Below, one piece after another: positions 1-33,213 of a stretch of 33,213 bases of DNA; position 1 is the first letter of the stretch; each line of letters starts with the position of its first letter. The notes below the pieces were generated by a model. That model ran no database searches. It was not told the origin of the DNA and was given only the letters and a program-made list of their open reading frames with translations. The stretch comes from Pseudomonadota bacterium (GTDB taxonomy: Bacteria > Bdellovibrionota_B > Oligoflexia > Oligoflexales > CAIYRB01), in contig JAPLFX010000203.1 in the NCBI GenBank assembly GCA_026390445.1, positions 1-33,213 of the forward strand, in the 5' to 3' direction. A program made the translations under genes and the position numbers.

Positions 1-206
1 TAGGCTAGTTGGTATTTCCAGTGAGCGATCGAGCAGCCTAAACCATAAAGATAAAACAGCACCGGACCGGCACCGCCCGAATCGGCATAGTAGATCTCGT
101 GTCCAGTAGCGAGCGCGAGCAAGCCGCTGCTCGGCTGTGGCGTCGCGGCGACCGGCGGCGACGCCGCTGCGGCTTGCTTCTTACTTGGACGCGATGCTTT
201 CGCCAT
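1..206 (-). CDS. alpha/beta hydrolase, N-terminal part (cut by window edge)
   Basis: The frame starts at the ATG at 206 and is still open at position 1, so only the first 68 residues are visible. Residues 1-30 are rich in Ala, Pro, Lys and Ser and look like a flexible leader. Then comes ADSGGAGPVLFYLYGLG followed by CSIAHW. This matches the start of an alpha/beta-hydrolase fold: the first core strand, then the oxyanion-hole region where HG or similar is usual and YG is seen here, then the W at the start of the next helix. The nucleophile elbow and catalytic triad lie outside the window, so the substrate cannot be guessed. The gene diverges from the small gene at 311; the 104-bp gap holds a sigma-28-like promoter facing the other way. 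Confidence 0.65.
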   Translation of the reverse strand, partial: MAKASRPSKKQAAAASPPVAATPQPSSGLLALATGHEIYYADSGGAGPVLFYLYGLGCSIAHWKYQLA

Positions 207-251
207 AGGGCTCTAATTTAAATGGTATTAAAGAGGGTCACAAGGAAAAAC

Positions 252-278
252 TAAAGCTCGGACGGGAGCGACCGATAA
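252..278 (+). promoter_or_regulatory. sigma-28 (FliA)-type promoter
   Basis: The -35 TAAAGCTC at 252-259 is followed by exactly 11 bp and the -10 ACCGATAA at 271-278. The established FliA consensus is TAAAGTTT-N11-GCCGATAA, so the -10 differs at one base and the spacing is exact. Transcription would start near 285, leaving a leader of about 25 nt that contains GGAGGAGG (296-303) before the ATG at 311. Confidence 0.7.
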
Positions 279-310
279 GCCATTGTAACACGCGCGGAGG
301 AGGCGGCTCC

Positions 311-598
311 ATGGGCTATCATCAGGATATTCCGATCCAATTGTTCGTCAGCCAGGAATACCACACCCCGGCCGTGCAGGTCATTGTCGACACCTGGCGG
401 GTCGAGCCGCAGCTGGTGATCGAACGAGTGATCGAGCATTTTCGTGAGATGGGCATCTATCGGATTCGGCCGAACCACCATCGCTTGATCAAAAAGGCGA
501 TGCTCAATCATCTGAAGACCTCGCCTGAGATCATGCGGATGGTGTTAAAAAACCGCAATGACGAGATGAAGCGCCAGCGCAATCGCCACGCCGATTAG
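311..598 (+). CDS. small basic orphan protein, 95 aa, probably sigma-28 driven
   Basis: I do not recognise this protein. It is 95 residues, has no signal peptide or membrane segment, and ends in a strongly basic helix-like tail (residues 79-95, rich in Lys, Arg, Asn). The middle (residues 30-75) looks helical, with alternating Val/Ile and charged residues and a cluster of His/Asn around 54-58. The start is well fixed: GGAGGAGG sits 7 bp upstream of the ATG, and a near-consensus FliA promoter lies just before that. Such signals suggest a real, well-translated gene, perhaps expressed together with flagellar functions. A role as a small cytoplasmic or nucleic-acid-binding protein is possible from the charge but not shown. 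Confidence 0.75.
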   Translation: MGYHQDIPIQLFVSQEYHTPAVQVIVDTWRVEPQLVIERVIEHFREMGIYRIRPNHHRLIKKAMLNHLKTSPEIMRMVLKNRNDEMKRQRNRHAD

Positions 599-624
599 TC
601 GCTACAACTCGTGCGGCCTAGGCC

Positions 625-852
625 TTAAGCCTCGCCCGTGTCGAGCGACAGGGCGTGGATTTGCGACTTCATCAACTCGCCCAGGGCCTGGTAGACCATC
701 TGATGCTGCTGGATCAGGGTCTTCCCTTTAAACTCGGTAGCTCTGATGCGGACCTGCCAGTGATCGCCGCCGCCGGTCATGTCGGTGGCGCGGATCTGTG
801 CGCTAGGGATGTGCTCTTTAAGGCGATTGGTAATGATCTCAGCCGTCATCAT
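625..852 (-). CDS. BolA/IbaG-family protein
   Basis: A 75-residue protein spanning the single BolA domain. The middle carries TDMTGGGDHWQVRI, the turn and strand typical of the family, followed by KGKTLIQQHQMVYQAL and ALSLDTGEA, which fits the usual end of BolA (R/H-Q-x-V-Y, then L-S-L/I-x-T). BolA proteins partner monothiol glutaredoxins in Fe-S cluster trafficking and may affect cell shape. The start is taken at 852 because GAGAGG lies 7 bp upstream; the frame also has an upstream ATG at 873 without such a site and another at 849. It is head to head with rdgB, only 32 bp apart. The short length and GGGDHW turn fit the IbaG-like subgroup better than long BolA. Confidence 0.88.
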   Translation of the reverse strand: MMTAEIITNRLKEHIPSAQIRATDMTGGGDHWQVRIRATEFKGKTLIQQHQMVYQALGELMKSQIHALSLDTGEA

Positions 853-884
853 AATATATCCTCTCGGTCGCAAGGAGGGCGACT

Positions 885-1478
885 ATGCCACGACTCTATC
901 TCGCCAGCAATAATCGACACAAGGCCGCCGAACTACAGCAGTTGTTAAGCACGCTTAAACCGGCGTGGACGGTGTCCTTGGCCCGCGAGTTGGATCCGGC
1001 CATCGCCTGGGACGAGTGCGGCGAGACCTTTCTGGCCAACGCGCGCATCAAGGCCGAAGCGGTCCGCGCCTTGACCAAGGACTGCGTGCTGGCCGACGAT
1101 TCGGGGCTGGTCGTCGATGCCCTTGGCGGGCTGCCTGGGGTTCATTCCAGCCGCTACGCGGGGCGCGAAGGCGACGATCTAGCCAACAATGCCAAGCTGC
1201 GAGCGGCGACGTCGCACTTTGAAGCGGCGCAATTGACCGCGCGCTTTATGTGCACTCTGTACTTTATCGACGCGGCAGGCGAGGGCCACGCTTTCACCGG
1301 TAGCTGCGAGGGCCACCTGACGCACACGCCCAGTGGCAAACAAGGTTTCGGTTATGATCCGCTGTTTGTACCCAGCGGTGCGACCAAGACCATGGCTGAT
1401 ATGGACAGCGCCGAGAAGAACGCCATCAGCCACCGCAGTAAGGCCTTTGCTGCCTTCGCGCGTTGGCTACAAGGCTGA
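885..1478 (+). CDS. rdgB: dITP/XTP pyrophosphatase (RdgB/HAM1)
   Basis: A 197-residue protein of full family length. All hallmark motifs are present: SNNRHK at residues 8-13 (phosphate binding), ETF at 47-49, DDSGL at 71-75 followed by VDALGGLPGVHSSRYAG, GFGYDP at 154-159 and SHR at 182-184. The family hydrolyses non-canonical purine nucleoside triphosphates (dITP, ITP, XTP) to monophosphate and pyrophosphate, keeping hypoxanthine and xanthine out of nucleic acids; it acts as a cytoplasmic dimer. AAGGAGG lies 7 bp before the ATG. It diverges from the bolA gene and converges on the gene ending at 1486, with 7 bp between the two stops. Confidence 0.96.
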   Translation: MPRLYLASNNRHKAAELQQLLSTLKPAWTVSLARELDPAIAWDECGETFLANARIKAEAVRALTKDCVLADDSGLVVDALGGLPGVHSSRYAGREGDDLANNAKLRAATSHFEAAQLTARFMCTLYFIDAAGEGHAFTGSCEGHLTHTPSGKQGFGYDPLFVPSGATKTMADMDSAEKNAISHRSKAFAAFARWLQG

Positions 1479-1485
1479 TGATCGG

Positions 1486-2496
1486 TTATTTCGCTGGCGC
1501 TGCAGCTGGTGCGGAAGCTCCAGGCTGGTTTTGTTTTTTACGCGCCTCTTTCATATAGTCGCGGTATTCGCGGCTGGTATGGATCCAACCGAAATCGGAA
1601 TCCTTGAGGGATTCGTTGATCTCATTGCGGTACTTTGCCGGCTCGATCAGGTAGGAGTTTAGGATGGCGACGGCATTTTGCGGGTCGTTCATCCTCGCTA
1701 AACAGCGCGCCAGCAGCATCGTCGACTTGCGGGCAATTTGTTCATCTTCAGCCCAGATCTGCTTTTTTTGTTCTAGTTCGCTGACGTGGCGCAGCGGGGG
1801 TAGGGCATCGACGCACTGGTCCATCAGGCGATAGGCGAGGCCAAGATGGTAGTAGCCGGGGATGTCGAGCTCGCCGTTGACCTTGGCTTTTTCAAATCCT
1901 TTAGCGGCGATCTTATATTTATGCTGGTTAAACGCTGTGGTTGCAGCGATGTAATCCTTTGATGCTCTGGCTTTGGCTTTGCTTTGATCGCCGGTTCCTG
2001 CAGCTAGCACTTGGGGCTGCTGCAAGACATAGGAGGTATCCAAGAGGCATGGGGCATCACCGCCGCCTTCGCAGCAGACCTGATGCAGGTTTGCTGACAA
2101 GCGCTTGCCGAGGATGGCATTGCACTGCAGGCCACCGGGCGGCAGGTACATAAACACCGTTTCACCGGCGAGGGCGCCCTCCTCGCTAGCCAGTCCACGG
2201 GTGTTGGCTTGGGATTTAGCCACCCGCCCCTTGAGGTACAGTCCGCGGTAGGTGTCATAAAACGCCTTGCGCCCAGCGCTGTCGAGACCCGCGATCCAAG
2301 CGTATTTATCTTTACTTAAGTCAAAGATCCTTTCTGGTTCGATCGCCTTGCAGCCTTGGACATCGTAGACGACCGGGCCGTTGATCAGCGTCATGCAGGT
2401 GGCAAAGGCATGGGTCGCGAAGGCGCCAAAGCTTAGGGCTTGGCCGCAGGCAAGGGTCAAGACGAGGCGCCAGCGCGGCCAAATCGAATATGTCAT
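1486..2496 (-). CDS. secreted protein with TPR-like repeats, function unknown
   Basis: About 336 residues. An N-terminal signal peptide is clear: Arg residues, then a hydrophobic stretch, with probable cleavage after AFATHAFA. The first half of the mature protein has several Cys (VQGCKA, LQCNA, VCCEGGG, APCLLD), suggesting disulphides in the periplasm. The second half (about residues 175-310) is helical and reads like tetratricopeptide repeats, for example AATTAFNQHKYKIAAKGFEKA, and then GYYHLGLAYRLMDQCVDALP. The end is a Gln/Pro/Ala tail. GTG at 2499 directly precedes ATG at 2496, with GGGGG about 9 bp upstream of the ATG; either could initiate. I cannot name a function; a protein-binding scaffold in the envelope is the plain reading. 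Confidence 0.75.
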   Translation of the reverse strand: MTYSIWPRWRLVLTLACGQALSFGAFATHAFATCMTLINGPVVYDVQGCKAIEPERIFDLSKDKYAWIAGLDSAGRKAFYDTYRGLYLKGRVAKSQANTRGLASEEGALAGETVFMYLPPGGLQCNAILGKRLSANLHQVCCEGGGDAPCLLDTSYVLQQPQVLAAGTGDQSKAKARASKDYIAATTAFNQHKYKIAAKGFEKAKVNGELDIPGYYHLGLAYRLMDQCVDALPPLRHVSELEQKKQIWAEDEQIARKSTMLLARCLARMNDPQNAVAILNSYLIEPAKYRNEINESLKDSDFGWIHTSREYRDYMKEARKKQNQPGASAPAAAPAK

Positions 2497-2595
2497 CACA
2501 AGTCGCCCCCTTCGAAAGGATCTGCCATCGTGGCTCTGGAGTTTTATCCATGATAACCGAAGGGTTCGGTAAATTCAAAGCCTTAGGCAGAGGTT

Positions 2596-2622
2596 TAAAA
2601 CCACGGCAAAGCTTGCCGACTA
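2596..2622 (+). promoter_or_regulatory. possible upstream sigma-28-like promoter (overlapping pair)
   Basis: TAAAACCA at 2596-2603, an 11-bp spacer, then GCCGACTA at 2615-2622. The TAAA and GCCGA cores and the spacer fit FliA promoters; the rest is degenerate. Its -10 overlaps the -35 of the next element. Confidence 0.35.
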
Positions 2623-2647
2623 AAGTTTTCCTGGCCGTCACCGAATC
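2621..2647 (+). promoter_or_regulatory. sigma-28-like promoter of the Ala-rich lipoprotein gene
   Basis: TAAAGTTT at 2621-2628 is a perfect FliA -35. After exactly 11 bp comes ACCGAATC (2640-2647), which keeps only the CCGA core of GCCGATAA. Transcription would begin near 2654, which supports initiation of the lipoprotein at 2686 rather than at the ATG at 2662. Confidence 0.5.
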
Positions 2648-2685
2648 CTAGGCTACGGTTTATGTCGCACGTAAAGGATTTAGGC

Positions 2686-3393
2686 ATGATGAACAAAACG
2701 TACAGAACATGGAAATCGATGCTAGGACCCTTGGTCATCACCGCCGTGAGCGTGATGAGCCTCCCGGCTTGCTCCGGTCACGATGAGGAGGAGCAGGTGG
2801 CGCCGAACTCGGCCAGCAAGGACGACGGCAATGAGTCCGACGAAGTCGGCACCGGCGAGGTCACAGCGGATGCGCCCAATGAGGCGGCTGCTGCTGGTAG
2901 CGACGGCGAAGCCAAGGAGGTCGCTGCGTCCACCGAAACCGCCGCGGCCGCCGACGGCGGAGGAGGCGAAGCTGCCGCTGAAGCGCCCGCCGCTGAAGCC
3001 ACTGCGGCCAACGACACCGTAGCATCAAGTGAACCGGCAGCACCCGCTGCTGCACCGGCAGCGGCACCCGCGGCCGCCGCTGCGCCGGCACCCGCTGCAC
3101 CCGCTGCCGCCGTTGCCCCAGCGGCAGCGGCCCAAGCTGTCGCGGCCTCTGGTGAGGCCGGGTCGGGCCGAGTCGTGCGCTACATTCAAGCCGATCAAAC
3201 CGCGCTCCGCGCTGCGGCGAGCGATTCGGCTCCAGTGGCGCTGCAACTCACTCAAGGGGATATCCTGATGGTGGTCGAGGAAAACGGCTGGGGCCGTGTC
3301 ACCGACCAGCTCTTCGTCAAGCTGGACGCCGTGTCGGCACGCGCCGTACCGCGGACCTTTGCCAAGCCCGAATGGTTGCCTCCCGCGCACTGA
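2686..3393 (+). CDS. Ala-rich lipoprotein with C-terminal SH3-like domain
   Basis: About 235 residues. The N-terminus is a lipoprotein signal: basic start, hydrophobic core, then the lipobox LPAC followed by SGHDEEE. The next 120 residues are low complexity, first Asp/Glu/Ala then an almost pure Ala/Pro stretch, which looks like a flexible tether. The last 70 residues, starting at RVVRYIQAD, form a bacterial SH3-like fold (LRAAASDSAP, then LTQGDILMVVEENGWGRV, with the usual G-W-G near the end of the domain). Such domains often bind peptidoglycan or envelope proteins. The ATG at 2686 is chosen because AAGGA sits 7 bp upstream; an ATG at 2662 has no such site. The extreme Ala/Pro bias makes opposite-strand frames look open, but those are shadows. 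Confidence 0.82.
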   Translation: MMNKTYRTWKSMLGPLVITAVSVMSLPACSGHDEEEQVAPNSASKDDGNESDEVGTGEVTADAPNEAAAAGSDGEAKEVAASTETAAAADGGGGEAAAEAPAAEATAANDTVASSEPAAPAAAPAAAPAAAAAPAPAAPAAAVAPAAAAQAVAASGEAGSGRVVRYIQADQTALRAAASDSAPVALQLTQGDILMVVEENGWGRVTDQLFVKLDAVSARAVPRTFAKPEWLPPAH

Positions 3394-3440
3394 TTTGGCT
3401 GTGTTAGACTGAGGTGGGTGCCAAGCGATGGGAGCCTGCC

Positions 3441-4223
3441 TTGACCTCGACTTCAACTTCGATCATGCAGTTATTTGCTAAACCGATCAGCGGCCTCGGC
3501 CGCTATACCTTATTCATGCAGCGCTCACTCGGGCGCTGTTTTTTTTCCCCGGTACAATTTCGACTGTTGCTCAAGCAGCTCGAGTTCATCGGCAATCGTA
3601 GCCTCGTCATCATCATCATCTCGGCGATCATGATCGGTTGTATCTTTGGCCTGATCCTTGGCGATATCTTTCGCAATTTTGGCGCCGAGTCGATGCTGGG
3701 TGCCGCCGCTGGGGTCGCTTTGAGTAAGGAGCTTGCCCCGATCTTTTGCGGCTTCTTGGTCACGGCTCGGGCCGGGTCGTCGATGGCTGCCGAGATCGCC
3801 ACGATGCGGGTCAATGAGCAGATAGATGCGATGCGCGTGATGGCCGTGAACCCCTATGGCTATCTGGTGGCCCCCAGGATCCTCGGGGCTTTGATCATGC
3901 TGCCGCTGCTGACGGCGGTCTTTATGCTGGTGGGCGTCATGTCGGCCTACCTGATCGGGGTGTCTTTTTTTGATATCGACATCGGCACGTTCTTGGAAAA
4001 GATGCGGTGGATCGTCAAGCCTCGCTTCATCTTTCAGGGGATGGAAAAAGGCGCAGTCTTTGGCATCATCTTGGCCTCGATCGGCTGCTTCAAAGGCTTT
4101 TTTGCCGCCGGTGGGGCCAAGGGGGTCGGCCGGGCCACGACTGAGGCGGTGGTGCTGTCCTTGGTGGCGATCTTGATCAGTGATTATTTCATCAGCTACC
4201 TGCAGTTTGATAAGGTTTTCTAG
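3441..4223 (+). CDS. MlaE-family lipid ABC transporter permease
   Basis: About 260 residues with the MlaE permease layout: an N-terminal amphipathic region (SPVQFRLLLKQLEFIGNRSL), then hydrophobic segments. The family signature is intact: KELAPIFCGFLVTARAGSSM, then AAEIATMRVNEQIDAM, then NPYGYLVAPR. MlaE proteins are the inner-membrane channel of ABC systems that move phospholipids or related lipids between the membranes, working with an MlaF ATPase and MlaD substrate-binding protein. No ATPase or MCE gene is next to it, so partners must be elsewhere. The start is uncertain: TTG at 3441 has GGGAG 6 bp upstream, GTG at 3414 and ATG at 3465 are alternatives. A run of eight T lies near codon 30-35. 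Confidence 0.88.
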   Translation: MTSTSTSIMQLFAKPISGLGRYTLFMQRSLGRCFFSPVQFRLLLKQLEFIGNRSLVIIIISAIMIGCIFGLILGDIFRNFGAESMLGAAAGVALSKELAPIFCGFLVTARAGSSMAAEIATMRVNEQIDAMRVMAVNPYGYLVAPRILGALIMLPLLTAVFMLVGVMSAYLIGVSFFDIDIGTFLEKMRWIVKPRFIFQGMEKGAVFGIILASIGCFKGFFAAGGAKGVGRATTEAVVLSLVAILISDYFISYLQFDKVF

Positions 4224-4307
4224 GTCGGCTGATATCCTTCTGGTAGGCGCCCTATCGGCCTTATGTTACCTTCGCCGCAGTCAAGTAGAATCTGCGGAGG
4301 CAAGGTT

Positions 4308-6746
4308 ATGAGTGGCGATGGTGCGCGGCATGATTACGACTTCAAGGCGATCGAGGCCAAGTGGCAAAAGTACTGGGATGACCATCAGACCTTCAAAACT
4401 GTCGAACGGCCAGAGCAGCCGAAATACTATATCCTCGACATGTTTCCTTATCCTTCGGGCGACGGCCTGCACGTCGGTCACGTCGAGGGCTACACTGCGA
4501 CTGATATCTACGCCCGCTACAAGCGCATGCGCGGCTTCAATGTGCTGCATCCGATGGGCTGGGATGCCTTTGGCCTGCCGGCGGAACAGTACGCGGTCAA
4601 GACCGGTCAGCATCCGGCGCTGACGACCAAGCGCAATACCGAGCGCTTTCGTGGACAGATCAAACGCCTGGGCTTGTCCTACGACTGGTCGCGCGAGATC
4701 GATACGACCGACACCAAATACTACAAATGGACGCAGTGGATTTTTCGTCGTTTGTACGAAAAGGGCCTGGCCTACCAATCCTTCGCGCCAGTGAATTGGT
4801 GCCCCGAACTGGGGACCGTTTTGGCCAACGAAGAGGTGATCGACGGCAAGTCAGAGGTCGGTGGGTTTCCCGTCATCAAGAAACCGATGCGGCAATGGGT
4901 GCTTAAAATCACCGCCTATGCCGAGCAATTGCTCGCCGATTTAGACGATCTGGAGTGGCCGGATAGCCTTAAGGAGATGCAGCGCAACTGGATCGGTAAA
5001 AGCATCGGCGCTCACGTCAGCTTTCAGGTCGACGGCCATGGCGAGACCTTTCAGGTGTTCACGACGAGGCCCGACACGCTGTTTGGTGCGACCTTTTGCG
5101 TGCTGTCGCCGGAGCACGCGCTGATCGATCTGATCACGACGCCAGCTGCCAAAGACGTCGTGAGTGCCTACTGCGTCGCAGCCAAGGCCAAGTCCGACAT
5201 GGAGCGGACAGCTGTCACCAAGGACAAGACTGGCGTCGACACCGGTGCCTTTGCCGTGAACCCATTGAGTGGTGAGAAGCTGCCGATCTATGTCGCCGAC
5301 TATGTGCTCGGCTCTTACGGCAGCGGTGCGATCATGGCCGTGCCCGGGCATGATGAACGCGATCACGCCTTCGCGCAAAGGTATCATCTGCCGATCAAGC
5401 GCGTGCTGACCGGTGGCGAGGAGGATATCCAGACGGCCGCCCATATCGGTGACGGGACGCTGGTCAACTCTGGATTTCTCGATGGTCTGAGCAAGGATCA
5501 GGCCATTGCCGCCGTTTGCTCTTGGCTAGAAAAGCATGGGTCCGGAAAGAAGGCCGTCACCTATAAGTTGCGCGACTGGCTGTTTTCGCGCCAGCGCTAT
5601 TGGGGTGAACCATTTCCGTTGGCCCACGATCAAGACGGCCAAGTAGTACTCCTTGATGAGGCGGATCTACCGGTCACCCTGCCTGAGCTCGATCAATTCA
5701 AGCCGGCTGGGGATGGCGAATCACCGCTGGCACTGGCCGGACCTTGGTTGCAAGTGACCAAGGATGGTAAGACCCTGCGGCGCGAGACCAACACCATGCC
5801 GCAGTGGGCCGGGTCGTGTTGGTACTACCTGCGCTTCATGGATCCACACAACGACAAGGCGCCTTGGGATAAAGATATTGAGAAGTACTGGATGCCGGTC
5901 GATCTCTATGTCGGTGGGGCCGAGCATGCCGTCTTGCATCTACTGTACGCTCGGTTTTGGCATAAGGTCCTCTATGACTGTGGTCTAGTATCGAGCAAGG
6001 AGCCCTTTAAGCGACTGCTGCACCCCGGAATCGTCCTCGGCGAAAATGGCGAGAAGATGTCGAAGAGTCGCGGCAACGTCGTCAATCCCGACGTGATTGT
6101 CGCCGAGTGGGGCGCTGACGCGCTGCGTCTTTACGAAATGTTTATGGGGCCACTGACCGCGGCGAAGCCGTGGCAGACCTCGGGCATCAATGGCGTTTAC
6201 CGTTTCTTAAAGCGGGTCCAACGTCTGATCATCGACGAAGACGGGCGCTTGAGCGAGAAGCTTTCGCTCGAACCGCCCACCGGTGCCTTTCGCAAGTTGC
6301 TGCATCGCACCATCAAGAAGGTGACCGAAGATAGCGAGTCCATGCAGTTCAACACGGCGATTGCCGCGATGATGGAGTTCGTCAATGCCGCCTACAAAGA
6401 ACCGACGTTTAGTCGCCCAGCCGCCGAGGCCTTGATCTTGATGCTGGCGCCTTATGCGCCGCATCTTGCCGAAGAGCTCTGGCAGCGCCTTGGCCATCAA
6501 GAATCATTGGCCTATACGCCGTTTCCTAGCTTTGATCCGGAATTGGCGCAGGTGGACGAGGTGATCTTGTCGGTTCAGGTGAACGGCAAGCTTAGGGGCA
6601 CCTTGAGCTTGGCCACGGATGCCAGCAAGGAGGCCATCATCCTTGCGGCCAAGGAGCTCGAAGCCGTGCAGCGGCAGCTGGACGGTAAGACGCTGGTGAA
6701 AGAGATCTACGTCCCAGGAAAGATCATTAATTTTGTCGTGAGGTGA
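4308..6746 (+). CDS. leuS: leucyl-tRNA synthetase
   Basis: An 812-residue class I synthetase that charges tRNA-Leu in the cytoplasm. The ATP-binding HIGH box reads HVGH at residues 55-58 within [16 protein letters not shown], and KMSKS is at residues 583-587 ([10 protein letters not shown]). The inserted CP1 editing domain is complete, with [11 protein letters not shown] and the conserved Asp in [13 protein letters not shown], so misacylated tRNA can be hydrolysed. The C-terminal anticodon-binding and small end domains are present. GGAGG at 4296-4300 lies 7 bp before the ATG at 4308; the frame is open upstream to 4263, but that ATG has no site. The next gene starts 3 bp after the stop. Confidence 0.97.
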
Positions 6747-6749
6747 AGC

Positions 6750-7187
6750 TTGGCTTATCTATGGTTAAAATGGTTGCATATCGTCGCCGTCATCAGCTGG
6801 ATGGCAGGGATCCTGTATCTCTACCGGTTATTGGTTTATCTAGCCGAGCGCGGCAGCGATCCTAGTAACAAAGAGCTGTTGTTGTTGATGGCGCGGCGTT
6901 TGTTTAAGGCGATCACCCTGCCAGCCATGATCGTCTCCTACGTGGCGGGCCTTGGGATGGTCGGACTGGTGCCTGCGCTCGGGCATCAGCCGTGGTTCAT
7001 GGCTAAATTCGTACTGGTTTTGCTGATGACCCATTTGACGGCCAAGGCTGGACTGCTCATTGGTCGCTTCGCAAGTGGGGCCCCTAAGCTGCCTACTTCA
7101 AAGCGCCTGCGCTGGCTCAACGAAGCCCCCACCGTGCTGCTGCTGGTCATAGTTTACCTAGTCATATTCAAGCCTTTCAGCCCCTGA
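6750..7187 (+). CDS. hemJ: HemJ-like protoporphyrinogen IX oxidase
   Basis: A 145-residue, four-helix membrane protein of HemJ size. The N-terminus LWLKWLHIVAVISWMAG with following YLYRLLVY matches the family pattern W-x-K-x-x-H, W-x-A-G, Y-x-x-R-L, including His10 and Arg26. The C-terminus RWLNEAPTVLLLVIVYLVI followed by KPF matches the N-E-x-P and K-P end of the family. HemJ oxidises protoporphyrinogen IX to protoporphyrin IX in the last steps of haem synthesis and replaces HemG or HemY in many bacteria. The start is a TTG; GAGGTGA overlapping the leuS stop acts as its ribosome site, so translation is probably coupled to leuS. The usual His after VY is replaced by Leu-Ala-Glu here. Confidence 0.88.
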   Translation: MAYLWLKWLHIVAVISWMAGILYLYRLLVYLAERGSDPSNKELLLLMARRLFKAITLPAMIVSYVAGLGMVGLVPALGHQPWFMAKFVLVLLMTHLTAKAGLLIGRFASGAPKLPTSKRLRWLNEAPTVLLLVIVYLVIFKPFSP

Positions 7188-7207
7188 TCGGAATCTGCTA
7201 TGATGAT

Positions 7208-7232
7208 AGGGTGGACCGCCTTGGTGCACCCT
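7208..7232 (+). terminator. possible hairpin after hemJ
   Basis: AGGGTG at 7208-7213 pairs with CACCCT at 7227-7232 around a 13-nt loop, about 20 bp after the hemJ stop. No T tract follows, so terminator function is uncertain. Confidence 0.3.
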
Positions 7233-7297
7233 CATGACCGCCCCCCTCCCTGTACCGTCCTGAGCCTAGCTCTCGAGCCTTTTTCTTAAAGCACGGA

Positions 7298-9457
7298 ATG
7301 ATCTTCAAAAAGAGCATCACTTGGGTTGTATCCACTTGGGCAGGCCGTTTGGGCGTTGCCCTTGGTGCCGTCTTGATGTCCTGTGCTCTAGGATTCGCCG
7401 CGTGGAGCCAAGTCAGTCGCGTCGGCGTGCGACTCGTTAACCAGGCCGTGGCGCAGCTAAGTCGCAAACTCGGGACGCCGGTGTTGGTGGGCAAGGTGGA
7501 CCTTGAGACCTTTCCCTTTCTGGTGGCGCTTGAAGACATTCGCGTTGGCCCAGAGGCGCAGGTGGTGATCAGCCGTATCCAGATCGACCTTGGCCTAAAT
7601 CTGTGGTCGTCGTCCCTGGTTGATATCGATGAGATAGGGATCGAACGACTCGACCTGAAGATGACCGAAGATCATCTGCGCACGCTGCTGCCGCCGGCTG
7701 GTGCTGCTGTCCCAAGTGGCGGCGACGGTTCCTTGGTGTCACTGCAGCGGCTGATCGATAAATTGTTTGCGGCGATGCCGAGTCGACGTTTGGTGATTGC
7801 CGGCGCCGAGCTCACCTTGCTGAACACGCAGGGTGAGCCAACCTTAAGGGTCCGTGACGTCAAGCTCGCGATCGATCGCTCGGCTGGCGAAGCCGTGTTT
7901 CGCATCGCTAGGTTGAGGACGCAGAGTGGGCTGAATGAAGGGCATTTGTATGGTCGGGTCGAGCTCAACTCCAACGCGCCCGACTACCGCTTCTTTGTCA
8001 AAAGCAAGGGCAACGCCAACGCGAACAAGCCGATTTGGTCGGTTTCGGGATTAGTGCAAAAGGACCTGAGCCAGGTGCAACTCAACATGGCTTTCCATCG
8101 TCGGCCCAACTTTCTCGAAGCTTGGCTCCGCGGTCAGCCGATGCAACTGACGCGTCTACGGTCGCGCCTGCAAATTGAACTGACCAAGGCCATGGGCGGT
8201 TGGCAATTCACCGCGCAGATGCAAAGCCTCGGCTCGACGCTGCGCTTACCTCTGCTCAGCTCCCGCGAGATTGGTCCGTTGTTTTTTGAACTGCGGGCTA
8301 ACGGTTCCTTCCAGCCCAAAAGCCGCAGCTTGACCTTCGATGCGGCAACGCTGACCTTGCCTGGTCGTGTCAGTCGCGCCTTTGGTGAAAACCCGCTGCG
8401 TCTTGCGGCACGCTTTCAAGCTAGTCTCAGCGACGAAGCACCGGCTAATCTATCCATCCGCGGCCAAGTGATGCTGCCGACGACCTCCTGTCAAACCGTG
8501 ATCGATGCCTCCCCTGACGGTCTGTTGCCACTGATTGAGGGCTTTAAACTGAGTGGCGACACGGCCGCGACCTTGGCCTTCGAAGCACAGTCGCAGAATC
8601 TTGAATCCAGTCGATTCGACCTACAAGATGCGATCTTTGGCTGCCGGGTCCTCGAAGCCCCCTATGCCTTCACCGCCGAACATCTCAATGGCCCGCTGGC
8701 AGTCGAGCGACAAGTCGAGCCCGATGCGCCGAAGGTGACCGTCTCTTTGGACCGGCAAGCGCCCACCTTCGCGAGCTTTGCGGCGATCGGCAAAAATGCC
8801 CAGGTGGCCTTCGTCAGTTCCGAGGATGCCAGTTTTTATTGGCACAAGGGAATCGATGCGTCGGCTTTGGTCAGTGCACTTCGCCGCGATCTGGCCGAGG
8901 GGCGCGTCGCGGCCGGTGGCTCGACGATCACCATGCAAACGGTGAAGAACCTTTTCTTAACCCCAGAGCGAACCGTGTCGCGCAAGATGCAGGAACTGTT
9001 TTTAGCCTGGCATCTCGAACACACGCTGAGCAAGGAACGGATCCTTGAGCTGTACATGAATGTCGCCGAGCTTGGCCCAGGCATCTTCGGAATCGGTCCA
9101 GCAGCGGAGCATTTTTTTGCTAAGCCAGCTGCAGAGTTGACGCTGCTTGAGGCGGCTTACTTGGCAACCTTGCTGCCAAATCCGAAAGGTCGCTATCGCT
9201 ATTTTTGCAAGGGTGACTTGACGCCGAACTACCGCGACTTGGTCCATGGACTCTTGCGCCGCATGCTGAGTCACGGCCGCATCAGTAGTGGGCGGTATCT
9301 CCAAGCCATGAACTCAAGCCTGCATTTCAACGAGGACCAGAGGCTCGCTGCCAGAGACTGCAATGATCCGCCCAAAGCCTCGGGCGAGGCGACCGAGCTG
9401 CGCCCTGAGAGCGCCTATCTCTTCCGCCGTCCACCGGGCGGTATGGCGCATGAGTAA
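7298..9457 (+). CDS. AsmA-like domain fused to GT51 peptidoglycan glycosyltransferase
   Basis: A 719-residue protein with an N-terminal membrane anchor (about residues 15-38). Residues 40-470 are beta-rich and open like AsmA/TamB proteins (KLGTPVLVGKVDLETFP, then strands alternating with ARLRTQ-type segments). Residues 490-690 are a GT51 domain: catalytic Glu509 in SSEDASFYWHKGID, GGSTITMQ at 540-547, VSRKMQELFLAW, and the second key Glu591 in NVAELGPGIFGIG. GT51 enzymes polymerise lipid II into glycan strands at the outer face of the inner membrane. No transpeptidase domain is present, so it resembles monofunctional MtgA apart from the long N-terminal half. The ribosome site before the ATG is weak. 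A hairpin follows 28 bp after the stop. Confidence 0.85.
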   Translation: MIFKKSITWVVSTWAGRLGVALGAVLMSCALGFAAWSQVSRVGVRLVNQAVAQLSRKLGTPVLVGKVDLETFPFLVALEDIRVGPEAQVVISRIQIDLGLNLWSSSLVDIDEIGIERLDLKMTEDHLRTLLPPAGAAVPSGGDGSLVSLQRLIDKLFAAMPSRRLVIAGAELTLLNTQGEPTLRVRDVKLAIDRSAGEAVFRIARLRTQSGLNEGHLYGRVELNSNAPDYRFFVKSKGNANANKPIWSVSGLVQKDLSQVQLNMAFHRRPNFLEAWLRGQPMQLTRLRSRLQIELTKAMGGWQFTAQMQSLGSTLRLPLLSSREIGPLFFELRANGSFQPKSRSLTFDAATLTLPGRVSRAFGENPLRLAARFQASLSDEAPANLSIRGQVMLPTTSCQTVIDASPDGLLPLIEGFKLSGDTAATLAFEAQSQNLESSRFDLQDAIFGCRVLEAPYAFTAEHLNGPLAVERQVEPDAPKVTVSLDRQAPTFASFAAIGKNAQVAFVSSEDASFYWHKGIDASALVSALRRDLAEGRVAAGGSTITMQTVKNLFLTPERTVSRKMQELFLAWHLEHTLSKERILELYMNVAELGPGIFGIGPAAEHFFAKPAAELTLLEAAYLATLLPNPKGRYRYFCKGDLTPNYRDLVHGLLRRMLSHGRISSGRYLQAMNSSLHFNEDQRLAARDCNDPPKASGEATELRPESAYLFRRPPGGMAHE

Positions 9458-9484
9458 GCCGTCAAGCCAATAAAATAATTGTAA

Positions 9485-9517
9485 GTGGACCTTAGGTCTT
9501 CGCGTCCAAGGGTCCAC
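9485..9517 (+). terminator. hairpin downstream of the GT51 gene
   Basis: Twelve-bp arms, GTGGACCTTAGG and CCAAGGGTCCAC, pair with one G-U and one A-A mismatch around a 9-nt loop. A T-rich run (TTATTTTTT) lies about 12 bp further on rather than directly after the stem, so intrinsic termination is plausible but not textbook. Confidence 0.5.
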
Positions 9518-9594
9518 TCGCAGCCTCTGCTTATTTTTTGAGCGATACGGCGAAAACGCTCGCACCCGTGGGGATTGCGGGGGCTCGCAGTGCA

Positions 9595-9620
9595 GTTATC
9601 AACATCAGCTGTGGATAACT
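9595..9620. promoter_or_regulatory. inverted repeat of two DnaA-box-like sites
   Basis: TTATCAACA (9596-9604) and TGTGGATAA (9610-9618, the exact complement of the consensus box TTATCCACA) face each other across 5 bp. Together with one flanking base they make 11-bp arms with a single mismatch. It may be a DnaA-binding pair or an operator for the gene at 9808. Confidence 0.4.
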
Positions 9621-9807
9621 CAAAACGCAACAGGAGGTCCGTGTCTCGCGGGAAATGCCGCAACCATAGTCAGGAATGCCTGATAATCAGTCGTGACTGC
9701 GCATAACCGTAGCGGTCGTGCAATTTCTTCTGGTCTTTTATTTGTATGTTCGATAAGTTCAACGGCCGCCCCGTATTTATGGCTGGTGAGTGGAGTCAGA
9801 TCATTAA

Positions 9808-10890
9808 ATGCTGCGCCGTTTTTTTTATATTTTTTGTCTGATCATGAGCTGGTGCGGCGTCGGCCCTTGTCCTACCGGACAAGCCTGGAGTGAACTTGGC
9901 CACAATTTAATCGCCCGCGTCAGCGCCCGGTTGTGCATCGAAGAACTCGGGACCGAACATCCTTTGTCTAAGGTGCTATTAGACAAAGAGCTGATGCTCG
10001 GACACCTAGCAAACGTGCCCGATATCGTGTGGAAGAATACCGACGCGCACACCGCCGCAGTCAACTACACGACGCATTTTTTTGACGTCGATGAACTAGT
10101 CACGCCGCCGGTGTTTGCGACGCTACCAGTCACACTGTCTGGTTTGGAAGCGCTTAGTGGCGGCAAGATCAAGCCGGCACAGTTTGGTACAGCGCCGTTT
10201 CGCATTCAGCAGCTCTACGGAATGATGCGCGACCAATTTGCTCAGGCCAAGGCTGCAAAAGGCCAAAAGGATCTTGTTGAAGCCGTCAATCAGGCGCTGC
10301 TTTATGGTGGGATCATGGCGCACTTCGTCGGCGACCTAGCGCAGCCGCTGCACACGACGGTCGATCACGATGGCTATCAGGTAGGGCAGGGCGGGCTGCA
10401 CGGTTATTTTGAGGGCGCCGTGGTGAGCGCTTACGATCTGACCTTGCCGGATGAAGTATTTCAAGTGGCTCGGCGGCGGCAGCAGATTGCTGTACTACGA
10501 CAAATGGTGCAGCAGCGCCCGGACAAATCCCAAGCGGCAGATTTGCGACCCTTGCTGTTGGCTTATGCTTTGACGGTCAACAGTTGGCATGAAATCCCTG
10601 GACTCGAGTCCATCGATCGTAAGTTCGCCGTGCTAAAGCCGAGTCGCCAGGAGCATGGGATGCGGATTCCAGCTATGCGGCGACCGCCGAGTCAGGCCGC
10701 CAAGGGTTTCCATGAGCTGGTACGCGCGCGCCTAGCGATCGCCGCAGAGACCTTGAGTGAGCTCTGGCTTAGTGCCTGGCGCGAAGGCGGCAGTCCGGAT
10801 CTACGCAGCTATCAGAGTTATGCCTATCCTGTCGCTCCTGTGATCATTGAGACGCCCTATCTCAATGACTCGGTTGAGTTAAAAAAATAA
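9808..10890 (+). CDS. S1/P1-type zinc nuclease or phospholipase C-like enzyme, secreted
   Basis: A 360-residue exported protein. A signal peptide (RR, hydrophobic core) ends at residue 26, which makes Trp27 the mature N-terminus, as in S1/P1 nucleases, where that residue binds zinc. Further ligands fit the family order: His32 (WSELGH), Asp72 (NVPD), His90 (THFFD), His172 and Asp176 (AHFVGD), His182 (QPLH), then His198 and Glu202 (LHGYFE). These set up the three-zinc site that cleaves phosphodiester bonds in single-stranded nucleic acids or, in the phospholipase branch, phospholipids. The ATG at 9808 has only a distant GGAG (12 bp). The AT-rich end of the gene runs straight into A and T runs. 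It is followed by other exported hydrolases on the same strand. Confidence 0.85.
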   Translation: MLRRFFYIFCLIMSWCGVGPCPTGQAWSELGHNLIARVSARLCIEELGTEHPLSKVLLDKELMLGHLANVPDIVWKNTDAHTAAVNYTTHFFDVDELVTPPVFATLPVTLSGLEALSGGKIKPAQFGTAPFRIQQLYGMMRDQFAQAKAAKGQKDLVEAVNQALLYGGIMAHFVGDLAQPLHTTVDHDGYQVGQGGLHGYFEGAVVSAYDLTLPDEVFQVARRRQQIAVLRQMVQQRPDKSQAADLRPLLLAYALTVNSWHEIPGLESIDRKFAVLKPSRQEHGMRIPAMRRPPSQAAKGFHELVRARLAIAAETLSELWLSAWREGGSPDLRSYQSYAYPVAPVIIETPYLNDSVELKK

Positions 10891-10952
10891 AATATTTTTG
10901 TTTTTGAGTTTTTTGCCATTGGCCGCTTGCCATGCGCCGCGCCCAGTGCCGA

Positions 10953-10981
10953 GCCAACGTTGGCGCGCCGTCGCAGACGGC
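10953..10981. other. palindrome and adjacent hairpin between two hydrolase genes
   Basis: GCCAACGTTGGC (10953-10964) is a perfect 12-bp palindrome, and GCCGTC-GCA-GACGGC (10967-10981) is a perfect 6-bp hairpin right after it. They lie 60-90 bp after the nuclease stop and 45-70 bp before the sigma-28-like promoter, so they may stop transcription or bind a regulator. No T tract follows. Confidence 0.35.
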
Positions 10982-11023
10982 TGGAGGCGCAGAACATTTA
11001 GACTATTTGGGAACCTACCCGTC

Positions 11024-11051
11024 TAAAGTTTTCGCGCCGATGTGCCGATAC
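11024..11051 (+). promoter_or_regulatory. sigma-28-like promoter of the metalloprotease gene
   Basis: A perfect FliA -35 TAAAGTTT (11024-11031) and a near-perfect -10 GCCGATAC (11044-11051) are separated by 12 bp, one more than the consensus 11. Transcription would start near 11058, giving a leader of about 57 nt. Confidence 0.55.
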
Positions 11052-11114
11052 GTCTTCGTTGCACGTGATGTGGACCCACTTTAATGAAAACAGAGGGTTG
11101 GCGGGGGATCCGGG

Positions 11115-12983
11115 ATGAAGTTTAGGGCTGGAAACCGCCGTCGGTACCTCGCGCAGGGCAGCCTGCTTGGCGTGACCTTGCTGTCTATGCTGGTCCCTTC
11201 GCGGGCCCATGGGTTGACGTGGCAAGCAAGTCCCGCTCACTTCGAAACCTTTGAGCATTCCGCCCACCAGTTATTGATCCATCCAAGCCTCGACCAATGG
11301 TTGGTTCAACCCAAGGGTTTAGCCCTGTTTGGTGCTGGACGGGTCACCTTTGATGAAGCCGTGCGGCTGCTTTTGCGCGACGAACTGGGCGGACCACAGG
11401 TCTCCACCGTCGCGACGGACACCACACCGGCAGCTTTTGGGCTCGATGCGCCAAGCGGTGAGCAATCAATCGACTACGCTTTTAGAGCCGGTGGTGTGCC
11501 ACTGTGCGGCTTTATGGTGCGCGCGCATAAACTCAGCGATGGTAGTGCCTTCATCCTTGGCTCGGTTCCGGATATCGATGCCCACGAAACCGTTCCTACC
11601 GATTGGCCAGACCTTGGCCTCAGTGCTGATCAAGCTGGCCGTACGCTACGCGCGCAGACCGACATGCATGAGCTGCGGATTGGCCACAGCGAACGTTGTC
11701 TTTACGTTGCCAATGGCAAACTTCTTCCGGTTTGGAAAATGAATCTCTATGCGGATGGGAATCCTTATATTGCCTTTGCGGATGCCTACGAAACCCTAAA
11801 GTTAGACCAGAACTTCCTTGATGCGGTGGACGCAACGGCAAGGGCCTACCCGCGTAACATTGCAAATGACAGCGCTGCAACCGTAGCCCTGACCGGCCTC
11901 ACCGGTGATGGCACCTTGTCCTCCGCATACATTCAGACCGTGGTGCCGTCTTCTGTCACGCAAGCCAAGCAGGCCGACGAGGCTTTTATCTACCCCGATA
12001 CTGATGATCGCTTTGGCGAAGTGCAGGCCTATGTGCACGGATCCACTCATTTTACCTGGTTTCAGGGCATCGGCTTTCAGTGGTACGGGCCGAAGCCGCT
12101 GCAGATCAAGGCCCACTTCGCGCCGAACGGTATTCCAAATAATGCGCTGTTTACGCCTGGAAGCAGCGACGACGGGACCCTGCCATCGATTCAGATCGAT
12201 AACGGCGATGGCAAGATCTTGCAAAATCTTGTCACCGATGCCGATGTCGTCTCACATGAGATGGGGCACCACATTGTTTACAAAACCTTACAGACAACCT
12301 CAGGTGAGTCTCTGGTGTTGCATGAAGGCCTAGCCGATACCTTTGTCTTTCTGCGCACTGGTGATCCCTGTCTTGGTCGCTCGATCTGTCCGTTGACTAG
12401 CAATGCCTGCGTTACGCAGGGGCAATGTTTACGCAGTGGCACCTTGACCGTTGCCTATAACGATTCGCAGTGGATCACCTGGTCCGGAGCGCAGAAGGTA
12501 CTCGGCCACAAGCATGGCCAGTTGATTGCGGGCATTATTTGGGACTTGATCAAGACTCAGGGTATGTCGAATAAAGATGTGACTGCGCTGACCTTCAAAG
12601 CGATCTCCTACTTCAAGTCGAACAGCGGTTTTTGTGATTTCACCGCGTCACTATTCACGGCGGAGAAGGCGTTGTTTCAGGGTGCCAATGCAGACAAGTT
12701 GACCAGCGTGCTATCAGCGCGCGGGATGGGCCCGTTTTTACCGACGGCCACCCCCCGCTGCGCGAGTCTGAGCACTGGGTCTGGGATCCAAGACACGTCT
12801 GCCGCAAGTGACAGTAGCACGCAAAAAAAGAAGGGCTTGTTTGGGTGTGCCGTGATTGAATTGGGTGACGCTCCGGTTAATCTGATTTGGTCGCTGTTGT
12901 TGCTGACGGTGCCGGTGGTGCTTAGTCTTAGACCCACTCTCGCTCGGCAAAAGGCACGCCGCTCAAGCAAACGTAAGACATAG
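11115..12983 (+). CDS. exported HExxH metalloprotease with C-terminal Cys/TM/basic tail
   Basis: A 622-residue protein. The signal peptide covers residues 1-32 (basic start, LLGVTLLSMLV, then a cut after SRAHG or nearby). The catalytic zinc motif is HEMGHH at 381-386, with HEGLAD at 403-408 supplying the third ligand (Glu404). This HExxH...EGxxD arrangement resembles fungalysin/thermolysin-type (M36/M4) gluzincins. An N-terminal propeptide-like region precedes it. Four Cys (about residues 415-440) probably form disulphides. The end is unusual: Cys578 in GLFGCAVIELG, a hydrophobic stretch (about 588-606), then a basic tail with many Arg/Lys. This resembles the MYXO-CTERM sorting signal, which would lead to cell-surface display. 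A sigma-28-like promoter lies upstream, and an A_AAA_AAG slippery heptamer sits just before the tail. Confidence 0.85.
   Translation: MKFRAGNRRRYLAQGSLLGVTLLSMLVPSRAHGLTWQASPAHFETFEHSAHQLLIHPSLDQWLVQPKGLALFGAGRVTFDEAVRLLLRDELGGPQVSTVATDTTPAAFGLDAPSGEQSIDYAFRAGGVPLCGFMVRAHKLSDGSAFILGSVPDIDAHETVPTDWPDLGLSADQAGRTLRAQTDMHELRIGHSERCLYVANGKLLPVWKMNLYADGNPYIAFADAYETLKLDQNFLDAVDATARAYPRNIANDSAATVALTGLTGDGTLSSAYIQTVVPSSVTQAKQADEAFIYPDTDDRFGEVQAYVHGSTHFTWFQGIGFQWYGPKPLQIKAHFAPNGIPNNALFTPGSSDDGTLPSIQIDNGDGKILQNLVTDADVVSHEMGHHIVYKTLQTTSGESLVLHEGLADTFVFLRTGDPCLGRSICPLTSNACVTQGQCLRSGTLTVAYNDSQWITWSGAQKVLGHKHGQLIAGIIWDLIKTQGMSNKDVTALTFKAISYFKSNSGFCDFTASLFTAEKALFQGANADKLTSVLSARGMGPFLPTATPRCASLSTGSGIQDTSAASDSSTQKKKGLFGCAVIELGDAPVNLIWSLLLLTVPVVLSLRPTLARQKARRSSKRKT
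12824..12830 (+). promoter_or_regulatory. candidate -1 frameshift heptamer A_AAA_AAG
   Basis: The codons CAA AAA AAG (570-572) contain the heptamer A_AAA_AAG in the phase used by dnaX. A -1 shift would add nine codons and stop at the TGA at 12857-12859, removing the membrane tail. No upstream Shine-Dalgarno-like stimulator or clear downstream stem was seen. Confidence 0.25.
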
Positions 12984-13031
12984 GACAGAGCTTTCGTTAA
13001 GCAAAATCCATGGTAGGGTCGTGTAACCTCG

Positions 13032-14099
13032 ATGTCAGTCATACACCTCAATCTAAGTGCTTTATTCTTAGGGTTGATGCTCATAGATTCCCCTGTGGCG
13101 AAGGCAGGGCCGTCACCTAGCCCCGTCGTTTTCACCACTGCGGCGCCGACTAAGGTTCCGCAAGCTCCGGCGCGGACCATTCACCTCATGGTCACTTTGG
13201 CTTGGGAAGGGCGCGATCTCAGCGTCTATAATCAGCAAGCATGGGCGGCGTTTCGCGCGCGGTTTCCTGGCTTGCAGATCATGCATCTGGTGAGCCCGGC
13301 TTACTTCACCAAACCGGCGGCAGATCAAACCGCGGTGCGCAGCACGCTGCGCCAGGCGATGCGGCCAAAGGACCAATTCGGACTCCTACTTGGGAATTGG
13401 CAGTCGCTCGCCAATGCCTCGGGTGTGATCTTTCGCAGCTCGCCGACGTTTTGGGGCAGCGAGGTCAAAGCCGACGACTGTAGCTCTGACTGCGGCTTGG
13501 AGGTGCCGGTGAATATCTATCCAGCCGACGAGCTGGACAAGATGCTCCAGACCTCGGTGCATATCATGGAGGCCCAGGGTTTTGGTCGTCCGAGTGCTGT
13601 GGCCGTCGAAGGCTGGGTGGCATCGTCAGAGATCCTTGAGGCCGCCTACCGTGCCGGTATACGCTATGATCTATCAGCCGTATCACCCGAAATGATCGGC
13701 GCCAAGACCCGCTACTATCCCATCTACCAATGGGCGAAATCCTTGTGGCCACGCATCACACCGCACAGCCAGCCCTACCAGATCCAGTTGGCCAAAGGCG
13801 CAATGACCGAGCTGCCGCAGTCGCTTGCCGCCGTCGATTACCTTGCGCAAAGCGATATCCTAGATATCTTCAAGGAATATGTTGAACGGGTGCAGCGCGA
13901 CCCGCAAACACCCTTGGTGTTTCCGCTGCAGATCTATCAGGAGACCGCCTACATGACGCTGCCGGCGCTGGCGACGACCCTGCAAGCGGTGATTGCTTAT
14001 GCCCAAAAGGCGGGGGTGGCGCTCACTCCGCTGCAATCGCCGGATCTGGAATTGCCTGAGGACCGCTGGCTTTCAGGCGCGATGCCAATCGCCCACTAG
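13032..14099 (+). CDS. secreted NodB-like polysaccharide deacetylase relative
   Basis: A 355-residue protein with a signal peptide ending near residue 25 (AKA). The core starts with TIHLMVTLAWEGRDL, then FRARFPGLQIMHLVSPAYFT, FGLLLGNW, SSPTFWG, and a Cys pair in DDCSSDCGLEVPV, followed by GFGRPSAVAVEGW and AAYRAGIRYDLSAV. This strand/helix order is that of a (beta/alpha) NodB-type deacetylase barrel, and from memory it fits a secreted family annotated that way in related bacteria. At the position where such enzymes usually carry the first catalytic Asp, this protein reads Leu-Ala-Trp-Glu, so activity is in doubt. The ATG has no strong ribosome site. It starts 48 bp after the metalloprotease and may be co-transcribed with it. 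Confidence 0.6.
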   Translation: MSVIHLNLSALFLGLMLIDSPVAKAGPSPSPVVFTTAAPTKVPQAPARTIHLMVTLAWEGRDLSVYNQQAWAAFRARFPGLQIMHLVSPAYFTKPAADQTAVRSTLRQAMRPKDQFGLLLGNWQSLANASGVIFRSSPTFWGSEVKADDCSSDCGLEVPVNIYPADELDKMLQTSVHIMEAQGFGRPSAVAVEGWVASSEILEAAYRAGIRYDLSAVSPEMIGAKTRYYPIYQWAKSLWPRITPHSQPYQIQLAKGAMTELPQSLAAVDYLAQSDILDIFKEYVERVQRDPQTPLVFPLQIYQETAYMTLPALATTLQAVIAYAQKAGVALTPLQSPDLELPEDRWLSGAMPIAH

Positions 14100-14134
14100 G
14101 CGTACGTGAGCATCTAAAATAGAAACTGTACGCC
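14099..14134. terminator. inverted repeat between convergent genes
   Basis: GGCGTAC at 14099-14105 pairs with GTACGCC at 14128-14134, spanning the 14-bp junction between two converging genes with a 22-nt AT-rich loop. It could act in both directions; no T tract is present. Confidence 0.3.
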
Positions 14135-15007
14135 CAGGTAAGCGCCAAAGCCGCCGGCTTTGACGACGCTCTGCGCCTTGTCGTTAAATTTTGTGCCGAA
14201 ATCTGGTCCGTTGGTCACCTGGACTTGTTTGTCATAGGAGGTCTTGTCGGCGAAGGTGACCTGGTTGCCGCTGAGCACGTAGTTATAGTCCAGCATCAAG
14301 GCGAAGCGAATGGAGGCATCGAGATTGAAATAGCCTCCAACCGCGGCGCCGAGCATCGTCGCTGGAGTCAACTCATAGTGCTTGGTCGCCACGATCGGCT
14401 CTGCGGTGGTCGAGTTGGCTGGAATAAACGAGGCATCGAGCGATACCTCGCCCTTCTTCCCCAAGGATTCCACAAAGGAACCGAGGAATCGCAAGCCAAA
14501 GGATGGATGCAAGGGTAGCAAGACTTCGGCGCCTGCTCCGAGTTTGACGCCGGAGTTATTGTAGCCAGCAGCGACGGTGAAGCCGAGGTCCTCCCAAGGA
14601 AAATAAGTGAACGTCAAGGCATTGCCGTAGGTCGCCTCCCAGCCTCCGTCTATACCGATGGCCAGCGGTAGGTGCTCGGACTTTGCGACGGCTGGGGCGG
14701 GCTGTGCCGACGCCGGGTGTTTGGCTTTTGCATGGACTTGGTGCGTCTTGGCGTTTGGCTTGGCGTGCTCGCGGGTCTTCTCCTTCTTTGGATGATTCGG
14801 CTGTTTATGCGGTGCAGGCGCCTCGCCTTCGCCCTTGCCATGTTCGTCGCCCTCGCCTTCAACCTTCGCCTGCCTTTTTTCGCCGCTGCCCTCGTGCTTG
14901 CGTGGCGCTTGCTCCTGACGTTCTGACTCCTCAGCAAGCGCTGCTGTAGCCGGGAGTATGGAGAGCAAAAGGGCTGCTGCAACGGTATATGTTAACGCTG
15001 CGGTCAC
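14114..15007 (-). CDS. outer-membrane beta-barrel protein with charged His/Lys/Glu-rich extension
   Basis: A 297-residue protein. The signal peptide ends near residue 25 (ATAALA). Residues 26-110 are a highly charged, low-complexity segment (Lys, His, Glu, Pro, Ala) that may reach through the periplasm or touch peptidoglycan. The rest alternates hydrophobic and polar residues as in a small barrel (IGIDGGWEATYGNALTFTYF, LGFTVAAGYNNSG, FALMLDYNYVLSG) and ends in YLGVQFLF, the terminal Phe being the usual signal for the Bam machinery. It starts with GTG; AGGAG upstream overlaps the stop of the cysteine protease gene, so the two are co-translated. Its function is not clear. Confidence 0.8.
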   Translation of the reverse strand: MTAALTYTVAAALLLSILPATAALAEESERQEQAPRKHEGSGEKRQAKVEGEGDEHGKGEGEAPAPHKQPNHPKKEKTREHAKPNAKTHQVHAKAKHPASAQPAPAVAKSEHLPLAIGIDGGWEATYGNALTFTYFPWEDLGFTVAAGYNNSGVKLGAGAEVLLPLHPSFGLRFLGSFVESLGKKGEVSLDASFIPANSTTAEPIVATKHYELTPATMLGAAVGGYFNLDASIRFALMLDYNYVLSGNQVTFADKTSYDKQVQVTNGPDFGTKFNDKAQSVVKAGGFGAYLGVQFLF

Positions 15008-15015
15008 GCGCGCTC

Positions 15016-17079
15016 CTACTTGGTGGCTTTAAAGAAGACGTAAAACTGATCACCGGCTACCACCAGGCGACAAACATCCTGGTAGTCAGAGCCGTTGCAT
15101 AGGGAGAAGGAATTGATGCTGCCAACGCTTCGTCCTTGGTAATGCACCTTGCCATCCCCGGAGAAGGTAAATCGCAGCGGATTGGTCGTCACGCCCTTAT
15201 TCACCAAGCGGATGTCGACCTTGCCCAGCAGCGCATCGGCGATGCTGAAATCCAGGCCATAGCCAGCGACGGCGACCGAGTGCCATTGATAGGGTCCTGC
15301 TGAGTCATCGCGTTCGGTTTCGGCTTGGGTGAGGCCGAGGGCTAGTTCGTTGCTGTCGCTGACGTAGTTAAGTTGGCAGACCTGGCCAAAGGCCCGGCTG
15401 CAAAGGGTGAGGATGTGGGTGGTGGTATCGATGCTACCGATATTGATCTGCTGGGTTTTATTTTTGTAGAACTTAATATCGTTGCCGCTTAGGTCCAGCA
15501 CTAGATCCTTGGTGATCTTGGTCTGGTCTGCCAGCAAGCCGCGCAAGATGAGGTGCGACCCGTCTGTCTTATAGAGGATCTTGCGGAACTCGTCGCTGTC
15601 GGTCCACAGCGTCCCTAGCGTCATGTCGTCGTTGCTTGGCGTGCTGTTGGCGTCTAGGAACACGACCCGCCCAGTCGGTTGCGAGTCGGTGGCGGGAACG
15701 GTCTTGTCGGTGGGGGTGGTGTTTGGATCGGGAGCGGCTATACCGGTTGGTTTTTTATCCGCGGCGGCTTTCGCAGCCGCAAACTTGTCGGGATCCAGGA
15801 CCGCATCGAAGACCCGCGGGAAGGCATCGGGAAAGCGCCAGTGGTTGAACCAGGCCAAGGTCATGCAGCTGGTGCCGTTGGTGCCCCAGCCTTTGCCCCA
15901 GCTGTTGCGGATGATAAAGCACATGCCGCCTTCACCGGGAAACTGACTTTCATTGAGTTTGCGCGCGCCGACGACCAGATAGGCGTGACCGGCGGCATGT
16001 GAGGTGTCGCCGGCGACTCCCTCGGCTTCGGCCAAGGTGATCATGCCGTCGTTTTCTTCCCAGTTCCTGCTGAGGCGGCTGGCAACGGCTACCGGCAGGT
16101 CCTCCTTCGCCAACATGTCGTAGATGTCCTGGGCGGTTCCTGGTTCTTTTTGCCAATTGCTGACCCAAGCGGCGAAGTCCTGCACTTTGGCCACTCCCGA
16201 CTTGCAGCCGCTTTCCTGTGGAATCTGTAGATCATTGCTGCCGGGTTTTTTGTTGTACGGGCAATCGGTCGCTAGTGGAATATTATAGGTGCTTGGTGAG
16301 TCCGGCGGGTAGGTTTGACCCTGATAGGCGTAGCCATTGCTTTTAGCAAAGCCGGTGCCGGCATTGGAGCCTCCTTGGCTGGCACTGCCGCCGTCGCTCC
16401 AGTGTTCTGGTTTACTCATATAGTAAAAGCGCTGCTGCGATAGGTCTAAGCCCTTGAGCTGATACTTTTTTATCAAGAAGGCTTCGAGGTGGCCGATGCC
16501 GGCGAAGCTCGCACAGGTCCCGCGTTGGCCTTGATCGCGTACCGGCAGCTGTGCCAAGGTCGAGATGGTAAACTCATCGGCTTTGCTTGAGTTCCACGTC
16601 ACCTTGTCATTGGTGCGGTCAGGAGCGCTCGCCAGCAGCGACAAGGTCTTTGGCTGAAAGACGCTCGCATCATCTCTGATAAAGCCGTCTGGAACGTAGC
16701 TTGCCTTATTCCTTTGCAGGTCTCCGAGTAAATCGGCGGTCGAAGCAGCGACTTCAGGAACCGTGTTGGTGTCGTCGAGGCTCAGGGTCTTGGCTTTGTC
16801 GGCAGCCGCGAGGTGCATCGCCGCAAGGATATCGCTGACCGGTGCGGTTTGATCTTTAAACGATTTGGCGAAGTAGGACGCGGCGTCGCTACCGGCCACG
16901 GCCTGGTAGGGCGTGGTGGCGCCGAGGACCGTACTGTGCTTGGCGAGGATCGTCTTTAGATCCTTCTGGCTACAGCCGGTGGGAACTAGGGCTGCGGCGA
17001 TCAGGGTCACACCCTGAAAGGTGGCGCCAAAGGTCTTGCCAGCGCGACGTACAACTTGTCGAGGGCGGCTCCTGGGCAC
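15016..17079 (-). CDS. papain-like (C1A) cysteine protease, lipoprotein
   Basis: A 687-residue protein. The basic start with several Arg, a hydrophobic stretch and VPTGC (Cys36) suggest a lipoprotein signal, though Pro at -3 is atypical. The papain domain covers about residues 170-420: oxyanion Gln183 and catalytic Cys189 in RDQGQRGTCASFAG, catalytic His365 in AGHAYLVVGA, and Asn392 in IIRNSWGKGWG. All needed residues are present. Residues 435-475 are a Thr/Pro/Asp linker, and the last 210 residues form an unrecognised beta-rich domain with paired Cys. The start is GTG with GGAGG 6 bp upstream. It probably heads a two-gene operon with the barrel protein at 14114. It likely cleaves envelope or external proteins. 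Confidence 0.88.
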   Translation of the reverse strand: MPRSRPRQVVRRAGKTFGATFQGVTLIAAALVPTGCSQKDLKTILAKHSTVLGATTPYQAVAGSDAASYFAKSFKDQTAPVSDILAAMHLAAADKAKTLSLDDTNTVPEVAASTADLLGDLQRNKASYVPDGFIRDDASVFQPKTLSLLASAPDRTNDKVTWNSSKADEFTISTLAQLPVRDQGQRGTCASFAGIGHLEAFLIKKYQLKGLDLSQQRFYYMSKPEHWSDGGSASQGGSNAGTGFAKSNGYAYQGQTYPPDSPSTYNIPLATDCPYNKKPGSNDLQIPQESGCKSGVAKVQDFAAWVSNWQKEPGTAQDIYDMLAKEDLPVAVASRLSRNWEENDGMITLAEAEGVAGDTSHAAGHAYLVVGARKLNESQFPGEGGMCFIIRNSWGKGWGTNGTSCMTLAWFNHWRFPDAFPRVFDAVLDPDKFAAAKAAADKKPTGIAAPDPNTTPTDKTVPATDSQPTGRVVFLDANSTPSNDDMTLGTLWTDSDEFRKILYKTDGSHLILRGLLADQTKITKDLVLDLSGNDIKFYKNKTQQINIGSIDTTTHILTLCSRAFGQVCQLNYVSDSNELALGLTQAETERDDSAGPYQWHSVAVAGYGLDFSIADALLGKVDIRLVNKGVTTNPLRFTFSGDGKVHYQGRSVGSINSFSLCNGSDYQDVCRLVVAGDQFYVFFKATK

Positions 17080-17252
17080 GGCATTCCTCCGCCTGGCGGT
17101 ATCGGTGGATCAAACTGTTATGATGAGAGTTTCCAGTGTAGCCGAAGATGTTCCCGGGTCAAAGCGCAGGGCCAGGCTGCGGCGTCGCCCAGTTTAGGGT
17201 AGGGTCATGAGGCTATGAACCAAGTTCCATGACCGATGATCTGAGGAGCCGG

Positions 17253-18056
17253 ATGCTAGTCGATGTCCACACCCACCTGACCCACGACGATTTTTCCGGC
17301 GACCTGGATGCCGTGATCAAACAAGCCGAGGCAGCCGGACTACGAGCGATCGTCGTCAATGGCTTAGAACCAAAGTCCAACCGCGAGGTCTTGGCACTGG
17401 CGGCGGCGCACCCTGTGATCAAGCCCGCACTGGGCATCTATCCGGTTGAGGCGGTGGGCCACCTCTTGCCGGCTGACTTTGCCTTGAGCGTCAAGCGCTT
17501 CGATGTCGATGCCGAGCTAGATTTTATCGCCGAGCAGGCCAGCCTTGGTCGCCTCGCGGCGATCGGCGAATGCGGCCTCGATGGCTACTGGTTGGGTGAA
17601 GATACGTTTGCCGCACAGGAGCGCGTCTTTGTTCGCTGTATTCAAATCGCTATGGCCAACGATTTGCCGGTGATCATTCACACCCGCAAACGCGAACAAA
17701 GGGCCGTCGATATCCTCCGTGAACACCGCGTGACTAAAGTCGATTTTCATTGTTTTGGTGGCAAGACCAAGCTAGCGCAGGAGTGTGCCGAGCGCGATCG
17801 GTGGTGGTTTTCGATTCCGGCGAATGCCACGGTCAACGAGGCTTTCCGCAAGATGCTGCAGAACTTGCCAGCCGATCGCATCCTCACCGAGACCGATGCT
17901 CCCTATCTGCCACCGCGCAAAGGCGAACGCAACGAACCAGCCAATGTGGCTGGGACGATTGCGATTCTGGCTCAGCTCAGAGGCTGGACGGACGCCGAGG
18001 CGCGCGCGATAGTGTGGGCCAATTATATCGCGCTCTTTGGTGAAAAGTGGGCATGA
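17253..18056 (+). CDS. tatD: TatD-family metal-dependent DNase/hydrolase
   Basis: A 267-residue protein from the chosen start. All TatD metal ligands are visible: HTH (His6, His8) in LVDVHTHL, Glu106 in GECGLD, His143 in VIIHTRK, His166 in DFHCFGG, and Asp215 in TETDAPYLPP. The family consists of TIM-barrel 3'-5' exonucleases or esterases using two metal ions, linked to DNA repair and turnover. I prefer the ATG at 17253, which has GAGGAG 4 bp upstream and gives the usual TatD beginning MLVDxHxH; an ATG at 17229 in frame is possible. It converges on the lipoprotein gene at 18084, and its stop codon lies inside a perfect hairpin. Confidence 0.92.
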   Translation: MLVDVHTHLTHDDFSGDLDAVIKQAEAAGLRAIVVNGLEPKSNREVLALAAAHPVIKPALGIYPVEAVGHLLPADFALSVKRFDVDAELDFIAEQASLGRLAAIGECGLDGYWLGEDTFAAQERVFVRCIQIAMANDLPVIIHTRKREQRAVDILREHRVTKVDFHCFGGKTKLAQECAERDRWWFSIPANATVNEAFRKMLQNLPADRILTETDAPYLPPRKGERNEPANVAGTIAILAQLRGWTDAEARAIVWANYIALFGEKWA

Positions 18057-18077
18057 TCAGGGCGCGTGATCATGCCC
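18049..18077. terminator. perfect 11-bp hairpin overlapping the tatD stop
   Basis: GGGCATGATCA (18049-18059) and TGATCATGCCC (18067-18077) form perfect 11-bp arms around a 7-nt loop, covering the tatD stop codon and the junction with the convergent gene. It would serve both strands; no T tract follows. Confidence 0.55.
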
Positions 18078-18083
18078 GGCTCA

Positions 18084-18932
18084 CTAAAGATTGATCACCG
18101 TCTGATTGCCGCCGTTCATGCACTGATCATCGGTGATATGCAGGCGGAACTCAGCCAGCGTGTACCACAAGCGTTGTCCAGGATGCACGTTGATCGTGGT
18201 GTCAGCATAGACCGTGGCGCAGTAGACCTTGGTCACGCCATGCGAGCCTGCGGCGGGAGTGCTGGGCTGACCGGTGGTCGGCTTCGTCGGCTGCGCCGGC
18301 GTGTCGCGGGGGTTAGACGGCGTCGGCTGTGCCGGCGCGTCCGAGGTATTAGTAGGGGGCGTCGGCGGCGCTGGTGGAATAGTCCCGGCTCCGGGGTCGC
18401 TGGAACCGGCCTCGGCCAAGGGGGTCAGCGTGAACTTGACCGCTTTGCCGATGCGAAGGTCGTAGGTTCCTGGCATTAGATCGTCAACGCTAAAGTTGCC
18501 GTCGGTGCGCAGATTGCCCGTTCGCGGGGTTGGCCCGTTAAATAGCTCGTAGGTGAAGCCCTGGATAAAACTATTGTTGTCGAGTGCGGTGAGCAGTTTC
18601 AGCTCGTAGCCGCCTTTACCCTCGCTCAGCCTTTTGCCATCGGCTTGGATGTTGAGCAACTCCTTGAAACGAGTCGCCAGGTCGTCGGCGTTAAAGAATT
18701 GCTTGCCTTCAATATAGAACGGCGTCCTAGCGGCAGCATGACCGTCAAAGCAGCCTTTGCCGAGTGCGAAGCGACAGGTCGCAGCGTCTTGATCTAGGCC
18801 GAGGCCGGTCTCGCCAGCGCTCTTTTTACGCTTTTGTGCGTCTTGCGCTTCTTCTTTCGTTTGCTCGACATAGCAACCAGCGACCAAAACCATTGCCGCA
18901 GCTATTCCGTACCATGGGCGAAGCATTTTCAT
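18084..18932 (-). CDS. lipoprotein with Pro/Thr-rich linker, function unknown
   Basis: About 282 residues. The N-terminus (MKMLRPWYG, hydrophobic core, LVAGC) is a standard lipoprotein signal. The middle has TFEL-type strands such as GFTYELFNG and LMPGTYDLRIG, which look like a small beta sandwich of the carboxypeptidase-regulatory kind. A Pro/Thr/Ala linker (about residues 185-235) follows, then a C-terminal domain of about 50 residues with two Cys and a Gly/Asn-rich end. GGGAGG lies 6 bp before the ATG at 18932; the ATG at 18935 is 3 bp away from it. I cannot name a role; position suggests an envelope protein. A sigma-70-like promoter is visible upstream. Confidence 0.78.
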   Translation of the reverse strand: MKMLRPWYGIAAAMVLVAGCYVEQTKEEAQDAQKRKKSAGETGLGLDQDAATCRFALGKGCFDGHAAARTPFYIEGKQFFNADDLATRFKELLNIQADGKRLSEGKGGYELKLLTALDNNSFIQGFTYELFNGPTPRTGNLRTDGNFSVDDLMPGTYDLRIGKAVKFTLTPLAEAGSSDPGAGTIPPAPPTPPTNTSDAPAQPTPSNPRDTPAQPTKPTTGQPSTPAAGSHGVTKVYCATVYADTTINVHPGQRLWYTLAEFRLHITDDQCMNGGNQTVINL

Positions 18933-18967
18933 CATGGACCTCCCTTTGCAGTCTTAAAAATGGTGTT

Positions 18968-18989
18968 CCTAGCTCTGGATTTTGCTAGG
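18968..18989. promoter_or_regulatory. inverted repeat at the predicted transcription start of the lipoprotein gene
   Basis: CCTAGC (18968-18973) and GCTAGG (18984-18989) are perfect 6-bp arms 10 bp apart, sitting where transcription from the promoter at 18993-19021 should begin. It could be an operator or a leader hairpin. Confidence 0.3.
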
Positions 18990-18992
18990 TCC

Positions 18993-19021
18993 ACTAGACC
19001 AGGGAAAGCCACTCTGGTCAA
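18993..19021 (-). promoter_or_regulatory. sigma-70-like promoter for the lipoprotein gene
   Basis: On the minus strand TTGACC (19016-19021) and TCTAGT (18993-18998) are 17 bp apart; matches to TTGACA/TATAAT are 5/6 and 4/6. The leader would be about 50 nt. Confidence 0.45.
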
Positions 19022-19187
19022 GACTGTGACGTGGCTACATCACGGGTGGTACTAGGGTTTTTCTCGGTGAGAGGTGTTAGTACCGGGCTCGGTAAGTGAT
19101 TCGTGGTGCAGGTTGAGCAGTAACGGCTGCACATCGTAGCGTTGCAACGTCGTTTCAACGGGTTAGCGACAGTGACTGACCCCACCG

Positions 19188-19829
19188 TTAGAACCAAATA
19201 CGAAAGCCCAGGCCACCCTCGGTGCTGTTGGTGCCGATCGCATCGATGCTGCCACTGCCGCCAGTGTTCTTCATGTGTTCTGCGGTGTATTTCACCTCGG
19301 AATAGACCGACAGGTGGGTTGTCAAAAAGTAATTCATCCCGAGCGACACGTAGGTGCCGGTACCATAAAAGGTCGCGGTCTCTTCGTGGTTGGTATAGTC
19401 GAGGGTGGAGGCCTGGAAGCCACCGCCAAGCTCGAGATTGAACAACGGCGCGGTGAAGTCGAGGCGCAGGCCTGAGTGCAGGCGAGAGCCGCTGAGGCGG
19501 TCGAGTTTGTCACTGGACTTATGCAGGTTGATGGCGCCGTAGCCGGCCTCTAATTGAATAAACTTCCACACTTCGGTGCCGATGCTAGTGCTCAGGTTGG
19601 TGCCGAGCCAGGCTTCGGTGCTGACCGTGCCGTCATCGTGGCTGAGGCGGTAGTGGCCAAACTCGGAGTCGATGCCTTCTTGAAAGTAAATGGTATTGGC
19701 GGTGCTTGATCTGTTGGCGGTGATGAACGCGTGCGAATCAGCGAGCACGGGGCTAGACAGACTGGTGCTGCCGAGGATTGCTAGGCCCAGGATCTTTAGC
19801 AATTGCTTGCTACGGTTGGTCGGATGCAT
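19188..19829 (-). CDS. small outer-membrane beta-barrel protein
   Basis: A 213-residue protein with a signal peptide ending at about residue 31 (SPVLA, then DSHAF). The mature part alternates hydrophobic and polar residues with aromatic girdles (WKFIQLEAGYGAINL, LHSGLRLDFTAPLFNLELGG, YVSLGMNYFLTTHLSVYSEV), and ends GLGFRIWF with a terminal Phe. These are the marks of an 8-stranded outer-membrane barrel of the OmpW/OmpX size class, but I do not recognise the subfamily. GGAG lies 7 bp upstream of the ATG. The 250-bp stretch after the gene holds only the promoter of the next lipoprotein and a short palindrome CGTTGCAACG (19140-19149). Confidence 0.8.
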   Translation of the reverse strand: MHPTNRSKQLLKILGLAILGSTSLSSPVLADSHAFITANRSSTANTIYFQEGIDSEFGHYRLSHDDGTVSTEAWLGTNLSTSIGTEVWKFIQLEAGYGAINLHKSSDKLDRLSGSRLHSGLRLDFTAPLFNLELGGGFQASTLDYTNHEETATFYGTGTYVSLGMNYFLTTHLSVYSEVKYTAEHMKNTGGSGSIDAIGTNSTEGGLGFRIWF

Positions 19830-19922
19830 AGAAAAACTCCACGTCAGCTTGAGCGACTCAGTCGCCTTGGTCTCTTGGCTTCGATGCGCTTTCGGTCTCA
19901 GCCGTCATTGCTAAGACAGGAA

Positions 19923-19939
19923 AGCACAAACGATGCCAA
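19923..19939 (-). promoter_or_regulatory. possible sigma-54-type promoter for the barrel gene
   Basis: On the minus strand TTGGCATC, four bases, then GTGCT give the GG-N10-GC spacing of -24/-12 promoters (consensus TGGCACG-N4-TTGCW). TGGCA and TGC cores match; the remaining bases are degenerate. It lies about 95 bp before the ATG. Confidence 0.3.
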
Positions 19940-20041
19940 CTCCCTGCTGTCGTGAAATCTCTATAAAAACAGTTTGTTGTTATATTGCCTGGGTGTCTAC
20001 GGACTAGCCAGCTGGTGGCAATGAAGCCTAAAGGCCCGTCC

Positions 20042-20728
20042 CTAAAAGCGTCCCTGGCCGGCGGCCGCAGGCGTGCCCATCTGGGCGGATGAAGCTTTGT
20101 GGGGCGAAGTTGCGGCTGGCGCGGCCTGCGCGCTCGGCTGCGGTGCGGCCTGCGACCCGGCGACGACGTCGAGGTAGGGATTGCCAAATTTATCGCGGAG
20201 GCGTTGCCTGACGGCGCCGATCAACACGTGGACATGGTCATCTTGTTCTTCAAGGACCCCACTCAACAGCACCGAACCGACGTTTTCTTCGAGTTGGCCG
20301 AAGGCGCCGTAGCGCCGGTTTAGCTGCAGCTGCACCTCGTAGTGACGCGTCTTTTGTACCCACTTAACCGGAGCGGTCACCACGTGCCATTCACCTACAT
20401 AAAAGTGATTGGCTTGATTGAGCCTAGCGCGAAGCGTGTGGCGCAGCGCCTCTGCGGCGACATACTGGGTCTCAATGCTACCGTCGGGGTGGCGCGTGAC
20501 CACCTTCTTAAAGGGTGTCAGGCGCAAACCAATGCGAACCTTTGCCGGCATATTGAGCTGGCTGTTGACGGCTTTGACTTGGTCCACCGGCGGCGGTGTC
20601 CAGCGGGACTTGGAGTCGTCGCTGGCGGGGCCCATCGCGGTGGCTTCCTGCGCCTTAACTTGCCCCGTGCCCACGAAGGCTATTAAGATGAGCATGACTT
20701 CAAAGAAGCAAAATCGGAATGTCGACAT
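20042..20728 (-). CDS. secreted protein, function unknown
   Basis: A 228-residue protein with a signal peptide (MSTFRF, hydrophobic core, GQVKAQ). A short acidic/Pro spacer is followed by a folded part (about residues 55-175) with RIGLRLTPFKKVVTRH, EALRHTLRARLNQANHFYVG, HYEVQLQLNRRYGAFG and SVLLSGVLEEQDDHVHVL. The alternation suggests a mixed alpha/beta periplasmic domain. The last 45 residues are Ala/Gln/Pro/Ser-rich and disordered. I do not recognise it. The ribosome site is poor (AAGGG at 10 bp). It is head to head with the gene at 20756, with only 27 bp between the longest frames. Confidence 0.65.
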   Translation of the reverse strand: MSTFRFCFFEVMLILIAFVGTGQVKAQEATAMGPASDDSKSRWTPPPVDQVKAVNSQLNMPAKVRIGLRLTPFKKVVTRHPDGSIETQYVAAEALRHTLRARLNQANHFYVGEWHVVTAPVKWVQKTRHYEVQLQLNRRYGAFGQLEENVGSVLLSGVLEEQDDHVHVLIGAVRQRLRDKFGNPYLDVVAGSQAAPQPSAQAAPAATSPHKASSAQMGTPAAAGQGRF

Positions 20729-20755
20729 ACGGCCAAGCCCTTATCCATGCGGTAG

Positions 20756-22231
20756 GTGTTTTGCGGTGTGCTAGATCGGATTGGATGCTGCGTGGGATCA
20801 CCTTCTATTGTAACAGGCAATGATGCCTCGCGCCCAGCGCCGCAGGCCGCGAGGGACCTGCCGCGCGATCGCCGCTTTGTCGGCTTTGTTGTCTGGGTGC
20901 TGTTACCGGTTGCTTGGATAGGCCTTACGCCGCCTTTTAATCCACCTTACCAACCGATTAAGCGCACCCGTACCGCGCTCCGGCAGGACAGCGCGGTGCT
21001 GCATGAATTTTTGAGCAAATACAAAAAAACACCGGCAGATCTGAGTAGCCTGCGCAGTTTTGCCTCGATACATCACCTGCCCTTTGCCGCCTATGACTGC
21101 TTTGGCCAGCACTTTGACTATCAGCGCTTGGACAACAAACGCTATCTGCTGCGATCCTTTGGCGAAGATCAGGTACAAAACAGCGCCAACAGCCCAACCG
21201 ATATGGGTGTGATCCATTGGGGGGAGAGGCCAACGGCACAGCTGCTCTTCGAGCCTTCGGAGGTGGCCCATGCCGGTCTCTATCCAGCGGCTTTATTGCC
21301 AGGTGCTGACTCGCCCAATCTGTCGTGGTTGGCGCGGGTCTTTGTCGATCCGGTCAATCGTGCCCGGCATCTAGTGGTCCGTCATTTGAGCCGGTCTGGG
21401 CTGTTCATGGTCGCGCCGCACGATGAGGTCGAGGAGTTCTTGTGGCTGCCTAGTGGCGACCAGATCGTGTTCACTGCGACCTCGAGCGTGCGCTACCGCG
21501 ATGGGTTGTTTTTATGGGACCTACGCACCGATCAGGTGGTCAACCTACTCGACCGTGTGAAGCAGGTCGCGCCGCTCGGCCCGGCTGGAGGTGCTGACCG
21601 CCTGTGGTTGTCCTTGGCGGGACTTGGGCGGCGCGGGCCGACCGTCCTAGCCTACGTGCATCCACGTCATGACGGCTTGTTGGCGCCGCATGACTTCTTC
21701 AGTCCCGCGCATCTGGTGGCGATTGCCTTGCCGGGGGAGCAGGCACGCCGAGCCAGGTTGGCAAGCAACGATGAGTTTCCGGCCGGCAGCAACGCCCCCA
21801 ATCTGAGCCAGCGCTTGGATCTGCGCACGAATCTGACCGGTGGCGGTGGACTTGGTATTCAGCGCCGCTGGCTGCAGCAGCAATTCGTTGGGCCTATTGA
21901 GCCGGTCCTCTTAGCCGCGCAGTCGTGGTCGATGAAGGCGGTGTCGACGCCGCTCTTTCCCTATTCACTGTGGATTCTGGCCGGTCTCTATAGCGAAAGC
22001 GTGGCAGCCACTGGCAGTGCCGAAGTCGCGACCAGGGAGAGTCTTCGTGCTTATGGGGCCGAGATTTCAAGAGCGTTATTGAACTATGCACTCGCTCCGT
22101 CCTATCTTAAGGCATTGGCGCTTTATGCCTACGAGACTTTGATGGACGGTAAGTCCTTGCCGTACCGATTTGCGCAGTTTCCAGTGGCAGAGAGTCCAGG
22201 CTTGGGACTTGCGCCTAAGCCTTCTCAATAG
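20756..22231 (+). CDS. membrane-anchored protein with pseudopilin-like segment, function unknown
   Basis: Up to 491 residues. A single membrane segment (about residues 42-58, VGFVVWVLLPVAWIGL) follows a polar N-terminus, so the bulk lies outside the cytoplasm. Residues 75-145 read LRQDSAVLHEFLSKY, AYDCFGQHFDYQRLDNKRYL, LRSFGEDQVQNS; this resembles the C-terminal part of GspG-type pseudopilins (D-x-W/F-G, Y, then S-x-G-x-D). The next 300 residues contain strand-rich segments such as FLWLPSGDQIVFTATSSV and GLFLWDLRTDQVVNL that look like propeller blades. The start is uncertain: GTG at 20756, 20768 or 20792. It precedes manC by 21 bp and probably shares an operon with it. Confidence 0.7.
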   Translation: MFCGVLDRIGCCVGSPSIVTGNDASRPAPQAARDLPRDRRFVGFVVWVLLPVAWIGLTPPFNPPYQPIKRTRTALRQDSAVLHEFLSKYKKTPADLSSLRSFASIHHLPFAAYDCFGQHFDYQRLDNKRYLLRSFGEDQVQNSANSPTDMGVIHWGERPTAQLLFEPSEVAHAGLYPAALLPGADSPNLSWLARVFVDPVNRARHLVVRHLSRSGLFMVAPHDEVEEFLWLPSGDQIVFTATSSVRYRDGLFLWDLRTDQVVNLLDRVKQVAPLGPAGGADRLWLSLAGLGRRGPTVLAYVHPRHDGLLAPHDFFSPAHLVAIALPGEQARRARLASNDEFPAGSNAPNLSQRLDLRTNLTGGGGLGIQRRWLQQQFVGPIEPVLLAAQSWSMKAVSTPLFPYSLWILAGLYSESVAATGSAEVATRESLRAYGAEISRALLNYALAPSYLKALALYAYETLMDGKSLPYRFAQFPVAESPGLGLAPKPSQ

Positions 22232-22252
22232 ATCTTTTATGGGAGCCGTTTG

Positions 22253-23377
22253 ATGCCTATGACCCCCCCGCCTGGCGACGATGTCTATGCCGTGATCCTT
22301 GCCGGCGGCAGCGGCACGCGTTTTTGGCCGAAATCAAGGCATCTGCGTCCAAAGCAGCTGTGTGCGATCGGCGGTCAGACGGACACCATGATCGAAGTGA
22401 CGCTGCATCGGATGGACGGTTTCATTCCGCCGGCGCGCCGGGTGATCGTCACCCATGCCGACCAAATGGAGCTGACGCGCCAGATCTGTGGCGACCGAGT
22501 CGGCCATTATATCGCCGAGCCAGAGGCGAAAAATACCGCCAACGCTCTGGCCCTGGCCGCACTTGAGATTGAGGCTCTGGCTGGCAGCAAAGGCCAGCCG
22601 GTGATGATCTCGCTGCACGCCGATCATATGATCCGCGATGAGCCTGCCTTTCGCCGGGCCTTGAACGCAGCGGTGCAGGTTGCTCGTGGCGGCTCGCTGA
22701 CGCTGCTCGGGGTGGTGCCGGAATACGCCGAGACCGGCTTTGGTTATATCGAGCGAGGCGCTGCTCTGAGTGGTGTGGAGCACGGCTTCCGCGTCGCTAG
22801 CTTTCGCGAAAAGCCCGACTTGGAAACCGCCCGAGGTTACCTCGAAACGAAGCGCTTCTATTGGAATGCCGGCCTTTTCGTCTGGCGAACTCAGGTCCTT
22901 CTCGACGAATTAACCAGGACTTTGGCCCCGTCATTGACCTTGCTGCGCGATGCTCAGAAGGCACTCGGCGGCCGTTTTGCCGCGGCCAGCAAGACCACTG
23001 AGTCGCGGGCTCTGCTTGCAGCCGCTTATAAACAGCTGCCCAAGATCTCCATCGATCACGCCGTGCTCGAGACCAGTACCAATGTCGCGGTCGTCGGCGC
23101 CGATATCGGTTGGGCTGATATCGGAAGCTGGGATGCCTTGGCACGGACTTTTGGCCCTGATGCCCATGGCAATCTGCTGTTTGGTGATGGCTGTCTGATC
23201 GATAGTCACGGCACGACGGTGGATACCGACGGCCCGTTTGTGGCAGCCCTTGGGCTAAGTGACCACGTGGTCGTCAGTTCAGGCGGGGCCGTGCTCGTCT
23301 GTCCGAAGGAGCGCTGTCAGGACGTTAAGAAAATAGTCGACTGGCTGGCCGAGCGTGGCCGTCGTGACCTGCTGTGA
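22253..23377 (+). CDS. manC: mannose-1-phosphate guanylyltransferase, short form
   Basis: A 374-residue nucleotidyltransferase. Motifs: ILAGGSGTRFWPKSR near residues 15-29 (GTP and metal binding), RPKQL, SLHADHMI (usual PADH/PSDH reads HADH), AETGFGYIE, SFREKPD, FYWNAGLFVW, ISIDHAVLE and IGWADIGSWDAL. It makes GDP-mannose from mannose-1-phosphate and GTP for glycan synthesis in the cytoplasm. Only the transferase domain is present, with no phosphomannose isomerase domain, so it matches the single-function class. The ATG at 22253 has GGGAG 7 bp upstream, and a TTG directly before it is less likely. Its TGA overlaps the GTG start of the next gene. Confidence 0.92.
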   Translation: MPMTPPPGDDVYAVILAGGSGTRFWPKSRHLRPKQLCAIGGQTDTMIEVTLHRMDGFIPPARRVIVTHADQMELTRQICGDRVGHYIAEPEAKNTANALALAALEIEALAGSKGQPVMISLHADHMIRDEPAFRRALNAAVQVARGGSLTLLGVVPEYAETGFGYIERGAALSGVEHGFRVASFREKPDLETARGYLETKRFYWNAGLFVWRTQVLLDELTRTLAPSLTLLRDAQKALGGRFAAASKTTESRALLAAAYKQLPKISIDHAVLETSTNVAVVGADIGWADIGSWDALARTFGPDAHGNLLFGDGCLIDSHGTTVDTDGPFVAALGLSDHVVVSSGGAVLVCPKERCQDVKKIVDWLAERGRRDLL

Positions 23378-24951
23378 CGCCCCAGCAGGACCGTACAGCA
23401 TCGTCGCGCTTGTTTTGGGGCACCATGGCGATCACCTTTGCGGTGCGCATGGTGTGGGCGGCCTATGCGCCGCTGTCCAACGACGAGTCCTATTACTGGG
23501 ATTGGTCGCGTGCATTGCAGCTGAGCTTTCTCGATCATCCTCCTGGCGTGGCTTGGCTGGGGTGGTTAGCGCGGCAGGTCTGGGGCGGGGCCTTGGCGGT
23601 GCGTGGCACGGTGCCCTTCGTTCATGTCGTGGCGGCGTGGTTTATGTGGCGAAGCAGCGAGTTGATCAAAGGTGCGCGTCTAAACCGTGCCGAGTTGATC
23701 ACGCTGCTCATGATGACCGAGTTGGTACCGGTCTTTTCCTTTGAAGGCCTCCTGTTGCTGCCAGACTCAGGCTTACTTGCCGCACTGGCGGTGTCGCTTT
23801 ATGGATTTCTCAGGGCTGCGACCGTCGACGCGAGGTCGGCTGGCGCCAAGCGTCAGTCTTGGTCTTGGGCGCTGGCCGCGGGCGTGGCGATTGGCGTCGC
23901 CGGTTTGTTTAAATACCATGCCGCGCCGGTGGCCGTCGGCCTTGGTCTGGGGCTGCTGTGGTGTTGGGGGATTCACCGCTGGCGGGAGTGGCTTGAGTGG
24001 ATCCTCATCTGTGCCGGTGTCGCTCTCGCCGTAGCGTCTCCGGTGCTGATTTGGAATGCCCAGCACGAGTGGGCCTCGCTAAGGTTTCAGGGCGATCATG
24101 GCTTTGGTGGATTAAGCTTTAGCCTCATACCGGCCCTTAGGGTTTATTTCGGTCAGATGATGTTGCTGACCCCCTTTGTTCTGTTTCACGCGATGAGGAC
24201 CTCAGCGCAGCGGCCAAGTACACCGCTCGCGCGCATCCCCCAAGCGGCCTTTTGGCCGCTATTTTTGCTGCTCGAAATCTTGGCTTTTGGCAAGCAGATG
24301 CTGCCGCATTGGCTGGCTCCGGCCTGCTGGATGATGCTACCGCTGATCTCGTTGCAAGCAAGGCGCGGCTGGAACTGGTACGCAAGCGTGGTGCTTAGCG
24401 TCATCGTGACGCTGGTCCTGCCGTGGTTTTTGGTGGTCAAGCCGCTGCGTCAGGGTTTGATCGATGCCTCGCATGGTAGTCCTGGGCCATTGTCGGAGCT
24501 GACGTTATGGGAGCCCCTAGCCGAGGTCTTGACGGCCGATCCGAGTTTGGCCGGATGGCTGCGCGAAGGTGCTGTCGCCATGCCTGGGCCGGCCGCATGT
24601 CCGAGGACGCCGCTGCTTGCATCGCTGCGCTGGTTTTGGGCTGCCCAGCTGGCCTATCACCTGCCGGGGCAACCACGAGTTCTTTCTCTCGATTTTAACC
24701 ACCCTTCATACTACGCCTTTCGCGATGATCTAAGCTCCTTTGGTGATTGCCCGGTCTTGTTGATTGGCGACGAGCGGCACTTTAACCCGGATCTTCTCCG
24801 CGAGGCTTTGGTGCAAGACGAGCGCATACCTTTGGTGGTGTCCTCGCATGCGGATACGACCATTGTCGTGATCAAAGGCCATCTGCGTTCGGCAGCGGAG
24901 CTTGGGGAGCTGCAACGGCGTCATGGGTTGCTGGGAGGATTCCATCACTAG
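23374..24951 (+). CDS. GT-C family membrane glycosyltransferase (GT39/ArnT-like)
   Basis: A 525-residue polytopic membrane protein. The first periplasmic loop carries NDESYYWDWSRAL with Asp37, Glu38 and Asp44, then FLDHPPGVAWL, the signature of the ArnT/GT39 (PMT_2) group, which transfers sugars from polyprenyl-phosphate donors. Around ten hydrophobic segments follow up to about residue 370, then a soluble C-terminal domain of about 150 residues. The start GTG overlaps the manC stop in a GTGA arrangement, so the two are translationally coupled. With manC supplying GDP-mannose, a mannosyl or related transfer to envelope glycans is a fair guess, not shown. Confidence 0.87.
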   Translation: MTPQQDRTASSRLFWGTMAITFAVRMVWAAYAPLSNDESYYWDWSRALQLSFLDHPPGVAWLGWLARQVWGGALAVRGTVPFVHVVAAWFMWRSSELIKGARLNRAELITLLMMTELVPVFSFEGLLLLPDSGLLAALAVSLYGFLRAATVDARSAGAKRQSWSWALAAGVAIGVAGLFKYHAAPVAVGLGLGLLWCWGIHRWREWLEWILICAGVALAVASPVLIWNAQHEWASLRFQGDHGFGGLSFSLIPALRVYFGQMMLLTPFVLFHAMRTSAQRPSTPLARIPQAAFWPLFLLLEILAFGKQMLPHWLAPACWMMLPLISLQARRGWNWYASVVLSVIVTLVLPWFLVVKPLRQGLIDASHGSPGPLSELTLWEPLAEVLTADPSLAGWLREGAVAMPGPAACPRTPLLASLRWFWAAQLAYHLPGQPRVLSLDFNHPSYYAFRDDLSSFGDCPVLLIGDERHFNPDLLREALVQDERIPLVVSSHADTTIVVIKGHLRSAAELGELQRRHGLLGGFHH

Positions 24952-26323
24952 TCGAGTCCAGCGTTGGTGTGGATGGATGTTGGCTGGACTGTCCTTGTGG
25001 TTGGCCTCCGAGCGACCGATGGCGACGCATCATATTCCTGACGCCGATATCGGTGAGCCGGTTTGGCCGCAGATCCCTGAGCTAAGGTTTAGCTTTCAAC
25101 CCTTGACGCAGCAGGAAGCGCTGCAGTCGACGGCCCCTCTTGCCGTGCCTTGTCTCAAACCAGAGGCCCGGGAGCCTGAGGTGCGCAATGTACAGCACAC
25201 CATCGACCACCGCGAACAGACGTCGATCAATCTCGGCGAGCGTCGGGCGGCGTATTTTGGCACTTTGCATTCGCATACGGCGGCTTCCGACGGCAAGGGG
25301 AGCGTCGAGGATGCTTACCGCGACGCTCGTGACAAGGTCCACCTTGATTTTTTTGCCGTGACCGATCACCCGGAGTATTGGCTGCTGCAAGACCGCGAGG
25401 CCTACACCCATCAGAAGCAGGTCGCGGCTGCAGCGGAGCGGCCGGATTTTATCCCTTTGGTTGGCTTTGAATACAGCCACCTGTCCCTTGGCCACTACGT
25501 CGTCTTAAACAGCGAGGGCGTGCACCAGGGCTTTGATGGCAATCTGCAGACCTTCTACGATTGGTTGCAAAGGCCGGAGCAGAAGAATGCCTTGGTGATG
25601 TTTGCCCATCCAGGTTTCCACGACTACCGCTTTGCTTACGAATTTAAGCATTTTCATTTCGATCCAGCGCTCAAAGCCAAGATTGTTGGCCTCGAGGTCA
25701 TCCACTGGAGTGAATACCTGCGCTACTTTCGTGGGTATTTTGGCGTGATTCCCTATATCGACGAAGCCATCCGCCAGGGCTGGTGGGTCGGCGCCGCGGC
25801 GTCGCAAGATGTGCACTATGGCAACTGGGGAACGAGGGACCCGACGCGTATGGCCCTGTTGATGCCGCATTTGAGCCGCGAAGCGATTGATGAGGCACTG
25901 CGCCGCCGGCATTTTTATGCCACCAGCAATCGTGACTTGCAGTTTGCCGTCAACGCCAAGCGTCTCGATCAAAGTTGGGCGATGATGGGTGACCATGTTT
26001 ATGGCGATCAGATACCGACGGATCAAGTCGAGATCCAAGTCCGCTATTATGATCATGACTGCGTCGAGCGTCCGGTTCGTTTGGAGGCCGTGCTGGATGG
26101 TAATGTCGTCGCAACCTATGACTTTCCATCGCCCGTCTCCGGTGGGCCGGCCGTCAGCTATGCGGGGACCTTCACCCTGCGGCTGCCGCTTGACCGGCGG
26201 CGTCTACCGCCGAGGTTTCCCCTCTACATGCGTTTTTACCAAGGCGATGGCCATGAAACCTTCACTGAGAGCTCGGCATTGTTTTTCGATTTGGCGACCA
26301 AGGCGAAAGACGCCCAGGACTAG
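24944..26323 (+). CDS. exported PHP-domain phosphoesterase-like protein, possible AUC start
   Basis: About 459 residues. The PHP metal site is plain: GTLHSHTAASDG (His109, His111, Asp116) and FFAVTDH (Asp141, His142), with later metal-ligand candidates in FVGFEYSH-like LVGFEYSH, FAHPG and ASQDVH. It resembles exported PHP proteins of the CehA/DUF3604 type; the last 120 residues form a beta sandwich. The start is debatable. GGGAGG (24933-24938) sits 5 bp before the in-frame ATC at 24944, and from there the protein has a classic signal peptide (TSRVQRW, hydrophobic core, RPMA). In-frame TTG 24902, ATG 24923 and ATG 24977 have no site or lose the basic region. The stop of the preceding gene overlaps. 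Its own stop lies within a hairpin. Confidence 0.82.
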   Translation: MTSRVQRWCGWMLAGLSLWLASERPMATHHIPDADIGEPVWPQIPELRFSFQPLTQQEALQSTAPLAVPCLKPEAREPEVRNVQHTIDHREQTSINLGERRAAYFGTLHSHTAASDGKGSVEDAYRDARDKVHLDFFAVTDHPEYWLLQDREAYTHQKQVAAAAERPDFIPLVGFEYSHLSLGHYVVLNSEGVHQGFDGNLQTFYDWLQRPEQKNALVMFAHPGFHDYRFAYEFKHFHFDPALKAKIVGLEVIHWSEYLRYFRGYFGVIPYIDEAIRQGWWVGAAASQDVHYGNWGTRDPTRMALLMPHLSREAIDEALRRRHFYATSNRDLQFAVNAKRLDQSWAMMGDHVYGDQIPTDQVEIQVRYYDHDCVERPVRLEAVLDGNVVATYDFPSPVSGGPAVSYAGTFTLRLPLDRRRLPPRFPLYMRFYQGDGHETFTESSALFFDLATKAKDAQD

Positions 26324-26337
26324 TCGTCGTGGGCGTC
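26309..26337. terminator. hairpin overlapping the PHP gene stop
   Basis: GACGCCCA (26309-26316) and TGGGCGTC (26330-26337) are perfect 8-bp arms with a 13-nt loop that contains the TAG stop. It lies between converging genes and has no T tract. Confidence 0.5.
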
Positions 26338-26373
26338 CTAGTCGCTCGGCGGTCGGTGGTCCTGGGAGCCTGA

Positions 26374-27618
26374 CTATTTCATCTTATAGGCGTAGAGATT
26401 TTTCATGCCAGTGCTGTAATACAGCACGTTTTCTTCCACTAACGGTGGGGTTGCGATCGACGAGCCGAGTTGGTCCGCCCAGAGCACGTTACCCGTGGAT
26501 GCCTGTAGCGCCGTGATGCGGCCTGCGGTTCCGCCGATAAATAGCGAGGTCTCTCCAGCAGTCAGCGTCGTCACGGGAACCCCAGTCACCTTGCGCCAGA
26601 CTTTGCGCAGGTTGTCTGGATCGAGGGCAAACACGTCACCGTTGAGACAGCCGACATAGTAGCGATCGCCGCGAAACACCGATGTGGTGACGCCGGGCAG
26701 GGTTTCCTGCCAGAGGACCTTGCGGACGGATCCAGCAAGGTCGATCGCTGCGACGATGCCGTCGTAGCGGGAGATAAACAGTCGTCCACCACGCAGCACC
26801 ATCTCGCCGACGACATCGTGAAAGCGGGCCGTGTTGTAGGCTGGATTGTAGCGCCAGACCAGCTTGCCGCTGTCTGCGGCGACGGCGATCAGTTCACCGG
26901 CTGCGGTGCCATAGATCACTTTGTTTTCATAGACGACCGGGCGCGCACCGCCGCGAATGGTCAGACCTTCGGGAAACCCACCGTCAAAGATCCAGAGGGT
27001 TTTACCCGTCTGAAAGTCCAAGGCATAGAGGCCCTGCGCTGCGGTGACGGCATAGAGGGTGGTGCCACTGAGTAAAAACGGTCGTTCGGTGAAATAGTCG
27101 AGATTGGCGGTCCACAGGACCTTGCCGCTGAGGGCGTCGATGCGCATCACGTGTCCGTCGCGGGTGCCAAGGACTACCGAGCTGCCAAAGGATCCAGGCG
27201 GTGCGGTCAACGAGGCTTTAGCTTCGACCCACCACTGAAAGCGGCGCGTCGCCAGGGCCATACCGCCGATCCATTGGTCGGCAAAGCCGCCGATCAAAAT
27301 TCCAGAATTGATGACGTATCCCGCGGGGTCAAAGGCCGCCAGCTGCTTTTCTTTGTCGAGCGCTGGGTTTAAGCGCTGCATACCAAGCCGAAAGGGGCGC
27401 TCCGGAGATGGTCCCCACTGACGTGTGACCAGTAGGGTTGGTAGCGCTTTGTCTGTGGTGGCCACAGCTGCCGGCGGTTCCGCATGGGACGAAGTCCAGG
27501 CCGCCGTGGTCTCAGCCCACGCGGCGCCGCTGGGTGCACAGGTGAGTCCCAGCGTGATTGCAACGAAGAGCAGGGAGAGGACTGGCAAGCGCCGTAGGCA
27601 AATCAAAGAGGCAAACAT
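26374..27618 (-). CDS. bamB: BamB-like PQQ-type beta-propeller protein
   Basis: A 414-residue exported protein. A signal peptide ends at about residue 35 (AWA, then ETT). There is no good lipobox (LGLTC has Thr before Cys), unlike E. coli BamB, which is a lipoprotein. Repeated blades follow the pattern G-x-V-x-A-L-D-x-x-T-G-K-x-x-W: RIDALSGKVLW, ALDFQTGKTLWIF, AVAADSGKLVWRY, ALDPDNLRKVWR, ALQASTGNVLWAD, ending NLYAYK. BamB helps the BAM machine insert outer-membrane barrels. The assignment is supported by position: it lies 20 bp downstream of a YfgM-like gene, the order also found in enterics. GGAG sits before the ATG. A different PQQ-propeller role is possible. Confidence 0.82.
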   Translation of the reverse strand: MFASLICLRRLPVLSLLFVAITLGLTCAPSGAAWAETTAAWTSSHAEPPAAVATTDKALPTLLVTRQWGPSPERPFRLGMQRLNPALDKEKQLAAFDPAGYVINSGILIGGFADQWIGGMALATRRFQWWVEAKASLTAPPGSFGSSVVLGTRDGHVMRIDALSGKVLWTANLDYFTERPFLLSGTTLYAVTAAQGLYALDFQTGKTLWIFDGGFPEGLTIRGGARPVVYENKVIYGTAAGELIAVAADSGKLVWRYNPAYNTARFHDVVGEMVLRGGRLFISRYDGIVAAIDLAGSVRKVLWQETLPGVTTSVFRGDRYYVGCLNGDVFALDPDNLRKVWRKVTGVPVTTLTAGETSLFIGGTAGRITALQASTGNVLWADQLGSSIATPPLVEENVLYYSTGMKNLYAYKMK

Positions 27619-27638
27619 CGGGGCTCCGAACAGCTAGG

Positions 27639-28472
27639 TCAGGCGTTGAGCAGAGCCAGCATGGTGCGAGCCTTTTGCGCTTCGGTGCTGGTGCCGTAGC
27701 TATCGATCAGTTGAGTCAGCGTGGTCTTGGCTGTCGCCTTGTCGTTCTTAAGCAGCTGCAGGCGGCCTTTGGTCAGCAGGACCAAGGGCTTTAACTCGGC
27801 GCCGACGGCCTTGTCCAAGGCATCGACTTGGCCCAGAGCCTTGTCGTAGTCGCCGGTCTGCTCAAGCAAGCCGATCAACGTCAGGCGCGTTTGTGCCTGA
27901 TAAAAGCGGTTGTCTTTCGATTTGGTCAAAATTCCTTCGAGGATCGGTAGCGCCTCGGCGGCCTTATTTTGATCGATCAAGACTCGCGCTGCCGTCATAC
28001 CGGCAACCCAACCTTCTGGATCGCCATCGTGGGTCTTATAGAACTCCAAGAAGCGCTGTGCTGAGCCGGTGTGGTCAGCCTTGATCGCCTGGGCTTGCTT
28101 TTCCAGGGCGGCCTTCTCAGCGACCTGCGCCGGACTGGCTGGAAGGGGCGCTTGACCCTCGCCTTTAGGCGCCAATTTTGCATCGATATCTTGGATCTTT
28201 TTGGTGAATACCTGACGCTGCTCGGAGGCGACTCTGGCTTCGTCATCGTAGATGGCGCTGACCTTGCCGAGGTCTTCTAATCTGGTCGTCTTGCGCTGCG
28301 TCTCGACGGTTTGAAAGATAAAAAAGCCGATGACGATGACCACTACCGGCGCTGCCAGCATCGCCACCAAGCGAAGGTGTCCCGTAAGCCAATTAACCGC
28401 CATGATCCCAGTCGCTTGGAATTGGTCGGGTCGTTTTAACGCCTTGATATGCTCTTTATGCGTACTGGACAT
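27639..28472 (-). CDS. YfgM-like inner-membrane TPR protein
   Basis: A 277-residue protein. A cytoplasmic N-terminus with Lys residues is followed by one membrane segment (about 34-54, LVAMLAAPVVVIVIGFFIF). A coiled-coil-like charged region (55-125) leads into tetratricopeptide-type repeats to the end (VAGMTAARVLIDQNKAAEAL, RLTLIGLLEQTGDYDKAL, LVLLTKGRLQLLKNDKATA). This layout and the downstream BamB-like gene match YfgM, an ancillary of the SecYEG translocon linked to periplasmic chaperones. AGAGG 5-6 bp upstream supports the ATG at 28472. It is transcribed away from the MshEN gene; a TATAAT-like box (28532-28537) lies in the shared 143-bp gap. Similarity to other TPR membrane proteins cannot be excluded. 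Confidence 0.78.
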   Translation of the reverse strand: MSSTHKEHIKALKRPDQFQATGIMAVNWLTGHLRLVAMLAAPVVVIVIGFFIFQTVETQRKTTRLEDLGKVSAIYDDEARVASEQRQVFTKKIQDIDAKLAPKGEGQAPLPASPAQVAEKAALEKQAQAIKADHTGSAQRFLEFYKTHDGDPEGWVAGMTAARVLIDQNKAAEALPILEGILTKSKDNRFYQAQTRLTLIGLLEQTGDYDKALGQVDALDKAVGAELKPLVLLTKGRLQLLKNDKATAKTTLTQLIDSYGTSTEAQKARTMLALLNA

Positions 28473-28531
28473 AAGATCCTCTCACCGCAGCTTGGCCTCT
28501 GGTCGTGCCGGTGATGATAAAGGTGTGATAA

Positions 28532-28537
28532 TATAAT
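28532..28537 (+). promoter_or_regulatory. TATAAT box in the divergent yfgM/MshEN gap
   Basis: A perfect TATAAT sits at 28532-28537 in an AT-rich patch, about 80 bp before the MshEN gene start. No matching TTGACA was found at the right distance, so it may depend on an activator or be fortuitous. Confidence 0.3.
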
Positions 28538-28615
28538 TGAAAGCACAAACTGCCGAAAATGGTGCGCTGGACGCTCAAAACCGACGCCCGGCGCCGGTCT
28601 CATTGTGAGGTATTC

Positions 28616-30649
28616 ATGGGTACTTCCGGGCTTGGCGCCCTGCTGGTGGAGGACGGTTTGCTGACTGAGTCCGACCGGCGCACCATTCGCCGCACCTGTG
28701 GTGGCCAGGGCTCGTCCTTTGCCCGTGGTGTTCTCGCAACAGGTCTACTTGACGAAGACGAGCTGGCCGCCTTTATCGCCGAAAAGACGCGCTGGAAGGT
28801 GGCACCAAAGGGGCTGTTCAGCCAAAGTCGCAAGGAGGTGTGGGGGATCATCGATCGACCCTTGATCGAGCGCCTTGAGGTACTGCCGCTGTTTAGCGAG
28901 GGCAAGGTGCTCCATGTCGCCATGGTCGATCCCTTGGATCAAGATACCCTGCATCAGTTGGCCTTTTTTACCGGCTATAAAATTGCTCCGGTGATCTCGA
29001 CCTTGACCGAAATTCGGGCCGGACTGAAGAAGCTGCTGGCGAATTATCTGCCGATCAAGTCGCAGCTCGAAGACTTCTTGGAAAACCATGCCAGCGCAGC
29101 CAGTCGGCGCACGCGCAAAGCCGCTGGCGCTGTCGTTAAAAAAGCCAAAGCACCACCACGCCCCAGCTTCACGACCAGGCCCACCAACCTAGAGTCAGGG
29201 GCAGAAAGCTCCATGAGCCCTGCGAGTCTGGCGGCGGAGCAGTGGGCCTCGCCGCTGCCCCCGCCAGCAGCGCAGGCGGCGCCCCAAGCTAGTCAGGCGC
29301 CCCAGGGGGCCGAAGACGCCAATATGGCACCACCGGCGCTCGGCGCTGATGATTTAGATTTTGGCGCCGATGATGATCTCTTCCAAGAGGGAGGTGCGGC
29401 AAAGGCGGCGGCGGATGTCGCCGGTGCGACAGATGGCGACTTAGGCGACGATTTAGACGACTTAGACGGTGCCTTGGCTGGCAATTCAACCGGTGATGCC
29501 GACTTGGACGGCGCCTCCTTCGATGAGGTCGCTGGCGGTCCTGCGGCGATTGACCCCAGTGAGTCCTTGGCCGATCTCGGCGATGATATCGACAACCTTA
29601 GCCTCGATGATGTTGCCGATGATTTGTTTGGCGGATCTAAACCGTCACCACCGGCGCCAACCGGTGCGGCTCCGGCCGAGTCGTCAGGACTCGACTTTGG
29701 TGCAGAAGGCGAGGGCGAGAGCGAAGCTAGCGCCGATCTTTCGGCCTTTGACACCGGCAGTGGTGGCGACGAAACGTCTGACGCTGACCTGGATTTCTTC
29801 GCTGAGGACGACAGCGGTACGGCGTCGCCACCGACGGTTGCGTCAAGCCCAGATTTGGCGACGCTCGACGATTTCGCTGACGAAGGTGGTGATGCAGCGG
29901 CATCCAAGCCGCAGCAGGCCGGTTCTGAGATGTCTGTGAGTGACGAATTAGACGAGTTAGACGCCTTCGGCGAGTCGGCTGGGGCACCAGAGAACGCTGA
30001 GCCGTCCTTAGAGATGGGCGACGACGAGTTGTCTGCCTTTGGCGAGTCGGCTGGGACACCAGCAAGCGCTGAGCCGTCCTTAGAGATGGGCGACGACGAG
30101 TTGTCTGCCTTTGGCGAGTCGGCTGGGACACCAGCAAGCGCTGAGCCGTCCTTAGAGATGGGCGACGACGAGTTGTCTGCCTTTGGCGAGTCGGCTGGGG
30201 CACCAGAGAACGCTGAGCCGTCATTAGAGATGGGCGACGACGAGTTGTCTGCCTTCGGCGAGTCGACTGGGACTCCTGAGAGCGCTGAGCCGTCCTTAGA
30301 GATGGGCGACGACGAGTTGTCTGCCTTCGGTGAGTCGACTGGGACTCCAGAGAGCGCTGAGCCGGATCTAGCCTCAGGCTTGGACTTAGGCGATGAGGCT
30401 GACGGACTTGGTGCCGAATCAGTCGCTTTTGGCGGTGCCGAGGCTGATCATGCGTTGCGCGATGAATTAGCTGGACTTGGCGCCGCACCAGACGCGTCCT
30501 TAGATGGCAAGGACGGACAGTTAGCGGTCGACATCGATCTCAGTGATCCCTTGTTGGCAACGCCCACAGCTGGCGACGATGCTGCACGTCAGGCGAATGC
30601 CAAGCGCAACCGTGATCTGTTGCGAAAACTTGCGGGCCGCAAGGAATAG
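28616..30649 (+). CDS. stand-alone MshEN-domain protein with acidic tail and 24-residue repeats
   Basis: About 677 residues. Residues 1-145 are an MshEN (GspE N-terminal) domain: LGALLVEDGLLTESD, FARGVLATGLLDEDELAAFIA, then IIDRPLIERLEVLPLFSEGK, LHVAMVDPLDQDTLHQLAFFTG. In pilus and secretion ATPases this domain binds cyclic di-GMP or platform proteins; no ATPase domain follows here. A basic hinge (residues about 160-180) leads to 450 residues rich in Asp, Ala, Gly and Glu. Within them six tandem copies of a 24-residue unit of the form AFGESAGTPASAEPSLEMGD plus DELS lie at 29963-30370. The short C-terminus ends basic (KRNRDLLRKLAGRKE). GAGG 7 bp before the ATG at 28616 favours that start over 28559. 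Confidence 0.8.
   Translation: MGTSGLGALLVEDGLLTESDRRTIRRTCGGQGSSFARGVLATGLLDEDELAAFIAEKTRWKVAPKGLFSQSRKEVWGIIDRPLIERLEVLPLFSEGKVLHVAMVDPLDQDTLHQLAFFTGYKIAPVISTLTEIRAGLKKLLANYLPIKSQLEDFLENHASAASRRTRKAAGAVVKKAKAPPRPSFTTRPTNLESGAESSMSPASLAAEQWASPLPPPAAQAAPQASQAPQGAEDANMAPPALGADDLDFGADDDLFQEGGAAKAAADVAGATDGDLGDDLDDLDGALAGNSTGDADLDGASFDEVAGGPAAIDPSESLADLGDDIDNLSLDDVADDLFGGSKPSPPAPTGAAPAESSGLDFGAEGEGESEASADLSAFDTGSGGDETSDADLDFFAEDDSGTASPPTVASSPDLATLDDFADEGGDAAASKPQQAGSEMSVSDELDELDAFGESAGAPENAEPSLEMGDDELSAFGESAGTPASAEPSLEMGDDELSAFGESAGTPASAEPSLEMGDDELSAFGESAGAPENAEPSLEMGDDELSAFGESTGTPESAEPSLEMGDDELSAFGESTGTPESAEPDLASGLDLGDEADGLGAESVAFGGAEADHALRDELAGLGAAPDASLDGKDGQLAVDIDLSDPLLATPTAGDDAARQANAKRNRDLLRKLAGRKE
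29963..30370 (+). repeat. in-frame 72-bp tandem repeats, about 5.7 copies
   Basis: Copies begin at 29963, 30035, 30107, 30179, 30251 and 30323 (the last partial). Copies two and three are identical; the others differ mainly in the codons for the Pro-x-x-Ala part. The period of 72 bp keeps the frame, so copy number can change without breaking the gene. Confidence 0.92.
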
Positions 30650-30705
30650 GTTTGAACTGTACTTGCACTGATAAAACTCTATCCACTACGATCATGGAGG
30701 CCCTC

Positions 30706-31659
30706 ATGCGTCGGGTTTATACCACAGTTGTTGTTTTCGGCTGCTGCCTTAGTCCCGCTTGCAGAACGCCTCAAAAATCCCAGGTAAAGCAAGAAACCGA
30801 TGACCGTTTGACCGACGCAAATAAGCGCTTGGTCGATGTATCAAAGCAAATTAACGATTTGTTTCGTCAGAAGATCACCTTGGCCCGGCAAGAGGTCAAT
30901 CCGCAGGCAGCCCCCTGGACAGACGAGCTTAAGGGCAAGCTCATAGAAAAGGTCGCTGACCACTTGGCTAAGCTAATTCCCGGCTCGGGGATTGGCATTC
31001 ATTGGAACCAGGTCAATCTCGAAATCTCCCAGGTATCGGCCATCGAGGATTTGGTCTTTAGAAGTCTTGACGAGGGCAAAAACGAAATTCATTCGACGAA
31101 ATTCGTCGACTCTCGATACGGCGACAATCCGATTGGACTTCCTCGGGCAAAGGTCATGAGTCATCTGTCGATGGAGACTGCTGATCACAGCATTTCCCCG
31201 GCCATTCGCCTTGGCACGGTCATCGTTGGGACCGATAAACTCGGACACTTTGCCGAAGAGGGCCATTGGCTCTTTTTGGCAGAGCAACGTGGCTTACTGC
31301 ACGGCCCCACCGACCGCTTCCAATTTGGTCAGTTCATGGAGGGAGACCCGGCCCTAAGTCTAAGCCTCCACGCACACTACTCGGTCGTGTTCGGCACCTT
31401 TTGTCCCGCCTGCATTGTTTGGGGTGGGTTTGGTTATTTCGGCATGGTTGCGACCGGTGTCTGTTCCTTCGGCGACATGGCCTCCAACGAAGCTGGATAT
31501 ACCTTCTACTCGGATCTTTATGCTCATCCAGATGACTATGTCTTCGATATCCTCAGCTTTGATATCAGGCATTGGAGTGAAGAGGAGTCCAAGAGCAAGT
31601 TCTTGCCAGGGCTGCTCGTGCGGCCGAGTCCAGGTGATGCCTCCACCAGCGCGAAATGA
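30706..31659 (+). CDS. putative lipoprotein with conserved-looking His/Gly motifs, function unknown
   Basis: About 317 residues. The short signal MRRVYTTVVVFGCCLSPAC resembles a lipobox (Ser at -3 is atypical). A helical region (about residues 30-110) is followed by a core with several striking segments: GTDKLGHFAEEGHWLF, HAHYSVVFGTF, GYFGMVATGVCSFGD and NEAGYTFYSDLYAHPDDY. The clustered His, Asp and Gly could form a metal or active site, but I cannot assign a family. The chosen ATG has GGAGG 5 bp upstream; the frame is open back to a TTG at 30652, just after the previous stop. It could be co-transcribed with the MshEN gene. Confidence 0.72.
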   Translation: MRRVYTTVVVFGCCLSPACRTPQKSQVKQETDDRLTDANKRLVDVSKQINDLFRQKITLARQEVNPQAAPWTDELKGKLIEKVADHLAKLIPGSGIGIHWNQVNLEISQVSAIEDLVFRSLDEGKNEIHSTKFVDSRYGDNPIGLPRAKVMSHLSMETADHSISPAIRLGTVIVGTDKLGHFAEEGHWLFLAEQRGLLHGPTDRFQFGQFMEGDPALSLSLHAHYSVVFGTFCPACIVWGGFGYFGMVATGVCSFGDMASNEAGYTFYSDLYAHPDDYVFDILSFDIRHWSEEESKSKFLPGLLVRPSPGDASTSAK

Positions 31660-31757
31660 CCCTCAATATTTAGGGCCAATGGTGCTAGGATGCTGACGCG
31701 TCTGCCGGCGTCTTTGCGTCCTGGCGACCGTCAACCTTTCCTATGTTGGGGAGATCC

Positions 31758-32456
31758 ATGAGCACTCATAAGACCGTCCTGGTCACAGGCGCAAACCGTG
31801 GTATCGGCCTGGGTTTAACCCTCAAATTCCTGCAAGGCGGGTGGCACGTCATCGCTACGGCACGCAATCCCGATGGCGCTCGCGAGCTATGGGAATTGGA
31901 GCACGGCTACCCTGGTAAATGCCGGGTCCTCTCTCTCGATGTCAGCCACGGCGCGTCGATGGACCATCTAGCCACGGAGCTAAAGGGTCAGAGGATCGAT
32001 ATGCTGATCAACAATGCAGGAATGATCGAAGACCGTGACGCCGCCTTCCCGGCGCACTCGGCTGTGACCTTGGCTAAGACCCTAGCCGTCAACACCGTCG
32101 CGCCCTTCCATGTGACCCAGGTGCTTCTACCCAATCTCCAGCTGGCGCCGGCCCCGGTGGTCGCCACCATCAGCAGCATCATGGGGTCGATTGAGTCCAC
32201 CACCTCCGGTGGCTATTACGCGTATCGCATGTCCAAGGCCGCAGTGAACGCCTTTGTTAAGACCTTGGCCGCCGAGTATCCGAAGGTAACGGTGCTGGCC
32301 CTTCATCCGGGCTGGGTGCAGACCGATATGGGTGGGGCTGGTGCATCGATCTCGGTGGATGAGTCGACGAATGGACTTCACCATGTTTTGTCGGCGGCCA
32401 CCATTGGTCAGAGCGGCAAGTTTTTGGACTACCGGGGTAAACAACTGCCGTGGTGA
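31758..32456 (+). CDS. short-chain dehydrogenase/reductase, C-factor-like
   Basis: A 232-residue Rossmann-fold oxidoreductase. Cofactor loop TGANRGIG at residues 10-17, NNAG at 85-88, Ser140 in ISSIMGS, and the catalytic pair Tyr156/Lys160 in YAYRMSK. The end has HPGWVQTDMGG. This arrangement (with the SSIMGS and P-G-W-V-x-T-D-M-G-G parts) is the C-factor/sniffer-like SDR branch, to which the developmental C-signal gene csgA of myxobacteria also belongs. The substrate is not known. GGGGAG lies 5 bp before the ATG at 31758; an upstream in-frame ATG at 31743 lacks such a site. It is preceded by a 98-bp gap and followed by a hairpin. Confidence 0.9.
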   Translation: MSTHKTVLVTGANRGIGLGLTLKFLQGGWHVIATARNPDGARELWELEHGYPGKCRVLSLDVSHGASMDHLATELKGQRIDMLINNAGMIEDRDAAFPAHSAVTLAKTLAVNTVAPFHVTQVLLPNLQLAPAPVVATISSIMGSIESTTSGGYYAYRMSKAAVNAFVKTLAAEYPKVTVLALHPGWVQTDMGGAGASISVDESTNGLHHVLSAATIGQSGKFLDYRGKQLPW

Positions 32457-32538
32457 GCTGAGCCTGCTGCTAAAGCCATGCGCCCAAGCCGTGGATCTAT
32501 GCCAATTATGAGCAGCGTCATCGGCGCGCAGTGACCAT

Positions 32539-32576
32539 CCTATGTCCGCGGGGTCGTGCCCCGACCTCTCCATAGG
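32539..32576 (+). terminator. nested hairpin after the SDR gene
   Basis: CGGGG (32549-32553) and CCCCG (32559-32563) pair around a 5-nt loop; outside them CCTATG (32539-32544) pairs with CATAGG (32571-32576). It lies between the SDR stop and the nuclease gene and could end transcription, though no T tract follows. Confidence 0.35.
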
Positions 32577-32610
32577 TCGTTACCTAACCACCATCACGGC
32601 GTGCCACCTT

Positions 32611-32628
32611 CCTTCGCATCAACGAAGG
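32611..32628 (+). promoter_or_regulatory. hairpin covering the ribosome site of the nuclease gene
   Basis: CCTTCG (32611-32616) and CGAAGG (32623-32628) pair around 6 bases. The right arm includes most of AAGGGAG, the Shine-Dalgarno region of the ATG at 32637, so the hairpin could hold down translation. Confidence 0.35.
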
Positions 32629-32636
32629 GAGTCTCC

Positions 32637-33213
32637 ATGAGCCGCACCTATGATTTACTGGATCCGAAGAACGATGCGGTATTCAAAATGATGTTGACCC
32701 GGCCTGGTAGTAAACCAGCTCTTATCTGCCTGCTCAACGCGGCGCTACAACCGAAGGTTCCGATTATAGACTTGGAGGTCATCAATCCTAACGTACCTAT
32801 CGAAGTGATCGGCGACAAAGGCACCATTTTGGATATCCATGCCATGCTTGCCGACGGCACTCGGATTGATATCGAAATGCAGATGCGGTCCTATAAATAC
32901 TTGGGACGGCGAGCCGCATACTACGGCGCAAGGATGACCGTGGACTCACTAAAAATGGGCGGCGGTTACGATGCGGTCGCCGACAGCAACGTCCTGTTTT
33001 TTCTTGCAGAAGACCAGTTTCACCACCGTCCAGATGATTTTCATGTATGCTACGCGCTGCGGCAAGTTGATTCTGGAGCCGAGGCGATGCCCCAGCTCAG
33101 GGATCAAATGAAGCTGCATTTTTTCGAGATTCCTAAGGCGGTCAAAAAGCTACGGGCTGGATGTTTTGATGCTAGCAATCCAATCCTCGGATATTGGCTT
33201 GGCTTTTTTAACT
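32637..33213 (+). CDS. Rpn-family PD-(D/E)XK nuclease/transposase-like protein, N-terminal part
   Basis: The frame starts at the ATG at 32637 and is open to the end (192 codons seen). The beginning LLDPKNDAVFKMMLTRPGSK is the family opener (D-x-x-F-K). Then LICLLNAAL, LDIHAMLADGTRIDIEMQ with Asp66 and Glu80-x-Gln82 (the nuclease core), and YLGRRAAYYGARM (R-x-x-Y-Y). Later LHFFEIPKAVKK replaces the usual F-x-E-L-P-K. Rpn proteins (formerly transposase_31) are DNA endonucleases tied to recA-independent recombination and often found in several copies. The gene is complete in all visible parts, with a hairpin at its ribosome site. No terminal repeats or insertion-sequence ends were seen. Confidence 0.88.
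   Translation, partial: MSRTYDLLDPKNDAVFKMMLTRPGSKPALICLLNAALQPKVPIIDLEVINPNVPIEVIGDKGTILDIHAMLADGTRIDIEMQMRSYKYLGRRAAYYGARMTVDSLKMGGGYDAVADSNVLFFLAEDQFHHRPDDFHVCYALRQVDSGAEAMPQLRDQMKLHFFEIPKAVKKLRAGCFDASNPILGYWLGFFN

Follow-up and report, generated by a model that had tools for sequence, protein, structure and literature searches.

The window, by which we mean the whole stretch of DNA analysed here, is an entire contig (G000:C124, 33,213 bases) of the source genome G000, a 4.17 Mb draft. Near its beginning, a putative near-consensus FliA promoter and a ribosome-binding site precede a gene encoding a protein of 95 amino acids, and all of these features are present as the original prediction had described them (Table 1). 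The promoter cores TAAAG and CCGATAA are exact at a spacing of 11, in line with the 11 to 12 nt that separate FliA boxes. Deviations occur in the first base of the −10 box, which is A instead of G, and in the −35 extension, which is CTC instead of TTT. TAAAG-N15-CCGATAA, searched with at most one mismatch, matched once in the window, where 0.07 matches would be expected. Start-proximal GGAGG-type sites are also found in the orthologue upstream regions L010-L014. No sigma-70-like promoter was found 5′ of the gene, and no Rfam family was found in positions 1-3500 of the window.

Table 1. Positions of the promoters, genes and signals in the window
Feature	Position	Strand	Remarks
Predicted FliA (sigma-28) promoter	252-278	+	−35 TAAAGCTC at 252-259, 11-nt spacer, −10 ACCGATAA at 271-278
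Expected transcription start	285	+	about 7 nt past the −10 box, from the known sigma-28 geometry
Ribosome-binding site	296-303	+	GGAGGAGG, read from the sequence
95-aa gene	311-598	+	ATG at 311, stop ending at 598; undescribed order-restricted family
BolA-family gene	625-852	−	convergent conserved neighbour, outside the unit; Pfam BolA 2.4e-16; synteny in f1 and f6
RdgB/Ham1 gene	885-1478	+	conserved neighbour; Pfam Ham1p_like 3.6e-57; synteny in f1 and f6
Second FliA-type promoter	2621-2647	+	TAAAGTTT-N11-ACCGAATC, before lipoprotein gene 2662-3393
Third FliA-type promoter	11024-11051	+	TAAAGTTT-N12-GCCGATAC, before the M36-like metallopeptidase gene at 11115

Pattern searches together with individually read stretches provided the genome-wide figures for FliA sites. 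The strict FliA pattern (TAAAG and CCGATAA with a variable gap of 10-12) matched 28 times in the source genome, whereas the reversed-pattern control matched three times, an excess of about ninefold. The genome encodes FliA itself (TIGR02479, G000:C69:53125-53799), which scored 288 bits against a cut-off of 189.6. FlgM (PF04316) is encoded at G000:C60:5841, and there are nine flagellin-domain matches as well as FliG. The excess of strict sites and the presence of FliA and FlgM bear out the FliA-type identity that had been assigned to the site. Judged from the sequence, it is well supported and very probable that the gene is real and has its FliA promoter at 252-278.

The promoter of the 95-aa gene had been called the best supported in the window. 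This ranking has to be withdrawn, since the promoter at 11024 is the strongest in the window, with a score of 23.8 bits against 19.4, and the site at 2621 is also conserved, with a counterpart in 7/7 orthologous loci. Sites with a GCCGAT core precede the metallopeptidase gene in the five other genomes of the genus. The product of this M36-like gene (11115-12983) has a C-terminal membrane segment. The lipoprotein encoded at 2662-3393 is rich in Ala and Pro and gave a weak SH3 match; its translation may really begin at an ATG farther downstream. At 15016-17079, the minus strand of the window encodes a C1 (papain-family) peptidase whose N terminus is lipobox-like. Elsewhere in the source genome (L008, G000:C69:115107), a FliA site lies before a DUF4258-like gene of 87 aa followed by a gene of 117 aa, possibly a toxin-antitoxin pair.

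The distribution of the gene was followed in 43 genomes of the order and in 15 genomes outside the order but within the phylum. The order label Oligoflexales rests on the named relatives of the source genome. There are five of these, all uncultured and metagenome-derived, and one is labelled Pseudobacteriovorax antillogorgiicola (NCBI: Oligoflexales, Bdellovibrionota). By profile search, the gene is present in 31 of the 43 order genomes (the copy in G019 is a fragment with stops) and in none of the 15 genomes outside the order, among which Bdellovibrio is not included. The gene is thus not the orphan it had been taken for. The protein is 98% identical to the copy of one relative, 43-47% identical to those of the other members of family f1 and about 25-35% identical to those farther out. 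The copies of f1 and of genus g20 in family f6 adjoin bolA, rdgB, a TPR-like gene and leuS, and they are therefore orthologues. In the 10 flagellated genomes of family f8 the gene is relocated: it lies downstream of alternative complex III genes in genus g9 and overlaps the start of ettA in genus g15, these neighbours being named from their sequences without a family search. An undescribed ORF of 84-85 aa lies between the alternative complex III genes and the 95-aa gene in g9 (L081-L083). A phage origin was rejected, since viral contigs contain no relative of the 95-aa protein, and none was found on plasmids. A profile search gave no paralogue among other FliA-driven genes, such as the 71-aa gene at C249.

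We scored promoters in the 100 nt before each orthologue, using 400 shuffles, which set the floor of the p-value at 0.0025. A FliA-type site is located 22-35 nt before the start in 7/7 copies of f1 and 5/5 copies of g20, with single-locus p-values from 0.0025 to 0.02. Both genomes of genus g21 also have such a site. At L037 it lies 22 nt before the start. At L035 its distance from the ATG is 67 nt; translation there probably begins at a GTG farther upstream, which would reduce the distance to 22 nt. Weaker FliA-type sites precede the orthologues in f10 and g17, and none was found in the 100 nt upstream of those in f8, f2, g7 and g23. The non-lipoprotein neighbours that served as controls at these loci, among them RdgB, LeuS and MlaE, seldom score as high. 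When the f1 and g20 orthologues were aligned on the −10 box, with near-identical copies counted once, CCGAT was invariant in 8/8 clusters; the columns of the −35 TTAAA were kept in 4-6 of the 8, and the remaining and flanking columns in 2-5 of the 8. The −35 boxes differ among orthologues. Since the identity of the protein drops as low as 43-47% within the genus, the promoter match does not merely reflect recent shared descent. The homology search proposed in the original prediction has yielded orthologues, and the promoter bases on whose conservation that prediction depended are kept in f1 (7/7), g20 (5/5) and g21 (2/2). The expectation that the promoter accompanies the gene stands for these three groups; it does not extend to f8, where the promoter is missing and the gene belongs to different operons.

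The protein had been described as a member of an unknown family, which agrees with our searches: no match above a curated cut-off was obtained in Pfam, NCBIfam or PHROG, and the family is undescribed. Sequence matches in the PDB were likewise absent, and Foldseek returned no significant fold match for the AlphaFold models among solved structures. AlphaFold predicts five helices for the window copy (pLDDT 90) and the same five helices for a copy from f8 that is only 27% identical to it (pLDDT 91.6). The most conserved positions are W29, S71, I74, P8 and G48-I49. The conserved residues are mostly hydrophobic or at turn or cap positions (W29, G48, S71 and I74) and appear to be structural. No conserved set of catalytic residues was seen among the family members. 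The protein had also been called basic. However, the pI ranges from 5.4 to 10.0 across the family, so basicity is not a family trait, and nucleic-acid binding, which might be deduced from it, was dropped as a property of the family. Identity with FlgM was rejected as well, since PF04316 matched none of the 18 members tested and the genuine FlgM is encoded elsewhere. The flagellar export chaperones FlgN, FliT and FliS likewise gave no match, either through their Pfam families or to solved folds.

Eight genomes lack both flagellin and a strong FliG match (G008, G009, G012, G016, G017, G018, G025 and G037). The 95-aa gene is found in 0/8 of these and is intact in 30 of the 35 genomes with true FliG. 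For the association of the gene with flagella, Fisher's test gives p 9e-6 when counted by genome and 0.005 by genus, with the genomes counted being related to each other. A guide tree of FliA shows about five changes in the possession of flagella, mostly on weakly supported branches. With so few and such weakly supported changes, an independent-pairs test had no power and did not make the association significant. Five flagellated genomes have no intact copy, which indicates that the gene is accessory and dispensable for flagella. The eight genomes without flagella keep a FliA above the family cut-off, most of them on long branches, and retention of FliA without flagella is known from Legionella (PMC5655016). 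FlgM is missing in seven of these eight genomes.

In the source genome, 24 genes behind strict FliA sites were readable, and 16 of them carry a lipobox, compared with 16 of 94 background genes (p 5e-6), under a looser rule that was applied alike to both sets. Under the first, stricter rule the fractions were 8/24 and 12/57, which are not clearly different, so that the magnitude of the enrichment varies with the rule applied. The enrichment is plain by eye and recurs in the genome G003, where the rule assigns a lipoprotein to 27 of 40 sites and inspection by eye adds about five; these 40 were chosen from 62 sites, mainly for good −35 boxes. Few of the lipoproteins behind FliA sites are common to the two genomes, so the set changes fast. 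Among the upstream regions of the flagellins (L240-L245), 3/6 contain FliA-like matches, all of them weak (e.g., TAAACTAT-N11-GTCGATGC). The other three have no convincing match, and the strict consensus is absent throughout. Sigma-54 promoters were also sought before the flagellins, and no good match was found. Since most strict FliA sites in the genus precede lipoproteins, control by FliA does not by itself mean motility or a flagellar product. The original view of the 95-aa protein as a motility-phase product is supported by the lack of the gene in all flagella-less genomes of the order.

We consider it probable that the 95-aa protein, expressed from the promoter at 252-278, is a FliA-dependent cytoplasmic adaptor or regulator of the motile phase. 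RNA polymerase with FliA would transcribe the gene, which would place it among the late genes that depend on FliA in a flagellated bacterium of the Oligoflexales. The product is predicted to be a small, folded, all-helical cytoplasmic protein that has neither a signal peptide nor conserved catalytic residues. It most likely binds another protein and may act as an accessory factor of the motile phase; a structural part of the flagellum it is presumably not. This proposal draws on the size and predicted fold of the protein, the lack of catalytic residues, the predicted control by FliA and the absence of the gene from genomes without flagella.

The main alternative assigns the protein to a branch of the FliA regulon devoted to the surface or to an attack-like phase rather than to motility proper, with FliA as a life-phase regulator. 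The protein would then prepare or control the cell, for example in translation or envelope assembly, while the lipoproteins reach the surface. The lipoprotein counts in the source genome and G003 agree with this, as do the reported role of FliA as a global attack-phase regulator in Bdellovibrio (Karunker et al., PMC3627812) and the f8 contexts, where an overlap with ettA or a position after respiratory genes is not flagellar. However, all eight flagella-less genomes lack the gene although they have kept FliA, which ties the gene to flagella more than to FliA, and we regard this alternative as rather unlikely. A combined scheme is possible, and we offer it tentatively: FliA in the genus may chiefly regulate fast-changing surface lipoproteins, with near-perfect promoters there and weak ones at the flagellins, and the 95-aa protein may be a rare, long-conserved cytoplasmic member that links the surface programme to the flagellated phase.

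Less probable still is that the protein regulates the flagellar machine or serves it as a chaperone, in the anti-sigma or export manner of FlgM, FlgN and FliT. A small, helical, FliA-linked protein that occurs only with flagella would suit such a role. It is nevertheless improbable, because FlgM has its own gene, no Pfam family of this kind is matched, the 95-aa gene is not near flagellar genes and is missing from five flagellated genomes, and the protein is predicted to be well folded, unlike FlgM. That the site at 252-278 resembles a FliA promoter by accident and an ordinary promoter drives the gene, as the poor −35 extension and the variable −35 boxes of the orthologues might suggest, is hardly credible given the CCGAT fixed in place across divergent orthologues, the genome-wide excess of sites and the lack of a sigma-70-like promoter before the gene.

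The 95-aa gene adds a new and conserved family of proteins, together with a defined signal for its expression, to a poorly known, predator-related lineage. The analysis also points to a flagellar sigma factor that controls mostly surface lipoproteins. Should FliA act as a life-phase switch in this lineage too, as it does in Bdellovibrio, that would suggest either a greater age or more than one origin of the arrangement, and the genes named here can serve for probing it.

Three known systems invite comparison. In Bdellovibrio bacteriovorus, 92 of 140 attack-phase promoters contain FliA-type sites, and the proposed targets of FliA include surface proteins and proteases in addition to flagella (PMC3627812). 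The attack-phase motif of that regulon, TTAAG-N16-CCGATA, precedes many non-flagellar genes for surface proteins, proteases and uncharacterized products (PMC3627812), and behind its predicted FliA-type sites the window shows the same mix of a 95-aa gene, a lipoprotein and a metallopeptidase. The difference is that the organism studied here, uncultured and of a related lineage, is not known to be a predator and that lipoproteins dominate the genes behind its FliA sites. The late (class 3) flagellar promoters of enteric bacteria have the same boxes and the same 11-nt spacing (TAAAGTTT-N11-GCCGATAA). In contrast to them, the 95-aa gene lies away from flagellar clusters, the strict sites are mostly non-flagellar and the flagellin promoters are weak matches. 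FlgM and the export chaperones FlgN, FliT and FliS resemble the 95-aa protein as small, helical, FliA-linked cytoplasmic proteins, but neither sequence nor fold comparison gave a match to it, and FlgM is encoded separately.
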